Shown: piece by piece, positions 1 through 64,000 of the stretch
How positions within the stretch are numbered: the first letter of the stretch is position 1
Layout: each line of letters opens with the position of its first letter
DNA from: Microbacterium lacus
GTDB taxonomy: Bacteria > Actinomycetota > Actinomycetes > Actinomycetales > Microbacteriaceae
Assembly (NCBI RefSeq): GCF_002812805.1
Contig: NZ_NMUM01000009.1
Location: forward strand, 62,001-126,000
DNA length: 64,000 nucleotides
Direction: 5' to 3'
Notes under the pieces: model-generated
The model's database searches: none
The model's input: only the letters and a program-made list of their open reading frames with translations
Told to the model about the DNA's origin: nothing
Translations under genes and position numbers: made by a program

Positions 1-10
1 CCTGAACTGC

Positions 11-265
11 TCAGCCCAGCGCGATGAGCAACGACAACACCGCGAGACCGATCACTACGGGCACCATCGTGTACCGCTCGGGCTTGCTCCGAGAGATCGC
101 GTTCAGGATGATTCCCAGCACAACGCTGCCGATGCGCACACCCGTGGGTAGAACGCGGTGCTGGCCGCCCCATGCGAAGTGCCCCCACGGCGCGCCCAGA
201 GCGAGCGCCAGCTGGAAGGCGGCAAGGCCGACGAGCACGACGGAGAGGGCGATCGCGTAGGGCAC
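11..265 (-). CDS. Small membrane protein, apparently internally shortened
   Basis: 84 residues from a GTG start. An N-terminal hydrophobic helix (about residues 3-24) is followed by a polar stretch rich in Gly, Trp and His (WGHFAWGGQHRVLPTGVRIG), then the segment LNAISRSKPERYTM and a second helix at the C-terminus. From memory of the family, homologues of about 120 residues have two further hydrophobic segments between the Arg-Ile-Gly-Ser motif and the Asn-Ala-Ile-Ser-Arg-Ser motif. Here the two motifs are almost fused, so roughly 40 residues seem to be missing in frame. Function is unknown. The deletion is an inference from recalled homologues and has not been checked by alignment. Confidence 0.55.
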   Translation of the reverse strand: MPYAIALSVVLVGLAAFQLALALGAPWGHFAWGGQHRVLPTGVRIGSVVLGIILNAISRSKPERYTMVPVVIGLAVLSLLIALG

Positions 266-416
266 GACTCACCGCAGCGGGCGAAGCATCCGGAACATCA
301 GCCTTCGCGCGAGGGGAACGTGAGAAGAGGGGTGAAGCGCCGGCCATCCTCGCGGGACTCGCCGGACCGAAACCGGGGTTGAACTCACGCATGGCACATC
401 CGGCGCGACATTGGGC

Positions 417-806
417 TCACGCGAGCTGTGCAGTCCAGGCCTTGATCATCCGCCGCAGCTCGAGCCGATCCTTGTCTGGCAGCGTTACGCCCGTGAACGT
501 CAGGACGAGCCGGTTGCGGTCGGCCCGGCGCGCGAAGGTCGGCAACGGGTCGAGGAGGATCTCCGGATGCTTCGGCTTCGGCTTCGCGCCCGTGTGCAGG
601 ATCAGCTGCACGGCCTCCGGCTTGCGCAGACTCATCGTCGCGAAGTCATCCGCGAGTGCATAATTCGGAGCCTTCCATTTGATGCTCTCGACCACGCCCG
701 GCACGGCGAGCAGCTCGTCCCGGATCGCGTCGATCACCGCGACGTGGCGGTGATCCGTCCCCGCGAGCAGGGCATCGACTTCCGCGGACCGCGTGGGAAG
801 GTCCAC
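417..806 (-). CDS. DUF1801 domain protein
   Basis: 129 residues, GTG start two bases after the stop codon of the upstream gene, so probably translationally coupled to it. The arrangement HRHVAVIDAIRDELL, then VVESIKWKAPNYAL, then a long C-terminal helix with LDKDRLELRRMIKAW-like character, matches the small YdhG/DUF1801 fold (residues about 15-125). No biochemical role is established for most members. It is the last gene of a leftward three-gene operon with an amidohydrolase and an amidotransferase-like protein. No signal peptide or membrane segment is visible. Confidence 0.75.
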   Translation of the reverse strand: MDLPTRSAEVDALLAGTDHRHVAVIDAIRDELLAVPGVVESIKWKAPNYALADDFATMSLRKPEAVQLILHTGAKPKPKHPEILLDPLPTFARRADRNRLVLTFTGVTLPDKDRLELRRMIKAWTAQLA

Positions 807-808
807 AG

Positions 809-1969
809 TCAGGGCGCGGCGACGGGAAAGTCCGGATAGACGCTCCAGCCCGCTTGGCGCTCCAACGCGGCCGCGAGTGAGAGCGCCGAAAACTGCGCGT
901 GGTCGAGCCCGAGGGGCGAACGCACATCGATCGCGAGGGGCGGCGGCTCACCGAACTTCGGGATTTCAACCTCGGCCCACGCTCCACCGTCGAGCTCGAT
1001 GCGAGGCCGCGCCGAACCCACGGCGAGCACGGGACTGTCTACCGCCAGCGAGATGACCGCGAGAGCGTCGATCTTGTTTACCGCGACCTGCACGACGAGC
1101 GTCGCCACGGCGTCGAACGCCGGGTCCACAACCTCGGGGGGAGTCATCGAGACAGAGCGTATCCCGGCACCCGCGATGGCGGGTTCGATCGGAACAGATC
1201 GGATCCCCGCCGCATCGATCATCGAGACCGTGTCCGACGGAACGTCATCCCACCCGCCCTGATCGACCCCGGTCGTCGCGATGACGAACGCTCCGGATGC
1301 GGCGCGCACGACGCGCAGGGTGTTGTAGTCCGGTCCGTGCCCCGACGGCAGGGTCTCGGGCGTGAAGCCGCGCTCCGCGAACGCCGCAGATGGGGTGGCT
1401 GCACGTCCCGCCGAGTGCACCACATAGAGGCCGGACGCGTCGAGCAGGAGGGCGTTGAGGCACGCGTCGGGGTACACGGCCCGCACCTCGTTCACGGCCG
1501 CCGCGATCGCGGTCAGGCGTTCCGTCTCGGCGGAGCCGGCGTCGCGGAGGTGCCGGCGGACCACTCCGAAGTAGACCTCGCTGTCGGTCGTCCCCACCAG
1601 CTCTGCGACATCGGCGGGCGCCAGCAGATCCAAGGCACGGTCGCGAGGCGCGAGCAACCCGTTGTGCTGGAACGCGAGCCCATCCCGTACGAAGGGTTGT
1701 GTGTTCTCGGGCAGGGCGGGCGACCCCTTACTGGCGAACCGCAGGTACAGCATCCGCGCGGCGCTGGCCTCGGCACCGTCGAGATCCGTCGGGACGAAGG
1801 CCGCGACGCCATCCTCTCCCTCGATCTCGCCGGAAGCACCGATCCACGCGGTCCCCCACCCGTCCGCGTGCAGTCGCGCGAGGTCCGCGAAGGCCTCGAG
1901 GAGTTCCACACCCCACGCCTCCGGCGGGGTGAGCGTGCGATCGGCGATATATGCCAGCATCCGAGACAT
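809..1969 (-). CDS. Class II glutamine amidotransferase-like protein with Ser nucleophile
   Basis: 386 residues. The N-terminus MSRMLAYIAD aligns with the MCRMLGYxA start typical of YafJ-type class II glutamine amidotransferases. Other fold markers are present: FQHNG (about residue 105) and GTTDSEVYFG (about residue 125). In this Ntn-hydrolase fold the second residue, normally Cys, becomes the N-terminal nucleophile after Met removal; here the codon is TCT (Ser). Ser can serve in other Ntn hydrolases, so it may be an amidase that does not use glutamine, or it may be inactive. The C-terminal 130 or so residues carry no motif I recognise. It sits between an amidohydrolase (upstream) and a DUF1801 gene in one leftward operon, so a hydrolytic role on an amide substrate is plausible. 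Confidence 0.75.
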   Translation of the reverse strand: MSRMLAYIADRTLTPPEAWGVELLEAFADLARLHADGWGTAWIGASGEIEGEDGVAAFVPTDLDGAEASAARMLYLRFASKGSPALPENTQPFVRDGLAFQHNGLLAPRDRALDLLAPADVAELVGTTDSEVYFGVVRRHLRDAGSAETERLTAIAAAVNEVRAVYPDACLNALLLDASGLYVVHSAGRAATPSAAFAERGFTPETLPSGHGPDYNTLRVVRAASGAFVIATTGVDQGGWDDVPSDTVSMIDAAGIRSVPIEPAIAGAGIRSVSMTPPEVVDPAFDAVATLVVQVAVNKIDALAVISLAVDSPVLAVGSARPRIELDGGAWAEVEIPKFGEPPPLAIDVRSPLGLDHAQFSALSLAAALERQAGWSVYPDFPVAAP

Positions 1970-1985
1970 CCGGCGCTCCTCTTAT

Positions 1986-3716
1986 TCAGACGTTCGCGGC
2001 GTGCGGAGTGTGATGACAGCAGGCCGGCGGCCCCATCGCGCGCAGCTTCTCGAACGACGCACGATCGACCTGCCCGGATGCCTCGACGAACTCCTTCACG
2101 TCGATCCGCTGCCCACCGAGCCACGTGCCGTGAACGCGAATCTCGCCGATCCGCTCCGGCGCAACGGCGTAGGGGTCGGCCGAGAGTTCGACGAAGTCGG
2201 CGAGTTTGCCCGGCTCGATCGATCCGACATCGCCGTCCGTGCCGAGCGCGTACGCGGCGTTGATCGTCTGGGCGCAGAGCGCCTCCCACAACGTCGCGGC
2301 TTGATCGGGTCCATGCACGGCGCCCGAACTCGTGCGACGCGTGACCGCGGTCTGCACGTTGAGCAGGGGCGTCGGCGGCGAGACGCTCCCATCGTTGTGG
2401 AAGGACGGATGCACCCCTGCATCAAAAGCGTCGCGGAAGCGCTGCCACCCGGCGCCCGTCTCGGTGGCGAACAGCTGCCCGTCGAGCAGATCGCCCCAGT
2501 AGTAGTACTGGAACGGACCCATCGACGCGACCACACCGAGGCTCGCCGCGCGCCGGAACTGCTCGCCCCGCGCGCCTCCGACGTGCTCGACGCGCCACCG
2601 GTGGTCGGTCCCGAGCAGCTGGTGCTTCTCGAGTGCGCGCCCGAAGGCGTCGAGGACGATGTCGAGGCCGATGTCGCCGTTGACGTGGAAGGCCATCTGC
2701 CACCCCTCGGGGGCGTGCTCGTCGAGCAGCGCGTCGAGGCGCTCGCGAGGGTAGTTCATCATCTTCTCGCCCGGGACGCCGGCCGCGATCCCGGCCGCAC
2801 GGGTCGCCGGGGTGTCGAGGTACGGCTCGGACATTGCAACGTTGCCAACCCAGGGCGAGCCGTCCGCCCACAGCTTGATTCCACGCTTGTGTAGCATCGT
2901 CGCCGGGACGTCTGAAACGAAGGGGTCACCACAGTCGGCCTCGGTGGACATGTGGTACAAAGCGACCCGCAACGGCGCGCTCGGCAGGGCGGCCAACGCC
3001 TCGTACGCGGGCTTGAGGCTGCTCTGGTAGGTGTGCTCGGACGTCGAGGTGATGCCCGCGCGTGACATGTAGGCGTAGTACTCGACCGCACCCTGCAATG
3101 GCTTACCCGGCAGCGCGGCCAGCACGGGATGAGCGATGGTGAGGCAGGCGGGGACCTCGGTGGCCGAGCCATCCAGGCTCCCGTCAGCGAGACGCCCGTA
3201 GCTACCGCCGGGCGGATCGGCGGGCGGGCTATCGATCCAGCCGAGCGCGCGCAGCACCGCAGACGACACGTACGCCGTGTGTCCCGAGTTGCCGAAGACG
3301 AGCACGAGCCGGTCGCCGAAGATGGCGTCGAGGAATGCTGCGGTCGGCGCCTCGTGGTTCTGCAGGAGTCCGTCGTAACCGAAGAACGACAGGGCCGTTC
3401 CCGCGGCGGTCTCGGCGATCGCCTTCTGGAAGATCGTGAGCACCGCATCCCAGGTGGGCGCAACCCACGGGGCGATGTAGTAGCCCGGCGGCATGGTGGC
3501 CATGCCGCTGAGAACCGGGTGGGAGTGGGAGTCGATGAAACCGGGCATCAGAACGGCTGCGCCTGAGTCGCGGACCTCGGCATCGGGCAGGGCCGCCCGG
3601 CATTCGGCGAGCGAGCCAACCGCGACGATCCGCTCCCCCGAGATGGCGACGGCCTCGGCGCGCGGCTTCTTCGGGTCCATGGTGAGGATTGAGCCTGCGG
3701 TGAGCACGTAGTCCAT
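1986..3716 (-). CDS. Amidohydrolase, YtcJ-type (amidohydrolase family 3)
   Basis: 576 residues. The start MDYVLTAGSILTMDP is preceded by a strong Shine-Dalgarno (GAGGAGA, 8 bases away); an upstream in-frame codon at 3758 lacks one. The N-terminal beta-sandwich is followed by the metal-binding GFIDSHSHP motif (HxH, about residue 70), further His residues in FHVNGDIG (about 345) and RVEHVGG (about 375), and the FHNDGSVSPP segment (about 440) near the end of the TIM barrel. This matches metal-dependent amidohydrolases of the YtcJ group, whose substrates are mostly unknown. It is the first gene of a leftward operon with the amidotransferase-like and DUF1801 genes. Cytoplasmic, with no signal peptide. 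Confidence 0.85.
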   Translation of the reverse strand: MDYVLTAGSILTMDPKKPRAEAVAISGERIVAVGSLAECRAALPDAEVRDSGAAVLMPGFIDSHSHPVLSGMATMPPGYYIAPWVAPTWDAVLTIFQKAIAETAAGTALSFFGYDGLLQNHEAPTAAFLDAIFGDRLVLVFGNSGHTAYVSSAVLRALGWIDSPPADPPGGSYGRLADGSLDGSATEVPACLTIAHPVLAALPGKPLQGAVEYYAYMSRAGITSTSEHTYQSSLKPAYEALAALPSAPLRVALYHMSTEADCGDPFVSDVPATMLHKRGIKLWADGSPWVGNVAMSEPYLDTPATRAAGIAAGVPGEKMMNYPRERLDALLDEHAPEGWQMAFHVNGDIGLDIVLDAFGRALEKHQLLGTDHRWRVEHVGGARGEQFRRAASLGVVASMGPFQYYYWGDLLDGQLFATETGAGWQRFRDAFDAGVHPSFHNDGSVSPPTPLLNVQTAVTRRTSSGAVHGPDQAATLWEALCAQTINAAYALGTDGDVGSIEPGKLADFVELSADPYAVAPERIGEIRVHGTWLGGQRIDVKEFVEASGQVDRASFEKLRAMGPPACCHHTPHAANV

Positions 3717-4042
3717 CAGGCGAGTCTCCTCGAGGGCGCAACCGATCCCCGGGGACACATGGGGATGTGCACATCATGGCTCACATGGGCACCAGCGATG
3801 CACTTTTGCGCGACACGGGCGACAAAATGGCCGCACTGGTACTCACAGACGGGACCGTCCGCTAGAGTGACGAACAGCACACTCTGCGGCTGGGGCCCGG
3901 AGTTACGTCGATCTGGGGTTGACGTGAAGTGCGTAAGGGGAAACGAGTCGGTGCATTTACCGTGCGCGGATTCTATGTCGACTGGGGATGACATGAAAAT
4001 TGGGGACGCGTGGGGACGCGTGCGGAATTCCGCTGGGGAACG
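3717..4042. other. Intergenic leader between amidohydrolase and polysaccharide locus
   Basis: A 326-base stretch with no convincing gene. It should hold divergent promoters. On the plus strand a -10-like TAGAGT lies at 3863-3868. From 3889 to 4038 there are six TGGGG runs (near 3891, 3914, 3981, 3998, 4009 and 4034), including CGACTGGGG at 3979-3987, a word that recurs in two other leaders of the same locus. The long leader and G-runs suggest RNA-level control, but no known riboswitch is recognised. Confidence 0.5.
3863..3868 (+). promoter_or_regulatory. Candidate -10 element, sugar transferase gene
   Basis: TAGAGT within CGCTAGAGTGA. The same 11-base word occurs at 16754-16764 in front of a glycosyltransferase gene in the same locus, and a similar GCTACAGTGA lies at 7978-7987. 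No good -35 is seen at the usual distance, so the sigma factor is unclear. Confidence 0.4.
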
Positions 4043-5584
4043 ATGACCGCGATCGATGATGTGCGCGTTTTCGCGCCACCGATCCATATTGCGCCCGCGA
4101 AAGTCGGTCACCCGACAAGTGGTCGTACCGTCGCGAACGCGGCGCCGCGCATTCAACCGGGGCTGGAACAGCGCCGGCTGTGGGAGCGTCGGTATCTGAG
4201 ACGACTCCGAGTAACTGACACCGTCATCGTCCTCGCGACGGTGGCAAGCACCGCATTCGGTGCCGTGGCATTCCCGGGTCTGACCGATGCCCATCTACCG
4301 AATGTCATCCGCGTCCCGGCGCTGACGGCGCTGACGTGGCTCGTCGTGCTCGCAATCATGAACACGCGCGACGCACGCATCATGGGCGCGGGGCCGAGCG
4401 AATACAAGCGAGTCGCCCATGCGACCGGTCTCGCCTTCGGTCTCTTGGCGATCGCGTTCGTCATCTTCCAGTGGCAGGGCGTGCGTTTCCAGCTCATCTT
4501 CGCGATGCCGATCGGCCTCGTCGCTTTGCTGATCGGGCGATGGTCGTGGCGCAAGTGGTTGCTTGCGAAGCGTCGGCTTGGGCACTATGCATCACGGGCG
4601 ATCGTCATCGGCAGCCGAAAGGACGTCCGATACGTCATCAAGCGCCTGGAAAAGGACGGCCAGCTCGGCTACATAGTGGTAGGGACTGCGATCGCCGATG
4701 GTCGCACCGACGGCGTAGTCGTCGGGCGCCGCACATACGGTGTCGTGAGCAGCGTCGGTTCAGTCGCCAGTGTCGCGCGCGAAATCAATGCAGACACGAT
4801 CATCGTGGCGAGCACTCCCCCGGACGACCCGGGATTCATCAAGCGGCTGAGCTGGCAGCTCGAGGGGACTGCCGCGGAGCTGATCCTCTCCAGTCGACTC
4901 GCAGATGTCGCCGGTCCTCGGATCTCCCTTCGACCCGTCGAAGGGCTGCCACTCATCCACGTGCGCATCCCCACCTTCGAGGGTGGTCCGCACCTCGTCA
5001 AACGCGCGTTCGACGTCGTCGTGTCGCTCATCGCGCTCATATCTATCAGCGTGCTCGCGCCGTTTATAGCCATCGCGATCAAGATCGACTCGCAAGGACC
5101 CGTCTTCTTCCGTCAGCTGAGGGTTGGACGTGACGGACGCGGCTTCCGCATGGTCAAGTTCCGGTCGATGACGACCACGGCGGAGCAAGAGCTCGCCGCG
5201 CTTCTCGACGCAAACGAGGGCTCAGGCCCGCTGTTCAAGATGAAAGCGGACCCTCGAGTTACCCGGGTCGGTCGAATCCTCCGGAAGTTCTCGCTCGACG
5301 AACTGCCTCAGTTCTGGAACGTACTCGTGGGCGACATGAGCATTGTCGGACCCCGTCCGCCACTGCCCAGCGAGGTCACCGCGTACGACGGCCGCGTCTT
5401 CCGGCGTTTGTACATCAAGCCCGGAATCACCGGGCTGTGGCAGGTCAGCGGTCGCAGCGACCTCTCATGGGAAGAAAGCGTGAAACTGGACCTTCGCTAT
5501 GTCGAGAACTGGTCGCTCACACACGACCTGATAATCATGTGGCGGACCGTGAAGGTCATGCTGCAGCCGAGCGGGGCGTACTGA
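4043..5584 (+). CDS. Undecaprenyl-phosphate sugar-phosphate transferase (initiating)
   Basis: 513 residues from ATG 4043; a start 33 bases upstream is also open. It has four or five N-terminal membrane helices (from about residue 57), a central nucleotide-fold-like region, and a C-terminal bacterial sugar transferase domain from about residue 318. That domain starts with VKRAFDVVVSLIAL and carries KFRSM (about 371), RRFSLDELPQ-like RKFSLDELPQFWNV, the DMSIVGPRPPL signature (about 436) and KPGITGLWQVSGRS (about 460). This is the WbaP/CpsE class that starts surface-polysaccharide repeat units on the lipid carrier at the inner membrane face. The next gene starts two bases after its stop, indicating an operon. 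Confidence 0.93.
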   Translation: MTAIDDVRVFAPPIHIAPAKVGHPTSGRTVANAAPRIQPGLEQRRLWERRYLRRLRVTDTVIVLATVASTAFGAVAFPGLTDAHLPNVIRVPALTALTWLVVLAIMNTRDARIMGAGPSEYKRVAHATGLAFGLLAIAFVIFQWQGVRFQLIFAMPIGLVALLIGRWSWRKWLLAKRRLGHYASRAIVIGSRKDVRYVIKRLEKDGQLGYIVVGTAIADGRTDGVVVGRRTYGVVSSVGSVASVAREINADTIIVASTPPDDPGFIKRLSWQLEGTAAELILSSRLADVAGPRISLRPVEGLPLIHVRIPTFEGGPHLVKRAFDVVVSLIALISISVLAPFIAIAIKIDSQGPVFFRQLRVGRDGRGFRMVKFRSMTTTAEQELAALLDANEGSGPLFKMKADPRVTRVGRILRKFSLDELPQFWNVLVGDMSIVGPRPPLPSEVTAYDGRVFRRLYIKPGITGLWQVSGRSDLSWEESVKLDLRYVENWSLTHDLIIMWRTVKVMLQPSGAY

Positions 5585-5585
5585 A

Positions 5586-6416
5586 ATGGCCACGGTCATG
5601 AACGTCACGCGCGGCGCATTCGCCGTAGCCCCCCGCGCAAGCGCCTACGTAGCGGGAGCGCGCGTTGACTCCGTCGGCATGGATGCCGCGGTAGAAACCG
5701 TCATCGGATGGACGCGCGAGAACCAACAGAGGGTCGCCGTCGGTGTGAACGCACACGTCTCCAACCTCGCCCGTCGCGATCCTGAGCTGCGCCACTTTCT
5801 CGAAGGCAGCGATCTGAACTACGCCGACGGGCAGTCGGTGGTCTGGGCCGCTCGCGCTCTGGGCGCGAGTGTGTCCGAGAGGGTGGCGACGACCGATCTC
5901 GCCCCACCGCTACTGCAACGCGCGGCGCGTGAGAACCTCAACGTGTTCTTCTTCGGCGGACAGCCCGGCGTCGCCGAGAGCGCGGCCGAACAGATGCGGC
6001 GGATCGCTCCCGACGTGAAGATTGCCACTCATCACGGATACGTCGATGCCGAAGGTGTGGAAGAAGTGCTGCGGGAAATCCGCGCCCACGGAACGGATCT
6101 GCTCTTTGTCGGTCTGGGTGACCCAGTCCAGCAGGCGTGGGTGCGCGACCACGGAACACGGTCCGGCGCTACGGCGATCCTCACCTGCGGCGGGCTGTTC
6201 GACTGGCTGAGCGGCGCGAACAAACGCGCGCCGGCGTGGATGATCACCGCGGGTCTCGAATGGGCGTGGCGCTTGATGATCGAGCCGAAGCGCTTGGCAC
6301 GCCGTTACCTCGTCGGCAATCCCGCTTTCATTCTTGCTCTCGCGATTCAATTTGCAACGCGGAGTACTCGTCGGATTGGACACAGGGGCGAGGGTTCAGC
6401 CAGCCTGGACGCATGA
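5586..6416 (+). CDS. WecG/TagA/CpsF family glycosyltransferase (GT26)
   Basis: 276 residues. Typical GT26 features are VGVNAHVSNLARRDPELR (about 50), the YADGQSVVWAARALG segment, FFFGGQPGVAESAAEQ (about 120), DLLFVGLGDPVQQAWV (about 170) and a C-terminal amphipathic region with GLEWAWRLMIEPKRLARRYL. Members transfer N-acetylmannosamine(-uronate) or related sugars to undecaprenyl-PP-linked acceptors, so this is the likely second step after the initiating transferase just upstream. It overlaps the flippase gene by four bases (ATGA). Donor sugar cannot be read from the sequence. Confidence 0.92.
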   Translation: MATVMNVTRGAFAVAPRASAYVAGARVDSVGMDAAVETVIGWTRENQQRVAVGVNAHVSNLARRDPELRHFLEGSDLNYADGQSVVWAARALGASVSERVATTDLAPPLLQRAARENLNVFFFGGQPGVAESAAEQMRRIAPDVKIATHHGYVDAEGVEEVLREIRAHGTDLLFVGLGDPVQQAWVRDHGTRSGATAILTCGGLFDWLSGANKRAPAWMITAGLEWAWRLMIEPKRLARRYLVGNPAFILALAIQFATRSTRRIGHRGEGSASLDA

Positions 6417-7942
6417 CGACTGCCGAAGACGAACGCGGTCGTCGCCGCGAACTCGCACGCGGCGGTTCGATCGGGTTGATCGGGTCAGTCTTCAGCGCGG
6501 GCATGGGCTTCGTCCTCATCATCGTTCTCGGCTCGCTCGGCGACTACCGCTCGGGTGTCATCCTGCAAGCCATCGGCGTGTACTCGATCGCCCTAGGCGT
6601 CGCTCGGCTCGGAATGGATTCGGCCGCCGTGTGGATCATGCCGCGGCTGAAGGCGACGCGCAGCTCCGACACCGCCAGCGCCGCCGCGTTCGTCATCTGC
6701 TCGGCGGCGCTCGGCGGCATCGTGTGCGCCGCCTTGATCTATCTCGGACTGCTCGTCCTGACATCCCTATCGATGTGGGAGCCGGACGTCATCGCCGCCC
6801 TCACAGCCATCGCGTGGACCCTGCCCATCGCGTCGGCATTCCTCGCCACGCTGGCCACTCTGCGCGGACTGGGCGACATCCTGCCCTACGTCGTAATCGG
6901 GAGTATCGCCGTTCCTGCGCTACGTCCTGCTGCGGTCCTGGTGGTTATTGGGCTCGGGAGCGGCGTCGCCGCCGTCGCTCTGGCTTGGGCGTCACCCGTC
7001 GTCATCGCGCTCGGCGCGGCACTGATCGTGGTCCGCGCGCAGCTCCGACGGCCTGCAGGCTCACTCAACGTCTCCCCACCAGCCGTCGACGACGACGATT
7101 CCCTGGCACGACCCCGCAGGGCAATCAGGCGATACGCCGGACCTCGCGTGCTGTCCTCGTCGCTCGAACAACTACTGCTGTGGCTCGACGTCGTCCTGGT
7201 CGGCGCGATCGCGGGGGCGGCCGACGCCGGCGTCTATGGCACAGCCAGTCGCTTCGTCGCTGCCGCACTGATTGTGGACACGGCGATCAGGCTCGTCGTT
7301 TCGCCGGAGTTCAGTCGTCTGCTTCACGTCCGCGCGCACAACGAGCTGCGTTCCATTTACTCCACGGCGACGCGGTGGCTGGTGCTCTTCAGCAGCCCCA
7401 TCATCCTCACGCTCGTGACGTTCGCCCCGCTCGTCCTCTCCCTCGTCGGGGAGGAATTCGTTCGCGGCGCGAGCGCAATCGTGATCCTCGGCATCGGCGC
7501 GCTCGTGACCCTTCTCGCTGGCAACATCCACTCCGTCCTCTTAATGAGCGGGAGAAGCGGTTGGGCGGCGTTCAACAAGGCCGTCGTGGTCGCTTTGAAC
7601 GTTGGGCTCATCTGGTGGTGGGTCCCTCTGTGGGGCATCAACGGTGCCGCTGCCGCTTGGGCAGTCTGCATGATGGTGGATGCGCTTCTAGCGTGGGCGG
7701 AGATCCGAATTCTGGTCGGCATCAAAATCGGCCTGGTCGACGGCATGTACCCGCTGTTCATAGCCCTGGTGACCGTGGGGATCCCGGCCATCGCCATCCG
7801 CCTCTGGTGGGGACCTACATGGCCGGCTCTGTTCGTGGCCGTTGCGGTCGGCGGTGTCCTCTTCCTCCTGTGGTGCCGCCTTGACCGCGAACGTCTCCAC
7901 TTCCGCGATCTTCGCGGTTTGGCGGCGCGCCGCGCAGGATAA
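6413..7942 (+). CDS. Wzx-type polysaccharide flippase (MOP superfamily)
   Basis: 509 residues, ATG at 6413 overlapping the preceding stop (ATGA), which fixes the start. About 12-14 hydrophobic helices are spread over the whole length, beginning RGGSIGLIGSVFSAGMGFVL, with a cytoplasmic loop rich in Asp, Arg and Pro around residues 215-245 (SPPAVDDDDSLARPRRAIRR). The layout and the AGAADAGVYGTASRFVAA segment are typical of lipid-linked oligosaccharide flippases. It is placed directly after the first two glycosyltransferases and presumably exports the repeat unit to the outer face for polymerisation. Confidence 0.88.
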   Translation: MTTAEDERGRRRELARGGSIGLIGSVFSAGMGFVLIIVLGSLGDYRSGVILQAIGVYSIALGVARLGMDSAAVWIMPRLKATRSSDTASAAAFVICSAALGGIVCAALIYLGLLVLTSLSMWEPDVIAALTAIAWTLPIASAFLATLATLRGLGDILPYVVIGSIAVPALRPAAVLVVIGLGSGVAAVALAWASPVVIALGAALIVVRAQLRRPAGSLNVSPPAVDDDDSLARPRRAIRRYAGPRVLSSSLEQLLLWLDVVLVGAIAGAADAGVYGTASRFVAAALIVDTAIRLVVSPEFSRLLHVRAHNELRSIYSTATRWLVLFSSPIILTLVTFAPLVLSLVGEEFVRGASAIVILGIGALVTLLAGNIHSVLLMSGRSGWAAFNKAVVVALNVGLIWWWVPLWGINGAAAAWAVCMMVDALLAWAEIRILVGIKIGLVDGMYPLFIALVTVGIPAIAIRLWWGPTWPALFVAVAVGGVLFLLWCRLDRERLHFRDLRGLAARRAG

Positions 7943-7979
7943 TCCGCCAGCGGGACTATCGCTCCGGAGTCGCCGGTGC

Positions 7980-7985
7980 TACAGT
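7980..7985 (+). promoter_or_regulatory. Candidate -10 element, 8111 gene
   Basis: TACAGT in the context GCTACAGTGA, similar to the elements at 3863 and 16756. Downstream lie G-runs and the 12-base word GCGACTGGGGTC (8007-8018), also present at 19141-19152 ahead of the vanZ-like gene. Confidence 0.4.
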
Positions 7986-8110
7986 GACCGGATTGGGGGG
8001 TTTGCCGCGACTGGGGTCGCGGTACCGGCTGTTGGATTCGGATGGGACCGAAGACCGACGACCCGGTCCGATGTGATGTCGGGAACGCATAAGAGCTTTG
8101 GGGAAGCGAC

Positions 8111-8749
8111 TTGGGGATCGAGAAGACTGACGCGCCGCGGCGCACCACGCAACGTACTCGCGTGTGGATATGGGGGATTGTCGCGGTCGCGACCCTCGGA
8201 GCGGCGGCAGTCGTCGCGGCCGTCGCCATCGAACCGGGCAGCATCGGCGGAGTGCCCACGCCATCGGAGACCGAGGCCGGCCCGGCACCTTACGTCAGCG
8301 TCGCACCGGTCCCACCAGCGGCGCCCAGCGATCCTGGCGCATTGGACGACGGATCTGCGGAGACGCTCGTCACCACCGTGCTCGATGCCGTCGCGACAAC
8401 CCCGCCGGGCGCCGATCCGGCCGCTGTGCTCGCTGGCGTAGCCGAGGGAAGCTATCTCAGCGAAATCGCGGCGCAGTATCAGGAGCTGGACACCAACGGC
8501 TGGACGATATCGGGTCAGCCCGTCGTCGAGACGGCCGTCGTCACCTCGCTCGACACGCAGGTCGCCCCCGCGACAGCGGTCGTCAGCGCGTGCATCGACT
8601 CCAGCGGGGTGACCACCCTGGACTCGGCCGGCGTCGCCTTCGGCGGGCAGACCGCGCCCCGCTCCACACACCTCTTCGGCCTCGCGCAGAGCGCCGACGG
8701 CACGTGGAAGATCACCTCGCATTGGTTCCCCGATGACGCTGCCTGCTGA
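8111..8749 (+). CDS. Membrane-anchored hypothetical protein of the polysaccharide locus
   Basis: 212 residues from a TTG start preceded by TTGGGGA. One transmembrane helix (about residues 18-40, VWIWGIVAVATLGAAAVVAA) follows a short basic N-terminus, so the C-terminal part should be outside the cell. After a Pro/Ala-rich linker, the region from about 80 to 212 alternates helices and strands in an NTF2-like or DUF4878-like manner and ends in ITSHWFPDDAAC. I cannot assign a function. It lies between the flippase and the giant secreted protein, so it may assist surface attachment or assembly. Confidence 0.7.
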   Translation: MGIEKTDAPRRTTQRTRVWIWGIVAVATLGAAAVVAAVAIEPGSIGGVPTPSETEAGPAPYVSVAPVPPAAPSDPGALDDGSAETLVTTVLDAVATTPPGADPAAVLAGVAEGSYLSEIAAQYQELDTNGWTISGQPVVETAVVTSLDTQVAPATAVVSACIDSSGVTTLDSAGVAFGGQTAPRSTHLFGLAQSADGTWKITSHWFPDDAAC

Positions 8750-8807
8750 ACACATGTCCGCGCCATCGCACTCAACCACTTCTCGAACGACACTCTCGGA
8801 GGCCCAC

Positions 8808-11800
8808 GTGACCACGCAAAGACTCGGACGGCGGAGTCGCGCGCTTCTGGCGACCATCGCCTCGGCGACACTCCTCGCGACCATGCTCGTCCTGCCCACT
8901 TCCGCAGCCTCGGCAGCCGAACCGGCCATTCCGGCCCCCGACGGGCTCACGGAGCTGACCGCGGCCGCGTCGTGCTGGGAGATCAAGCAGCTCACCCCGT
9001 CCGCCCCGAGCGGCGTCTACTGGCTCGCAACCCCGGAGATGGGCGCGGCAGACCGCTTCTACTGCGACCAGACGACCAACGGCGGCGGTTGGGTGCTCGT
9101 CGGCCGTGGCCGTGAAGGCTGGTCGGAATCCAATGTCGGTGCCGGCACGACGGCTGATGTCAGCGCCGCCGTCACTGGCACGGAGGCGTTCACCCCCAAG
9201 CAGCTGTCCTCCGAAGTCATCGAGGACCTGCTCAACGGCGCGGCCGTTTCCTCGCTGAGCGAGGGGATCCGCCTGCGACGGGCGACGAACACCACAGGCA
9301 CGGCCTGGCAGGAACTCACCTTCAAGCTCGCCAGTCCTCGCACGACGTGGTCATGGCAGTTCTTCAATGAGCAGCGTGTCGCTTCCTACGTCATCGACGG
9401 CACGAGCCGCACGGGCGGTCAGACGCAGGACTTCGGTTCGAACAACACCACCTCACGCGTGCGCACCGTCACGGGCTCGAATGAGGGCTGGATGTACGGC
9501 TGGGGCTTCGGCAGCTCCTCGCGGGGGAACCCTTCCGCCTCGAGCTACATCTGGGCGAAGGACACTTCGAGCGGCTACCCGCGCCCCTTCACACAGGTAT
9601 TCCTGCGCCCGCGCGTGATGAGCGCGACGGTCTACCCGTCGATTCCGGACGCCGGCACCGCGGCGAAGAGCGGCGAGCGTGTCGCCGACTCCTTCGCCGA
9701 GCCCACTACCTGGGGCGTCGCCGGCATCGGCGCGGGCCCGATGTCGACCGAGGGCAGCAATGAGGTCTCCGCGTTCGCCGAGGTGGGCAACGTCGTCTAC
9801 GTGGGAGGGAACTTCACCACCGTCCAGCGATCTTCGGCGGGCGCGAGCCAGGTTTCGCAGGCGTACCTTGCCGCCTTCAACCGCGACACCGGTGAGTGGA
9901 TCTCGTCCTTCCGACCCACTCTCGACAACCAGGTGAAGTCCCTCGCGGCGCTTCCTGACGGCCGGTTGGCAGTCGGCGGCAACTTCTCCCGCGTGAACGG
10001 CGAGGACCGCGCCGGGCTCGCCGTATTGAATGCCAGCACCGGGCAGCTCGACACAGCGTTCACCGGCAGCATCATCAATCGGCTGACGGCGGGCGTTGCT
10101 TTCGTGCGCACCATGGACGTGCAGGACGGATGGCTCTACATCGGTGGTGCCTTCACCCACGCGACGGGCGGCACCGCGTCGAGCGAAGCGTACCTGCGCG
10201 GTGGGGCGCGGTTCTCGGTCACGGACGGAACTCCCGACCGAACCTGGAACCCCGAACTCAACGGCACCGTCATGTCCCTCGACGCCTCGAAGAACGGCGA
10301 CCGGACGTACTTCGCCGGCTTCTTCAATGAGGCACATGGCGAGTCGACCGACAAGGCCGCCGCTCTCACAACCGATTCCAGCGTTGCGGTCGTTCCGTGG
10401 AACGTACAATTCTCGAACCGCACCAATGGGCGCCTCGGTTATCAGCAGGCGGTCCTCGAGGTGGGTGACCGAGTATGGCTCGGCGGTGCCGAGCACAGCA
10501 TCGTGAGCTATGGCCGCAGCAATATGCAGGTTCTCAGCTCCAACATCACGAAGGCGGCATCTACGTATCAGGCCGGCGGGGACTTCCAGGCTCTGGCCAC
10601 CGATGGGACCGCTGTCTACGGCAGCTGCCACTGCTTCTACTCCGTATATGCGGGTGCGAAGGTCTGGCCCGAGGTGGGCACGGCATGGACGTCGGTAGAC
10701 CCGATCTACTCGACGGGCGCGTGGAGCGCGTCTACCGGGCGGATCATCTCCCACTTCAACCCGCGGCTCGCGACCTCTCGCGGTGCGGGTGGATGGGCTC
10801 TGTTCGTCGACTCCACCGGCACTCTCTGGCAGGGTGGCGACTTCACGGCCTCGTGGCGAGGGCCCAACGCGCGCCAATGGTCGGGCGGATTCGTTCGCAA
10901 CGCCCAGAACGACGTCGCACCGCCGACGACCCCGACGGCCCTCGTGGCCAGCACGGTTGCGAACGGCGTCACGCTCTCGTGGTCCCCTTCGACTGATGAC
11001 AGCGGGGCTGTCACCTACCAGGTCCTGCGAAACAACCGGGTGGTCGCGACCACCACGTCAACCTCGCTGACCCTCCCGGCGGCACCGGCAGCCACCAAGT
11101 ACTTCGTACGCGCTGCGGACGCCGCCGGAAACTGGTCAGCTAGCACTGCGGCCGTCGTGGCGGGCAATACGCCCCCGCCCGCTCAGGGCACCGATCTCAT
11201 CGCCGAGGGCGCTTCGTGGTCGTACTCCTACTCGGTGGACGGTCCGGGTGAGGGCTGGGCGGATCGAACGTTCAACTCCACGTCCTGGTCGACGGGTGCG
11301 GCACCGATCGGATACGGTCACTCCAATCTCGGAACGACGCTGACATCGACCGGAACGAAGCCGCTGGCATCGTTCTATCGGAAGAGCGTCACGATCGCGG
11401 ATGCATCGAAGGTGGCGTCCGTGACCCTCACGGCACGCGCCGACGACGGTGTGATCCTCTACGTCAACGGCGTCGAGGTCGGTCGGAAGAACATGGCAGA
11501 GGGTGCGGATGGACCGAACACCTACGCCAATACGGCTGTCGGTGCAGCCGCGGCCGTGGCAACACCGTACGTCCTGACCGTTCCGGGCAACCTGCTCCGG
11601 ACCGGTGAGAACGTCATCGCGGCATCAGTGCACTCCAACTACCGCAGCACGCCCAGCCACAGCTTCGAGCTCAAGGCCGTCGCCACACTCGGAACACAGC
11701 CGGCACCCGAACCCGAACCCGAACCCGAACCGACCGGCACGGACCTGGTCTCCGAGGGCGCTTCGTGGTCGTACTCCTACTCGGTGGACGGTCCGGGTGA

Positions 11801-12818
11801 GGGCTGGGCGGATCGAACGTTCAACTCCACGTCCTGGTCGACGGGTGCGGCACCGATCGGATACGGTCACTCCAATCTCGGAACGACGCTGACATCGACC
11901 GGAACGAAGCCGCTGGCATCGTTCTATCGGAAGAGCGTCACGATCGCGGATGCATCGAAGGTGGCGTCCGTGACCCTCACGGCACGCGCCGACGACGGTG
12001 TGATCCTCTACGTCAACGGCGTCGAGGTCGGTCGGAAGAACATGGCAGAGGGTGCGGATGGACCGAACACCTACGCCAATACGGCTGTCGGTGCAGCCGC
12101 GGCCGTGGCAACACCGTACGTCCTGACCGTTCCGGGCAACCTGCTCCGGACCGGTGAGAACGTCATCGCGGCATCAGTGCACTCCAACTACCGCAGCACG
12201 CCCAGCCACAGCTTCGAGCTCAAGGCCGTCGCCACACTCGGAACACAGCCGGCACCCGAACCCGAACCCGAACCGGAACCCGACCCGGACCCGATTCCCG
12301 ACCCGGAGCCCGCTTCCGGTGTGGTGGTTGCCGCAGGTTCACCGTGGTCGTACTCGTTCAGCAGCGCGCCGACTCCCGCCGACTGGCTCCAGCCGGCATT
12401 CGACTCGACCACCTGGGCGACGGGGGCCACGCCGATCGGGTGGGGTCACGCGGCGCTGGGAACGACGCTGGACATTTCGCAGAGCCCCCGGCCGGTCACG
12501 TCGTACTATCGAACCGCGCTCTCGCTGCCGACGCTGGACTTCTCGGCCCTCACGTTCACGACCCGAGCGGATGACGGGATCATCGTTTACGTGAACGGCG
12601 TGGAAGTGATGCGTCAGAATATCGACGCGACCGTTGTGACGCAGACGACGTACGCCAACACCGCACCCAATGCGGCGACAGCTGCCTCGACTCCGTTCGT
12701 CGCAGACATCCCGGTGTCGGCCTTCACATCGGGCACCAACACCGTGGCGGTCGAGGTTCACTCCAACTACCGCACCACCCCGAGCCACAGCTTCGACATG
12801 AGCATCGTGAAGAAGTAG
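8808..12818 (+). CDS. Giant secreted protein: fibrinogen-like, beta-propeller, FN3 and three jelly-roll-like repeats
   Basis: 1336 residues from GTG 8808, chosen because GGAGG lies five bases upstream; earlier in-frame codons lack a ribosome site. A signal peptide covers about residues 1-37, probably cleaved after ASA-A. A fibrinogen C-terminal-like region follows (about 45-260; GVYWLATPEMG, FYCDQTTNGGGWVLVGRG). Next is a propeller-like region (about 290-690) with repeated LPDGRLAVGGNF and YVGGNFTTV strands, then one fibronectin type III domain (about 701-780). Three modules come last: 800-982 and 983-1165 are almost identical, and about 1172-1336 is diverged. They are separated by Pro-Glu repeats. 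No LPXTG motif or C-terminal helix is present, so it is probably released or held non-covalently. The domains suggest glycan or matrix binding at the cell surface. Confidence 0.88.
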   Translation: MTTQRLGRRSRALLATIASATLLATMLVLPTSAASAAEPAIPAPDGLTELTAAASCWEIKQLTPSAPSGVYWLATPEMGAADRFYCDQTTNGGGWVLVGRGREGWSESNVGAGTTADVSAAVTGTEAFTPKQLSSEVIEDLLNGAAVSSLSEGIRLRRATNTTGTAWQELTFKLASPRTTWSWQFFNEQRVASYVIDGTSRTGGQTQDFGSNNTTSRVRTVTGSNEGWMYGWGFGSSSRGNPSASSYIWAKDTSSGYPRPFTQVFLRPRVMSATVYPSIPDAGTAAKSGERVADSFAEPTTWGVAGIGAGPMSTEGSNEVSAFAEVGNVVYVGGNFTTVQRSSAGASQVSQAYLAAFNRDTGEWISSFRPTLDNQVKSLAALPDGRLAVGGNFSRVNGEDRAGLAVLNASTGQLDTAFTGSIINRLTAGVAFVRTMDVQDGWLYIGGAFTHATGGTASSEAYLRGGARFSVTDGTPDRTWNPELNGTVMSLDASKNGDRTYFAGFFNEAHGESTDKAAALTTDSSVAVVPWNVQFSNRTNGRLGYQQAVLEVGDRVWLGGAEHSIVSYGRSNMQVLSSNITKAASTYQAGGDFQALATDGTAVYGSCHCFYSVYAGAKVWPEVGTAWTSVDPIYSTGAWSASTGRIISHFNPRLATSRGAGGWALFVDSTGTLWQGGDFTASWRGPNARQWSGGFVRNAQNDVAPPTTPTALVASTVANGVTLSWSPSTDDSGAVTYQVLRNNRVVATTTSTSLTLPAAPAATKYFVRAADAAGNWSASTAAVVAGNTPPPAQGTDLIAEGASWSYSYSVDGPGEGWADRTFNSTSWSTGAAPIGYGHSNLGTTLTSTGTKPLASFYRKSVTIADASKVASVTLTARADDGVILYVNGVEVGRKNMAEGADGPNTYANTAVGAAAAVATPYVLTVPGNLLRTGENVIAASVHSNYRSTPSHSFELKAVATLGTQPAPEPEPEPEPTGTDLVSEGASWSYSYSVDGPGEGWADRTFNSTSWSTGAAPIGYGHSNLGTTLTSTGTKPLASFYRKSVTIADASKVASVTLTARADDGVILYVNGVEVGRKNMAEGADGPNTYANTAVGAAAAVATPYVLTVPGNLLRTGENVIAASVHSNYRSTPSHSFELKAVATLGTQPAPEPEPEPEPDPDPIPDPEPASGVVVAAGSPWSYSFSSAPTPADWLQPAFDSTTWATGATPIGWGHAALGTTLDISQSPRPVTSYYRTALSLPTLDFSALTFTTRADDGIIVYVNGVEVMRQNIDATVVTQTTYANTAPNAATAASTPFVADIPVSAFTSGTNTVAVEVHSNYRTTPSHSFDMSIVKK
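11205..11725 (+). repeat. 521-bp perfect direct repeat, copy 1
   Basis: Identical base by base, as far as I can compare, to 11754-12274 (period 549 bp, 183 codons). It encodes one complete surface module that starts EGASWSYSYSVDGPGEGW, contains the ARADDGVILYVNGVEVG strand and ends in HSNYRSTPSHSFELKAVA plus the start of a Pro-Glu linker. Lack of even silent differences points to a recent duplication or active gene conversion. Confidence 0.95.
11754..12274 (+). repeat. 521-bp perfect direct repeat, copy 2
   Basis: Second copy of the module at 11205-11725. A third related module follows at about 12320-12815. It shares the WSYSF, ADDGIIVYVNGVEV and EVHSNYRTTPSHSFD positions but has diverged, so it is an older duplicate. 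Confidence 0.95.
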
Positions 12819-12835
12819 CCTCAGGAGACCGCATG

Positions 12836-12871
12836 GGGGCGGTGGCACGGCCTCGGCCGTGCCACCGCCCC
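12836..12871 (+). terminator. Strong hairpin terminator after the giant secreted protein gene
   Basis: A 16-bp perfect stem (12836-12851 with 12856-12871, GGGGCGGTGGCACGGC and its complement) closes a CTCG tetraloop. No long T-run follows. It separates the secreted-protein gene from the CDP-alcohol phosphotransferase gene, which therefore probably has its own promoter or depends on readthrough. Confidence 0.8.
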
Positions 12872-12896
12872 TGTCATTTGCACGACGGAAGGCCGC

Positions 12897-13598
12897 ATGT
12901 CCACCTACTCCGAGAACCTCCAGCGCTTGCGCGCCGCGCAGAAGCCCGGTGGCGGTGTTCCCGCCTACACGCGATGGGTGAATCGACGCCTCGCGCGCTA
13001 CGTTGCGGCGGCTGCGGCCACCATGGGTGTGAGCGCAAACGGGGTCACGGCGATCAGTGCCCTGCTGTCATTCGCGGCCTTGGGAGTGCTGGTTCTCGCA
13101 CCCGTGGCCTGGTGGACAGGTCTGACCGTCGCCGTTCTGCTCGCGCTGGGATACGTGCTCGACTCCGCGGACGGCCAGGTGGCGCGTCTCACGGGCACGG
13201 GAGGACCCGCGGGCGAGTGGCTCGACCACGTCGTGGACGCGATCCGCACACCGGCTATCCACCTCGCGGTCGTCGTGGCGGTCTGGCGCCATTCCGAGTA
13301 CCCCACATGGATCGCCGGCATCGCCGTGGCATTTGCACTGATAGCGACAGGGCAGTTCATGAGTCAGATCCTGGCCGAGCAATTGCGCAAGAAGGCCAGC
13401 ATCGCTCCCGCCGAGGGGCGTGGCATCATCAAGTCCTTCGCCATCCTGCCGAACGACATGGGGACACTCTGCTGGATATTCGCGCTGTGGGGTGTCGTGC
13501 CTCTGTTCGCCGGCGCGTATGTGTTGCTCTTCGCCGCGAACGGGGTGCACAGCCTCGTCTCCATGCGGCGAAAGTTCGTGGGGCTGCGCACGGCCTAG
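12897..13598 (+). CDS. CDP-alcohol phosphatidyltransferase family protein
   Basis: 233 residues with about six membrane helices. The diagnostic D(x)2DG(x)2AR(x)8G(x)3D(x)3D motif is complete at about residues 85-110 (DSADGQVAR then G, D and D at the right spacing), so the enzyme should be active. The family moves a phospho-alcohol group from a CDP-alcohol to a second alcohol, often in phospholipid or phospho-inositol synthesis. The N-terminus (YSENLQRLRAAQKPGGGVPAYTRWVNRR) resembles members next to polysaccharide genes. The TagD-like cytidylyltransferase at 18623 could supply the CDP-alcohol; that pairing is an inference. Confidence 0.9.
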   Translation: MSTYSENLQRLRAAQKPGGGVPAYTRWVNRRLARYVAAAAATMGVSANGVTAISALLSFAALGVLVLAPVAWWTGLTVAVLLALGYVLDSADGQVARLTGTGGPAGEWLDHVVDAIRTPAIHLAVVVAVWRHSEYPTWIAGIAVAFALIATGQFMSQILAEQLRKKASIAPAEGRGIIKSFAILPNDMGTLCWIFALWGVVPLFAGAYVLLFAANGVHSLVSMRRKFVGLRTA

Positions 13599-13638
13599 GC
13601 CTCGTCGACATCGCTTCGGGACCCCGGAGGCAGACCCT

Positions 13639-15318
13639 CTATTCCTGCGGTGAGCTCGCGCTGGCCGCGTCTACGGCACGGCGCGGGGTCGACCGCCGTC
13701 GCGGCGCCTTACGTACGCCCGGAGCGGACACCTCCCCCGACATGACGTCGTCCAGATCGTCGTCGTCACCGTCTTCGGAGATGGTCGTGTACGACTGCTC
13801 AGCGGCGGCGAGAGGGGTCTCGGACGCGGCCGGAACGAGCGGTCCGCTCTTGCCTCGAAGCTTGGGAAGGACGATCGAACCGAGAAGGGGCGTCTCAAGG
13901 TTCTGCGCCTCTTGAAGGAAATCCCGGACTTCGGTGATGCGCGAAGATCCGGTCCGCAAGAGGATGATGGCGGCATCGGATTCGCGAAGAGCCGCAAGAA
14001 GGCTCGCGGGATTCGCCTCGGCCGTCAGCGCGATGAAGCAGATGCTCCCCGCTGTGGCTTCGTGCAGAGCACGCCGGACGTCTCGCCCCACCAAGAGATC
14101 GGAGTCCACGACGCCACCGACTGCAGCACCCGCAATGTAGACGGACAGTCCGGGTACGCGTTCCGCGGCGACGATCTTCCCAGAGGTCGCTGCGGTGCCG
14201 TCAACGTCGAGCGCTTGGCGCCAGACATCGAGCTGCGCATCTCCGACTTCGGGCGCGATGACGAGCGTTTGCCGCTGCGACTGCGCCGTCACAACACCGA
14301 GGTCCATGACGACGGCCGATACTTCGCCACCGTGCGTGGCGTCGAAGACGAGAATGCGGGCGGTACCCGAACGCGTCTCGGCGAGAATCCGCTCGCGCGC
14401 CACTCGGAGCGCCTCGGCGTCCACCGCCGATGCCGGGATGGTGGGTGACGCCGAACGCAGACGCGCCAAGATCGGCTTTCCCGTCGCGCGGATGATCTCC
14501 TTGCGGTTACGCAGTCGCGTCACGAAGGGATTGATGAGAAAGGCCAGGATGATGCCCAGCACCAGTCCCAGCGCGGCGCCCGTGGCGACCGTCAGCAGTT
14601 CGTTCGGAGCGGTTTCGAGGTCGTTCTCCTCGGCGGCGGTCAGGATCGCGCCCCCGGTGGTGTCGACGCTTTGAAGCGCGTTGCGATCGGAAACCAGGTC
14701 CTCGAGCTCTATCAGGATCTGCTGGCGCTCGGTAGTCGCCTGGGTCGTCGCGGCGCTGTCATCGGGATTCCCCGCGATCACGCCGTTCACCTCCGAAAGA
14801 CGTTCGTTGAGCGTGTCGACGCGTCCCGTCAGGTTCGCGACGGTCACACCGATGCGCTCTTGGGCTTGCTGGCTGCGGAACTGGAGGTAGGCGGCGGAGA
14901 CGGCCTGTGCCCCTTCGACCGCCTCGTCCGGGTCGTTCGCGGTGAACGACACGCGGGCGATCGTCGTCTCCGCCGTCAGCTGCACACTCGCGCCCCGGCG
15001 GATCTCCGTCGGAGTCTTCCCCGGCACGGCCTCCGCGGCGATCCGCGCGACAACCTGAGACTGCGCGATATCGGCCTCAGTCGCATCATCGAGCAGGCCC
15101 GAGGCCGGTCGCTGCGGGTTGAACGGATCCGTCGTGATCACGTTGAGATTCACGATCGTGGTAGCGGTGTACTCCCGCGGCACCAGCGCAAGGTAAGCGA
15201 CCGCGCCGAGCACGCCGACGAGCACGGCCGCCACGACGACCCGCCACTGTCTCCGCACGACGAACAGGTAGTGTTCCAAGCCGAGGGAGACCACGGGTTC
15301 GGGGGCAGTAGTGCTCAC
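13639..15318 (-). CDS. Wzz-like chain-length determinant fused to a degenerate BY-kinase domain
   Basis: 559 residues from GTG 15318 (GGAAGGA seven bases upstream). A first membrane helix (about 27-48) is followed by a periplasm-side Wzz domain with coiled-coil character (about 50-220, including LNERLSEVNGVI), a second helix (about 230-252), and a cytoplasmic nucleotide-binding-like domain (about 285-500). In bacterial tyrosine kinases this last domain starts with a Walker A P-loop. Here the matching stretch is FDATHGGEVSAVVMDLG, without the Gly-Lys-Ser/Thr, and the downstream Walker A' is also not recognisable. The tail is acidic (EDGDDDDLDD), then basic, and holds one Tyr in SYTT. It probably controls polymer length without kinase activity. 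It is divergent from the Wzy gene. Confidence 0.82.
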   Translation of the reverse strand: MSTTAPEPVVSLGLEHYLFVVRRQWRVVVAAVLVGVLGAVAYLALVPREYTATTIVNLNVITTDPFNPQRPASGLLDDATEADIAQSQVVARIAAEAVPGKTPTEIRRGASVQLTAETTIARVSFTANDPDEAVEGAQAVSAAYLQFRSQQAQERIGVTVANLTGRVDTLNERLSEVNGVIAGNPDDSAATTQATTERQQILIELEDLVSDRNALQSVDTTGGAILTAAEENDLETAPNELLTVATGAALGLVLGIILAFLINPFVTRLRNRKEIIRATGKPILARLRSASPTIPASAVDAEALRVARERILAETRSGTARILVFDATHGGEVSAVVMDLGVVTAQSQRQTLVIAPEVGDAQLDVWRQALDVDGTAATSGKIVAAERVPGLSVYIAGAAVGGVVDSDLLVGRDVRRALHEATAGSICFIALTAEANPASLLAALRESDAAIILLRTGSSRITEVRDFLQEAQNLETPLLGSIVLPKLRGKSGPLVPAASETPLAAAEQSYTTISEDGDDDDLDDVMSGEVSAPGVRKAPRRRSTPRRAVDAASASSPQE

Positions 15319-15417
15319 GGTAGAGTCCTTCCGAAGGGCCGATCGTTGCGAGGGATGCATCCGGTGAGGATTTAGGCCGTCGAGCCATCCTATGGGGCCA
15401 CGAGGAGGGGGATTGTC

Positions 15418-16758
15418 GTGAGTCTGGATGCGCGCGCCCCGTCTCTGTCCGCCGCAGCGAGAATCGCGCCTCGGACCGTTAAGACGGGCGCATCTCGCGG
15501 GCTCCCGCGCTGGCCTTTCGCGGCGATGTTCGTCCTCTTCCCGCTCTGGTGGGCTCTCGGCGTCGCCGAGATGATGTGGATTCCGCTCGCGGCGATCATG
15601 GTGCTGTACCTGATCAAGCGCGGCGGAACGCAAGTCCCGCGCGGTTTCGCCATCTGGCTCCTGTTCCTCGTGCTGATGCTGCTCTCGGTGATCGGAATCG
15701 ACACAACGGGGCGCCTCATCGGATTCGCCTATCGGGCCCTCCTCTACCTGACCGTCACCATCGTGTTCATCTACCTGTACAACGGGCGTGGAACCCTCAC
15801 GACCCGCTATGTGCTGGGCGTCCTCACCTTCTTCTGGCTCGTGGTGGTAGCCGGTGGATACCTTGGTGTCTTCCTGCCGGAATTCTCGTTCCGCACACCG
15901 CTCGGCTACGTTCTGCCGAGCGGGCTGCAAGCCAACGAGCTGGTGCAGGAGATGGTGGTCCGGCGCGCGACGCAGTACAACCCCGAAAGCTTCTACAACT
16001 TCGAGCCTCGGCCGGCTGCGCCCTTCCTCTACACGAATGGGTGGGGCAACGCGTACTCACTGCTTCTGCCTCTAGTGATCGCCTACTCCGGGTACGTACG
16101 CCGTTCCGCCAAGTTCTGGTGGATCATGGCGGCCATTCCCGTGTCTCTCGTGCCCGCAGTGCTCACGCTCAACCGGGGGATGTTCCTCGGGCTGGGAGTC
16201 GCGGTGGTCTACGCCGCCTTCCGCCTCGCTCTTCTCGGAAGGCTCCGCGCCCTCTTCGGTCTCGGCGTCATCGGCGTCATCGGTGTCGCTGCCGCAATCA
16301 GCCTGAATCTCGCCGACCGTCTCGGGGACCGGTTGGATGTGAGCTCGACGACCCAGGACCGCGCCAATCTGTACGCAGAGACCTTCGAGCGCACGCTGAC
16401 GTCGCCCTTGTTCGGCTTCGGCGCCCCACGACCGTCGTTCACCGAGGGTGTCCCCTCCGTGGGCACCCAGGGTCACATCTGGATGGTCATGTTCTCGCAC
16501 GGCCTACCCGCTCTGGTGCTGTTCCTCCTGACGCTCGCATACTTCTTCTTCTCCACCTGGCACGTCACGTCCACGACGGCGCTGGCCCTCAACGCGATCA
16601 TTCTGGTCCTCATCGTCGAGGTCTTCTACTACGGTGTGCTTCCGCACGGGCTCGTGCTGGCCTTCATCGCGGCTGCCCTCGCGATGCGAGGCGATCCGCC
16701 TTCCGAACAGGTGCCGCTCCCCCTCCGTCGGTCGGTCCGGGCGCTCGGCTATCGCTAG
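15418..16758 (+). CDS. O-antigen polymerase/ligase-like membrane protein (Wzy type)
   Basis: 446 residues, GTG start with GAGGAGGGGG five bases upstream. It has about ten to twelve hydrophobic helices and a large external loop at about 160-210 with FSFRTPLGYVLPSG and RRATQYNPESFYNFEPRPAAPF. Near the C-terminus is a segment with FGFGAPRPSF and GTQGHIWMVMFSHG, as in O-antigen polymerases and ligases. In this locus it most likely polymerises the flipped repeat units. It is transcribed away from the Wzz-like gene, with about 100 bases between the starts. Confidence 0.82.
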   Translation: MSLDARAPSLSAAARIAPRTVKTGASRGLPRWPFAAMFVLFPLWWALGVAEMMWIPLAAIMVLYLIKRGGTQVPRGFAIWLLFLVLMLLSVIGIDTTGRLIGFAYRALLYLTVTIVFIYLYNGRGTLTTRYVLGVLTFFWLVVVAGGYLGVFLPEFSFRTPLGYVLPSGLQANELVQEMVVRRATQYNPESFYNFEPRPAAPFLYTNGWGNAYSLLLPLVIAYSGYVRRSAKFWWIMAAIPVSLVPAVLTLNRGMFLGLGVAVVYAAFRLALLGRLRALFGLGVIGVIGVAAAISLNLADRLGDRLDVSSTTQDRANLYAETFERTLTSPLFGFGAPRPSFTEGVPSVGTQGHIWMVMFSHGLPALVLFLLTLAYFFFSTWHVTSTTALALNAIILVLIVEVFYYGVLPHGLVLAFIAAALAMRGDPPSEQVPLPLRRSVRALGYR

Positions 16759-16761
16759 AGT
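16756..16761 (+). promoter_or_regulatory. Candidate -10 element overlapping the wzy stop codon
   Basis: TAGAGT within CGCTAGAGTGA, the word also found at 3861-3871. The TAG is also the stop codon of the polymerase gene, so the next transcription unit would begin right at the end of the previous one. Confidence 0.35.
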
Positions 16762-16797
16762 GATGGATGCATCACCGAACTGGAGAGTGGGGGCACC

Positions 16798-17706
16798 GTG
16801 CCAGATGATGTGAGTGTCGTCGTGGCTACCCGCTCGCGTCCTCAGCTCTTGCGGCGAGCTCTCGCCTCGATCAGGGATCAGGATTACCCGGCTGACATCG
16901 AGATCCTTGTGGTCTTCGACGGAACCGAGATCGACGATCTCTCCGATCTCACCCTCCCTGCCGGGCGCTCCATCCGCACGATGAAGAATGCGCATGTGCC
17001 GGGCCTTGCCGGCGCGCGAAACACGGGGATCGAGGCCGCGAGCCACCCGCTCCTCGGCTTCTGCGATGATGACGACGAGTGGAAGCCCGACAAACTGAAT
17101 AAGCAGGTGCCGCTGCTCGAGGACCCCGACGTGATCGTCGCGGCGACCGGCGTCGAGATCCACTCGGCCGGTGGAGTCCACCAACGCCTCGCGCCGTCAC
17201 AAGCGAATCTCGCCGACCTGCTCCGATCGCGCATCACGGAACTGCATCCGTCGTCGTTCGTCCTACGGACGCGCGACCTCCGCGGGCGCCTCGGGCTGGT
17301 CGACGAAGACCTTCCCGCTTCTTACGGCGAAGACTACGACCTGCTCCTGCGGGCCACGAAGCTCGGGCGTATCGAAGCGGTACCGGAAGCCCTCACGATC
17401 GTGCACTGGGACAGGACGTCCTTCTTCAGCGAGCGCTGGCAGGGGATCGTCGACGGACTGACCTACCTCCTCGAGAAACATCCCGAGTTCGCCGGCAGCA
17501 AGGTGGGTAGCGCACGCATCGAAGGTCAGATCGCCTTCGCGTACGGTGCACTGGGAAACCGCCACGAGGCCCGCAGATGGGCCAGGCGCACGCTCGCTCA
17601 CCACCCGCTCCAGCCTCGTGCGTACATCGCGATGCTGGTGGGTCTGGGATTCGTGAAGGGCGAGACAGTCGTCGGGGCCCTCAACAGGCGCGGGCGAGGG
17701 ATGTAG
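16798..17706 (+). CDS. Glycosyltransferase family 2
   Basis: 302 residues, GTG start. The GT-A fold is shown by the N-terminal VSVVVATRSRPQLLRRAL strand and helix, the GLAGARNTGIEAA segment (about 64) and the metal-binding acidic cluster FCDDDDEW (about 92). It also has DEDLPASYGEDYDLLLRA (about 175), typical of cytosolic inverting GT2 enzymes. The C-terminal 90 residues are helical and basic. No membrane helices are visible. It should add one sugar to the lipid-linked repeat unit. The next GT2 gene begins four bases after its stop. Confidence 0.9.
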   Translation: MPDDVSVVVATRSRPQLLRRALASIRDQDYPADIEILVVFDGTEIDDLSDLTLPAGRSIRTMKNAHVPGLAGARNTGIEAASHPLLGFCDDDDEWKPDKLNKQVPLLEDPDVIVAATGVEIHSAGGVHQRLAPSQANLADLLRSRITELHPSSFVLRTRDLRGRLGLVDEDLPASYGEDYDLLLRATKLGRIEAVPEALTIVHWDRTSFFSERWQGIVDGLTYLLEKHPEFAGSKVGSARIEGQIAFAYGALGNRHEARRWARRTLAHHPLQPRAYIAMLVGLGFVKGETVVGALNRRGRGM

Positions 17707-17709
17707 CGG

Positions 17710-18612
17710 ATGCCCCGCCTGTCGGTCCACATGCCCGCCTACAACGCCGAGAGCACGATCCGCTTGGCGATCGAGTCGGTCCTGCGGGATATCCCGGCGG
17801 ATGCCGAGTTGGTCGTCCTCGACGATGTCAGCACCGACGGCACGGCGCAAGTGGTCGCCTCGATCACCGATAGCCGCCTCCGGATGATCAACGGCACGCA
17901 CGAGGGAGTCGGTCGCGCCTCCCAAGCGCTGCTCGATTCCAGCGACAGCGAATACATCGCCCGGATGGACTCCGACGATGTCTGGTTCCGCGGACGGGCG
18001 CGTCGACAGCTGTCCGCTGTCCTGTCCGGCGCCGACGCGGTGTTCGCCAGCGCGGTTCTCTGGCGGGAGCGGCGTCCACTCTCGTTCACGGCTCCCACTC
18101 GAATCAGCTCCCGTGCTTTTCCGTTCCATCTCCTGCTGACGAATCCGGTGACGCACTCGACGCTGTTCGCGCGACGCAGCGCGATAGAAGGCGCCGGAGG
18201 CTACCGTCCCTTCCGCACCACCGAGGACTACGACCTCTACCTGCGGCTGGCAGCACAGGGCAGCGCATTACGACGACTCGCGCTGCCGGGTGTCGCGTAC
18301 CGGGTGCACGCAAATCAGATCACGGCGGGGGCGGATTGGCGGCGCGAGTCGTGGCGCAACCCGCAGATCGCCGAGGTCTTCTCGTCTCTCGCTGAGTCCC
18401 TCCTGGGAGTCCCGGCACAACGGATATCGAGCTTGGCCGTCGACGACGACAAGTCGGCGGCTGCCAGGCGCGACCAGTTCGCTGACTTCGCGCGTCGCTT
18501 CCGCGCGGCGATCTCTACCCAGTCGGCGACGGAGCGCTGGGTGCTGAACCGAAAACTCGCACGCCGAGCAGCGTGGTTCCACTCCCATCTCGAGAACCCG
18601 AGCGGGACCTGA
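17710..18612 (+). CDS. Glycosyltransferase family 2
   Basis: 300 residues. It begins MPRLSVHMPAYNAESTIRLA, with LVVLDDVSTDGT at about 36 and the DxD-like IARMDSDDVW at about 82. The acceptor-side FRTTEDYDLYLRLA lies at about 172. These are standard positions for a cytosolic GT2 enzyme. It forms a pair with the preceding GT2 gene (three-base gap) and converges with the TagD-like gene, which ends 10 bases further on. Sugar specificity is not readable. Confidence 0.9.
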   Translation: MPRLSVHMPAYNAESTIRLAIESVLRDIPADAELVVLDDVSTDGTAQVVASITDSRLRMINGTHEGVGRASQALLDSSDSEYIARMDSDDVWFRGRARRQLSAVLSGADAVFASAVLWRERRPLSFTAPTRISSRAFPFHLLLTNPVTHSTLFARRSAIEGAGGYRPFRTTEDYDLYLRLAAQGSALRRLALPGVAYRVHANQITAGADWRRESWRNPQIAEVFSSLAESLLGVPAQRISSLAVDDDKSAAARRDQFADFARRFRAAISTQSATERWVLNRKLARRAAWFHSHLENPSGT

Positions 18613-18622
18613 TCCGGCGGGT

Positions 18623-19048
18623 TCAGGCTTCCGTACCGTGCACCTGCCACAGCGCCTCGCGCAGCTGAGTACTGGATGTGGTCTTCGTGTAGGGGAAGTA
18701 GACGATGTCGACCTCGAGTTCACCGAACTCACGCTCGAGTTCGCGCCACTTGTCCGAGCCTTTCCAATCGTCCCCGACGAACATGCGATGGAAGCCGAGG
18801 CTTCGCCACGCGCTCATCTTGTCCATCGAGGTCTGCGGCACGGTGAGATCGACGCAGCGTAGCGCCGAGACCATCTGCCGACGCTCGACGAACGGTACGA
18901 CGGGCCGCTTCCCCTTCGCGTCCATGCTGAGTTCGTCGGTCGTAACGCCGACGATGAGCTGATCGCACTCCGACTTCGCTCGCTGCAAGAGACGGAGGTG
19001 ACCGATGTGGAGCATGTCGTACACGCCCGTTGTATAACCAATGAGCAC
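18623..19048 (-). CDS. TagD-like cytidylyltransferase family protein
   Basis: 141 residues from GTG 19048 (AGGGGA seven bases upstream; an ATG at 19066 is also possible). The nucleotidyltransferase motif GVYDMLHIGHLRLL (HxGH, about residue 7) is followed by LIVGVTTDEL and the second motif region TKTTSSTQLREAL near the C-terminus, in the place of RTxGISTT. The size and layout fit glycerol-3-phosphate cytidylyltransferases and related small enzymes making CDP-alcohols. Its product could feed the CDP-alcohol phosphotransferase at 12897. A TACAAT -10 candidate on the minus strand lies at 19081-19086. Confidence 0.85.
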   Translation of the reverse strand: MLIGYTTGVYDMLHIGHLRLLQRAKSECDQLIVGVTTDELSMDAKGKRPVVPFVERRQMVSALRCVDLTVPQTSMDKMSAWRSLGFHRMFVGDDWKGSDKWRELEREFGELEVDIVYFPYTKTTSSTQLREALWQVHGTEA

Positions 19049-19080
19049 GTGCTCGTCCCCTGTCATTCGCGCGAATCACC

Positions 19081-19123
19081 ATTGTAGGGGAATGCCGTCG
19101 ATCGCCCGCTGCTCCACTAGCAT
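19081..19123. promoter_or_regulatory. Divergent promoter elements, TagD-like and vanZ-like genes
   Basis: Minus strand: TACAAT at 19081-19086, about 33 bases from the chosen GTG start. Plus strand: TAGCAT at 19118-19123, followed by GCGACTGGGGTC at 19141-19152, which is also found at 8007-8018. No clear -35 elements are seen. Confidence 0.4.
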
Positions 19124-19186
19124 CGTTGCAGCACGCAGTCGCGACTGGGGTCTGGACGCGTGCCATGACCAGAAGGGGTCAGCATC

Positions 19187-19651
19187 TTGGTGTCCTCCCC
19201 GAGCCATTCCCGTGCTCGACTTCGCTCGGGTCGATCTGCCAGCGCACGAAGCTTGGCGCTCGTCGCCGCACTGCTCGTCGCTGTGGGCACGCTCTTGACG
19301 GTAGGACTGTGGCCCTACCGGGTCGACGACTCCCGCTGGGTGACCCTCACCCTGGAGAACCTTCACATGGTCGGCGTCCCCCGCTGGGTCGACTACACGC
19401 TGGTCGAACGACTCGCGAACACCGCGATCTACATCCCGCTCGGTGTCGTCCTCGTCATGGCGTTGGGGCGGCGCTATTGGTGGGCGGCTCTGATTCTCGC
19501 GGTGGTGACCTCTCTCATCATCGAGGCAGGTCAGACGATGCTGGACGAACGAGTAGCTTCTCCGATCGATGTCGTCATGAACGTTCTCGGCGCACTCGCC
19601 GGGATTGCGTGCGCGATGGCTCTGGGCGGGCCACGCGTGCGTCGTCCGTGA
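19187..19651 (+). CDS. VanZ family membrane protein
   Basis: 154 residues from TTG 19187 (AAGGGG eight bases upstream; GTG 19190 is an alternative). It has four hydrophobic helices. The conserved VanZ core ERLANTAIYIPLGVVLVMAL (about 85-105) and SLIIEAGQTML with the following DVVMNVLGALAG are present, including the Glu of the IEAGQ motif. VanZ proteins are linked to teicoplanin resistance and to surface polysaccharide loci, but their activity is poorly defined. It probably marks the right end of the polysaccharide cluster. Confidence 0.85.
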   Translation: MVSSPSHSRARLRSGRSASARSLALVAALLVAVGTLLTVGLWPYRVDDSRWVTLTLENLHMVGVPRWVDYTLVERLANTAIYIPLGVVLVMALGRRYWWAALILAVVTSLIIEAGQTMLDERVASPIDVVMNVLGALAGIACAMALGGPRVRRP

Positions 19652-19696
19652 GCCGGGAATGACGCCACACCCGCAGGCCGGTTCTAGGCTGGTCAG

Positions 19697-19963
19697 ATGA
19701 CGACCGAGACTCCCGCCGAAACCATCACCATGTTCGGAGCCGACTGGTGCCGCGACTGCATCCGCACCAAGAAGCAACTCGACGAGCTCGGTGTGCCGTA
19801 TACGTATGTAGACCTCGTCGCCGACCCGTCGGCCGCGGATGTGGCACGCGACATCTCGGGACGCACCAACATCCCCGTCGTTCTGTATCCCGACGCCTCG
19901 TTCCAGGTCGAGCCGTCGAACGCCGACGTCGAGTCGAAGCTCCGTGAGCTCGATCTCGTCTGA
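19697..19963 (+). CDS. Glutaredoxin-like / mycoredoxin-like protein
   Basis: 88 residues with a thioredoxin fold. The redox motif is ADWCRDCIRTKKQLDELG (CxxC at about residues 17-20), followed by YTYVDLVADPSAADVARDISGRTNIPVVLYPD containing the cis-Pro of the NIPVV segment. Actinobacterial mycoredoxins have this size and reduce mycothiol mixed disulfides; the CRDC sequence differs from the commoner CGYC. It overlaps the following aldehyde dehydrogenase gene by 20 bases, so the two are probably translated from one message. Confidence 0.88.
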   Translation: MTTETPAETITMFGADWCRDCIRTKKQLDELGVPYTYVDLVADPSAADVARDISGRTNIPVVLYPDASFQVEPSNADVESKLRELDLV

Positions 19964-21674
19964 TCCGGTCACTGTCGCCCTCGACGACGACATAGCCGCG
20001 CTGCGCGCCGGGCTCACATCCTGGTCTCACCTCACTCTCGGGCAACGCGCTCGCCTCCTCGAGCGCGTGCGCGTGAGCGTCGTGGCCTGTGCGCAGGAGT
20101 GGGCGGAACAGGCCGCGCTCATGAAAGGGCTGGACGATCGGCATCCGCTCCGGGGCGAGGAGTGGCTGAGCGGCCCGTACGCGGTGATCGTCGCGCTGGA
20201 CGCGTATGCTCGCACCCTCGCGGAACTGAGCGCTGGGCGGAGCCCGCTCGACGCGCTCACCCTCGGCACCGCGCCCGGTGGGCGCGTGACAGTGCCCGCG
20301 TTCCCGGCGACTCCCGCCGATGCGCTCCTGCTGTCGGGGTTCACCGCAGAGGTCTGGCTGCGACCCGGCGTGACGGCGCAGGATGCGCGAACGACCGCGG
20401 GGCTCGGCCAGCGGCATCCGTCCGATAGCGGGGGCGTCGGTCTGGTGCTGGGAGCCGGCAACGTGACCGCGATCCCCGTGCTCGACGTGCTGTACGAACT
20501 CGTCGCCGGCAATCGTGTCGCCATCCTCAAGCTCAACCCGACGATGGATACCCTCGCGCTCACCTTCCGGCGAGCGCTCGCGCCCCTGATCGCGGCGGGG
20601 TTCCTGCGCATCGTCACGGGCGACGGCTCGGTCGGCGCCGCCCTGACCAGGCACGCGGGCATCGATCACGTGCACATCACGGGATCCGAGGCGACGTTCG
20701 ACGCGATCGTCTGGGGCACCGGCGATGATGCGGCGGAGCGGAGGAGGAACGACGACCCCGCGATGCCCAAGCCGATCACCGCCGAGCTTGGCGGGGTCTC
20801 GCCCGTCATCGTGGTCCCCGGCGAGTGGACGGCGGCCGACCTACGCTTTCAGGCCGAGCACGTCGTCACGATGCGCCTGCAGAACGCCGGACACAACTGC
20901 ATCGCGGGTCAGGTTGTCGTGGTCTCACGGGACTGGGCGCAGCGTGGCGCCTTCCTCTCCGAACTCCGCGCCGCGTACCTCCGTGCTCCGCAACGCCCAA
21001 CCTGGTACCCACACGCGCCCGACCGCGTCGCGCGGACGGCCGCGGATTCTCCGATCGCGGAGACGTACGACGGGGGCGGCGAGCGCGTCCTCATGGTAAT
21101 CGACGCGGAACAGGATGCCTCGGCGCTCGAGACCACGGAGTACTTCGCGCCGATTCTCGGCGTGATCGACCTGCCGGGTACGGGGCAGCAGTTCCTCGAC
21201 AACGCCGTCGCCTATGCGAACGAGCGCCTCACCGGCACCCTCGGCGCAAACCTGCTGATCGACCCGGCGACGCGAACCGCCCTGGGGCCGGGCTTCGAGG
21301 AAGCGGTCGCCGAGCTGCGCTACGGCGCGATCGCGATCAACGCCTGGACGGGCTTCAACTTCCTGCTCGCGAACGGGACGTGGGGTGCCTACCCCGGCGG
21401 AACTTTGGACGACGTCGGCAGCGGAATCGGAGTCGTGCACAACGCTCTGCTGCTCGAGGGTGTCGAACGGACGGTCGTCCACGGACCCTTCCGACCCTTC
21501 CCTCGTTCGGTCCGCACGTTCGCCGACCCCGCGGAGCGGACCGTGCTGCCGAAGCCGCCCTGGTTCGTCACCGCGCGTACGGGCGCCGAGGTGAGCGAGG
21601 GGTTCACGCGGTACCAGATGACGGGCAATATCGCGGGGCTCGCGCGCACGCTCGCGCTGGCTCTGCGCGCGTAG
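19944..21674 (+). CDS. Aldehyde dehydrogenase family protein
   Basis: 576 residues from GTG 19944 inside the end of the glutaredoxin-like gene; the frame is open further upstream but only as an antifold of that gene. The NAD-binding region has VLGAGNVTAIPVLD and ILKLNPTMDTLA. The ELGGVSPVIVVP motif (about 280) precedes the catalytic Cys in MRLQNAGHNCIAGQ (about 319). The sequence is longer and more divergent than classical enzymes, with a C-terminal region around GAIAINAWTGFNF. The substrate is unknown. The stop codon TAG abuts the target duplication of an IS481 element, so the reading frame was spared by the insertion. Confidence 0.85.
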   Translation: MSSISSDPVTVALDDDIAALRAGLTSWSHLTLGQRARLLERVRVSVVACAQEWAEQAALMKGLDDRHPLRGEEWLSGPYAVIVALDAYARTLAELSAGRSPLDALTLGTAPGGRVTVPAFPATPADALLLSGFTAEVWLRPGVTAQDARTTAGLGQRHPSDSGGVGLVLGAGNVTAIPVLDVLYELVAGNRVAILKLNPTMDTLALTFRRALAPLIAAGFLRIVTGDGSVGAALTRHAGIDHVHITGSEATFDAIVWGTGDDAAERRRNDDPAMPKPITAELGGVSPVIVVPGEWTAADLRFQAEHVVTMRLQNAGHNCIAGQVVVVSRDWAQRGAFLSELRAAYLRAPQRPTWYPHAPDRVARTAADSPIAETYDGGGERVLMVIDAEQDASALETTEYFAPILGVIDLPGTGQQFLDNAVAYANERLTGTLGANLLIDPATRTALGPGFEEAVAELRYGAIAINAWTGFNFLLANGTWGAYPGGTLDDVGSGIGVVHNALLLEGVERTVVHGPFRPFPRSVRTFADPAERTVLPKPPWFVTARTGAEVSEGFTRYQMTGNIAGLARTLALALRA

Positions 21675-21679
21675 CTAGT
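21674..21679. repeat. IS481 target-site duplication, left copy
   Basis: GCTAGT, identical to 22751-22756. Its CTAG core contains TAG on both strands: the plus-strand ALDH stop ends in its first base and the minus-strand transposase stop lies within it. Confidence 0.92.
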
Positions 21680-22646
21680 TGTAGCTCTCCGTGACGTTGT
21701 GAACGCGTTGGATGGGTGAGAGACCGTCGATGCCGCCGTGGGCTCTGTGGTGATTGTATTCGTGGAGCCAGTCGGCGTACGCAGCAAATCGCTCGGCTTC
21801 TGAACGGTAGGGGCGCGCGTAGGCCCATTCGGCGGCCAGAGTGCGGTTGAAGCGTTCGACCTTCCCGTTGGTCTGCGGGCGGTAGGGGCGGGTGAACTTG
21901 TGTTTCACGCCGACGCCGAGTGCGTCGTTGAAGGCGTGGGATCGGTAGCAGGAGCCGTTGTCGGTGATCACGCGCAGCACGGTGATGCCGTGCCCGGTGA
22001 AGAATGCTTTGGCGCGCTCCCAGAACGCGGCAGCTGTCTCCTTGCGTTCGTCGCCGAGGATCTCCGAGTACGCGAGTCTTGAGTGGTCGTCTATGGCGTG
22101 GTGCAAGTACGCGTAACCCGGTCTGCTCGTCTTCCGGTTGCTCTGTCCGCGCTGGCGGCTCATTACGCGGTGACCGCCGCCGTCGGGGATCCGGCCGAGC
22201 TTCTTGACGTCGACATGGACGAGATCGCCGGGGTTCGGGTGTTCGTAGCGGACCGGCTTCGGGCGCCGCACCGGCAGTCCGGTCGCCTTGTCCAACTGCG
22301 ACAGGTGTGGCATCCGGTAACGACGCAGCACGTTCTCCACCGTCGAGCGGGACAGGTGCAGGTGCCAGGCGATCCGATGCGAGCCCCACCGCCTCGCGAA
22401 CCTCAACGACACGATCCGTCTCTCCGTCCGTCGCGCCGTTCGCGATGGGGACATCAGCGGACGTGAGGACAGATCGCGCATCCCCGCGGTGCCTGCGGCC
22501 CGATACCGGTCTGCCCACTTCTTCGCTGTCGCCGGAGAGCAGCTGAACCTTTCCGCTGCTCTCCGCAACGGCCAACGAGAATCGACAACAAGCTTCGCCA
22601 GCCGCAGACGACCGGTTTCGGACAAGGGAGCATTAGCGTGAGTCAC
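21675..22646 (-). CDS. IS481 family transposase
   Basis: 323 residues from GTG 22646, preceded by GGAGG (CCGGAGGTCCTC). An N-terminal helix-turn-helix (LRLAKLVVDSRWPLRRAAER, then SPATAKKWADRYR) is followed by the DDE catalytic core: HVDVKKLG (first Asp), VITDNGSCYRSH (second Asp) and TNGKVERFNRTLA (Glu). All three acidic residues are present and the frame is intact, so it may still be active. The last Asn codon and the TAG stop are built partly from bases outside the element, in the target duplication: the TAG is 21677-21675, and the element ends at 21680. Confidence 0.95.
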   Translation of the reverse strand: MTHANAPLSETGRLRLAKLVVDSRWPLRRAAERFSCSPATAKKWADRYRAAGTAGMRDLSSRPLMSPSRTARRTERRIVSLRFARRWGSHRIAWHLHLSRSTVENVLRRYRMPHLSQLDKATGLPVRRPKPVRYEHPNPGDLVHVDVKKLGRIPDGGGHRVMSRQRGQSNRKTSRPGYAYLHHAIDDHSRLAYSEILGDERKETAAAFWERAKAFFTGHGITVLRVITDNGSCYRSHAFNDALGVGVKHKFTRPYRPQTNGKVERFNRTLAAEWAYARPYRSEAERFAAYADWLHEYNHHRAHGGIDGLSPIQRVHNVTESYN

Positions 22647-22750
22647 GAGGACCTCCGGTGGTCGAAATGAGTGTGGTAACCCACTTCGATATCGGAGGTC
22701 CTCCCAATTCACCTCACGCCACGCTGATCACAACCTCCGGGAGAGCTACA
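21680..22750 (-). mobile_element. Complete IS481-family insertion sequence
   Basis: 1071 bp. Imperfect terminal inverted repeats: the left end starts TGTAGCTCTCCGTGACGTTG and the right end (reverse complement) starts TGTAGCTCTCCCGGAGGTTG. It is flanked by 6-bp direct repeats GCTAGT at 21674-21679 and 22751-22756. This agrees with the NCTAGN target preference and 6-bp duplication known for IS481. A single transposase gene reads leftward. The element sits exactly between the aldehyde dehydrogenase stop codon and a 26-bp dispersed repeat word. Confidence 0.92.
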
Positions 22751-22756
22751 GCTAGT
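22751..22756. repeat. IS481 target-site duplication, right copy
   Basis: GCTAGT, matching 21674-21679. It runs directly into the dispersed repeat word beginning CACTTCGACAAGCTCAG. Confidence 0.92.
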
Positions 22757-22779
22757 CACTTCGACAAGCTCAGTGACCG
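22757..22779. repeat. Dispersed repeat half-arm
   Basis: CACTTCGACAAGCTCAGTGA plus CCG. A 26-base identical word, including the AGT before it, recurs at 63476-63501, where it forms a stem with a second arm. Here the second arm is absent, so this is probably a partial copy. Confidence 0.75.
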
Positions 22780-22810
22780 AACCGGGCGGAGCGTAGCGCC
22801 GTGCCGTGCC

Positions 22811-22881
22811 GCCGAAACACCCCTCGCACGACGAAACACCCCTCGCCGGGGGGTTTGTCGTGGCGCAAAGGGTGTTTCGGC
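22811..22881. repeat. Nested double-stem palindrome downstream of proline iminopeptidase
   Basis: Outer stem GCCGAAACACCC (22811-22822) pairs perfectly with 22870-22881. Inside it, CACGACGAAACACCCC (22827-22842) pairs with 22848-22862 with small bulges. Both stems contain AAACACCC. A similar two-tier structure is at 44717-44785. It lies 33 bases past the end of the leftward proline iminopeptidase gene and may act as a terminator. Confidence 0.75.
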
Positions 22882-22913
22882 CGCTGAATGGCGGGCGGGG
22901 TGCAGCGCCGGGG

Positions 22914-23927
22914 TCAGCGTGAGGCGAAGCGGTCTGTCGCCGCGACGAGCGCGGACTGGATGGCGGGCTCGGTGGCCGAATGCCCGGCGTCGGCGACGAG
23001 CACGAAGTGAGCCTCGGGCCACGCCCGACGCAAGTCCCACGCGGTCATGGGCGGCGTGCAGATGTCATAGCGCCCCTGCACGATGACGGCAGGGATGTCT
23101 CGAAGGATTCCGACATCCTCGATCAACTGCCCCTCGCGGAACCAGCCGCCATGGACGAAGTAGTGGTTCTCGATCCGCGCGAACGCGGTCGCCACCGCGG
23201 GCTCGGTCATCGAGGCGACGAGCGCCGCGTCCGGGCGCAGGGTGAGTGTGGATGCCTCCCAGCGACTCCACGCCACGGCTGCGGGCACATGCACGTTCGG
23301 ATCGGGGTCGGTCAGGCGGCGGTGGTACGCGTCGATCATCCGTGAGCGCTCCAGCACCGGGATCGGCGCGATGAAGTCCTCCCACAGGTCCGGGAAGATC
23401 GCCGAGGCGCCGCCCTCGTAGAACCACTCGAGCTCGTGCCGGCGAAGCGTGAAGACCCCGCGCAGGATGATCTCGGTCACGACCGCCGGATGCGTCTGCG
23501 CGTACGCCAGCGCGAGGGCACTGCCCCACGAGCCACCGAACACCTGCCAGCGCGCGATGCCGAGGTTCTTGCGCAGCAACTCGATGTCGGCGACGAGGTG
23601 CCACGTCGTGTTGTAGCGCAGGTCGTCGCCGGGGTCGCTGGCGTGCGGGGTGCTGCGTCCGCAACCGCGCTGATCGAACAGCACGATGCGGTACTTCTCG
23701 GGGTCGAAGAGCCGCCGGTGCCAGGCGGACGTGCCCGCACCCGGTCCGCCGTGCAGGAAGACGACGGGCTTGCCCTTCGGATTGCCGCTGCACTCCCAAT
23801 AGATCCGTTGGCCATCCCCCACCAACAGCTCGCCGGACTCGTAGGGCTCGATCGGCGGGTACAGGGGCGACGAGACGGGATGCGACGAGACGTGCGCCGC
23901 AGAGCTCTCGTCGGGGGTGGACACCAT
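22914..23927 (-). CDS. pip: Proline iminopeptidase (alpha/beta hydrolase, S33)
   Basis: 337 residues. The family signature is clear: VFLHGGPGAGTS (oxyanion hole, about residue 56), LFDQRGCGRSTPHA (about 84), the nucleophile elbow VFGGSWGSALALAYAQTHP (Ser about 131) and the C-terminal DAGHSATEP with the catalytic His (about 320); the Asp is expected in QGRYDICTP (about 290). The enzyme removes N-terminal proline from peptides in the cytoplasm. A TAGCGT -10-like element six bases before the ATG suggests a leaderless message. It is monocistronic. Confidence 0.93.
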   Translation of the reverse strand: MVSTPDESSAAHVSSHPVSSPLYPPIEPYESGELLVGDGQRIYWECSGNPKGKPVVFLHGGPGAGTSAWHRRLFDPEKYRIVLFDQRGCGRSTPHASDPGDDLRYNTTWHLVADIELLRKNLGIARWQVFGGSWGSALALAYAQTHPAVVTEIILRGVFTLRRHELEWFYEGGASAIFPDLWEDFIAPIPVLERSRMIDAYHRRLTDPDPNVHVPAAVAWSRWEASTLTLRPDAALVASMTEPAVATAFARIENHYFVHGGWFREGQLIEDVGILRDIPAVIVQGRYDICTPPMTAWDLRRAWPEAHFVLVADAGHSATEPAIQSALVAATDRFASR

Positions 23928-24089
23928 TCGGCCACGCTATCGCGTCCCCCGCCGATCATCGGGATGCCCTCCCGAGGTCGGCAGACCCCGCCTCTGAAGA
24001 ACGGACCCCTAGGCTCTACGCATGGCTCGAGTGACGACCGTCACGCTCACCAGCGCGGGTGGACACCCTCGGGGTTCGGAAGGACGGAC

Positions 24090-25847
24090 GTGGATCTGAT
24101 TCTGCTGGTGGTGATGGGCGTCGTCGCGGTCGCCCTCGTCACCGCCCTCGCGCCGCGCGTCGGCGTTGCGGGCCCCCTCGCGCTGGTTGCTCTCGGCATC
24201 GTGGTCAGCTTTCTGCCCTTCGTTCCCGAGTTCGAGGTCGAGCCCGAGTGGATCCTGGCGGGCATCCTTCCGCCGCTGCTGTATTCGGCGGCGGTGGCAC
24301 TGCCCGCCGTGGAGTTCCGGCGCGATTTCGGCCTGATCGGGGCGCTGTCCGTCGGCCTGGTGCTGATCTCGTCGCTCGTCCTCGGGGGCATCTTCGCCGT
24401 GCTGGTGCCCGGTCTCGGCATCGCTCTCGCGATCGGTCTGGGCGCGATCCTGAGCCCGACGGATGCCGTGGCGACATCCATCGTGCGAAAGCTCGGGATC
24501 TCGCCCCGCATCGTGACGGTGCTCGAGGGCGAGAGCCTGCTCAATGACGCCACGGCGCTCGTGCTGCTGAGTTCGGCGATCGCGGCGGTGACGGGATCGT
24601 TCTCGGTCTTGGACACCATCTGGGACTTCGGCTGGGCCGTGCTGTTGGCAGTCGTCGTCGGCGCGGTGGTCGGCTTCGTCAACCTGCGGGTACGGGCCTG
24701 GGTCGCCAGCCCGACGGCCAACACCGCACTCAGCTTCACGATCCCGTTCATCGCCTACGTCCCCACCGAGTACTTCGGCGGTTCGGGCCTCGTCGCCGCC
24801 GTGGTTGCCGGGATCGTGACCGGGCAGGGCTCGGCGCGCTGGTTCACGGCGGAACAACGGATGTCGGACGCCCTCAACTGGCGGACGATCGAACTGGTTC
24901 TCGAGGGCGGCGTCTTCCTCATCATGGGCCTCGAGCTGTACGGCCTCATCGTCGAGAGCGAAGAGAAGCACGAGGGCGTCTGGCATGCCGCCACGCTCGC
25001 CCTCGTCGCGATCCTGATCGTGCTCGCCGTGCGCATTCTTTATGTTGCGCCCCTCGTCTGGGCGCAGAGCCGTCGGGCTCGCAGGATCTCGTCGCTGCGC
25101 GACCGCTTCGACGACTGGGACAAGAGGGTCACGGATGCCTCGGCCTCCGATGCTCTGGCGGGCAGGCCGCGCCGCGGGCCCGTCCGAGCTCGCGCGAAAG
25201 GCCCGAACCATCCGCGTCGCCTGTTCCATTTCAGCCTGCGGATGACTCGGGCTCGTGCCGATCTGGACTACTACGAAGCATCGCCCCTGGGGTGGCGGCA
25301 TGGCTCGCTGATCGTCTGGGCCGGCATGCGGGGAGCCGTGACCGTCGCGGCGGCACAGACCCTTCCGCGGGAGACGGAGAGCCGGGCGACGCTGCTGCTC
25401 GTGGCATTCTTCGTGGCCGCGGGGACTCTGCTGATCCAGGGAGGGACCCTCGGCTGGGTAGCGCGCCGGCTGGGGCTCGCAGGGTCGGGCGGCGGCGCGT
25501 CCCCGGAGGAACGCGACAACCTGCGGGGGGAGTTGCAGACCGCAGCGGCGACCGCCCTGGCTTCTCCGGATCTGCGTCGAGGCGACGGGACATCCTTCGA
25601 TACGGAGATCGTGGCGCGCGTACGGGCACGCGTGCTGCAGCCCCCCGAAGACGACTCGAACGCGCGAGCGATGGAGATGAGCGAATTGCGCCTGGCGATG
25701 ATCCACGCCATGCGCGATCGCCTGTTGGAACTGCGCCGCGACGGCACCTACAGCACCGCCGCACTCCGGCACTCGCTCGACGAGCTGGACGCGGACGAGC
25801 TCAGCATCCAGATGCGTCTCAGCGATTCCGAGCGGACCGGCGAGTAA
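24090..25847 (+). CDS. Na+/H+ antiporter (CPA1, NhaP type)
   Basis: 585 residues from GTG 24090 (GGAAGGAC upstream). About 12 helices occupy residues 1-340 and about 390-450. Conserved transport motifs are GAILSPTDAVATS (about 125) and EGESLLNDATALVL (about 150), the latter holding the Asn-Asp pair of CPA1 exchangers. A soluble insert (about 325-395) rich in Arg and Ala and a cytoplasmic helical C-terminus (about 480-585; LRLAMIHAMRDRLLELR) follow. It should exchange monovalent cations for protons at the membrane. Flanked by genes of unrelated function; probably monocistronic. Confidence 0.92.
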   Translation: MDLILLVVMGVVAVALVTALAPRVGVAGPLALVALGIVVSFLPFVPEFEVEPEWILAGILPPLLYSAAVALPAVEFRRDFGLIGALSVGLVLISSLVLGGIFAVLVPGLGIALAIGLGAILSPTDAVATSIVRKLGISPRIVTVLEGESLLNDATALVLLSSAIAAVTGSFSVLDTIWDFGWAVLLAVVVGAVVGFVNLRVRAWVASPTANTALSFTIPFIAYVPTEYFGGSGLVAAVVAGIVTGQGSARWFTAEQRMSDALNWRTIELVLEGGVFLIMGLELYGLIVESEEKHEGVWHAATLALVAILIVLAVRILYVAPLVWAQSRRARRISSLRDRFDDWDKRVTDASASDALAGRPRRGPVRARAKGPNHPRRLFHFSLRMTRARADLDYYEASPLGWRHGSLIVWAGMRGAVTVAAAQTLPRETESRATLLLVAFFVAAGTLLIQGGTLGWVARRLGLAGSGGGASPEERDNLRGELQTAAATALASPDLRRGDGTSFDTEIVARVRARVLQPPEDDSNARAMEMSELRLAMIHAMRDRLLELRRDGTYSTAALRHSLDELDADELSIQMRLSDSERTGE

Positions 25848-25914
25848 GTCACGGCGCGCTCGTGCACCGACTCATGCACAATGGATCGTGCGGGTCTGTG
25901 AGCAGGGAGCACCC

Positions 25915-26415
25915 ATGAACGAAACGATCGACGCGGTCGCCGACGGTCATACTCACGCGCCCTCCACGGACCGGCAGGAAGACTGCGCCGCAGACACGAC
26001 GGCCCCCCTGCATCTGCCCCACCTGGCAGCCGAATGCCCGAAGTGCTTCACCGAGTTGCAGCGCGATCGCGACTGGTGGCTGGCCCGGCCCGCGGGTGCC
26101 CGCCTCGTCGGTCTCGTCGTCGCACGCGACGGGATGCCCACGGTCACCGAACAGCGAGATGAGCTGACCCGCTTCGGCGTGCCCATCGCGGGGTTCCGGC
26201 ACCCCTCACCCGAGATCCTCGAGGGATGGTCCGACCGGCTCGGTCGGTTCTTCGCGACCCTCCAGCATGGGGACGTCCTCGTCGTCGCGAACGTGCACGC
26301 CCTGGGGCGGGACATCGACGAAGAGACTCGCGCCGTCGCGGAGCTGCACGCGCGCGGTGTCGTCGTGAAGGTGCTCAGCCACGGCGGGCGGCACCTGTTC
26401 GACACCGGACGCTGA
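25915..26415 (+). CDS. Degenerate serine-resolvase-like domain protein
   Basis: 166 residues from ATG 25915 (CAGGGAG five bases upstream). The first 50 residues are acidic and low in structure, with DRDWWLARPAG at the junction. Residues about 62-160 follow the order of a serine recombinase N-terminal domain: an opening strand LVGLVVARDG, EQRDELTRFGV, GDVLVVANVHALGRDIDEETRAVAEL and HARGVVVKVLSHGG. The catalytic Ser that normally follows the first strand (Y-x-R-x-S) is missing: VARDGMPTV stands in its place. No DNA-binding helix-turn-helix follows. It therefore looks like a domesticated, non-catalytic relative. Function unknown. Confidence 0.7.
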   Translation: MNETIDAVADGHTHAPSTDRQEDCAADTTAPLHLPHLAAECPKCFTELQRDRDWWLARPAGARLVGLVVARDGMPTVTEQRDELTRFGVPIAGFRHPSPEILEGWSDRLGRFFATLQHGDVLVVANVHALGRDIDEETRAVAELHARGVVVKVLSHGGRHLFDTGR

Positions 26416-26467
26416 CCGCACCGGCATTTCGACTCGGCGCTGCGCGCCGTGCTCGATGGCCGGGTCG
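26416..26467. other. Convergent 3' spacer with hairpin
   Basis: Between the resolvase-like gene and the uvrA-like gene. It contains CATTTCGACTCGGCGCTGCG, with a 6-bp hairpin CGGCGC-TGC-GCGCCG. The TTTCGACTC word resembles the dispersed repeats at 22757, 60085 and 63479 and may be a remnant of one. Confidence 0.4.
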
Positions 26468-28813
26468 TCAGGAGCCGACGTACGTCCGAAGGTGCTGGGC
26501 GGTCAGAGTTTCTCCCGATGCCACCAACTCGGCCGGAGTGCCCTCGAAGACGATCCGACCGCCATCACGTCCGGCGCCCGGACCCATGTCGATGATCCAG
26601 TCGGCGTGAGCCATCACAGCCTGGTGATGCTCGATCACGATGACCGAGTTCCCGGCGTCGACCAGGCGGTCGAGCAGCCCCAGCAGGTTGTCGACGTCGG
26701 CCAGGTGCAGTCCCGTCGTCGGTTCGTCGAGCACGTACACCGCGCCTTTCTTGGCCATGCTGATGGCGAGTTTCAGGCGCTGTCGCTCACCCCCCGAGAG
26801 CGTATTCAGGCGCTGACCGAGGGTGATGTACGAAAGTCCCACGTCGACCATCCGCGCCAGCGTCGTGTGGGCCGGGCCGGACGGGAAGAACTCGGATGCC
26901 TCGGCCGCCGACATCGACATGACCTCGTGGATGTTGGCCCCGTTCAGGCGGTACGCGAGAACCTCGTCCGAGAAGCCCTTGCCCTCGCACACCTCGCAGA
27001 CCGTCTCGACCGTCGAGGCGAACCCGAGCTCGGTGATGATGATCCCGAGTCCCTTGCAGACGGGGCAGGCGCCGGCCGAGTTCGCGCTGAAGAGGGCGGG
27101 TTTGACACCATTCGCCTTCGCGAAGGCGGCGCGGATGCCATCGAGCACACCCGTGTAGGTCGCCGGGTTGCTGCGCCGAGAACCGCGGATCGGTGCCTGG
27201 TCGACGACCACGACGTCCTCGAACGACGGCAGGTGCCCGTGGATGAGCGACGACTTGCCCGATCCGGCCACCCCCGTCACGACGGTCAGGATGCCGAGCG
27301 GGATGTCGACGTCGACGTTCTGCAGGTTGTGCTGCGTCGCGCCGCGGATCTGCAGGGCGCTCGTGGATGCGCGCACGGAGGGCTTCAGCCGGGCGCGATG
27401 ATCCAGATGGCGGCCGGTGAGGGTGTCGGAGGCGCGGAGCCCCGCGACATCCCCCGTGAAGGTGATCTCTCCCCCGTTGCGCCCGGCACCCGGACCCAGG
27501 TCCACGACGTGGTCGGCGATCGCGATCACCTCGGGTTTGTGCTCGACGACCAGCACGGTGTTGCCCTTGTCGCGCAGGCGTCGGAGGAGATCGTTCATGC
27601 GCTCGATGTCGTGCGGGTGGAGTCCCGCGGTCGGCTCGTCGAACACATAGGTGATGTCGGTCAGGCTCGATCCGAGGTGGCGGATCATCTTGGTGCGCTG
27701 CGCCTCTCCGCCCGACAGCGTTCCGCTGGAGCGATCGAGCGACAGGTACCCCAGACCGATCTCCACGAACGAGTCGACCAGGTGGCGGAGGCCCGCCAGA
27801 AGCGGTGCGACCTCGGGGTCGTCGATCGTCCGGAGCCACGCGGCGAGGTCCGTGATCTGCATGGCCGCCGCATCCGCGATGCTCACGCCCCCGATCGTCG
27901 ACGATCGCGCCGCCTCGCTCAGGCGCGTCCCGCCGCAGTCGGGACGGGCGGTGAACTTGACCGCGCGATCGACGAAGGCGCGGATGTGGGGCTGCAGCGC
28001 ATCGCGATCCTTCTGGAGGAAGCTCTTCGTGATCTTCGGAATCAGGCCCTCGTAGGTCATGTTGAAGTCACGCATTTTGACCTTCACGGGCTCCTTGTAG
28101 AGGAAGTCCTGGCGCTCCTGCTCGGTGAAGTCGCGGATCTTCTTGTCGGGGTCGAGAAACCCCGACTCGGTGAAGCCGCGCACCATCCACCCGTCGACGT
28201 TGTAGCCGGGGATCGTGATGGCGCCCTCGGCGAGCGATTTGCCGCTGTCGAACAGTTCGTCCAGGTCGATGTCACTGGCCTCGCCGAGGCCTTCGCATCG
28301 CGGGCACATCCCACCCGTGACAGAGAACGATCGCGCCTCACGCGTGCCGTCATCTTTCTTGATCACGCCCGACCCGCTCACCGACGGGACGTTGAACGAG
28401 AAGGCCTGCGGCGATCCGATCTGCGGTGTGCCGAGCCGACTGAACAGCATCCGCAGCATTGCGTGTGCGTCCGTCGCTGTTCCCACCGTTGAGCGTGCGT
28501 TCGCGCCCATCCGCTCCTGATCGACGAGGATCGCGGGCGAGAGGTTCTCGAGCGCGTCCACGTCGGGACGGTCGGGGGCCGCCATGAACTGCTGAATGAA
28601 GGTCGAGTACGTCTCGTTGATCAGGCGCTGCGATTCGGCGGCGATCGTGCCGAAGACGAGCGACGACTTGCCCGATCCACTCACCCCGGTGAAGACCGTC
28701 AGGCGCCGCTTCGGAATCTCGAGCGAAACGTTCTTCAGATTGTTTTCGCGCGCGCCGATGACCCGGATGACTTCGTGCGCGTCCGCGACGTGCCCCGCCT
28801 GTCGATCAACCAT
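26468..28813 (-). CDS. UvrA-like ABC ATPase (short, class III type)
   Basis: 781 residues, clearly shorter than the 950 or so residues of housekeeping UvrA. Two ABC modules are seen: Walker A GVSGSGKSSLVF (about 43) and GVAGSGKSSLIH (about 517), and signatures TLSGGEAQRTKM (about 365) and TLSGGERQRLKL (about 685). Zinc-binding Cys pairs are present in GGMCPRCEGLG, CPVCKGLG and CEVCEGKG. The short form lacks the DNA-damage-binding insertion region and is related to DrrC/UvrA2 proteins tied to resistance to DNA-binding drugs. No uvrB or uvrC is nearby. Its exact role is uncertain. Confidence 0.9.
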   Translation of the reverse strand: MVDRQAGHVADAHEVIRVIGARENNLKNVSLEIPKRRLTVFTGVSGSGKSSLVFGTIAAESQRLINETYSTFIQQFMAAPDRPDVDALENLSPAILVDQERMGANARSTVGTATDAHAMLRMLFSRLGTPQIGSPQAFSFNVPSVSGSGVIKKDDGTREARSFSVTGGMCPRCEGLGEASDIDLDELFDSGKSLAEGAITIPGYNVDGWMVRGFTESGFLDPDKKIRDFTEQERQDFLYKEPVKVKMRDFNMTYEGLIPKITKSFLQKDRDALQPHIRAFVDRAVKFTARPDCGGTRLSEAARSSTIGGVSIADAAAMQITDLAAWLRTIDDPEVAPLLAGLRHLVDSFVEIGLGYLSLDRSSGTLSGGEAQRTKMIRHLGSSLTDITYVFDEPTAGLHPHDIERMNDLLRRLRDKGNTVLVVEHKPEVIAIADHVVDLGPGAGRNGGEITFTGDVAGLRASDTLTGRHLDHRARLKPSVRASTSALQIRGATQHNLQNVDVDIPLGILTVVTGVAGSGKSSLIHGHLPSFEDVVVVDQAPIRGSRRSNPATYTGVLDGIRAAFAKANGVKPALFSANSAGACPVCKGLGIIITELGFASTVETVCEVCEGKGFSDEVLAYRLNGANIHEVMSMSAAEASEFFPSGPAHTTLARMVDVGLSYITLGQRLNTLSGGERQRLKLAISMAKKGAVYVLDEPTTGLHLADVDNLLGLLDRLVDAGNSVIVIEHHQAVMAHADWIIDMGPGAGRDGGRIVFEGTPAELVASGETLTAQHLRTYVGS

Positions 28814-28842
28814 GGGTGGTCCCCTCTTCGGGGACCAGTGTG

Positions 28843-28877
28843 CCCCACACCGCGGACGTTGTGTGTCCGGTGTGGGG
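28843..28877. terminator. Hairpin between uvrA-like and DUF6458 genes
   Basis: CCCCACACCGCGGAC (28843-28857) pairs with GTCCGGTGTGGGG (28865-28877) with a two-base bulge. First of two stems placed back to back downstream of the leftward DUF6458 gene and upstream of the uvrA-like gene. Confidence 0.65.
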
Positions 28878-28886
28878 CGACGGGAT

Positions 28887-28947
28887 GCTCCGCTGTCACA
28901 GATCGACGTCGGCGCGGGCGCGGAGGGTCGATCTGTGACAGCGGAGC
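28887..28947. terminator. Long 21-bp perfect stem-loop after the DUF6458 gene
   Basis: GCTCCGCTGTCACAGATCGA plus C (28887-28907) is perfectly complementary to 28927-28947, with a 19-base GC-rich loop. It ends seven bases before the DUF6458 stop codon. A 21-bp perfect stem is far more than termination needs and may be part of a dispersed element. Confidence 0.75.
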
Positions 28948-28954
28948 GGCCGTG

Positions 28955-29215
28955 TCAGACGCGCGGGTCTTCGGGTGCGCTGGTCTCGCTGCGCGTGACG
29001 CGCTCACCCGAGACGGGATCGACGCCGCTGCGGGTCGTCGAGGCGACGCTGCGCCGACGAGCCAGCAGCGCGATCCCGATGATCGTGATGATGACGCCGG
29101 CGCCCATCAGGATGTAGCCGACCGTCTTGATGTCGATCCAGCCGAGGTCGACGTTGAGCGCGAAGGCGCAGATCGCGCCGACCGCGAAGAGAAAGATGCC
29201 GAATCCGATGCTCAT
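28955..29215 (-). CDS. DUF6458-like small membrane protein
   Basis: 86 residues. It begins MSIGFGIFLFAVGAICAFAL (first helix), continues with NVDLGWIDIKTVGYILMGAG (the WIDI segment and second helix) and has a basic turn ARRRS followed by a polar tail. This two-helix layout with LxWIDxxxxGYILM is typical of a small family in Actinobacteria. Function unknown. The start is set by homologous spacing; the reading frame is open upstream but crosses the acyl-CoA dehydrogenase terminator hairpin. Confidence 0.85.
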   Translation of the reverse strand: MSIGFGIFLFAVGAICAFALNVDLGWIDIKTVGYILMGAGVIITIIGIALLARRRSVASTTRSGVDPVSGERVTRSETSAPEDPRV

Positions 29216-29274
29216 GAGGTGCCTGCTTTCGGTGTTTGCGGCGCGGCCAATCGGCGCGCCGCGGACGACCCTAC

Positions 29275-29322
29275 GCATGCCGAAGGCCGGACGCGACGGG
29301 TTGCGCCCGGCCTTCGGCATGC
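29275..29322 (-). terminator. Terminator of the acyl-CoA dehydrogenase gene
   Basis: A 16-bp perfect stem GCATGCCGAAGGCCGG (29275-29290) with its complement at 29307-29322, loop of 16 bases, ending nine bases beyond the stop codon of the leftward gene. Confidence 0.8.
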
Positions 29323-29331
29323 GGTAAGGGC

Positions 29332-31446
29332 TCATGCTCGGGTCGGAGTCTTCCCCTTCTTCTCGGGGACGGGAGCCGATCCGGATGCCTCGAGCGCGGC
29401 GTAGTACGCCCGCGCCTCGTCCTGGCGCGCCTTCTCGGCACCCGTCGCGATCGGTGCGCGCACGTGCTCGGGGGCGAAGCCGAAGGCCTCGACGAGGTCG
29501 AGCGAATGCGGCCGCAGTCGCACGCACAGGCGATCGATGTAGCTCGACACAGCCCCTCCGCGCTGGGCGGAGAGGCGCCCGTTGATGAGGTACCAGGCCA
29601 GGTGCTTCTCGATCATGCTGAGGCCGAACAGGTCGCGAAGCCACGTCAGCACCTGACGGCTGCCCTCGTCCGTGATGCGCGCGAGGGCGTCCGTGAACGC
29701 CTCCCACTGCAGCAGCTCTCCGTGCGCGCGCGCCGCCTCGATCAGCTCGGACTGGTTGGCGTTGAACAACGCGGCAGCCTCGTCGCGTGGCAGTTTCGCG
29801 GCGGAACGCAGGCGCCCCGCGATGTCGGCGACCATCTGCTGCACGCGGCCTGCCAGCAGCTCGTGCTGCTGGTCCGCACGCAGACCGCGCTCGACCGACC
29901 TCGCGGTCGAACCGAGGTCACCGACCGCCTGTCCGAGCTGACGAAGTCCAGCACCGTGGAAGAACTTGCCCGCGGTCTGCCCGACGGCGAAGGCCGCGAG
30001 AGCCCGAGCATCCTTGTCCTTGAACTGCCGGCCGTAGTCGGTCAGCAGACGCTTGCCGACGAGCTGCAGCAGCACGTTGTTGTCGCCCTCGAACGTGGCG
30101 AAGATGTCGAGGTCGGCGCGCAGTCCCACGAGGCGATTCTCGAAGAGGAAGCCGTTGCCGCCGCACGCTTCGCGTGACTCCTGCAGGGTGTCGAGGGCGT
30201 GCCAGGTCGAGAGCGGCTTGAGCGCCGCCGCCAGGGTCTCGAGGTCTTCGCGGTCGGCGTCGGTGTCGGACTTTCCGCTGAACACGGCGTCGAACTTCTG
30301 CAGGAATTCATCGTGCGCGAAGAGTCCGGCATAGGTCGTCGCGAGACGGGGGAACAGGCGGCGCTGGTGGCGGCCGTAGTCCATCAGCACAACCTCGTCG
30401 GTGCCGGCCCCGGAGTCGAACTGGCGGCGCTGCGTGGCGTAGGTGATCGCGATGTTGAGCCCGAGAGCCGACGCCCACATGGCGGACCCGTCGAGCGACA
30501 CGCGACCCTGGACGAGCGTGCCGAGCATCGTGAAGAAGCGGCGGCCGGGGCTCGAGATGTCGCTCGAGTAGGTGCCGTCCGCGGCCACGTCGCCGTACTT
30601 GTTGAGCAGGTTGGTGCGGGGGACGCGCACGCCGTCGAAGTGCAGGCGGCCGTTGTCGATGCCGTTCAAGCCACCCTTCAGCCCGTCGTCCTCGCCGCCG
30701 ATGCCGGGCAGGAAGTCGCCGTTCGCATCACGGAGCGGCACGTAGAAGCAGTGCACGCCGTGATTCACGCCGTTGGTGATGAGCTGCGCGAAGACCGTCG
30801 CCGCGATGCCGTGCAGGGCCGCGTTGCCGAGGTAGTCCTTCCACGCACCGCGGAACGGCGTCTGGATAACGAACTCCTCCGTCGCCGGGTCGTAGGTCGC
30901 GGTCGTGCCGATGGCCGCGACATCCGACCCGTGACCGGTCTCGGTCATCGCGAAGGCGCCGGGGATCTCGAGGCTCATGATGCCGGGCAGCCACTTGTCG
31001 TGGTGCTCCTTCGTGCCGAGCTGCAGAACGGCCGACCCGAACAGGCCCCACTGGACGCCGGCCTTGATCTGCAGGCTGGGATCCGCGGTGACGAGTTCTT
31101 CGAAGCCCGCGATGTTCGAGCCGTTGTTCTCCTCGCCGCCGTACGCCTTCGGGAACGCGCGGTGAACGCCGCCCTGTTCGACCAGCAGGTGGAGCTGGCC
31201 CAGCACGCGCTCGCGATGCGCGTCCATGCCGAGGGAATCGTCACGCCAGAGGTCGGGGTTCTTCGTCATCTCGCGGGCGACGCGGCGGGTGTCGGCCCAG
31301 GTTCCGAGCAGCAGGTCCGTGACCTGCGCGATGTCGATGCGTGGATCGGATGCCTCGGCGGCGCTGTTCGGCGCGTGGGTCGCACCACCCGCGGGGGTGC
31401 GCTTGTCACTCGAGGGCTTGCGGGAGCGAACGGCGGTGTCAGCCAT
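29332..31446 (-). CDS. Acyl-CoA dehydrogenase/oxidase family protein
   Basis: 704 residues from ATG 31446 (GAGAGGACAG upstream); a start at 31503 has no ribosome site. The length fits acyl-CoA oxidases or large dehydrogenases. FAD/acyl-CoA domain markers: VTADPSLQIKAGVQWGLFGS (about 125), GAFAMTETGHGSDVAAIGTTATYD (flavin and substrate-binding strand, about 165), and SSPGRRFFTMLGTLVQGRVS (about 295). The C-terminal helical domain has REACGGNGFLFENRLVGLRADLDIFATFEGDNNVLLQLVGKRLL (about 430-475, in two pieces), where the Glu of FEGDN is the expected base region. It carries out the first oxidation of fatty acyl-CoA. The N-terminal 60 residues are basic and disordered. Confidence 0.9.
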   Translation of the reverse strand: MADTAVRSRKPSSDKRTPAGGATHAPNSAAEASDPRIDIAQVTDLLLGTWADTRRVAREMTKNPDLWRDDSLGMDAHRERVLGQLHLLVEQGGVHRAFPKAYGGEENNGSNIAGFEELVTADPSLQIKAGVQWGLFGSAVLQLGTKEHHDKWLPGIMSLEIPGAFAMTETGHGSDVAAIGTTATYDPATEEFVIQTPFRGAWKDYLGNAALHGIAATVFAQLITNGVNHGVHCFYVPLRDANGDFLPGIGGEDDGLKGGLNGIDNGRLHFDGVRVPRTNLLNKYGDVAADGTYSSDISSPGRRFFTMLGTLVQGRVSLDGSAMWASALGLNIAITYATQRRQFDSGAGTDEVVLMDYGRHQRRLFPRLATTYAGLFAHDEFLQKFDAVFSGKSDTDADREDLETLAAALKPLSTWHALDTLQESREACGGNGFLFENRLVGLRADLDIFATFEGDNNVLLQLVGKRLLTDYGRQFKDKDARALAAFAVGQTAGKFFHGAGLRQLGQAVGDLGSTARSVERGLRADQQHELLAGRVQQMVADIAGRLRSAAKLPRDEAAALFNANQSELIEAARAHGELLQWEAFTDALARITDEGSRQVLTWLRDLFGLSMIEKHLAWYLINGRLSAQRGGAVSSYIDRLCVRLRPHSLDLVEAFGFAPEHVRAPIATGAEKARQDEARAYYAALEASGSAPVPEKKGKTPTRA

Positions 31447-31606
31447 GACTGTCCTCTCGACAGCGAAAACTACAGGGGTGACGTCATCGTAGGACTGCCA
31501 CAACGATGCGTGAACTCACCTGTGCCCATACGCCAAGGGCCAGGCACCCCGTCCGCCGGGTGGATTGTCGCCTCCCCACACACCGGGGAACGGGCGGGAC
31601 GACCGG

Positions 31607-33652
31607 CTACGCCCCAGCGATCACCGCGAGCACGGCCTCGCCGTACGCCTCACGCTTTTTCGCGCCGATGCCCGTGATGCCATCCAGCTCGGCCGCCGAC
31701 GAGGGACGGTGCTCGGACAGCGCACGCAGGGTCGCATCGCCGAACACGATGTACGCCGGCATGCCCAGCTCGCGGGCCGTTTCGGCGCGCCAGGCGCGGA
31801 GGGCTTCGAAGAGCGGCTGGTCGGCCGCATCCACGTCCGCCGATGCGGCCGTTCGTCGCGAACGAGATCCACCGCCCCCGCCGCCGGTGCGCCCGAGCAC
31901 ATCGCGCCGCAGCGGCACGGGCGCTTCGCCGCGCAGCACGGAACCGGCCGGTTCGCCGAGAGCCAGGGTGCCGTACTCGCCCTGCGCCACGAGGATGCCG
32001 CGCGCGAGCAGCTGGCGGATGACGCTTCGCCAGTCCTGGTCGCTCAACTCGGCACCCAGGCCGTAGGTCGAAAGCTTGTCGTGACCCTGTTGCCGGATGC
32101 GGTCGGTGGAAGCCCCGCGCAGGATGTCGACGAGATGCCCCGCACCGAACGCCTGGCCGCGCTCGCGTTGCAGACGCACGATGGTCGAGAGGAGCTTCTG
32201 CGCCGGGACGAGTCCGTCCCAGGTCTCGGGCGGAGTGAGACACGTATCGCAGTTGCCACACGGACCGGACGCCTCGCCGAAGTATCCGAGCAGGTTCTGC
32301 CGCCGACATCCGACCGTCTCGCAGAGCGCGAGCATCGCGTCGAGGTGCTGACCGAGTCGCGTCTTGTACGAGCGGTCGCCGGGGCTCTGATCGATCATGC
32401 GCCGCTGCTGCACCACGTCGCCGAGGCCGTAGACCATCCAGGCGACGGATGGTTCGCCATCGCGACCCGCGCGGCCCGTCTCCTGGTAATAACCCTCGAC
32501 CGACTTCGGCAGGTCGACATGAGCGACGAAACGAACATCCGGCTTGTCGATCCCCATGCCGAAGGCGATGGTCGCGACCATGACCACACCGTCCTCACGC
32601 AGGAACCGGGACTGATGCGTCGAGCGCGTCGAGGCGTCGAGGCCCGCGTGATACGGCAGCGCGTTGATCCCCTGCGTCCGAAGGTAGGCGGCCGTCTGGT
32701 CGACGCTCTTGCGGCTGAGCGCGTAGACGATCCCGGCCGATCCCTCGGGCTGTGTGCGGATGAAGGACAGCAGCTGCTTGCGCGGCTCGACCTTCGGCTC
32801 GACGCGGTACTGGATGTTCGGGCGATCAAAGCTCGCCACGAAATGCCGGGCCTCGGGCAGCCGCAGCCGCTCGCCGATCTCGGCGTGGGTCGCGGGTGTC
32901 GCGGTGGCGGTCAGGGCGAGGCGCGGCACCCCCGGGAACCGCTCGGCCAGGTCGCCGAGTCCTAGGTAGTCGGGCCGGAAGTCGTGCCCCCACTGCGAGA
33001 CGCAGTGCGCCTCGTCGATCGCGATGACGCTGAGCTTGCCGCCCTCGAGCAGGCGGGCAGTCGACGAGGTGTTCAGACGCTCCGGCGCAACATAGAGCAG
33101 GTCGAGCTCGCCACCGAGGTAGGCGCGCTCCACCTGTGCACGCTCGTCCGGCGCCTGAGTGGAGTTGAGGTACGCGGCGCGCACGCCGTTGGCGCGGAGA
33201 GCGTCGACCTGGTCGTGCATCAGGGCGATGAGCGGCGAGACGACCAGGCCGGTGCCCTCGCGGACGAGCGCCGGCACCTGGTAGCACACGCTCTTGCCCG
33301 CGCCCGTGGGCATCAGGACAATGGCATCGCCGCCCGCGACGACGTGTTCGATGACGTCGGCCTGATCGCCGCGGAACGCGTCGTACCCGTAGACGGTGCG
33401 GAGCGCATCGAGTGGGGTGGCGTATCCGGATGCGGCGGCGCGACGCTCTCGCGGAGGAGCGGTCGCTGCGGCCGGGCGACTGGAGCCGGTAGCGAGCGGC
33501 GCCGGGGCGGCCCAGTCGGGTGGGGGTGCGCCCGTGTCGGGCGGCGGCACCCAGTCGTCGGGTTCGGGGGCCCAGTCATCCGGTGGCGGTTCGTCCCACG
33601 CACCGGCCCACTGCTCGCCCGCGGCGGACGGATCGGAAGGGGCTGGGGGCAC
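31607..33652 (-). CDS. recQ: ATP-dependent DNA helicase RecQ
   Basis: 681 residues. GTG start supported by TACACT (33659-33664) six bases upstream, a leaderless arrangement. The N-terminal 90 residues are rich in Pro, Trp and Asp and probably disordered. Helicase motifs: [18 protein letters not shown] (Walker A), [21 protein letters not shown] (DEAH plus the RecQ aromatic loop), [25 protein letters not shown] (motif VI). The zinc-binding RecQ-Ct has Cys in [18 protein letters not shown] and CGNCDTC. A winged helix and an HRDC domain (about 600-681) end the protein. It unwinds recombination and replication intermediates. Confidence 0.94.
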
Positions 33653-33832
33653 CTGTCGAGTGTAACGAGCGCCCCCGACGCTCGGCCCGGGCGGGGGCAG
33701 CGCGACGAGCAGCGAACATCGCGGAGGTTCGCTGGGGCTGAAGTGAACACGGGGCTAGTTTTGGGCGACACGAAAGCCAACCACACCTCTCGGATGTTCG
33801 CGGCGTCCCGCGTCGACCACGGGGCGTGGACG

Positions 33833-36451
33833 TTACAGCCGCAGGACCTCGTCGACGTGCAGCACCGCGGCACCCTCCTCGTCGGACGCATCGAGATCGA
33901 CCGACCCGCGGATCCGCCAGTCGTGGTTGCCATCCGGGTCGTCGATCGTCTGCTCGACCCGCCATATGCCGTTCGCGGCATCCGACTCGTCGATCGCGAC
34001 GAGCGCGGGAGATCGCGCCGGGCCGCCCGTCATGATCTCGTCGTGCTCGTCGAAGTACGCGTCGAGCGCATCGGGCCATCCGGCGTCGGGATCGAGCTCG
34101 ACGAGCTCGTCGTCCTGCTGAAGAGCTGCGAGACGGATGCGCCGGAACAGCTCGTTGCGCACCAGCACCATGAACGCCCGCCGGTTCCGCACGAGCGAGG
34201 GCGGGGGCGGCGGCACGACCGGTGCGGAGGGGTCGGTGACCGGGTTGATCAGGCTCTCCCACTCGTCGACGAGACTGGAGTCGACCTGCCGGACGAGTTC
34301 GCCCAACCAGGCGACGACGTCGAGCAGGTCCTCGGTCTGAGCCTCGATCGGGACGGTCTGCCGAATCGCCCGGTAGGCGTCGCTCAGGTACCTCAGCACC
34401 AGACCTTCGCTCCGGCCGAGTTGATAGAGCGAGACGAACTCGCCGAACGAGAGGGCCCGCTCGTACATGTCGCGGACGACCGACTTGGGCGAGAGTTGGA
34501 AGTCGCGGATCCACGGCTGGCTCGAGGCGAAGACCTCGTAGGCCTGGGCCAGCAGTTCCGCGAGCGGCTGGGGGTGCGTGACCTCCTCGAGCGCCGCCAT
34601 CCGCTCGTCGTACTCGATCCCGGCTCGCTTCATCGCCGCGACCGCCTCGCCCCGCGCGCGGAACTGCTGCTGCGACAGCACGGGGCGGGGGTCGTCGAGC
34701 GTCGCCTCGATCACGCTGAGCACGTCGAGCGCGTAGTGGCCCGTCCCGACGGTCTGGGAACCGTCCGCAATTCGCAGATTCTCGCGAGGTTCGGAGGAAT
34801 CGGGCGCGATTCTACGGAGTTCGCGCGATTCTGCGAGGTTGGCCGCGTCGCTGGCGGGCTCGGTGCGATCCAGCAACTCGATCGCGGCGAGCGCGAACGG
34901 CGAGAGCGGCTGGTTGAGGGCGAAGTTCGGCTGCAGGTCGACGGTGAGACGGATGGCGCCTCCCGGTCCGACCTCGACGATGCCCGCCTGTCGGAGCGTG
35001 CGGAAGATCGCCAGAGCCCGGCGTGCCAGGGCGTAACGGCGGACCAGCGGCTCGTGGTTGTCGAACACGAGAGAGCGGACGTTGGCGAACACGTCGCCTC
35101 CGCGCGCGATCACGTTGATCAGCATGGCCGCCGTGAGCTGCATCTGCGGCAGCAGCGGCTCGGGCTCGGCCACCACGAGCTTGTCGAAGGATGCCTCGCC
35201 CCACGACACGAACCCCTGCGGAGCTTTCTTGCGGACGATGTTCTTGACCTTCGACGACGGGTTCTGCGCCTGCTTGGCCGTGGCCTTCCGGAGAGCCGCT
35301 TCGTTCTCGATCTCATGCTCGGGTGCCATCACGACGACGGTTCCGGCGGTGTCGTAACCCGCTCGCCCGGCGCGCCCGGCGATCTGGTGGAATTCGCGGG
35401 CGCTGAGCTGACGCATCCGCTGTCCGTCGTATTTCGACAGCGCCGTGATGAGCACCGTGCGAATCGGGACATTGATGCCGACGCCGAGGGTGTCGGTGCC
35501 GCAGATGACCCGCAGGAGGCCGCGCTGGGCCAGGGTCTCGACGAGGCGGCGGTACCTGGGCAGCATGCCCGCGTGATGCACCCCGATGCCCGCACGTACG
35601 AGGCGCGAGAGCGTCTTGCCGAAGCCCGTGGTGAAGCGGAAGCCTCCGATCGCCTCGGCGATCTCGTCGCGCTGCTCGCGTGAAACGATCTTCACGCTCG
35701 AGAGGGCCTGCGCCCGCTCCATGGCCGCTGCCTGCGAGAAATGGACGACGTAGATCGGCGCCTGTTTCGTCTCGAGCAGCTCTTCAACAGCCTCGTGGAT
35801 CTGATCCTTCGAGTACGAGAAGTGCAGAGGCACGGGCCGCTCGACGCCCGTCACGAGGGCGACCGGCCTGCCCGTTCGGCGCTCGAGATCCTCCACGATC
35901 GGCGTCACATCGCCGAGCGTGGCCGACATGAGCAGGAACTGCGCGCGCGGGAGCAGCAGCAGCGGTACCTGCCACGCCCAGCCGCGGTCGGGATCGCCGT
36001 AGTAGTGGAACTCGTCCATCACGACTTGATCGACGGATGCGTCGGAACCCTGACGCAGAGCCAGGTTCGCGAGGATCTCGGCGGTGCAGCAGATGATCGG
36101 AGCATCCGGATTGGCCGACGAATCGCCCGTCACCATACCGACGTTCGACGCCCCGAAGATCTCGGCGAGCGCGAAGAACTTCTCGCTCACGAGCGCCTTG
36201 ATCGGCGCCGTGTAATAGGTGCGACCGCCGCGAGCGAGGCAGGCGGCATGCGCCGCGACGGCGACGAGAGACTTACCGGTGCCCGTCGGCGTCGACAGGA
36301 TCACGTGCGCCCCCGAGACGAGCTCGATGACGGCCTCGTCCTGCGCCGGATACAGACTCAGGCCCCGCTCGGAAGCCCAATCGACGAAAGCTTCGTAGAT
36401 CACGTCCGGGCTCGCGTCGGTGCTCGGGGGCATCCGTGCGAGAAGGTCCAT
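33833..36451 (-). CDS. DEAD/DEAH-box helicase, DUF3516 C-terminal domain
   Basis: 872 residues from ATG 36451 (MDLLARMPPSTD, GGGGAAG about nine bases upstream; codons at 36469 and 36529 are alternatives). Superfamily 2 motifs: LSTPTGTGKSLVAVAAHAA (about 50), VVMDEFHYYGDPDRG (DEFH), FLLMSATLGDV, and HQIAGRAGRAGYDTAGTV (motif VI). These are followed by KKAPQGFVSWGEASFDKLV, the junction to the DUF3516 part that fills the last 450 residues. The family is actinobacterial and Ski2-like in its core; RNA substrates are presumed. Around residues 540-575 there is a low-complexity stretch (NLAESRELRRIAPDSSEPRE) with direct repeats in the DNA that looks like an insertion. Confidence 0.9.
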   Translation of the reverse strand: MDLLARMPPSTDASPDVIYEAFVDWASERGLSLYPAQDEAVIELVSGAHVILSTPTGTGKSLVAVAAHAACLARGGRTYYTAPIKALVSEKFFALAEIFGASNVGMVTGDSSANPDAPIICCTAEILANLALRQGSDASVDQVVMDEFHYYGDPDRGWAWQVPLLLLPRAQFLLMSATLGDVTPIVEDLERRTGRPVALVTGVERPVPLHFSYSKDQIHEAVEELLETKQAPIYVVHFSQAAAMERAQALSSVKIVSREQRDEIAEAIGGFRFTTGFGKTLSRLVRAGIGVHHAGMLPRYRRLVETLAQRGLLRVICGTDTLGVGINVPIRTVLITALSKYDGQRMRQLSAREFHQIAGRAGRAGYDTAGTVVVMAPEHEIENEAALRKATAKQAQNPSSKVKNIVRKKAPQGFVSWGEASFDKLVVAEPEPLLPQMQLTAAMLINVIARGGDVFANVRSLVFDNHEPLVRRYALARRALAIFRTLRQAGIVEVGPGGAIRLTVDLQPNFALNQPLSPFALAAIELLDRTEPASDAANLAESRELRRIAPDSSEPRENLRIADGSQTVGTGHYALDVLSVIEATLDDPRPVLSQQQFRARGEAVAAMKRAGIEYDERMAALEEVTHPQPLAELLAQAYEVFASSQPWIRDFQLSPKSVVRDMYERALSFGEFVSLYQLGRSEGLVLRYLSDAYRAIRQTVPIEAQTEDLLDVVAWLGELVRQVDSSLVDEWESLINPVTDPSAPVVPPPPPSLVRNRRAFMVLVRNELFRRIRLAALQQDDELVELDPDAGWPDALDAYFDEHDEIMTGGPARSPALVAIDESDAANGIWRVEQTIDDPDGNHDWRIRGSVDLDASDEEGAAVLHVDEVLRL

Positions 36452-36572
36452 TCCTCGAGTCTTCCCCATGCGGCCGGAGAAGAGGACCGAAGCGTGTTTT
36501 CCTGACCTGTCCACCCCGTCGCGGAACACGACCGTGCGCGCCTACGTTGGAACAACCGAGGGAAGGAACCCC

Positions 36573-36944
36573 ATGAGCCACGACGGCAGCGCAATGAATG
36601 AGGCCCCGGCCGCCCCGACGGTCATCCGCAACGACGAACGCAACCGCTACGAGCTGAAGGACGGCGACGAACTCGCCGGGTTCGCCGTATTCGAACTCAG
36701 CGAGGGTGGACGGATCGCGTTCACCCACACCCAGATCGACAAGGCATTCCGCGGTCGCGGCTTCGGCGACATCATCGCCTCCGAGTCACTCGCGGATGCC
36801 GCTCGCCGCGGCGAGACGATCGTGCCGCTCTGCCCGTTCATCGCCAGCTACCTCAAGGATCACGAAGTACCCGGCGGCGTCATCGACTGGCCCGACGAAT
36901 CCGACGCGCAGGAGTCCGCGACGACGGGTGAGTCGGCGGGATGA
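36573..36944 (+). CDS. GNAT-type N-acetyltransferase, YjdJ-like
   Basis: 123 residues from ATG 36573 (GGGAAGGAAC upstream). A small single-domain form: IRNDERNRYELKDGDELAGFAVFEL strands, IAFTHTQIDKAFRGRGFGDIIA (the acetyl-CoA pyrophosphate loop RGRGFG, about residue 70), and PLCPFIASYLKDH, the conserved CPF-Y motif of this subgroup. The subgroup shows acetyl-CoA binding but few members have known substrates. Overlaps the pirin gene by four bases (ATGA), so the two are co-translated. Confidence 0.88.
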   Translation: MSHDGSAMNEAPAAPTVIRNDERNRYELKDGDELAGFAVFELSEGGRIAFTHTQIDKAFRGRGFGDIIASESLADAARRGETIVPLCPFIASYLKDHEVPGGVIDWPDESDAQESATTGESAG

Positions 36945-37963
36945 CCCGTCTGGACGCGGCCGGCGACGAGGATGTGCAGCAAGCATCCGATTGCGATGGG
37001 CCGCGTTCGTTGCGCCTCGAGGCGCGGGACGTCCCGCTCGGCGGCGTCCGCGCCATGGAGGTGCGCCGCATCCTGCCGCATCGCGAGTTGCCGATGGTGG
37101 GCGCGTGGTGCTTCCTCGATCGTTTTGGCCCGCAAGACGCACTGATGCGGGTCGAGCCGCACCCCCATATCGGGCTGCAGACGGTGACGTGGCCGTTCGT
37201 CGGCGAGGTGCATCACCGCGACAGCGTGGGGAGCGATGTTGTCGTGACGCGCGGCGAGCTGAATCTGATGACGAGCGGTGCGGGCATCTCGCACTCGGAG
37301 TATTCGGTCGGCGAGCATCCGATTCCCCTCGACGCCCTGCAACTGTGGATCGCGCTGCCCGAGAACCGCCGTCACGGCGCACCGTCGTTCGAACGCCACA
37401 CCGCACTGCCGACGCTCGATCTGCAGGCGCCGGAGGGTGAACCCGCCGGCACCGCGACTGTCGTGATGGGTGAGCTCGCCGGCACGACGTCGCCCGCGAG
37501 CGCCTTCACCCCGCTGGTGGGTGCCGAGATCGTCGTGCTGGCCGGATCGACCGCGCGTATCCCGCTCCGGCGCGAGTGGGAGTACGCCCTGGTGGGCGCG
37601 TTCGGCGCTGCCGACGTCGCGGCAGGTCTCGGGGCGGATGCCTCGGGCCCGGGCGATGTCGATCCCGCGGCCGCGACCCTCGGGCCCCACGAGCTGCTGT
37701 ACCTCGGTATCGGTCGCGACCACATCGACGTGACTGCTGCCGAGCCTGCGACGCTCTTCCTCATCGGCGGCGAACCGTTCGAGTCCGACCTGGTGATGTG
37801 GTGGAACTTCGTCGGGCGCACCCACGACGAGATCGTCGAGGCGAGGGATGCGTGGGAGGCAGGCTCGATACGCTTCGGCCACGTCGTGGCTCACGGCGAC
37901 GAGCGCGTTCCCGCACCTCCCCTGCCGGGCGTCCGCCTCACCCCGCGGCGCCGTCGCCCCTGA
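36941..37963 (+). CDS. Pirin family protein (bicupin)
   Basis: 340 residues. N-terminal cupin metal site: RVEPHPHIGLQTVTW (HxH, about residue 68) and GAGISHSEYS (His and Glu positions, about 112). MLPHRELPMVG-like RILPHRELPMVGAWCFLD opens the first cupin; the C-terminal cupin (about 200-300) ends with LFLIGGEPFESDLVMWWNFVGRTHDEIVEAR. Pirins are iron-binding cytosolic proteins; some bacterial ones act as quercetinases or regulate metabolic enzymes. The activity here is not known. Confidence 0.92.
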   Translation: MTRLDAAGDEDVQQASDCDGPRSLRLEARDVPLGGVRAMEVRRILPHRELPMVGAWCFLDRFGPQDALMRVEPHPHIGLQTVTWPFVGEVHHRDSVGSDVVVTRGELNLMTSGAGISHSEYSVGEHPIPLDALQLWIALPENRRHGAPSFERHTALPTLDLQAPEGEPAGTATVVMGELAGTTSPASAFTPLVGAEIVVLAGSTARIPLRREWEYALVGAFGAADVAAGLGADASGPGDVDPAAATLGPHELLYLGIGRDHIDVTAAEPATLFLIGGEPFESDLVMWWNFVGRTHDEIVEARDAWEAGSIRFGHVVAHGDERVPAPPLPGVRLTPRRRRP

Positions 37964-38028
37964 GCGCGACCGCGGGTTTTGTCCGGCGCACCGGTCGCCG
38001 CGGGACCCTGGTGGAGCGATAACCTGAC

Positions 38029-38583
38029 GTGGTGCGCACCCGGAGCCCCCTGACGACGCGCGTGCTGCTGACGTGCGCGGCGATCGGCGTTGCAACGGGA
38101 CTGGTCGGCGCGGTGGCCGGATGGCTCACGCCCGTTGTGATCATCGGCACCGCTGGCGTGGCCTACGGCCTGGTGCTCGGCTCGCATGTCTTGCCCGGAA
38201 TCATCGCGCAGGAACTCCTGCGCATGCCCTTCGTAGCGCTGCTCGCCCACCTGATCGCGGCGCTTGTTGCGAGTGCTTTCAACCCGGCGTGGGCTCTGCG
38301 TTTTCTCGGCACGGCCCTCCTCTTCGGACTGATTCAGGAGGGTGTCGCCGCACTGACTCGCTATCGAGCGTGGGGGGCGTGGCGCTTCTTCGTCTCGGCG
38401 GCGATCATCGGCATCCTCATCGCCGTCGTCGTCGGCTTTGTGGTCGACCTCGCGCGCTTGCCCCTCTGGGCCCAGGCAATCTATATCGCGCTCTCGATCC
38501 TCGGCCCCATCGCCTGGACGGCCGTCGGCCTGGCTATCGGCGCCGCGCTGCGTCGCGCCGGCGTCTCGCGCGTTCCCCGCTGA
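38029..38583 (+). CDS. ECF transporter S component, YkoE-like
   Basis: 184 residues from GTG 38029, with about five to six hydrophobic helices. The pattern of LLTCAAIGVATGLVGAVAGW at the start, GSHVLPGIIAQELLRMPFVALLAHLIAALV in the middle and a basic C-terminus fits the YkoE/PF09819 group of substrate-binding subunits, some of which import hydroxymethylpyrimidine or thiamin. Substrate cannot be read here. It is followed by a fused two-domain ATPase gene and an EcfT gene, completing a group I ECF module. A regulatory leader separates it from the ATPase gene. Confidence 0.82.
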   Translation: MVRTRSPLTTRVLLTCAAIGVATGLVGAVAGWLTPVVIIGTAGVAYGLVLGSHVLPGIIAQELLRMPFVALLAHLIAALVASAFNPAWALRFLGTALLFGLIQEGVAALTRYRAWGAWRFFVSAAIIGILIAVVVGFVVDLARLPLWAQAIYIALSILGPIAWTAVGLAIGAALRRAGVSRVPR

Positions 38584-38622
38584 CGCCGCCCCGGCCGGCG
38601 TCCCGCGCACCCGACCCTTTCA

Positions 38623-38652
38623 TTGCCGAGGAAGGTAAGGCTCAGCTAAATT
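38623..38652 (+). promoter_or_regulatory. Candidate promoter of the ECF ATPase gene with DtxR/IdeR-like box
   Basis: A -35-like TTGCCG (38623-38628) and -10-like TAAATT (38647-38652) are 18 bases apart. Between them, 38631-38649 reads GAAGGTAAGGCTCAGCTAA, matching 16 of 19 positions of the DtxR/IdeR iron-box consensus TWAGGTWAGSCTWACCTWA. A repressor bound here would block the promoter. The match was counted by eye. Confidence 0.55.
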
Positions 38653-38655
38653 GGG

Positions 38656-38706
38656 ATGAGAACCAGGGTGCCTGGTTCTCTGGGTTTCCACCCGAGGCTT
38701 CTGTGA
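38656..38706 (+). CDS. Putative 16-residue leader peptide upstream of the ECF ATPase
   Basis: Short ORF starting ATG 38656, peptide MRTRVPGSLGFHPRLL, with its TGA stop overlapping the GTG start of the ATPase gene (GTGA, 38703-38706). It covers the hairpin at 38658-38680. This layout would couple translation of the ATPase to that of the leader. No ribosome-binding site is seen; if transcription starts just after the -10 it could be leaderless. It may also be chance. Confidence 0.35.
   Translation: MRTRVPGSLGFHPRLL
38658..38680 (+). promoter_or_regulatory. Leader hairpin upstream of the ECF ATPase gene
   Basis: Perfect 10-bp stem GAGAACCAGG / CCTGGTTCTC with a three-base loop (GTG), 22 bases before the GTG start at 38703 and just downstream of the candidate -10. 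It could modulate translation or message stability. Confidence 0.6.
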
Positions 38707-40580
38707 CCGCTTCCCCCGACTTCTCGTCCGCACCTCGCCGCGCGGGCGTTTCGGCGACCGTGACGCACCTTGCCGTGCGGTATCCCGACGCGGCGAGCGC
38801 GGCACCGGACGGTGTCTCGTTCTCGGTCGGACCAGGCGAGGTGGTGCTGATCCTCGGGCCGAGCGGCTCGGGCAAGTCGACCCTCGCGCTCAGCTTGAAC
38901 GGCCTCATCCCCCACGCGATCCCCGCCGACATCGGCGGCAGCGTGCTGATCGACGGCCGTGACACCACCCAAGCGACGGTCGCCGAGCTGAGCCCGAGCG
39001 TGGCGATGGTGTTCCAGGACCCGGACGCGCAGATCGTCACGTCCACCGTCTTCGACGAGGTGGCGTTCGGGCCTGAGAATCTCGCACTCCCGGTGCACGA
39101 GGTCCTGTCCCGGGCCGAGGCGGCGCTCCGTCGCGTCGGACTGTGGGAGCGACGCGACGACAACCCCGACCGCCTGTCGGGCGGTGGTCGCCAGCGCCTC
39201 GCGATCGCGACCGCCCTGGCGATGGGATCGGGCCTGCTGGTGCTGGATGAACCCACGGCCAACCTCGACCCACAGGGCATCGACGACGTCGCGGCCGCCC
39301 TCGCCAACGTCGTCGAGTCAGGCGATAGCTCGATCGTGTTGGTCGAGCACAACCTCGACGCGATGGTCGAGCTCGTCAGCCGCGTGATCGTGCTCGACGC
39401 GAACGGGCACCTCGTGGCCGATGGCACCACGGACGCGGTGCTCCGGGGGCGCGCCGCCGAGCTCAGCGCGCTCGGGGTGTGGCTGCCGGTGTCGGCGCTC
39501 GCCGCGCTCCGACTCCGCGCGGCGGGGTACGCGCTCGACCCGCTCCCCCTCACCGCCGCCGAACTGCGTGCCGCGCTCGAGACAGCGGCTCAACCGGCAG
39601 CGGACGGTGCGAACGCGGGGAGGACGGATGCTTCGGCCGCCATGCCACGCGCCTCCAGCCCCGCATCCGGGACCGTCCCCGCACTCGCACGCACCGAGCG
39701 GCCCGCCGAGCCGATCATCCGCGTCCGCGATCTGACCGTCCGTCGCGGCCGCACCCCGGTGCTGCACGGCATCGACCTCGACGTCCGCGCGGGCGAGTTC
39801 CTCGCCGTCGTGGGCCCGAACGGTGCGGGTAAGACGACGCTCGTTCAAGCGATAGCGGGTGTCGTACCACCGCCGCGTGGCCGGGTCGTCGTCGACGGGA
39901 TCGACCCGGGCCGCGCGGATGTTGCGGCGCTGACGGCGCGGATCGGCTTCGTCTTCCAGAATCCCGAGCACCAGTTCGTCACGAACAGCGTCTTCGACGA
40001 GTTGGCGCAGGGTCTCCGCCTGCGCGGCGCGAACGAGGCAGAGATTCAGACGCGGGTCGCGGACATGCTCGAGCGCTTCGGGCTGACCGGGCGCGAAGCA
40101 TCCCATCCCTTCCTGCTCTCGGGCGGACAGAAGCGACGCCTGTCTGTGGGCACGGCCTTGATCGCCGGCGCACCGGTGCTGGCGCTCGACGAACCGACGT
40201 TCGGCCAGGATCGCGCGCGCGCTGACGAGCTGCTCGGAATCCTCGCCGAGCTCAACGCGCAGGGCACGACCGTCATCGTGGTGACGCACGACATGCAGCT
40301 GGTGACCGAGTACGTCACACACACCGCGGTGATCGTCGAGGGGCGTCTGCTTGCGCACGCTCCGACCGCGGACATCTTCGCGGACGCCGAGCTGCTCCGC
40401 GCAGCGGGGCTCCGTCGACCGCCGTTGGCATCCGCGCTGGCGGATCTGTCGATGCATCCCGAGATCTCGGGAATCGTCCGACTGGCGGATCTTCCGGGTA
40501 CTCTCTCGGCCGATTCGGGCCGACTCGGTGGAACGGAGCCGCAGAGAGCGCCCGAATCGACCGAGGGGGCTGCGCGATGA
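38703..40580 (+). CDS. ECF transporter energy-coupling ATPase, two fused domains
   Basis: 625 residues from GTG 38703. Two ABC domains in one chain. First: LILGPSGSGKSTLALSLNG (about 55), Q-loop VFQDPDAQIVTSTVFDEVAFG (about 103), LSGGGRQRLAIATALA, LLVLDEPTANLD. A linker rich in Ala and Pro (about 290-340) follows. Second: VVGPNGAGKTTLVQAIAG (about 370), FQNPEHQFVTNSVFDEL, LSGGQKRRLSVGTALI, LALDEPTFGQD. The DPDAQ and NPEHQ Q-loops are typical of EcfA1/EcfA2 and YkoD. It powers the S and T components. It overlaps the EcfT gene by four bases. Confidence 0.93.
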   Translation: MTASPDFSSAPRRAGVSATVTHLAVRYPDAASAAPDGVSFSVGPGEVVLILGPSGSGKSTLALSLNGLIPHAIPADIGGSVLIDGRDTTQATVAELSPSVAMVFQDPDAQIVTSTVFDEVAFGPENLALPVHEVLSRAEAALRRVGLWERRDDNPDRLSGGGRQRLAIATALAMGSGLLVLDEPTANLDPQGIDDVAAALANVVESGDSSIVLVEHNLDAMVELVSRVIVLDANGHLVADGTTDAVLRGRAAELSALGVWLPVSALAALRLRAAGYALDPLPLTAAELRAALETAAQPAADGANAGRTDASAAMPRASSPASGTVPALARTERPAEPIIRVRDLTVRRGRTPVLHGIDLDVRAGEFLAVVGPNGAGKTTLVQAIAGVVPPPRGRVVVDGIDPGRADVAALTARIGFVFQNPEHQFVTNSVFDELAQGLRLRGANEAEIQTRVADMLERFGLTGREASHPFLLSGGQKRRLSVGTALIAGAPVLALDEPTFGQDRARADELLGILAELNAQGTTVIVVTHDMQLVTEYVTHTAVIVEGRLLAHAPTADIFADAELLRAAGLRRPPLASALADLSMHPEISGIVRLADLPGTLSADSGRLGGTEPQRAPESTEGAAR

Positions 40581-41401
40581 TCGATGCGACGCCGAGGCCG
40601 ACCCTCGAGCACGCCGCGAGCCGCGAAGCCGAACCGCGCTGGCGCTTGCTGTACGCCCTGAATCCGCTCGCCAAGATCGCCGCTCCCGTGCCGGCGATGC
40701 TCGCGCTGCTCGCCGTGCGGGACCTGCCGACCCCGGCCGCTTTCCTCGTGCTTGCATACGCCGTCATCCTCCTGGGCGCCCGCCTCTCGGCCAGGACGCT
40801 CGTGATACTGCTGCTCGCCGTGCCCGCTTTCCTGCTGCTGATCGGTATCGGCTTTTCTCTGTGGACGGATGCCTCGCGCATCTCGCACGACGTCGTGATC
40901 CTGCAGCTCGGCTCCTGGACCCTCTACGGCGAGGCGCTCGAGATCGGTTTCGCGACCGCACTGAGGCTTGGAGCGATTCTGGCGCTTGCGCTGATCGGGG
41001 GGCTGACCACGACGGGGCCCGACCTGACCCGCTCGATGATCCAGCAACTGCGAGTTCCGTATCGCGTCGGATACACGGCGCTCGCGGCGTTCCGTTTCGT
41101 GCCGCGCTTCGGGCACGAGCTCGAGGTGATCCGTGCCGCACATCGGGTCCGCGGCGCCACGTACGGCCGCGGGCCCATCGCCGCGGTGAGGCGACGGATC
41201 GGGTACGTCGTGCCGCTGCTCGCCGGCGCCATTCGGCACGCCGAGCGCGTCGCCCTCTCGATGGACGCGCGCGCGTTCGGCGCCTACCCGCATCGAACCG
41301 AGCGGTACCGGATCCCGTTCCGGGCGCGGGACTTCGTGTTCATTGCGCTGTTCTGGATCGCCAGCGCCGCGATCTTCCTCGCCTTCCGCCCGTGGGCCTG
41401 A
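40577..41401 (+). CDS. ECF transporter transmembrane component (EcfT/YkoC)
   Basis: 274 residues, start overlapping the ATPase stop (ATGA). It has about six membrane helices, with a cytoplasmic coupling region containing LEVIRAAHRVRGATYGRGP (about 185-203) and SMDARAFGAYPHRTER (about 230). These are the two Ala-Arg motifs by which EcfT contacts the ATPases. It forms the T component of the ECF transporter encoded by this and the two preceding genes. It converges with the VanY-type peptidase gene. Confidence 0.92.
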   Translation: MIDATPRPTLEHAASREAEPRWRLLYALNPLAKIAAPVPAMLALLAVRDLPTPAAFLVLAYAVILLGARLSARTLVILLLAVPAFLLLIGIGFSLWTDASRISHDVVILQLGSWTLYGEALEIGFATALRLGAILALALIGGLTTTGPDLTRSMIQQLRVPYRVGYTALAAFRFVPRFGHELEVIRAAHRVRGATYGRGPIAAVRRRIGYVVPLLAGAIRHAERVALSMDARAFGAYPHRTERYRIPFRARDFVFIALFWIASAAIFLAFRPWA

Positions 41402-41466
41402 CACCGGGCACGGGTGACGCTCGGCGGCGGGATATCTGCGGATCTCCGATGACGATCGACGTCGAC

Positions 41467-42450
41467 TCAGTCGAGATAGCCGGGCGCCGCGGACAGGCCG
41501 AAGAACTCCTCGAGCGTGCGGAATCCGCCTGCGTGGTACTCGGCGGCCAGCTCGGGGCCGATGTAGCGCAGGTGCCAAGCCTCGGGGTCGTAGCCCGTGA
41601 TGGGAGTCAGGCCGTCTTCGTAGCGGATGATCCAGCCGAACTCCCAGCTGTGCTCCACGACCCACTGATAAGTCGTCGTGGTTCCGAACTGCTCCGACGA
41701 CGAGCATCCGGGGGTACACCCGAAAACGTCCATCGCGATGCCCGACTGGTGCTCGCTGTATCCGGGACGCGCGGCAAGTCGTTCACCGGCCTCCTTGCCG
41801 AGTGATGCCACGCGATCGTTGTGGATGCGCTGCTGCACGGAGTAGCCCCGATATCCGTTCTGCATGCCGATCTGCCCCGTGCCGGCTGCGATGGATGCCT
41901 CGGACATCGCGGTGACCGTCGGCGCGATGTCCGTCCGCACGGCGGCGAGGTTGCCCAGCGGCACACCCCCGGGCGCAACCCAATCGGACGGCGCGAAATC
42001 GATCGGTTCCATCGGCATCGTCTTGTTCACGACGAACCACACATGCGAGGGGTCACGCAGGTCGATGCACGGTGCAATGCCGCGGATGACGGCCTGTCGA
42101 AGCCCTTCGCCCCCACCAGCCGCGGCGATCACGGCCGGATCGTCCCCGGCCGCGATCCCCGCCTGAACTTCGGGCCGATCACAGAACGCTCCCTCGGCAA
42201 CGGGAGCCTCGGAGAGGGTGGGCGCGGGGATGGCAGTCGCGCTCGGCGGGGGTGGCGCGGGTGAGGTCGTCGCCGCTGCGGGGCTCAGATCGGCGCGAGG
42301 CGCGGCGAGCGCTCCGCCGATGCCTGCGACTGCCGCGACTGCGAGAGCGACGCCGATCGACGCCGCGGCAAGCCTGCGTACGCCGCGGTGCGGCGGTGCC
42401 GCATTCCGTGCCGCACGCCGGGATTCGGGTGACCCGGTCGCGGAGGTCAT
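41467..42450 (-). CDS. D-alanyl-D-alanine carboxypeptidase, M15B (VanY/DacB-like)
   Basis: 327 residues from ATG 42450. One N-terminal membrane anchor or signal helix (about 26-50, RRLAAASIGVALAVAAVAGI), then a Pro/Ala/Ser-rich linker and the catalytic domain (about 190-327). The zinc motif is present: RPGYSEHQSGIAMDVFG (SxHxxGxAxD) and DPEAWHLRYIG (ExWH, Glu as base and third ligand His). The FGCTPGCSSSEQFG stretch adds a likely disulfide. It should trim D-Ala from peptidoglycan stem peptides outside the cell. Divergent from the intein-containing gene. Confidence 0.92.
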   Translation of the reverse strand: MTSATGSPESRRAARNAAPPHRGVRRLAAASIGVALAVAAVAGIGGALAAPRADLSPAAATTSPAPPPPSATAIPAPTLSEAPVAEGAFCDRPEVQAGIAAGDDPAVIAAAGGGEGLRQAVIRGIAPCIDLRDPSHVWFVVNKTMPMEPIDFAPSDWVAPGGVPLGNLAAVRTDIAPTVTAMSEASIAAGTGQIGMQNGYRGYSVQQRIHNDRVASLGKEAGERLAARPGYSEHQSGIAMDVFGCTPGCSSSEQFGTTTTYQWVVEHSWEFGWIIRYEDGLTPITGYDPEAWHLRYIGPELAAEYHAGGFRTLEEFFGLSAAPGYLD

Positions 42451-42537
42451 CCATTCATTCTGTCCGATGACTCTGGGCGCTCGCCTTCCCGCGCCGCGCG
42501 GGTTGACGGATACTTCGGTTTTATGTTCGAATATAGG

Positions 42538-44703
42538 ATGCGCTGGCGCGGACAACAGCTCGGAGTTGCGGACGAATCCGCACTACCGGGGCTGGAACGA
42601 ATGGACGGGCTCGTCCGTTCGGTGACGACGCCTGAATTCGCCGGCATCACCTTTCACGAGGTGCTCGCGAAGTCGGCGCTCAATCATGTGCCCGGGGCGT
42701 CGTCGATGCCGTTCAACTGGACGATCAATCCGTACCGAGGATGCAGCCATGCGTGCTCCTATTGCCTCGACCCGGACACCCTGATCGTGCTGGCGGATGG
42801 TCGACAGCGCCGACTCGGTGATCTCCGCGTCGGCGATCACATCGTCGGAACCGAGCGCTCGGGAAACTACCGGCGCTACGTTGAGACAACTGTCCGCGCA
42901 AAGTGGTCAACGCATAAGCGCGCGTACCGCATCACCCTTGCCGACGGCACGCAGATCATCGCGAGCGGCGACCATCGGTTCCTCAGCGACCGGGGCTGGA
43001 AGCACGTCACGGGAACGATGTCGGGATCAGAGCAGCGACCCTTTCTGACGACGAACAACCGACTCCAGGGGTTCGGGCTCGGCGGTGCGATGCACCCCGA
43101 CCTACTCCTGGATGCAGATTTTCGCCGGGGGTACCTCGCCGGAATGATCCGTGGAGACGGAATGATCTTTCGCGGAACCTACGTCGACGCGAAACGTACG
43201 CGCGAAGTCAACCGTTTTCGTCTCGCTCTCGCAGATGCGGAGGCACTCGATCGGACTCGCGCGTTCCTCCTCGCGGAAGGCATCGAGACCCTGCTACGCC
43301 CATTCACACCCGCCACAACCACCCGCCGACAGATGACCGCGATTCACACGGCACGACGAGACGCGGTTGCACACGTCGAAGATCTCATCCGCGACCCCGT
43401 GGATCCGAGCAGCGGCTGGAGAGCCGGATTCCTGTCTGGCGTCTTCGATGCCGAGGGATCCTGTTCCCGAGGGGTGCTCCGCATCAGCAACAGCGATCCA
43501 AACATCATCCGCACAATCATGGAGTCTCTGGCGCACTACGCGCTTAGTGCGGTCGTCGAGCCCGCACGCGCGAATGGCGTTCGCTACGTTCGCCTTCTGG
43601 GAGGCCTGCCCGCACGGCAAAGATTCTTCCAGCTGACGCGCCCCGCCATAACGCGCAAACTGGCTATTCTCGGCACCGCGGTGAAGACCGCATCCGATCT
43701 GCGCGTGGTCGGTGTCGAGGGTCTCGGCTACGACATCGACATGGTGGACATCACAACAGGCACGGGTGACTTCATCGCCAACGGTGTTATCAGCCACAAC
43801 TGCTTTGCTCGCGGTACGCACGAGTACCTCGACCTCGACGCGGGCGCGGACTTCGATTCGCAGATCATCGTCAAGACCAACGTCGCTGACGTGTTGCGGC
43901 GCGAACTGCGTGCGGGTTCCTGGCAGCACGAGCACGTCGCCCTGGGCACCAACACCGACCCGTACCAGCGCGCCGAGGGACGGTATGCGCTCATGCCCTC
44001 GATCATCGAGGCTCTCGCCGAATCGGGCACCCCCCTGTCGATCCTGACGAAGGGCACGCTGATCCGACGCGATCTCGGCGTGCTCGCAGCAGCCCGCGAG
44101 CACGTGCCCGTCGATCTCGCGTTCTCGATCGCGGTGTTCGACGATGCCCTGCAGCACTCGATCGAGCCCGGAACACCCACGGCAACCGCTCGTCTCGAGG
44201 CCGTGCGCGCCGCCACAGTCGCGGGGTTCGGGGTAACGGTGTTCATGATGCCCGTCATGCCGCACTTGACCGACTCCATTCCCGCGCTCGACGACGCACT
44301 CGCGCGCATCAAGGAGGCCGGCGCGGTGCGCGTCGTCTACGGCGCGCTGCACCTGCGCCCGGGCGTGAAGCCCTGGTTCATGCAGTGGCTCGAGCGGGAG
44401 CATCCGGAACTCGTTTCGTCGTACCGCGGGCTGTATCCGGGCGCGACGTCCAACGCGCCGAAGGGCTATCGGCAGTGGCTAGCGAAACGCGTGCGACCCC
44501 TGATCCGGGCGCACAGGCTCGACGGGCGCGCCGAAGAGGAGCAGACGATGCGGGCGCGCGGTCCTGGCCCGGTGATCACCACGCGCTCCGCCGGCGCGTC
44601 CCTTGCGGGCGTGACAGCCACGGGCGGACCGGCATGGGCGCCTCGTCGCGACACCAAGCCCTCGGGTCCGCGCTTCGACGTGTCCCCGCCCACCCTGTTC
44701 TGA
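42538..44703 (+). CDS. Rv2578c-family radical SAM protein with intein
   Basis: 721-residue precursor from ATG 42538 (MRWRGQQLGV, the usual N-terminus; ATG 42523 is also in frame). The N-extein (75 residues) ends NPYRGCSHACSY. The intein (346 residues) runs from CLDPDTLIVLADG to FIANGVISHN. The C-extein begins CFARGTHEYLDLDAG. Joined, the exteins restore the radical SAM motif CSHACSYC, whose third Cys is the splice +1 residue. Further radical SAM features follow: GTNTDPYQRAEGRYALMPSIIEAL, LTKGTLIRRDLGVL and FMMPVMPHLTDS. The spliced protein would be 375 residues. The family is SplB-related but its substrate is not established. Without splicing the enzyme cannot bind its 4Fe-4S cluster. Confidence 0.93.
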   Translation: MRWRGQQLGVADESALPGLERMDGLVRSVTTPEFAGITFHEVLAKSALNHVPGASSMPFNWTINPYRGCSHACSYCLDPDTLIVLADGRQRRLGDLRVGDHIVGTERSGNYRRYVETTVRAKWSTHKRAYRITLADGTQIIASGDHRFLSDRGWKHVTGTMSGSEQRPFLTTNNRLQGFGLGGAMHPDLLLDADFRRGYLAGMIRGDGMIFRGTYVDAKRTREVNRFRLALADAEALDRTRAFLLAEGIETLLRPFTPATTTRRQMTAIHTARRDAVAHVEDLIRDPVDPSSGWRAGFLSGVFDAEGSCSRGVLRISNSDPNIIRTIMESLAHYALSAVVEPARANGVRYVRLLGGLPARQRFFQLTRPAITRKLAILGTAVKTASDLRVVGVEGLGYDIDMVDITTGTGDFIANGVISHNCFARGTHEYLDLDAGADFDSQIIVKTNVADVLRRELRAGSWQHEHVALGTNTDPYQRAEGRYALMPSIIEALAESGTPLSILTKGTLIRRDLGVLAAAREHVPVDLAFSIAVFDDALQHSIEPGTPTATARLEAVRAATVAGFGVTVFMMPVMPHLTDSIPALDDALARIKEAGAVRVVYGALHLRPGVKPWFMQWLEREHPELVSSYRGLYPGATSNAPKGYRQWLAKRVRPLIRAHRLDGRAEEEQTMRARGPGPVITTRSAGASLAGVTATGGPAWAPRRDTKPSGPRFDVSPPTLF
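42763..43800 (+). other. Intein with LAGLIDADG homing endonuclease domain
   Basis: 1038 bp, 346 codons. It starts at the Cys codon of CLDPDTLI (block A). Block B is GTQIIASGDHRFLSDRGW, and the end is GYDIDMVDITTGTGDFIANG followed by VISHN and the +1 Cys (blocks F and G, with the terminal His-Asn). Two LAGLIDADG-type helices lie between: RGYLAGMIRGDG and RAGFLSGVFDAEG, both keeping an acidic residue. The intein therefore looks fully functional and possibly still able to home. It reads in frame with both exteins. Confidence 0.95.
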
Positions 44704-44716
44704 CCCGTGAACGTCG

Positions 44717-44785
44717 GCGAAACACCCCCTGTGCGGCCAAACACCCCGGGAGACGGGGTGTTTGGCCGCAGAACAGGTGTTTCGC
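44717..44785. repeat. Nested double-stem palindrome, second copy
   Basis: The inner stem TGCGGCCAAACACCCCG (44732-44748) pairs perfectly over 17 bp with 44754-44770, loop GGAGA. The outer stem GCGAAACACC (44717-44726) pairs perfectly with 44776-44785. It shares AAACACCCC and the two-tier plan with 22811-22881. It lies between the convergent radical SAM and DEAD-box genes and probably terminates both. Confidence 0.85.
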
Positions 44786-44871
44786 GGCGCGCACGAGCGG
44801 CCGGGCGTAGCGGGCGGGCACGCGAAAGGGCGCCCCGGATGTCCCGAGGCGCCCTTTCGGCTCCGTGCTGG

Positions 44872-47097
44872 TTACGCGGTCAGCTCGGCGGCGGTCAGGC
44901 CGCCCGCGAGCTCGTCGATCACGTCGTCGCCGGGCGCAGCATCCTGGAAGGGTGCGACGATCTCGGCGCGCTCGAGCATCTCGGTCATCTTGCGACGACG
45001 CTGGCGGGTGATCAGCGTGACCACACGACCCTGCTTGCCGGCGCGGCCGGTACGGCCCGAGCGGTGCAGGTACGTCTTGTACTCGTCGGGCGGGTCGGCC
45101 TGAACGATCAGGTCAATATCGTCGACGTGGATGCCACGGGCCGCGACATCCGTCGCCACAAGCACGTTGACCCGGCCGGACGTCAGGCGCTCGAGGTTGC
45201 GCGTGCGCTTCTGCTGGTTGAGATCACCGTGCAAGGCGACGGCGGGGATACCGGCGTCGGCGAACTGCTCGGCAAGCATCTCCGCGAACGCGCGGGTACG
45301 GGCGAAGACGAGGGTCTTGCCGTCGCGGTCGACCAGGCGGCTGAGGATCTCGGCCTTGTTGCGGTGGTCGATCACGAGCACGCGGTGCTCGATCGTGCTG
45401 GAGGCCTGGTCTTCACCGGCGACCTCGTGCACGGCCGGCTCGACGAGGAACTCGTCGACGAGCGCCGAGACCTCGCGGTCAAGCGTTGCCGAGAAGAGGA
45501 GCTTCTGCGATCCGTCCGACGTCTCGCGCAGGATCCGCTGGACGGGCTCGAGGAATCCGAGCTCGCACATGTGGTCAGCCTCGTCGATGATCGCCACCTG
45601 GACCTCGCTCAGGTCGAGACGACCCTGGTTGATGAGGTCTTCGATGCGACCGGGCGTGCCGATGATGATGTCGACGCCCTTCTTGAGCGCACCGACCTGA
45701 CGCGCCTGGGGCACGCCGCCGTAGATCTGGGTCGTGAACAGGCCCACGCTGCGGGCGATCGGCTGGATCGTGCGGTCGATCTGCAGGGCGAGCTCGCGCG
45801 TCGGGGCGAGGATGAGTGCCTTCGGCTTGCGGCCGAACTCACGACGCTGGCCGGCCTGGCCGCGCAGCACGTTCTCGACCATGGGAGCGCCGAAGGCGAT
45901 CGTCTTGCCGGAACCGGTGCGGCCACGTGCGAGCATGTCGCGTCCCGCGATGATCTCGGGGATGGTTGCGGCCTGGATGGCGAAGGGCGCCGCGGCGCCG
46001 AGGTCGGCGAGGGCACGGACGATGTTGTCGCCCAGGCCCAGGTCACCGAAGCTCACGCCGTCGACATCCGTCGCCTGAATGGCTTCGGCCTGCAGGCGCT
46101 CGTGCACGACGTCGACGTGCTGCTCGTGCGACGCGGTGCGCTCGGGTTTCTTCGACCAGTCGGAGCGACCGGCGGGTGCGCCACCGCGGTCGTCGCGGCG
46201 GGGACGGTCGCTGTTGTATTCGCGCTTCGGGCGGTCGTCGAACGAACGCTTTGGCCGATCGTCGAACGAACGAGCCGGGCGCTCACCGTATGTGCGGGCC
46301 GGACGGTCGTTGTTGTACTCACGACGCGCGGGACGCTCCGCACCATCACGCGACGGGCGGTTGTCGAAAGAACGCGCGGGGCGCTCATCGAATGAACGCG
46401 CGGGACGCTCGTCGCGACGCTCATCACGACCGCGCGCGGGACGCTCGTCGAACGAACGCTTGGGCCGGTCGTCGAACGAACGAGCCGGACGCTCGTCGAA
46501 CGAACGAGCCGGACGCTCGCCAGAGGTGCGAGCCGGACGATCGTTGTTGTACTCACGACGGGCCGGGCGCTCCGCACCATCACGGGCCGGGCGGTTGTCG
46601 AACGAACGCGCGGGGCGCTCACCATACGTGCGGGCCGGACGATCGTTGTTGTACTCACGACGGGCCGGACGCTCCGCACCATCACGCGACGGGCGGTTGT
46701 CGAACGAACGCGCGGGACGCTCGTCGAAGGAGCGCGCGGGGCGCTCATCGAAGGAGCGCGCGGGGCGCTCATCGCGGCGCTCATCCCGACCCCGGGCCGG
46801 ACGCTCGTCGAACGAACGTGCCGGACGATCGCCGTGGGCATGGGTACGGATGCCGCGGGCCTCTTCGCGGCCGGCGCGCTGCGCCGAGGTCCAACGGGCC
46901 TTGGGTGCACCGGACTCGTCGGTCGAGGCCCCGGCGCGGAACCCGCGGTGACCAGCGCTGCGGCTGCCCGGCTTCTGCGAACGAGCCTCGGTCGCCGTGC
47001 CCTGACGCTTGCGGTCCTGGTAGGGGGTCTTCTCACCGCGGCGCGGTTCGAAGTTCTTCGCGGGTCGGCCGCCGGCCGGCTTCTTGTTCTTGGGCAT
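44872..47097 (-). CDS. DEAD-box RNA helicase with long repetitive basic N-terminus
   Basis: 741 residues from ATG 47097 (AGAAGGAC upstream). Residues about 1-330 are basic and disordered; from about 85 to 320 they consist of repeats such as RPARSFDERPARSFDNRP and AERPARREYNNDRPART, an RGG-like RNA-binding tail placed at the N-terminus. The helicase core (about 345-720) has VSFGDLGLGDNIV (Q-motif region), GRTGSGKTIAFG (Walker A), LAPTRELALQ, VAIIDEADHMCELGF (DEAD), LLFSATL and HRSGRTGRAGKQG. It belongs to the DeaD/CsdA/RhlE group, which helps RNA unfolding and ribosome assembly, often in the cold. The long upstream region would suit cold-dependent control. Confidence 0.94.
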   Translation of the reverse strand: MPKNKKPAGGRPAKNFEPRRGEKTPYQDRKRQGTATEARSQKPGSRSAGHRGFRAGASTDESGAPKARWTSAQRAGREEARGIRTHAHGDRPARSFDERPARGRDERRDERPARSFDERPARSFDERPARSFDNRPSRDGAERPARREYNNDRPARTYGERPARSFDNRPARDGAERPARREYNNDRPARTSGERPARSFDERPARSFDDRPKRSFDERPARGRDERRDERPARSFDERPARSFDNRPSRDGAERPARREYNNDRPARTYGERPARSFDDRPKRSFDDRPKREYNSDRPRRDDRGGAPAGRSDWSKKPERTASHEQHVDVVHERLQAEAIQATDVDGVSFGDLGLGDNIVRALADLGAAAPFAIQAATIPEIIAGRDMLARGRTGSGKTIAFGAPMVENVLRGQAGQRREFGRKPKALILAPTRELALQIDRTIQPIARSVGLFTTQIYGGVPQARQVGALKKGVDIIIGTPGRIEDLINQGRLDLSEVQVAIIDEADHMCELGFLEPVQRILRETSDGSQKLLFSATLDREVSALVDEFLVEPAVHEVAGEDQASSTIEHRVLVIDHRNKAEILSRLVDRDGKTLVFARTRAFAEMLAEQFADAGIPAVALHGDLNQQKRTRNLERLTSGRVNVLVATDVAARGIHVDDIDLIVQADPPDEYKTYLHRSGRTGRAGKQGRVVTLITRQRRRKMTEMLERAEIVAPFQDAAPGDDVIDELAGGLTAAELTA
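46200..46830 (-). repeat. Imperfect tandem repeats encoding RPARSFDERP units
   Basis: Short units of about 24 bases (RPARSFDE, RPARSFDN, RPKRSFDD) are interspersed with a longer unit coding GAERPARREYNNDRPART, present three times. Several copies are nearly identical in DNA, so the region can expand or shrink by slippage. Confidence 0.9.
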
Positions 47098-47445
47098 AGT
47101 GGTGTCCTTCTGGGTTGTCTCATGTGAGAACAGCACTCCACTGAACGCACCGAAGTACGCCGCTCAGATCTGCGTCTGATCGCGGTAGGAGTTACCCGGA
47201 CTCTCGTCGGCCGGGGGCCATTCAACGTGATGGTCGCCGGGGCGGATTCGCCCCCACCATCGGCCCCTTGGACTCACAAACCCATCTACGCAAACGCGTA
47301 GTGTCCAGAGCCGACCGGCCAACACTACCGCACGGCGGTCACCCACGCTGAGAGAACGCCGGATTCTACGCGAGAAAGCACGCGGCCGCCGTTCAATAAC
47401 ATGAGCACGTTCGGCCGGGTGGCCGGTCGAAGGGGGGACGCATCC
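47098..47445. other. Intergenic region between DEAD-box helicase and aldose epimerase genes
   Basis: About 350 bases without a supported gene. It contains an imperfect hairpin (GATGGT...GGGGCG with CGCCCC...ACCATC, near 47231-47263) and a short palindrome CTACGC-AAAC-GCGTAG at 47286-47301. It is probably the long 5' leader of the helicase message plus divergent promoters. Confidence 0.45.
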
Positions 47446-48387
47446 GTGACATTCGCTTCACAGGGACACGATGCGCGGCGCGGACCGACGGGTGAGCAGT
47501 TCGTCCTGCGCAACGATAACGGCGGAGTCGGCGCGCAGATCACCCAGGTCGGCGCTGCGCTCCGTGCCCTGACCGTCGGGGGCATCGAACTCGTTCCGCC
47601 CTACCCGGCAGATGCGCCCTCGCCCGCAGCATCCGGAGTCGTCCTCGTACCGTGGCCGAACCGGGTTCGCGACGGCGCATGGGCGCAGGATGGCAAGACC
47701 CGTCGACTCGCGATAACCGAACCCGCCCTCAATAACGCGTCGCACGGCCTGCTGCGCTTTACCGCGTACACCGCGACCGACGTCGCGTCGGATCGGGTCA
47801 CCCTGGCAGCCGACGTCTATCCGCAGACGGGCTACCCCTTTCATCTGGCCACCCGAGTGATTTATGCCCTGACGGACACGGGTGTCGCCGTCACGCACGA
47901 GGTCGAAAACGTGGGGACGGATGTGGCGCCCGTCGCCGTCGGAACGCACCCCTACCTGATGATCGGTGGCGTACCCACCCGCGATCTGGCTCTGCGCTCA
48001 TCCGGCACGCACCGCTTCGTTGTGGATCAGCAGCTCATCCCGACCGACGAGGTGCCGGTCAGCCCCGGAAACGACCTGCGCGAGGGACGGCGTCTGGGCG
48101 ACATCACTCTCGACACGGCGTATTCGGGGCTCCGACGTGACGCTGACGGACTCATCCGTCATTCGCTCACCGCCCCCGACGGGCGTTCACTCGTCCTCTG
48201 GCAGGGTGCCGGCTTCGATTTCGCGCAGATCTTCACGACCGACCGATACCCGGGCCAGTCGCTCGCGGTCGCGATCGAGCCGATGACCGCACCGGCGGAC
48301 GCCCTCAACTCGGGTCGAGGTCTGCGCCGGCTCGCGCCGAACGAGAAGTGGACACTCGAATGGGGCGTTGAACTGACAAGTTCATGA
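47446..48387 (+). CDS. Aldose 1-epimerase family protein
   Basis: 313 residues from GTG 47446 (AAGGGGGGA eight bases upstream); ATG 47401 is an alternative without a ribosome site. Galactose-mutarotase-like beta-sandwich: GPTGEQFVLRNDNGGVGAQI, VLVPWPNRVRDGAW (about 68), NNASHGLLRF (His, about 100), AVGTHPYLMIGG (catalytic His, about 165) and the final AVAIEPMTAPADALNSG (catalytic Glu). It equilibrates sugar anomers or hexose-6-phosphates; substrate unknown. Cytoplasmic and apparently monocistronic. Confidence 0.9.
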   Translation: MTFASQGHDARRGPTGEQFVLRNDNGGVGAQITQVGAALRALTVGGIELVPPYPADAPSPAASGVVLVPWPNRVRDGAWAQDGKTRRLAITEPALNNASHGLLRFTAYTATDVASDRVTLAADVYPQTGYPFHLATRVIYALTDTGVAVTHEVENVGTDVAPVAVGTHPYLMIGGVPTRDLALRSSGTHRFVVDQQLIPTDEVPVSPGNDLREGRRLGDITLDTAYSGLRRDADGLIRHSLTAPDGRSLVLWQGAGFDFAQIFTTDRYPGQSLAVAIEPMTAPADALNSGRGLRRLAPNEKWTLEWGVELTSS

Positions 48388-48459
48388 GATGTCTCTCATA
48401 TTGGGATGCTCGGGGCAGAATATGGGCCTTAACGACCTGAGTCGGAAACTATAGCGGGC

Positions 48460-48465
48460 TATAAT
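48460..48465 (+). promoter_or_regulatory. -10 element, DUF998-like gene
   Basis: A perfect TATAAT, rare in this GC-rich window, 46 bases before the GTG start at 48511. The -35 at the right distance (CTGAGT, 48437-48442) is poor. Confidence 0.6.
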
Positions 48466-48510
48466 CCTCGCAATAGCCACGCTTCCCGACACCCCCCGAA
48501 AGGTCTGGAC

Positions 48511-49872
48511 GTGACACCCCCCGGTCTCGTCACACCCTCCGTCAACTTCGCCCCGTCCAATTTGCGCCCCTGGCGCGCCCTCCGCGCATCGATGCTCGCG
48601 GTCGGCGCCACGGTGCTTGCTCTCGGTGCGACCCCTGGCGACCCCACCGTACCCCTCTGGGGCCACTGGTCGGTGGGCATGTTGGCCGCGTTCGCGGCGG
48701 CGACGACGAGTGGAATCCTTGCATACCGGGCATACACGCGGCGCACCGAATTGTCGGTGGCGAACGGCCACGACGATCGACACTGGAGCCACCGGATCGA
48801 TGCGGTCTCGACCGGTTTTGCTCAGGCCCTCATCTCGGGTCTTCTGGTCGCGCTGACGTTCATCATCCTGAACGGTCTGACCGGGGGCGCCCACGTCACC
48901 GCGTTGCAGGCGACGGTTGCGGCGGGCGTCAGTATCGCCCTCGTATCGCTCATCGCCACGCTGGCGGCGTCACGCAACGAGACCATCCACGCGGTCGGAA
49001 TGCTGATGTCGCTCACGGTCCTGGGGTCTCTGACGTCGATCCTCACCACACCCGACCCGAACTGGTGGCAGCTGCACTTCAGTCAGCTGGGGACGTTCCA
49101 CGTGTTCTCGGGATACATGTTCAACGGCACGCTGATCGCAACGGGAACGCTGATCGTCGCGTTCTCGTTCAGGGTCCGCCGTGTGCTGATCAACGCCCGA
49201 GGGCAGGGACGCCTGCGAAGCGTCCGCGCACCTCGCATCTTCGCGATCCTCGTGGCCTGCGTCGGCGCGAATATGGCGATGGTCGGATTCATCCCGGTGA
49301 ATCAGCAGCAGTTCCTGCACGATCGTGCCGCCACGGGTATGACACTGTCGTTCGCCGCGCTCCTGATCCTCACCCCGTGGCTGCTCCGCGGGCTCCCCCC
49401 ACGCATTTCACGGGCAACCGGCGCGATCGCCGTCGTACTCGTGATCGGCGCCACCGTATTCATCTTCGGCATCATCAACCTCGCCGCCTTCGAGATCGTC
49501 GCATTCGGCCTGATGTTCAGCTGGATCGGAGTCTTCGCGACCTGCGTCGACACACGCCATGCGCCGCGGGCAGCGGCTACCCAGGCGGAATCGGCTCCCG
49601 AGTCCGCGCGTACTTCAGCACCGGCGCCGCGCCGCGACGTGGCCTCGGGTCGCCCGCGCCGCCCGGTCGTCGTCAGCCGTCGTGCTCGCCGCGGCGCACC
49701 CGACGGGTCTGCTGCACGGGCGCTGCCGCCGGATACCCGCCGAGCAACGATGAGCTCGCTTCGGCCTTCTCGAGTGTCGAGCGTCCGTCGTCCGGCTCGC
49801 GGGGGTCCGTCCCGCGGGGGCCCGACCCCGACGATGCGGGTCCGCCCCGTCGCGCGACGCGCCGCTCTTTAG
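48511..49872 (+). CDS. DUF998-like multi-helix membrane protein
   Basis: 453 residues from GTG 48511 (GAAAGGT upstream). About ten hydrophobic helices lie between residues 27 and 345. The second half has NWWQLHFSQLGTFHVFSGYMFNGTLIATG and FIPVNQQQFLHDRAATGM, similar to DUF998 proteins. The first half looks like a related set of helices. The last 100 residues are Arg, Ala and Pro-rich, low complexity, and are encoded opposite the 3' end of the RND exporter gene (200-bp antisense overlap), so the tail may be an accident of a lost stop codon. Function unknown. Confidence 0.7.
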   Translation: MTPPGLVTPSVNFAPSNLRPWRALRASMLAVGATVLALGATPGDPTVPLWGHWSVGMLAAFAAATTSGILAYRAYTRRTELSVANGHDDRHWSHRIDAVSTGFAQALISGLLVALTFIILNGLTGGAHVTALQATVAAGVSIALVSLIATLAASRNETIHAVGMLMSLTVLGSLTSILTTPDPNWWQLHFSQLGTFHVFSGYMFNGTLIATGTLIVAFSFRVRRVLINARGQGRLRSVRAPRIFAILVACVGANMAMVGFIPVNQQQFLHDRAATGMTLSFAALLILTPWLLRGLPPRISRATGAIAVVLVIGATVFIFGIINLAAFEIVAFGLMFSWIGVFATCVDTRHAPRAAATQAESAPESARTSAPAPRRDVASGRPRRPVVVSRRARRGAPDGSAARALPPDTRRATMSSLRPSRVSSVRRPARGGPSRGGPTPTMRVRPVARRAAL

Positions 49873-52800
49873 CCCCCTCGACCAGGTTGTAGAGGGTCGG
49901 CAGGACGAGCAGCGTCAGCACGGTCGACGAGACGAGTCCGCCGATCACCACGATGGCGAGCGGCTGCGAGATGAACCCGCCGTGTCCCGTGATGCCCAGG
50001 GCCAGGGGCAGAAGCGCGAAGATCGTCGCGAGCGCGGTCATCAGGATGGGACGGAGGCGACGCGCGGAACCCGCGATGGTCGCCTCGTAGGCGCTCAGCC
50101 CCTTCTCGCGATACTGGTTGACCAGGTCGACGAGCACGATGGCGTTGGTCACCACGATCCCGATCAGCATGAGCACACCGATAAGGGACGCTACCCCGAG
50201 CGGTACGCCGGTCAGGATCTGCAGCAGGATCGCTCCCGTCGCCGCAAACGGCACGGACACCAGCAGGAGCAGCGGCTGGCGGAGGGACTTGAACGTCGCG
50301 ACCATGATGATGTAGACGATCAAGATCGCGGCGAGCAGAGCAAGACCCAGCTGCGAGAACGAGTCCTGCTGCTGCGAAATCACCCCGCCCACCTCGGCGT
50401 CGGCGCCCACGGGCAGTTCGATGTCGGCCAGGGCTTCGTTGACCGACGCCGACGCGGCGTTCAGGTCATCGGTCGAGGGAGTGACGGTGACCGTCGCGGT
50501 GCGCTGCCCGCGCTGCGTCGTGATCGACGTGGGTCCATCCGTCTCGTCGACCGTGGCGATTTCGTCGAGACGCACCGGTCCGGCCGCGGTCGGCACCTCG
50601 AGCGCACGCAGCTCATCGAGCGTGGCGGGCGAAGCGGATGCCGCAAGGTACACGGTCAACGCGGTGTCGTTGATTTCGATCGACCCGATCGACTGGGGCT
50701 GCATGGCGCCGGATACGAGTGCTCCCACGGCCACTTCAGACAGTCCGCGGGCCGCGGCGGCGTCACGGTCGACCACGACGGCGATGTACGGCAGTGATGC
50801 CGAGAGGTTGCTCGTCACCTGACCGATACCATCGCGGCCGTCGACAGCGGTGACGACGTCGGCCGTCGCCTCTTCGAGCGTCGACCGGTCGGGGGCGCTG
50901 ACGTCGATCTCGACGTCGCTCGACCCGAAGCCTCCGCCCGACCCGGCGACCGCGATGTCTCCCGCACCCTCGAGGTCCGACAGCGTCGACTGGACGCGCT
51001 CACGCAGCTCGACCTGATCGACATCCGAATCGGTGGTGATGGAGTACGTGATCCCGGCGCTGCCACCCGAAAAAGCGTCACGAAGCGCGGATCCGCTCGA
51101 TCCGATCGACACCTGGACGGTCTCGATGCCGTCGATCGCCAGAAGCGCCTCTTCGACCTGCACGGCCGCGGCATCCTCACTGTCGAGGCTCGCTGCCGGG
51201 CCCAGGTTCTGCGTGACGGTGAAGGTGTTCTGTCCGGAGTCGCCGAGGAAGTTGGTCTTCATGAACGGAGCCGCGGCGGCCGTGCCGCCGAGGACCACCA
51301 GCGCCAGCAGCAGCGTGACCCACGAGTGCTTCAGCGTCCAGGACAGGATCGGCAGGTAGGACTTCTGCAGGCGCGTGTGCGGTGCGGTCGGAGACTCGGG
51401 ATCGACCGCGACTCCGTCGGCATCGAGCAGCGCTTTACCCGGGCGCAGGAACCAGTACGCCAGGACGGGCACGATTGTCAGGGCGACGAACAGCGAAGCG
51501 AGCATCGCGATCGTGACGGTGAGGGCGAACGGGCGGAAGAGCTCGCCCGTGACATCGCCGACGAACACGATCGGCAGGAACACCGCGACGCTCGTCAGGG
51601 TCGAGGCCGTGATGGCTGCGGCGACCTCGCGGACCGCCAGCAGGATCGATGCGGTCTTGTCCGCGTCGCCCACATAATGCCGCTTGATGTTCTCGATGAC
51701 GACGATCGAGTCGTCGACCACACGCCCGATCGCGATCGTCAAAGCACCCAGGGTGAGGATATTCAGCGAATAGCCGAAGGCCTGGATGCCGATGAACGTG
51801 ATGAGCACGCTCGTCGGAATCGAGATCGCGGTCACGAGCGTCGAGCGCACCGACAGCAGGAACACCAGGATCACCAGGACGGCGAACACCAGCCCCAGCA
51901 GGCCCTCCTGCGCGAGAGATTCGATGGATTGCTGAATGTACGGGGCCTGGTCGAACACGACCGTGAAGGTGGGTCCACCCAGGCTCTGCTCGATCTCCGG
52001 CAGCAGCGCGAGCACGCCACGCGAGACGTCGACCGTGTTCGCCGCGGGCAGCTTCGTGATCGCGATAGTCAGCGCCGGCTCACCATCGACGCGTGAGATC
52101 GAGGTCACCGGATCGGTGTCTTCCGCCACGGTGGCGACATCGCCGATCGCGAGCGTCTCGGAACCGAACTGGTCGGCGCTCGTGGGCACCAATGGCAGCG
52201 CGGCGAGTTCGTCGACCGTGGTGATCTTGACGCCGGTTTGAACCGTGAGCGTTTGATCCGCCTCCGTGATCTCACCACCGGGAAACAGCACGCCGTTCTG
52301 ATCGAGGGCGTCCCGGATGGCCTGCTGTGTGAACCCGGCGGCAGCGAGCGACGCCGTGTCCGGCGTGATGGTAATCCTCTGACCGATTCCCCCGACGATC
52401 TGCGCGGCGTTCACGCCGTCGACATCCTCGAGGTCGGGGATCACACTCTGTTCGAGCTGAGCCTGAACCGACAGCGAGTCATCGAAGCCAGTGACCGCCA
52501 GTTGGATGACGGGGAAGTCGTCGAAGCTGGCGGCGATGACGTTCGGTTCGATCGATTCCGGAAGTTGCGCATCGATGCGGTTGATCGCCTGGGTGATCTT
52601 CTGCTCGGCCGTGGCCAGGTTCGTGCCGTAGGTGAACGATACCGAGATGATCGAGGCATTGGTGGTGCTCGTTGCGACCGTCGACTCGAGCCCTTCGATG
52701 CCCTGAATGGCTGTTTCGATCGGCGTCGAGACATCCGTGTTCACAACCTCGGGCGAGGCGCCGGGGTATGCCGTGACGATGGCGAGTTGGGGGAACTCGA

Positions 52801-52921
52801 TCGACGGGATGAGCTCTTGTTTGAGGCTGGTCAACGCCAGGCCACCGAACACCGCGGCCACGATCGTGATGAGGGCGATGAGCGCGCGGTTCTTCAGGCT
52901 CAGGATGGCGAGATTCGACAC
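49673..52921 (-). CDS. RND-family efflux permease (AcrB/SecDF-like)
   Basis: 1082 residues from GTG 52921 (GAAGG six bases upstream); GTG 52951 is an alternative. Twelve-helix RND layout: the first helix in LAILSLKNRALIALITIVAAVFGG, periplasm-type loop with ELIPSIEFPQLAIVTAYPGASPEVV, and helix 4 with TIAIGRVVDDSIVVIENIKRH (the two Asp of the proton relay, about 395-405). A second half follows with TGVPLGVASLIGVLMLIGIVVTNAIVLVDLVNQYRE. The C-terminal 60 residues are polar. In Gram-positives such pumps work without an outer-membrane channel; substrate unknown. No adaptor protein gene is adjacent. Confidence 0.93.
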   Translation of the reverse strand: MSNLAILSLKNRALIALITIVAAVFGGLALTSLKQELIPSIEFPQLAIVTAYPGASPEVVNTDVSTPIETAIQGIEGLESTVATSTTNASIISVSFTYGTNLATAEQKITQAINRIDAQLPESIEPNVIAASFDDFPVIQLAVTGFDDSLSVQAQLEQSVIPDLEDVDGVNAAQIVGGIGQRITITPDTASLAAAGFTQQAIRDALDQNGVLFPGGEITEADQTLTVQTGVKITTVDELAALPLVPTSADQFGSETLAIGDVATVAEDTDPVTSISRVDGEPALTIAITKLPAANTVDVSRGVLALLPEIEQSLGGPTFTVVFDQAPYIQQSIESLAQEGLLGLVFAVLVILVFLLSVRSTLVTAISIPTSVLITFIGIQAFGYSLNILTLGALTIAIGRVVDDSIVVIENIKRHYVGDADKTASILLAVREVAAAITASTLTSVAVFLPIVFVGDVTGELFRPFALTVTIAMLASLFVALTIVPVLAYWFLRPGKALLDADGVAVDPESPTAPHTRLQKSYLPILSWTLKHSWVTLLLALVVLGGTAAAAPFMKTNFLGDSGQNTFTVTQNLGPAASLDSEDAAAVQVEEALLAIDGIETVQVSIGSSGSALRDAFSGGSAGITYSITTDSDVDQVELRERVQSTLSDLEGAGDIAVAGSGGGFGSSDVEIDVSAPDRSTLEEATADVVTAVDGRDGIGQVTSNLSASLPYIAVVVDRDAAAARGLSEVAVGALVSGAMQPQSIGSIEINDTALTVYLAASASPATLDELRALEVPTAAGPVRLDEIATVDETDGPTSITTQRGQRTATVTVTPSTDDLNAASASVNEALADIELPVGADAEVGGVISQQQDSFSQLGLALLAAILIVYIIMVATFKSLRQPLLLLVSVPFAATGAILLQILTGVPLGVASLIGVLMLIGIVVTNAIVLVDLVNQYREKGLSAYEATIAGSARRLRPILMTALATIFALLPLALGITGHGGFISQPLAIVVIGGLVSSTVLTLLVLPTLYNLVEGAKERRVARRGGPASSGSGPRGTDPREPDDGRSTLEKAEASSSLLGGYPAAAPVQQTRRVRRGEHDG

Positions 52922-53016
52922 TGTCGGCCTTCGGGGAGAAGTGGCGGACACCGAGCGGGAGTCCGGAGATCGATACGCGAACGTATCGAGATCAGTATCT
53001 CATCCGCCGCGGGCAC

Positions 53017-54009
53017 CTAGCCGGTGAGCAGCTCCCGAATGGCCGTCTCTGGTGCCACCTGCAGATCCAGCAGACGACCCTTCTCATACGCGCGGAAAAC
53101 ACGCGGATCGATATAGCTTCCGCGTGCGACCGCGGGGGTGTTGCCCAGCGCCTCCGCCGTCGCCCGAACCGCGAGCTGCTCGGCACGTTTCCGGTCGGTT
53201 TTCGTGTCGACCGGACCGATCCGCGCAAGTGCCTCGGCGGCCAGGATCGTTCCGCGGAGCGTGCGGAAATCCTTGGCTGTGAACGATCCCCCGGTCAGGG
53301 CACGCACGTGGGCGTTGACGTCGCGCGGGGAGAGCGCGATTCGCCGTCTTCCCTGCGCGTACGCCAGCAATGGTGACCGCGGCCGTCCGACGTTGAGCTC
53401 GCTGATGACCGCCGCGAGATCGGCGTCGTCCACGTCGATGAGGGCCTGCTTGCCACTCTTGGCGGGAAACGACAGCGTGACGACAGTGCCCTCGACCGTC
53501 GCATCCTTTCGGATCAGTGTGGTGAGCCCCCTGCTGCCGTTCGCCTTCATGTAGCGGGCGGAACCCACCCGGGGAGCCGCCTGGTCGAGCAGCCGGAAGG
53601 CCGCACCGAGCACGCGCTCACGATCGAGCGCATCGCGTCGCAGGGCCGTCGTCACGCGAGCCCTCGCCCGCGGAATGACCTCTGCCAGTTGCAGAGCCCG
53701 CGCGAACTTGCCGCGATCCCGCGTGGAGCTCCAGGCCGGGTGGTAGAGGTACTGCCGCCGACCCGCATCGTCCGTGCCGACGGCTTGGATGTGTCCGCGC
53801 CCGTCGCGGGCGATCCACACCTCACGCCACGCGGGCGGTATGACGAGGGCTTCTATGCGCTCGATGTCGCGCGCATTGGCGGGCCTGCCCCGATGATCGG
53901 CGTAGCGAAATCCGGAACCGGAGCGGATGCGTCGCAGTCCTGGGTCATGAAGCGGTTGCACACGCACGAGCCGACGCGCATCGGCGCTTGCCGCTCGTCC
54001 TATCGCCAT
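53017..54009 (-). CDS. DNA topoisomerase IB
   Basis: 330 residues from ATG 54009 (GGAG nine bases upstream; 54039 is an alternative). N-terminal region with LRRIRSGSGFRYADHRGRPA and IPPAWREVWIARDGRGHIQAVGTDDAGRRQYLYHP (in two parts), as in poxvirus-like enzymes. Catalytic residues: VGSARYMKANGSRGLTTL (Arg, about 165), SGKQALIDVDD (Lys), FTAKDFRTLRGTILAAE (Arg/His-like position), and the nucleophile Tyr in ARGSYIDPRVFRAYEKG (about 298). It relaxes supercoils through a 3'-phosphotyrosine link. Such genes are scattered in bacteria. Confidence 0.92.
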   Translation of the reverse strand: MAIGRAASADARRLVRVQPLHDPGLRRIRSGSGFRYADHRGRPANARDIERIEALVIPPAWREVWIARDGRGHIQAVGTDDAGRRQYLYHPAWSSTRDRGKFARALQLAEVIPRARARVTTALRRDALDRERVLGAAFRLLDQAAPRVGSARYMKANGSRGLTTLIRKDATVEGTVVTLSFPAKSGKQALIDVDDADLAAVISELNVGRPRSPLLAYAQGRRRIALSPRDVNAHVRALTGGSFTAKDFRTLRGTILAAEALARIGPVDTKTDRKRAEQLAVRATAEALGNTPAVARGSYIDPRVFRAYEKGRLLDLQVAPETAIRELLTG

Positions 54010-54376
54010 CGACCCGCACTCCCCACCCGCCGATCGCAACGCGCGACCCTGATCGTGATCGAGGCGGTCGAAACCGCTCCATCGGAAACATAGCCGTTAC
54101 GGGCACACGAACACGGGGACTTGACACGGGGACCTGACACGAGGTCTCGTCGCCGCGTCCATGCCGAGACATGGCATGTGCGCGCCGCATTCCGCGGCGG
54201 ATCCGTCTCCCCGCCTCGCGATATCACCGTTCGTGAGGACTCGTCAAGCCCCTCACACGCCGCTCGACTTACCCCTAACGTCTCTTCACAGTGCCACCCG
54301 CACGTCGTCCGCATGCGTCCGCCGATTCAAGTATCCGGCGCACGTCCGATCGGACAAAACACTAAGGAGTATCACC
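54010..54376. other. Intergenic region with short direct repeats
   Basis: 367 bases without a supported gene. Direct repeats ACGGGGACTTGACAC and ACGGGGACCTGACAC lie at about 54113-54141. It presumably contains the promoters of the topoisomerase gene (leftward) and the small hydrophobic gene (rightward); I cannot place them confidently. Confidence 0.4.
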
Positions 54377-54541
54377 ATGAACCTCGCAGCCCTCATCATC
54401 ATCATCATCGCGGTCGTCCTCGCCATCACGGGCGGCATCTGGTCTGCAGCCAACTGGCTGATCTGGGTCGCCATCGTGCTCGCCGTGATCGCGCTGATCA
54501 TGTTCCTGCTCCGACTCATCACGGGTCGCAGCAAGGTCTAG
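54377..54541 (+). CDS. Small hydrophobic membrane protein (54 residues)
   Basis: Start ATG 54377 with a good ribosome site (AAGGAGT, six bases away). The peptide has two membrane helices, LAALIIIIIAVVLAITGGIW and LIWVAIVLAVIALIMFLL, with an Asn-Trp turn between and a short basic end (RLITGRSKV). Its dedicated ribosome site and strong terminator show it is a real gene. Function unknown; similar tiny membrane proteins are common in Actinobacteria. Confidence 0.85.
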   Translation: MNLAALIIIIIAVVLAITGGIWSAANWLIWVAIVLAVIALIMFLLRLITGRSKV

Positions 54542-54590
54542 AAATGTCCGGCCGCGCGCGTTTCGGGTGCGTGCGTCGGCCTTCCCCCGC

Positions 54591-54636
54591 GGATGCCGCG
54601 GTCTAGCTTTCGTGCTGGACCGCGGCATCCGTTTTT
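54591..54636 (+). terminator. Rho-independent terminator
   Basis: Stem GGATGCCGCGGTC (54591-54603) with its perfect complement at 54618-54630, then GTTTTTT. The only terminator in the window with a classical T-run. It ends the small hydrophobic gene. Confidence 0.93.
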
Positions 54637-54673
54637 TCGTGCCCGGATCCTTCTTCCGAATCCGGCCTGCCCG

Positions 54674-55441
54674 CTAGAATTCCCGATCCGCGTACGCGTG
54701 CAACGCGTCGCGAACGAACTCCGCGCCGACATTGCCACCCGCGGACGTGGCGTAGTTCGCGCCGAACCGCGGATCCGCGACGTACATGTCACCGAGACCC
54801 GTGACGTATGCCCGCAGCGCGTCACCGGACGGAGTGCCCGGCATCCCCGTGAGCCACTCGACGTGACGTCGGGCGAGTGCGAGCGCCGCCGGGGATGTCG
54901 CATCGATACCCCTTTCGGCGGTATCGACCCAATCGCGCGCCAGATCCGCTGCGCGCTGCTTCCAGACTTCCTTCTGATTGGCCGTCATCCCGCGCCACCA
55001 GGCGTCGCTGCGGGCGTATGCGTCCGAGCCCCAGCGAGCCTCGACTTCATCACGATAGGCGGTGTGGTCGAAACCATCGAACATCGTGTCCATCGTCATT
55101 TCTTCACCTCCCCTCAATGCCGTGATCGTGTTCTCGACGGCCGTGATCTGGCGCGTCAAGCGCTCGCGCTCCCGACGCAGAGCCTGGAGATGCTCCTCGA
55201 GTACGTCGGCCGAATCGGTGTCGGCAGACTCGTCGAGCACGCGAGCTATGCGGGGCAGCCCGACACCGAGTCCCCGCAACAGCAGGATCCGCTGCAACCG
55301 CAGGAGCGCCGCACTGTCATAGAGGCGCTGCCCGCCCGCGGCGACACCCACCGGCCTGAGCAGCCCGACGGCGTCGTAGTGGCGCAGAGTCCGACTGGTG
55401 ACACCCGTGCTGCGCGCCACCTCTTGGATGTTCCACTCCAT
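54674..55441 (-). CDS. MerR-family regulator with TipAS ligand-binding domain
   Basis: 255 residues from ATG 55441 (AGGAGGAGCC just upstream). The N-terminal winged helix WNIQEVARSTGVTSRTLRHYDAVGLLRP, with GGQRLYDSAALLRLQRILLLRGLG (about 1-70), is followed by a dimerisation coiled coil (about 78-112). The C-terminal TipAS domain has ARWGSDAYARSDAWWRGM, VEWLTGMPGTPSGDALRAYVTGLGDMYVADPRF and YATSAGG near the end. TipA-like regulators sense drugs such as thiopeptides and switch on resistance or stress genes. A typical MerR promoter precedes the gene, suggesting autoregulation. Confidence 0.93.
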   Translation of the reverse strand: MEWNIQEVARSTGVTSRTLRHYDAVGLLRPVGVAAGGQRLYDSAALLRLQRILLLRGLGVGLPRIARVLDESADTDSADVLEEHLQALRRERERLTRQITAVENTITALRGGEEMTMDTMFDGFDHTAYRDEVEARWGSDAYARSDAWWRGMTANQKEVWKQRAADLARDWVDTAERGIDATSPAALALARRHVEWLTGMPGTPSGDALRAYVTGLGDMYVADPRFGANYATSAGGNVGAEFVRDALHAYADREF

Positions 55442-55497
55442 GGCTCCTCCTCTTTCACCCTCAAATGCTCGTTCTCGGACGTGCGCGGCTACGCCCA

Positions 55498-55528
55498 ACG
55501 TTAGAAGTTGACGCAACGTCAATGTCAA
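55498..55528 (-). promoter_or_regulatory. MerR-type promoter and operator of the TipA-like gene
   Basis: On the minus strand: -35 TTGACA (55528-55523), a 19-base spacer, and -10 TAACGT (55503-55498). The spacer holds the inverted repeat TTGACG-TTG-CGTCAA. The overlong 19-base spacer with an embedded palindrome is the hallmark of MerR-activated promoters. Confidence 0.82.
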
Positions 55529-55564
55529 GTCACGTCCGCATCGCGATTCTCGGCCACTAGGCAG

Positions 55565-55607
55565 ACACGATATATCGTGTTATTCTCCAAACTCACGATA
55601 TATCGTG
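55565..55607 (+). promoter_or_regulatory. Twin palindromic operator upstream of the DUF4097-PadR pair
   Basis: ACACGATATATCGTGT at 55565-55580 and CACGATATATCGTG at 55594-55607. The perfect palindromes have centres 28 bp apart, and the second ends 23 bases before the DUF4097 start. AT-rich palindromes of this type in front of a padR operon are expected PadR binding sites. The tandem sites could bind two dimers cooperatively. Confidence 0.82.
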
Positions 55608-55630
55608 TCTTCGAGCGCAAGGAGCGTGCC

Positions 55631-56506
55631 ATGACATTGGAAAAGTGGATCGTCCACCCCGGCGAATCGCGCGTGATCGACATCGAGTCCGTCAGCAAAC
55701 TCAAGGTCGGTCTCGTCGGTGGCCAGATCGACGTGATCGCGCATGACGAACCCGGCATCCGGATCGAGGTCCACGCGGTCACCATCAAGGACCTACGCAT
55801 CGAGGCGACCGGTGACACGATCGAGATCGATCACCCGCAGCTGCGATGGGACAACTTCCTCGAGGTCTTCCGCAACTTCGGCGCGGGCGGCCCCAAGGCC
55901 GAGATCAGTGTCGCCGTGCCGCGCGCGATCGCGCTCAACTTGGGCGTCGTTTCTGCGAGCGCCCTCGTTGCCGGACTTCAGAGCGACGTGCGTCTCAACA
56001 CCGTTTCGGGCGATATCATCGTCGACGGGCTCACGGGCGACCTGCAGGTCAACGCCGTTTCGGGTGACGTGCAGGCCCACGAACTCGTGGGCGCTCTGAG
56101 CGCCAACAGCGTGTCGGGCGATGTGGCGGCAACCGGCACGATCCGGAAGGCCACCGTCGACACTGTGTCGGGCAGCGTCATGCTGGATACCACCGGACCC
56201 ATCCATCAGATCGGCCTGAACACCGTCAACGGCAACGCCACGGTGCGCCTCGATCAATCCCTCGCGGCGAACTATGTCGCGCGCAGCGTGAGCGGCCGCG
56301 TGCAGGTCGACGGCGTCGTGCGGTCCGGCTCCGGTCCGACCAATTACACCGGCTCAACGGGTGAGCTGAGCGGGTCGTTCGCAGACATCCGCACCAACAC
56401 GGTGTCGGGCGACGTAACCGTTCTCCGCCGGTCGGTCAGCGAAACCGCTCCGGCCGTCGATGAGGCCGCCGCGGACCACGATGTCGATGTCGAGGACGCA
56501 CGATGA
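55631..56506 (+). CDS. DUF4097 family beta-strand repeat protein
   Basis: 291 residues from ATG 55631 (AAGGAGCG upstream). After an N-terminal KWIVHPGESRVIDIESVSKLKVGLVGG, the sequence is a run of short strands with the repeated NTVSGDI, NAVSGDV, NSVSGDV, DTVSGSV and NTVNGNA units (about 115-215), forming a right-handed beta-helix-like fold. The C-terminus is acidic. DUF4097 proteins are often paired with PadR regulators and may act as an accessory or sensor; the molecular role is unknown. Overlaps padR by four bases. Confidence 0.9.
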   Translation: MTLEKWIVHPGESRVIDIESVSKLKVGLVGGQIDVIAHDEPGIRIEVHAVTIKDLRIEATGDTIEIDHPQLRWDNFLEVFRNFGAGGPKAEISVAVPRAIALNLGVVSASALVAGLQSDVRLNTVSGDIIVDGLTGDLQVNAVSGDVQAHELVGALSANSVSGDVAATGTIRKATVDTVSGSVMLDTTGPIHQIGLNTVNGNATVRLDQSLAANYVARSVSGRVQVDGVVRSGSGPTNYTGSTGELSGSFADIRTNTVSGDVTVLRRSVSETAPAVDEAAADHDVDVEDAR

Positions 56507-57111
56507 GTCCCGTCTTCTCGCATGGCGACCTGCGGCTGTATCTCCTCAACCTGCTCGACGAGGCTCCGCGCCACGGTTACGACATCATCCAGGCACTGTC
56601 CGACCGCACCGGCGGCACATACACACCGAGCGCCGGCACGGTCTATCCGCGCCTCGCGAAGCTCGAAGAGGAAGGCCTCGTCACCAAGAGCATCGATGGC
56701 CGCAAAACGGTCTACGAGATCACGGCGGCGGGACGCGCCGAGGTCGCATCGCGTGCGGGCGATCTCGAGGGTATCGAGGCGGGGCTGGCCGACTCGGTCC
56801 GCCTGATCGCCGACGAGGTGCGCGGCAGCGTTCGCGAGGCGATGAAGAGCCTGCGAGCAGACCTTGCCGCCTCGGCCCGAGAAGAACGCGACTCGGATGC
56901 ACCGCCCTCCCCTGCCGATGACTCGCGCGGACGCAGCCGCGAACAGCTCCACCGGGCCGACGCGATCGTGAACGACTTCCGCGGGCGCCTCCGCGCAGAG
57001 CTGCGGACGCACGTGGCGCGCGGTCGTCTGCTCGAGACGGGCGTGATCGACGACCTCGCGGCGTCCCTCGAGAGCGCCCTGAAGGACCTACGATCGGCGC
57101 TCGGCCGCTGA
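56503..57111 (+). CDS. PadR-family transcriptional regulator
   Basis: 202 residues. N-terminal winged helix-turn-helix: FSHGDLRLYLLNLLDEAPRHGYDIIQALS (about 5-33), TYTPSAGTVYPRLAKLEEEGLVTKS (about 40-64) and GRKTVYEITAAGRAEV. The C-terminal part is helical with a polar linker (about 130-150) and a long second helix (ADAIVNDFRGRLRAELR). It likely represses its own operon through the twin palindromes upstream of the DUF4097 gene and possibly the nearby DrrAB-type exporter. Confidence 0.92.
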   Translation: MSPVFSHGDLRLYLLNLLDEAPRHGYDIIQALSDRTGGTYTPSAGTVYPRLAKLEEEGLVTKSIDGRKTVYEITAAGRAEVASRAGDLEGIEAGLADSVRLIADEVRGSVREAMKSLRADLAASAREERDSDAPPSPADDSRGRSREQLHRADAIVNDFRGRLRAELRTHVARGRLLETGVIDDLAASLESALKDLRSALGR

Positions 57112-57152
57112 CCCGTTCGGAGCGATCGGGGCCCGACGGCTCACCGGTCGAA

Positions 57153-57189
57153 TGAGAATGGGGCGGTTCTCGGAGCCGCCCCATTCTCA
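57153..57189. terminator. Bidirectional hairpin between padR and usp genes
   Basis: A 14-bp perfect stem, TGAGAATGGGGCGG (57153-57166) with 57176-57189, loop of nine bases. It separates two convergent genes; the right arm touches the stop codon of the stress-protein gene. Confidence 0.82.
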
Positions 57190-57738
57190 CTCCTGGGGCC
57201 AGAGGTCCTCGTCGTCCGCCGCTGCCGTGCCGAGCGGCACGACCAGGACCGGGCGATGCTGACGATGAGCCAAGCGCGCGGCTACCGACCCGGTGAAGAA
57301 CTCGCGGATCGATTCGCCGATACCGCGGTCGCGTGTGCCCACGACGAGAAGTTTGGCGTCGAGACGCTCGGCGAAGTTCTTCAGGGCGATAGCGGGATCA
57401 CCGACGAGCTGACGCAACTCCCACGCGACACCCTTCGCGTCGAGCGCGTCGTGCGCGGCCTGCCTCACGGCATCGAGCTCGGCCGTTCCCGGCGTGATGT
57501 CGATATCGATCGGGGCGGAGTGCACGTAGCCATCCGGGTCTTCGTACGTCACGAAGCGCGTCATGTCGACGTGCACGATCACCAGCGGAGCGTGCATGAG
57601 ACGGGCAAAGTGCGCACCCTCGCGCAGCACCCGAGCGGATTGGCCGGGCACCGCGGCGACAATGACCGCGCCGTGAAGCGGAGCGTCGCGCTCCCCGTCG
57701 CTGTCACCGTTCGAGGAATTCGGGTTGATGGCGGTCAT
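57187..57738 (-). CDS. Universal stress protein family
   Basis: 183 residues (GAGGGAG before the ATG). After a polar N-terminus of 22 residues the single UspA domain begins GAVIVAAVPGQSARVLREGA. It has PLVIVHVDMT, an insertion with EDPDGYVHSAP, and the ATP-binding end LLVVGTRDRGIGESIREFFTGSVAARLAHRQHRPVLVVP (given as one region, about 132-172: GxxG then GS). It is presumably a nucleotide-binding stress protein. Divergent from the DUF3073 gene. Confidence 0.9.
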   Translation of the reverse strand: MTAINPNSSNGDSDGERDAPLHGAVIVAAVPGQSARVLREGAHFARLMHAPLVIVHVDMTRFVTYEDPDGYVHSAPIDIDITPGTAELDAVRQAAHDALDAKGVAWELRQLVGDPAIALKNFAERLDAKLLVVGTRDRGIGESIREFFTGSVAARLAHRQHRPVLVVPLGTAAADDEDLWPQE

Positions 57739-57886
57739 CGCTGCTCCCTCACGGTGGCGGCGCCCCCGGCTTGCCCGTGTGCGCCCGTGCTATTCTGAAT
57801 GCTACTCTTACCGGCCTCGAGCCGGTCTCGTGAATGCATCGGGCACCTCAGACATGCCCGCAGCTCTAGTCGTGAGGGGGTCTCGC

Positions 57887-58051
57887 ATGGGTCGTGGCCG
57901 TCAGAAGGCGAAACACACCAAGATCGCTCGCGAGCTCAAGTCTTACAGCCCGTCGGTCAACTACACCGCGCTCGAACGCGAGCTCGGGCACACGAACGAC
58001 GACCTGTACGTCGACAAGTGGGCGGACGAGTACGAGGACGAGAAGGCCTAG
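57887..58051 (+). CDS. DUF3073 family protein
   Basis: 54 residues, ATG 57887 with GAGGGGG nine bases upstream. MGRGRQKAKHTKIARELK, then SYSPSVNYTALERELG and an acidic tail (DKWADEYEDEKA) match the small actinobacterial DUF3073 family throughout. The family is often close to purF and purM, as here. Function unknown. TATTCT at 57791-57796 is a possible -10. The frame is open upstream to 57725 but without a ribosome site. Confidence 0.9.
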   Translation: MGRGRQKAKHTKIARELKSYSPSVNYTALERELGHTNDDLYVDKWADEYEDEKA

Positions 58052-58203
58052 CCCTTCGTTCTCATCCTGCGTGCGTGCACAACGTCGCAGATTCCAGCGG
58101 ACGACCACTGGCGGACCGCGAAAACCAGAGCAATCCGGCCTGACCGAAGCCGGGTCGGCGACGGTGTGCCCGGCGCCCCGGATCGGCGGGACGTCGCGCG
58201 CGG
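58052..58203. other. Convergent 3' spacer
   Basis: About 150 bases between the DUF3073 gene and the ABC permease gene. No gene or clear hairpin seen. Confidence 0.4.
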
Positions 58204-59070
58204 TCAGCGATTGAGCGACGCGAACTTTCGGACCGACAGCGGCACGAAGACGATGAGCATGACCGCTGCGAATGCGACCACGTAGAGCACCGGGTGCTGC
58301 AACGGCCACGCATCCGCTGTCTCCGATCCCTCCGGCACGTTGCCGAACAGCACGCGTGCCGCCTGTACGAGCGCGGATACGGGGTTCCATTCCGCAAAGA
58401 CGCGGAGCGGGCCCGGCAGGTTCTCGCTCGGGACGAACGCGTTCGAGATGAACGTGAGCGGAAAGAGAATGAGGAAAGACGCGTTGTTGATGATCTCGGG
58501 GCTGCGGACCGAGAGCCCGAGGAAGCTCATCACCCACGAGAACGCGTACGAGAACAGGATGAGCAGGCCGACCCCTGCGAGGAAGCTGACGACCGACGAC
58601 TCGACACGCCAGCCGACCAGCAGACCGGTCAGCATCATCACGATCAGCGACAGCACGTTGATCACGAGGTCGCCGACCGTGCGTCCGATGAGCACCGCCG
58701 CTCCGTTCATCGGGAGCGTCCGGAATCGGTCGATGATGCCGTCCTTCAGGTCCTGCGCCATCGCTGATCCGGAGTAGGTCGAGCCGAAAACGATCGTCTG
58801 CGCGAAGATGCCCGCCATCAGGAACGACGTGTAGCTCTCGCCCGGGATGTCGATCGACGAGCCGAAAACGAACGTGAACAGCAGCACGAACATGATCGGC
58901 TGGATCAGGGTGAACACCAGGATGTCGGGGACGCGCACGATCTTCTTGATGTTGCGCCACGTCGCGACGTAGCCGTCGGAGAAGAAGCGGCTGAGCGCCG
59001 TGCCGGGGATGGGCTGAAGCGAGCCGCCCGAGACCGGCGTGGTGCCGCGTGCCGTTTCGGAGGTCGTCAT
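58204..59070 (-). CDS. ABC-2 type exporter permease (DrrB-like)
   Basis: 288 residues. Six membrane helices follow a 45-residue cytoplasmic N-terminus. Family features: RVPDILVFTLIQPIMFVLLFTFVFGSSI (first helix, given as a region), the GIFAQTIVFGSTYSGSAMAQDLKDGIIDRFRTLPM coupling region (about 90-125; the LKDGIIDRFRTLPM stretch contacts the ATPase) and NAFVPSENLPGPLRVFAEWNPVSA near the end. It pairs with the ATPase gene just upstream (four-base ATGA overlap) as an exporter for a hydrophobic drug-like or lipid-like substrate. Confidence 0.92.
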   Translation of the reverse strand: MTTSETARGTTPVSGGSLQPIPGTALSRFFSDGYVATWRNIKKIVRVPDILVFTLIQPIMFVLLFTFVFGSSIDIPGESYTSFLMAGIFAQTIVFGSTYSGSAMAQDLKDGIIDRFRTLPMNGAAVLIGRTVGDLVINVLSLIVMMLTGLLVGWRVESSVVSFLAGVGLLILFSYAFSWVMSFLGLSVRSPEIINNASFLILFPLTFISNAFVPSENLPGPLRVFAEWNPVSALVQAARVLFGNVPEGSETADAWPLQHPVLYVVAFAAVMLIVFVPLSVRKFASLNR

Positions 59071-60044
59071 GCTGCCGTCTCCTCGGTTTTGGTGCCTTCG
59101 GCGGCGTGTCCGGTGAGCTGGAGGAACACGTCGTCGAGGGTCGGGCGTCGCATTCCCGCGTCGTGGAGTTCGATGCCGGCCGAGGCGACATCGGCCATGA
59201 TCCTGCCGAGGGCATCCGCCCCGTCCGCAACGGGAACGACGAGGGTGCGCCCACCATCGGACACCACCGAGCCGGTCCCGTAGCGCTGCAGGACCTGCTC
59301 GACCGCGGGCGCATCCGCTTCCTGCACGAAACTGATCGCCACCCGCTGTCCCCCGACCGACGACTTGAGCTGGTCGGCCGTGCCTTCGGCGATGACCCGA
59401 CCGGTGTCGATGATCGAGATGGAATCGGCGAGCCGGTCCGCCTCTTCCAGGTACTGGGTCGTCAGCAACACCGTCGTTCCGCCGGCGACGAGCGACTCGA
59501 TCACGTCCCACAGCGCGAGCCTGCTCCGCGGGTCGAGTCCGGTCGTCGGTTCATCCAGAAACAACACGGGCGGATTGATCACGAGCGCGCCGGCCAGGTC
59601 GATCCGCCGCCTCATGCCGCCCGAGAATCCTTTGACGGGACGATTCTGGGCATCGACCAGGTCGAACAGTTCGATGAGTTCGCGCGCCCGCTGTGACGCT
59701 CGCTTGCGACCGAGGTGATAGAGCAGCCCGACCATCAGCAGGTTCTCGAAGCCGGTGAGATTCTCGTCGACCGCCGCGTACTGTCCGCTGGCCCCGCTCA
59801 TTCGGCGGACGCCCTGCGGGTCGGCGAGGACGTCGATGCCGTTGATGCGCGCGGCACCCGAGTCCGGTCGGATCAGGGTTGTCAGGACCTTGACGGTGGT
59901 CGTCTTGCCCGCTCCGTTGGGTCCGAGCAGCGCAGTGACCGTGCCCTCGGGCACTGTGAGGTTCAAGCCGTCGAGTGCCCGTACCTCGGGGGCACCCTTC
60001 GGCTGGTACGTCTTGACGAGATCACTCGCCTCGATGAACGCCAT
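59067..60044 (-). CDS. ABC exporter ATPase (DrrA-like, daunorubicin-resistance family)
   Basis: 325 residues from ATG 60044; TACGCT seven bases upstream suggests a leaderless message. Walker A LLGPNGAGKTTTVKVL (about 37), GQYAAVDENLTGFENL (Q-loop), VKGFSGGMRRRIDLAGAL (signature), PVLFLDEPTTGLDPRSR (Walker B) and VLLTTQYLEEADRLAD, where Gln replaces the switch His as usual for DrrA. The C-terminal region (about 225-310) is the DrrA accessory domain with ELHDAGMRRPTLDDVFLQLTG. It energises the permease at 58204. Confidence 0.94.
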   Translation of the reverse strand: MAFIEASDLVKTYQPKGAPEVRALDGLNLTVPEGTVTALLGPNGAGKTTTVKVLTTLIRPDSGAARINGIDVLADPQGVRRMSGASGQYAAVDENLTGFENLLMVGLLYHLGRKRASQRARELIELFDLVDAQNRPVKGFSGGMRRRIDLAGALVINPPVLFLDEPTTGLDPRSRLALWDVIESLVAGGTTVLLTTQYLEEADRLADSISIIDTGRVIAEGTADQLKSSVGGQRVAISFVQEADAPAVEQVLQRYGTGSVVSDGGRTLVVPVADGADALGRIMADVASAGIELHDAGMRRPTLDDVFLQLTGHAAEGTKTEETAA

Positions 60045-60155
60045 GCGCGCGAGCGTACTCCGGGACGCCGACATCGAGGTAGCCGCGGTGTTTCGACTTC
60101 GCGAAGACCGGCACTGAGCAGGGAAACGAGTCGAAGTGTCGCGGGCGACCGGCGG
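60045..60155. repeat. Imperfect inverted repeat of the TTTCGACTC type between purF and drrA-like genes
   Basis: Contains GTGTTTCGACTTC (60088-60100) and, inverted, GAGTCGAAGTGTCGCGG (60129-60145), with ACTGAGCAGG between. It resembles the CACTTCGAC...CTCAGTG repeats at 22757 and 63479, so it is probably a diverged member. Confidence 0.55.
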
Positions 60156-61616
60156 TCAGGAGGTCTGTGAACCCTCGACCCACGCCAGGTACTCGTCCGA
60201 CACCGTGCCCGTGACGTAGCGGCCATCGAAGCAGCTCATGTCGAGGTCGGTGACATCGGACCCCTCGAGGATCGCCGCCTTCAGGTCGTCGACCTCCTGG
60301 TACACGAGGTAATCGCAACCGAGTTCTTCGGCGATCTCGGGAATCGTCCGTCCGTGCGCGACGAGTTCCTGACGCGACGGCATGTTGATGCCATAGACGT
60401 GCGGGTACCGGACGGGCGGGGCGGCGGAGGCGAACGTGACCGTTTTGGCCCCGGCATCCCGTGCCATCTGGATGATCTGCTGGCTTGTCGTACCGCGCAC
60501 GATCGAGTCGTCGATCAGCAGCACGTTCTTGCCCTTGAATTCGCTCGACATGGCGTTGAGCTTCTGCCGCACGCTCTTCCGGCGCACAGCCTGTCCCGGC
60601 ATGATGAACGTCCGCCCGACGTAGCGGTTCTTGTAGAAGCCCTCGCGGTACTCGATGCCGAGTTTGCGGGCGACCTGCATGGCGGCGGGGCGCGACGAAT
60701 CGGGGATCGGCATGACGACGTCGATCGTCCCGGTCGGGGTGTACTTGGCGATCGTGTCGGCGAGGCGATCGCCCATGCGCAACCGCGCCTCGTACACGGA
60801 GATGCCATTCATGATCGAGTCGGGACGAGCGAGGTAGACGTACTCGAACGAGCACGGAGCCAGCTGTGTGTCCGCCGCGCACTGACGCGTGTGCAGATGC
60901 CCCTCGAGGTCGATGAAGACGGCCTCGCCCGGCATGACGTCGCGGACGACGTCGTAGTCGCCGTTCTCGAGGACGAGGGACTCGGAGGCGACCATCCATT
61001 CGTAGCCGCCGGCCTCCGTCTTGCGCGTGCCGAGAATCAGGGGACGGATGCCGAAGGGATCACGGAACGCGAGCAGCCCGTGACCCGCGATCAGCGCGAT
61101 CGTGGCGTACGACCCCTCGACGCGTTCGTGCACGCGAGAGACGGCCTGGAAGATCTGGTCGGGGTCGAGGTCGAGCCCCGAGATCGACGCCTGCAGCTCG
61201 TTCGCCAGAACGTTGACCAGCAGCTCGGTGTCGGAGCTGGTGTTGAGGTGGCGACGATCCTTCGAGAACAGCTCTTCCGTAAGCTCGCGCGTGTTCGTCA
61301 GGTTGCCGTTGTGCACCAGGACGATGCCATATGGGGCGTTGACATAGAAGGGCTGTGCCTCTTCTTCGTTGCCCGCAGTGCCCTTCGTCGCGTAGCGCAC
61401 GTGACCGAGCCCGATCGTGCCGAGCAGGGCACGCATATCGCGAGTACGAAAGGCCTCTCGCACCTGTCCGCGCGCCTTCGCAATGTGGAAGATGCCGTTC
61501 GGCTCTGCGGTGGCGATGCCCGTCGAGTCCTGGCCGCGGTGCTGAAGAAGCAGCAGGGAGTCATAGATGTCCTGGTTGACCGACCCCTGGCCGACCATTC
61601 CGACGATGCCGCACAT
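60156..61616 (-). CDS. purF: Amidophosphoribosyltransferase
   Basis: 486 residues. The N-terminus MCGIVGMVGQ gives the processed Cys nucleophile of the class II glutaminase, with LLLLQHRGQDSTGIATA, GHVRYATKG and LVHNGNLTNTREL. The C-terminal phosphoribosyltransferase domain has VLLIDDSIVRGTTSQQIIQM (PRPP loop, about 365), and YREGFYKNRYVGRTFI before it. First committed step of purine synthesis: PRPP and glutamine to phosphoribosylamine. Five bases separate it from purM upstream, so the two form an operon. Confidence 0.97.
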   Translation of the reverse strand: MCGIVGMVGQGSVNQDIYDSLLLLQHRGQDSTGIATAEPNGIFHIAKARGQVREAFRTRDMRALLGTIGLGHVRYATKGTAGNEEEAQPFYVNAPYGIVLVHNGNLTNTRELTEELFSKDRRHLNTSSDTELLVNVLANELQASISGLDLDPDQIFQAVSRVHERVEGSYATIALIAGHGLLAFRDPFGIRPLILGTRKTEAGGYEWMVASESLVLENGDYDVVRDVMPGEAVFIDLEGHLHTRQCAADTQLAPCSFEYVYLARPDSIMNGISVYEARLRMGDRLADTIAKYTPTGTIDVVMPIPDSSRPAAMQVARKLGIEYREGFYKNRYVGRTFIMPGQAVRRKSVRQKLNAMSSEFKGKNVLLIDDSIVRGTTSQQIIQMARDAGAKTVTFASAAPPVRYPHVYGINMPSRQELVAHGRTIPEIAEELGCDYLVYQEVDDLKAAILEGSDVTDLDMSCFDGRYVTGTVSDEYLAWVEGSQTS

Positions 61617-61621
61617 GGGGT

Positions 61622-62770
61622 TTAGTTCGCTCCATCCGCGTAGGAACCGACGAGCCGAACGGCGCCGCCGTCGACCCCCTTCGCTCCCTGTTCGAAATCT
61701 CCCTCGGGCAGCGCGTCGTCGCGCACAACACCCACGGGCCAGGCCGCGATACCGTCGCGACCGAGAGCCGCGATCGCGGCGTCGGCCTGATCGGCGGCGA
61801 CGACCGCGAGGAATCCGATGCCCAGGTTCCAGGTGCCCTCGGTCTGCTCGAGCGAGATGCGACCCGCGTCGGCGAGCACGCGGAAGACGGGCGGCGGCGA
61901 CCAGGTGGCACGGTCGACATCAACCCAGGTTCCCTGCGGAAGCACCCGCGCGAGGTTGGCCGCGATGCCACCACCCGTGACGTGACTGAGCGCGTGGACA
62001 CCAGCGCCGGGGCGCAGCTCGTCGACGAGGCGCAGGAGGGGACTCGTGTAGAGGCGGGTCGGCTCGAGGAGCGCTTCGCCCCAGGATGTCGCGGATCCGG
62101 ATGTCCCGACCGTGAGTTCGTCGGCACGGTCGGTGTAGGCGATCCCGCGATCCGTGATGATGCGGCGGACGAGCGAGAAACCATTCGAGTGCAGTCCACT
62201 CGACGCCAGGGCCAGCACGACGTCGCCCGCGACGATGCGCTCGTGCCCGAGGACGTCCGCCGCCTCGACGACGCCCGTCGCCGCGCCCGCGATGTCGTAG
62301 TCGTCGTCGGCCAGCAGACCCGGGTGCTCGGCGGTCTCGCCACCCACGAGCGCCGTGCCCGTTTCGGCGCAACCGCGAGCGATGCCCGCGACGATATCGG
62401 CGATGCGGGTCGGCACCACCTTGCCGCACGCGATGTAGTCGGTCATGAAAAGCGGGCGAGCCCCCACCACCACGATGTCGTCGACGACCATACCCACGAG
62501 GTCGATGCCGACCGTGTCGTGCTTGTCGATGGCCCGGGCGATCGCGATCTTGGTGCCCACACCATCCGTGCTCGTCGCGAGAAGCGGGTGATCGAAGTCG
62601 CGAAGGGCCCGCGCGTCGAACAGACCCGCGAAGCCGCCGACGCCCCCGAGGACTTCGGGACCGTGCGTTGCGCGCACCGCGGACTTCATAAGTTCTACGG
62701 CGAGGTCGCCTGCCGCGGTGTCTACTCCGGCGGCGGCGTATGGATTGAGCGAGGCTGAGGCCACCCGCAC
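61622..62770 (-). CDS. purM: Phosphoribosylformylglycinamidine cyclo-ligase (AIR synthetase)
   Basis: 382 residues, GTG start at 62770 (GTG 62764 also possible). Motifs in order: YAAAGVDTAAGDLAVELMK (about 10), PLLATSTDGVGTKIAIA (about 57), HDTVGIDLVGMVVDDIVVVGARPLF (region about 75-100), VGGETAEHPGLL (about 140), and VTGGGIAANLARVLPQG (about 265). These fit PurM, which closes the imidazole ring in purine synthesis. Encoded directly before purF in the same direction. Confidence 0.97.
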   Translation of the reverse strand: MRVASASLNPYAAAGVDTAAGDLAVELMKSAVRATHGPEVLGGVGGFAGLFDARALRDFDHPLLATSTDGVGTKIAIARAIDKHDTVGIDLVGMVVDDIVVVGARPLFMTDYIACGKVVPTRIADIVAGIARGCAETGTALVGGETAEHPGLLADDDYDIAGAATGVVEAADVLGHERIVAGDVVLALASSGLHSNGFSLVRRIITDRGIAYTDRADELTVGTSGSATSWGEALLEPTRLYTSPLLRLVDELRPGAGVHALSHVTGGGIAANLARVLPQGTWVDVDRATWSPPPVFRVLADAGRISLEQTEGTWNLGIGFLAVVAADQADAAIAALGRDGIAAWPVGVVRDDALPEGDFEQGAKGVDGGAVRLVGSYADGAN

Positions 62771-62849
62771 AGCCTACCGGCCCGTCCGGGGCGCCGGATT
62801 CGGTCGACCGGACCGGCAGCAGCGGTCGATGGGCGGAGGGGCTGCGACC

Positions 62850-62855
62850 TACAAT
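62850..62855 (+). promoter_or_regulatory. -10 element for a leaderless gene
   Basis: TACAAT six bases before ATG 62862. Transcription would start at or next to the A of the start codon. Confidence 0.6.
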
Positions 62856-62861
62856 GACGGC

Positions 62862-63470
62862 ATGCCCAGCGCCGCAGGTCCGGAGTGGGTGATCCGCGAG
62901 GATGCGAACGTCGCGGTCATCCTGGCACTTGCGCTGCGCCAGCTCGTAGGAGTTCGCTGGCCGGACGAGCTGCCGCCCCTGCGCGGACTGCCCTCGAACG
63001 ACATCGAACGCGACGAGGAGGAGCAGTCTCGACTCGAGCGACAGTGGCGCGAATACTGGGCGATGACCGTCGAGCCGCAGGCTCACCCCGCTTCGGGCCC
63101 CCTCGACCTGGTCGACGGGTTTGAAACCTACGTTGCACTCCCCGTCGACGGGTTCGACGACCTGCGGGCGGCGATCGCGCCCCACACGAGTGCCGTCGAC
63201 TTCGCTCGCGCGGCACACGAGCGTCATGCCGGCGACGCGCTCGGACGGTCGGGCGTTTCGTACCGCGCCTACGCGGGCGCCATCGCCCAGCACGAACGCG
63301 AGGTCGGGCGGCGCGCACATGCTTTCGAGCTCAACGTGCAGGTTCTTCCGCTCACCCAACGCGGGGTCTGGTGGATCGGGTCGCTCACGATCGCCGTGAC
63401 AGACGGACTGCGCAGCGACGTCGTCGCTTTCGACGCCGCGATCCACCCGATCATCGCCGAACTCGCGTAG
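62862..63470 (+). CDS. Conserved hypothetical protein next to purM
   Basis: 202 residues from ATG 62862; the start is supported by the TACAAT six bases upstream. Soluble. N-terminal WVIREDANVAVILALALRQLVGVRWPDELPP, a charged helix with DIERDEEEQSRLERQWREYW (about 45-65), and a C-terminal strand-rich part (FELNVQVLPLTQRGVWWIGSLTIAVT). No catalytic motif is recognised. Divergent from purM. It may be restricted to Microbacteriaceae. Confidence 0.75.
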   Translation: MPSAAGPEWVIREDANVAVILALALRQLVGVRWPDELPPLRGLPSNDIERDEEEQSRLERQWREYWAMTVEPQAHPASGPLDLVDGFETYVALPVDGFDDLRAAIAPHTSAVDFARAAHERHAGDALGRSGVSYRAYAGAIAQHEREVGRRAHAFELNVQVLPLTQRGVWWIGSLTIAVTDGLRSDVVAFDAAIHPIIAELA

Positions 63471-63475
63471 GAGCG

Positions 63476-63533
63476 AGTCACTTCGACAAGCTCAGTGACC
63501 GGACGACGTCCACGCTCCCTGAGCCTGTCGAAG
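63476..63533. repeat. Dispersed inverted repeat (REP-like)
   Basis: Arms CTTCGACAAGCTCAG (63481-63495) and CTGAGCCTGTCGAAG (63519-63533), one mismatch in 15, with a 23-base spacer. The left arm plus flank is a 26-base exact match to the half-copy at 22754-22779. It lies at the 3' end between two convergent genes. Confidence 0.8.
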
Positions 63534-63564
63534 GGAGCACCGGAACCTCAGAACGGCAGAGAGA

Positions 63565-63864
63565 TCAGTCGACGACGGTCTCGTGATCGAAGCTGAGCGT
63601 GCGCGCCCGGCGGCGCGAGGCGCGATCGAACAGCAACGCGGCGACGCCCCCGACGACCAGACCGACGGCGACGCCGATCAGGGCGAGGAATCCGAAGACC
63701 TGCGTGCCCGAGTACGTGACCTCGGTCAGGGGACTCGTGGCTTCTCCGCCGTTCACGAAGGTAAGGATGAGGGCAACCAAGACCCCGAGTAGCGCACCCA
63801 CCGTCAGGAAGACGCCGTACTTGGGCGCCCGGCGCACACGCCCCTCGACGATTTCGTTGCTCAC
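63565..63864 (-). CDS. Small two-helix membrane protein
   Basis: 99 residues (MSNEIVEGRVRRAPKYGVFL). Two hydrophobic helices (about 18-38 and 55-80) flank an outside loop NGGEATSPLTEVTYSGTQV. The second helix is followed by FDRASRRRARTLSFDHETVVD. The basic N-terminus with RRAPKYGVF is a conserved actinobacterial pattern, but no function is known to me. It may be co-transcribed with the partial gene upstream at the window edge. Confidence 0.8.
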   Translation of the reverse strand: MSNEIVEGRVRRAPKYGVFLTVGALLGVLVALILTFVNGGEATSPLTEVTYSGTQVFGFLALIGVAVGLVVGGVAALLFDRASRRRARTLSFDHETVVD

Positions 63865-63880
63865 CCCTCCATTGTCGCAC

Positions 63881-64000
63881 CTACACGGACGGTCCGGCCT
63901 GGTCGTGGGCGACAGCCTCGGCCGAGGCCGCGTCCGCCGCGCGACGGCGACGAACGACGATCGTGACGGCGAGGGCGACGATCAGCGCCAGCCCGATACC
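63881..64000 (-). CDS. C-terminal fragment of a membrane protein, cut by the window edge
   Basis: Only the last 39 codons are visible: GIGLALIVALAVTIVVRRRR, then a polar tail AADAASAEAVAHDQAGPSV and a TAG stop. One membrane helix followed by an Arg cluster suggests a single C-terminal anchor with the bulk of the protein outside the cell. Identity cannot be told from this part. Confidence 0.6.
   Translation of the reverse strand, partial: GIGLALIVALAVTIVVRRRRAADAASAEAVAHDQAGPSV

Follow-up and report, generated by a model that had tools for sequence, protein, structure and literature searches.

An Intein Directly Before the Third Cluster-Binding Cysteine of an Rv2578c-Family Radical SAM Protein in Microbacterium lacus

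An intein lying inside the cysteine motif of a radical SAM enzyme raises the question of which cysteine completes this motif before splicing, and whether splicing could respond to the redox state or to the iron–sulfur cluster. This question was addressed for a stretch of 64,000 nucleotides of the Microbacterium lacus contig NZ_NMUM01000009.1 (positions 62,001 to 126,000), referred to below as the window. A first-pass annotation of the window had placed an intein within CxxxCxxC of a radical SAM gene and proposed that the enzyme forms no 4Fe–4S cluster until splicing.

Intein and Host Gene

The placement of the intein was confirmed and is correct to the base. Window 42763–43800 (+) translates as a single open frame of 346 aa (CLDPDTLIVLADGR...TGTGDFIANGVISHN), preceded by ...YRGCSHACSY and followed by CFARGTHEY.... 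The translation exactly reproduces the proposed division C-SHA-C-SY / intein / C-FARG, and the junction CSY / intein / CFARG puts the third cluster Cys in the position of the +1 nucleophile. The ORF at 42523–44703 (+) encodes 726 aa, the outer parts of which form an Rv2578c-family radical SAM protein and the middle part the intein (Table 1). Since the NF038136 profile alignment begins at residue 6, translation probably starts at the ATG at 42538 and not at 42523.

Table 1. Features of the radical SAM precursor gene (positions in the window).
Feature	Position	Strand	Basis
Rv2578c-family radical SAM precursor (likely start)	42538..44703	+	Frame, profile matches; ORF opens at 42523
N-extein, ending ...YRGC(-7)SHAC(-3)SY	42538..42762	+	Translation, row comparison
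CxxxCxxC of the precursor, C-SHA-C-SY-C1, the final Cys being intein residue 1	42742..42765	+	Translation; same in 42 + 6 further rows
Intein, 346 aa; C1, block B S68-x-x-H71, block F D329, H345, N346	42763..43800	+	Translation, profiles, alignment
LAGLIDADG homing endonuclease region within the intein, boundaries approximate	43078..43650	+	Profiles, alignment
Endonuclease block C, LAGMIRGDG with D132; block E, GFLSGVFDAEGS with E231	within 43078..43650	+	
C-extein, beginning C+1 FARGTHEY; remaining radical SAM domain	43801..44700	+	Translation, Pfam

The window protein matched NF038136, the NCBIfam model "intein-containing Rv2578c family radical SAM protein", with 773.4 bits (cut-off 700), residues 6–666 covering profile positions 1–573 of 574. 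Enzyme family, intein and site are all shared with the members of this model, and the window protein is one more member without essential difference. Judged by its sequence, the window intein is of a known kind already covered by an NCBIfam model, in agreement with the first-pass annotation, which supposed that inteins had already been noted in this protein family.

Among the other profiles, PF04055 (Radical_SAM) scored 51.2 bits (cut-off 29.5), which together with CxxxCxxC after predicted splicing assigns the protein to the radical SAM superfamily. TIGR01445 (intein_Nterm) scored 28 bits (cut-off 24.5) and PF14528 (LAGLIDADG_3) 28.6 bits (cut-off 22.5), Pfam giving only one stretch of the latter kind. 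Two intein models remained under their cut-offs for the window protein, namely PF14890 (Intein_splicing, 27.6 vs. 35.8 bits) and TIGR01443 (intein_Cterm, 13.2 vs. 15.6 bits). In a PDB search, a profile built from 18 such inteins matched 1dq3, which is listed as an endonuclease and is presumably an intein endonuclease, and I-DmoI (E about 5e-8; the I-DmoI match spans 119–290), and also the gp41-1 intein (E 3.8e-6). Across the genome (3.49 Mb), the window protein was the sole match found to its enzyme family, and no second intein-N-terminal match was found at E ≤ 0.1 besides the window intein.

Two neighbouring elements were also observed. A perfect 15-base inverted repeat at 44733–44769 (gcggccaaacacccc / ggggtgtttggccgc), terminator-like by eye, lies directly 3′ of the radical SAM gene. 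At 44872–47136 (−), a DEAD-box helicase is encoded, the N-terminal part of which contains many near-copies of RPARSFDERPAR-like units.

Splicing and Endonuclease Residues

The window intein has the residues of a class 1 intein (C1, H71, D329, H345 and N346, followed by C+1). For comparison, 42 inteins at the site were aligned: 38 longer than 250 aa ("full length", a set that includes L051, L054 and L056 of 288–312 aa each) and 4 mini-inteins. Profile searches supplied 37 rows (11 + 26), a DNA pattern that itself demands the cysteines supplied 4, and the window 1; window copies (L001, L120), the L039 copy L046, the incomplete L110 and a stray match in L084 were excluded. Cys1, the block-B His, the block-F Asp, the penultimate His and the terminal Asn were kept in 42/42 rows, as were C-7, C-3 and C+1. 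It should be noted that C-7, C-3, C1, C+1 and the Asn were contained in the extraction pattern, which was passed by all 37 intein rows from the profile searches, and that this pattern made no demand on either His or on the Asp. At the block-B Thr position, 41/42 rows have Ser (S68 in the window). No further conserved Cys was found in the aligned inteins, the next best column having Cys in 20/42 rows. Six further mini-inteins had the same junctions as the 42 rows.

The block C Asp was kept in 35 and the block E Glu in 34 of the 38 full-length inteins. Both catalytic acids (D132 and E231) are present in the two LAGLIDADG blocks of the window intein, as expected from the earlier description of its endonuclease motifs as intact. 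All 33 intein-free loci obtained by profile searches read CxxxCx[Y/F]CFAR at the junction; this motif was in the intein-free extraction pattern, and 0/33 fetched loci failed it. Hence both alignment checks suggested by the first-pass annotation, on the junction in intein-free homologues and on the residues needed for splicing in the window intein, were passed.

The Ser at the block-B Thr position and the low PF14890 and TIGR01443 scores could point to a decaying intein that no longer splices and leaves the gene inactive in this strain. However, Ser is normal here, the other examined splicing residues are present and no stop interrupts the C-extein frame. Moreover, dN is well below dS: for the window and L039, the values are 0.202/0.944 for the extein and 0.242/1.361 for the splicing domain, the latter dS being near saturation. 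In nine pairs, dN was lower than dS in the splicing and endonuclease parts wherever dS was estimable, several dS values being near or beyond saturation and two endonuclease comparisons giving no estimate. On these grounds, a decayed intein was rejected and seems extremely improbable. As far as its residues tell, the window intein is ordinary and probably functional, a class 1 member of an already named family in an unusually telling place.

The Cysteine Motif Before and After Splicing

The precursor reads C-SHA-C-SY-C1 and the spliced product would read C-SHA-C-SY-C(+1), and this is true of every row read. The precursor keeps CxxxCxxC because intein residue 1 is itself a Cys in third place. 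For this reason, the proposal that no 4Fe–4S cluster forms until splicing is not established. In the proposed competition of splicing and cluster chemistry for one cysteine, the first contested residue would be Cys1 (with Cys-3), not Cys+1. According to the sequence, splicing would put Cys+1 in the place of Cys1, whose natural partner would be Cys-3, the second cluster cysteine. Overall, the interpretation given in the first-pass annotation is partly supported.

According to PMC9850924, minimal ferredoxin-like and radical-SAM-like peptide motifs take up redox-active clusters at 80–100%. It is therefore conceivable that the unspliced precursor carries some cluster on C-7/C-3/C1. An AlphaFold2 precursor model based on four rows had a mean pLDDT of 45.1 and a pTM of 0.39, too low for Cys–Cys distances.

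Based on the intact residues, we propose the following course of events. A mobile class 1 intein of LAGLIDADG type would have homed into the invariant CxxxCxYC codons of an Rv2578c-family radical SAM gene. The site may be favoured by its obligatory Cys+1 within strongly conserved DNA, so that imprecise loss of the intein would kill the enzyme. After translation, Cys1 would attack the Tyr(-1) peptide bond, the N-extein would pass to Cys+1, and Asn346 would cyclise, whereby the exteins would be joined and the cluster-binding motif C-SHA-C-SY-CFARG restored. Placed three residues past Cys-3, Cys1 would mimic the third cluster cysteine; because it replaces this cysteine in the precursor, a Cys-3/Cys1 disulfide or a metal or cluster at C-7/C-3/C1 could delay splicing. 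Such a delay might simply follow from the position of the intein and need not be an evolved switch. We consider this explanation as a whole, a mobile class 1 intein homed at the third cluster cysteine and predicted to splice, to be highly probable.

Distribution and Mobility

The patchy occurrence of the intein was evident at several levels. Of the 138 family genomes that gave a match, 12 carry the intein as judged by span (9 full, 3 mini); the other 126, four of them with broken or partial matches, were without an intein-sized span. A genome of the same genus (L043) is without the intein. In the phylum sample, 115/396 genomes matched at E ≤ 1e-60, and 35 of the 115 contained the two halves of the intein or a fragment bearing it, one of them (G565) on two contigs and counted from the match alone; since this sample was searched with the intein model, intein-free genes were possibly under-counted. 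On a 75-row extein tree, the intein-free family rows of which are the best-scoring ones and not a random draw, the full-length intein label requires 8 changes, at least 7 of them forced by well supported branches.

Seven rows first counted as Rv2578c belong to the PA0069 family, assigned via L063 (466.5 bits, cut-off 360) and their shared clade. Between these and the other rows, inteins were 52.3% and exteins 34.4% identical (means, 217 pairs). In the window's family, by comparison, the inteins group in a single clade (100/99), and their mutual identity is lower than that of the exteins (60.5% vs. 70.3%, 36 pairs); recent homing from outside into the window's lineage was therefore not seen in these sequences. 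The GC3 of the intein was below that of the exteins in 40/42 rows, with a mean difference of −11.2 points (72.0 vs. 82.7 in the window), and the drop was absent in the other 2.

Endonuclease-free mini-inteins persist in 10 rows. Four species of the genus g163 (L192–L195) have common 151-aa mini-inteins with a similar linker, the pairwise dN being 0.10–0.29 and dS 0.67–0.90 (extein dS about 0.75–1.07), which suggests one old endonuclease loss and long retention. In L195, the mini-intein lies in a frame of 382 aa, shorter than those of its relatives, and the gene may be truncated. With mini-inteins retained across four species and dN there much lower than dS, the element can evidently persist in the absence of homing, a persistence that a purely parasitic reading would not call for. 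This retention fits selection to splice together with hard precise loss equally with a useful switch.

A phage or plasmid reservoir of the intein was also considered and rejected. Distant relatives of the window intein were found in 7 phage records, with full query coverage in one (27.6% identity). The protein in this one record (L169, KX853510.1, Virus Rctr197k) is annotated as "radical SAM protein-like" but is without CxxxCxxC and helicase-like by eye; its name may come from intein similarity. In IMG/VR, an intein start was present at 16/19 loci, with Cys at −3 in none. Among the plasmid records, one matched the window intein. In this record (L170, NZ_CP129127.1, Streptomyces plasmid), a stretch without a listed gene (1501–2505) encodes an intein 30.4% identical to the window's. 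Within the three-cysteine motif of a DUF5131 protein, it stands before the third Cys, and a nearby gene carries the annotation three-Cys-motif partner TcmP; the DUF5131 protein had no radical SAM score in Pfam.

The Third-Cysteine Site in Other Radical SAM Enzymes

Genome contigs were scanned for CxxxCxYC leading into an intein start, a search confined to the third-Cys site and with some Rv2578c motifs deliberately shut out. It gave 47 stretches, 24 of which were read as radical SAM genes carrying an intein: 5 of Rv2578c type, 18 of a second family (AmmeMemoRadiSam) and 1 of a third (CXXX-repeat maturase). The remaining stretches were rejected as apparent chance matches or intein-free genes.

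The AmmeMemoRadiSam identity was assigned by scoring L091 (TIGR04337, 248.2 bits, cut-off 220), the other rows sharing the GMLGC motif. Ten of the 18 loci reach the C-junction, each reading SN/CQNW, and intein-free relatives read, e.g., CNLGCLFCQNW. In the phylum sample, TIGR04337 was matched by 62/151 genomes; five of the 62 had an intein at the third Cys, one of which is a 185-aa mini-intein. The third family, a CXXX-repeat peptide maturase of Clostridium, is represented by one locus (TIGR04115, 362.8 bits, cut-off 350).

In addition, three archaeal loci with an intein before the third Cys, as in the window, had NF045703 (tetraether lipid synthase Tes, intein-containing) as their best model, although its cut-off of 1700 bits was reached by 0/200 genomes (best 1327). 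These Tes-like loci read CNFSCWY/CLPGDE...LSN/CFF, i.e., the intein stands before the third Cys, and the intein-free loci printed (3/3) read CDLSCFYCFF. The Tes-like enzyme is different from the window's, and its intein groups with the AmmeMemoRadiSam inteins, not with the window's. The third-Cys site is thus occupied across Rv2578c, PA0069, AmmeMemoRadiSam, CXXX-repeat maturase and Tes-like enzymes.

A profile comparison, rough in that some profiles have single or few rows, joined the Rv2578c, PA0069 and CXXX-maturase inteins (probability 99.5–100) and separately the AmmeMemoRadiSam and Tes inteins (98.8). Between the two groups, the probabilities with AmmeMemoRadiSam and Tes, respectively, were 0.3 and 6.6 for Rv2578c, 0.9 and 15.6 for PA0069, and 9.0 and 0.8 for the CXXX intein. 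These groups represent at least two distinguishable intein lineages with a common fold, and not two intein origins.

A CXXX-repeat radical SAM/SPASM maturase with two inteins was observed in a Clostridium sp. MAG (L109, NZ_JAENWM010000003.1). The first precedes the third CxxxCxxC cysteine. The second stands directly before a presumed SPASM-region cysteine (W/CFKEGT...HN/CGGNG) and falls in the other group, with a probability of 97 when compared with the AmmeMemoRadiSam inteins.

The third Cys might be regarded as a convergent landing site used for a chemical reason by at least 2 intein groups in at least 5 enzyme families, with Cys1 serving as third ligand, a disulfide or cluster on C-7/C-3/C1, and the intein freed only on reduction or cluster loss. 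In five genomes, 10/13 intein-start matches had loci, of which 4 were in radical SAM genes with Cys at −3, by construction, as the genomes were drawn from the third-Cys scan, and 6 were others without it. We consider such a chemically selected landing site quite unlikely; if true, it would link Fe–S status with protein splicing across the superfamily.

Possible Redox Control and Comparison with Known Systems

MoaA is a radical SAM enzyme, and the MoaA intein of Pyrococcus abyssi is reported to have a native Cys-3/Cys1 disulfide; the regulatory idea therefore has a close published precedent. According to PMC3922620 and PMC10663303, through which the work of Callahan et al. 2011 is cited here, this disulfide blocks the first splicing step and is argued in reviews to protect an oxygen-labile enzyme, and the CxxC pair Cys-3/Cys1 was also used in an engineered redox trap.

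In the window protein, too, a Cys-3/Cys1 disulfide or a cluster or metal on C-7/C-3/C1 might act as an evolved switch, holding splicing until the cell is reducing, so that an oxygen-labile enzyme appears when it is workable. Consistent with this are the Cys-3/Cys1 pair, which all rows read possess, the reported control of the MoaA intein, the acquisition of clusters by short motif peptides and the mini-inteins retained by four species of one genus. However, the conservation of Cys-3 is no sign of regulation, because it is imposed by the host motif, and the aligned inteins offer no further conserved Cys. The enzyme also manages without the intein, since 126 of the 138 matching family genomes have no intein-sized span. 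Furthermore, a 2014 review (PMC4031507) saw no physiological support at the time for splicing being conditional. An evolved switch thus appears unlikely, and the patchiness, the movement across enzymes and the lower GC3 fit a mobile element best. With the intein taken as such an element, regulation of splicing in the window protein is possible.

The useful parts of this analysis are the comparison of the third-Cys site across enzymes and the correction that CxxxCxxC of the precursor uses Cys1, making Cys-3/Cys1 the pair to examine; the regulatory hypothesis is plausible and now specific enough to test. In the openly licensed literature, no paper was found on the pairing of an intein with Rv2578c, nor any whose title or abstract treats this insertion site, and the available text of an article on mycobacteriophage inteins (PMC5050341) does not mention radical SAM.

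Among the systems with redox-sensitive splicing, DnaBi1 of Mycobacterium smegmatis resembles the proposed trap in that oxidants reversibly inhibit splicing via a cysteine, but differs in being a class 3 intein of a helicase with a wholly intein-internal disulfide, according to PMC6195587. The P. abyssi MoaA intein is like that of the window in having a radical SAM host and a Cys at −3 plus Cys1, as far as the sources cited above go, and the window has the residues of a MoaA-type redox trap (CSY/C1). It is unlike the window in enzyme and host, and its Cys-3 would presumably be the second Cys of CxxxCxxC. If the MoaA case concerns the same cysteine, the single archaeal example would grow into a class rich in natural variants, among them mini-inteins of about 150–160 aa that have no endonuclease and would be handy for oxidation and cluster-loading work.
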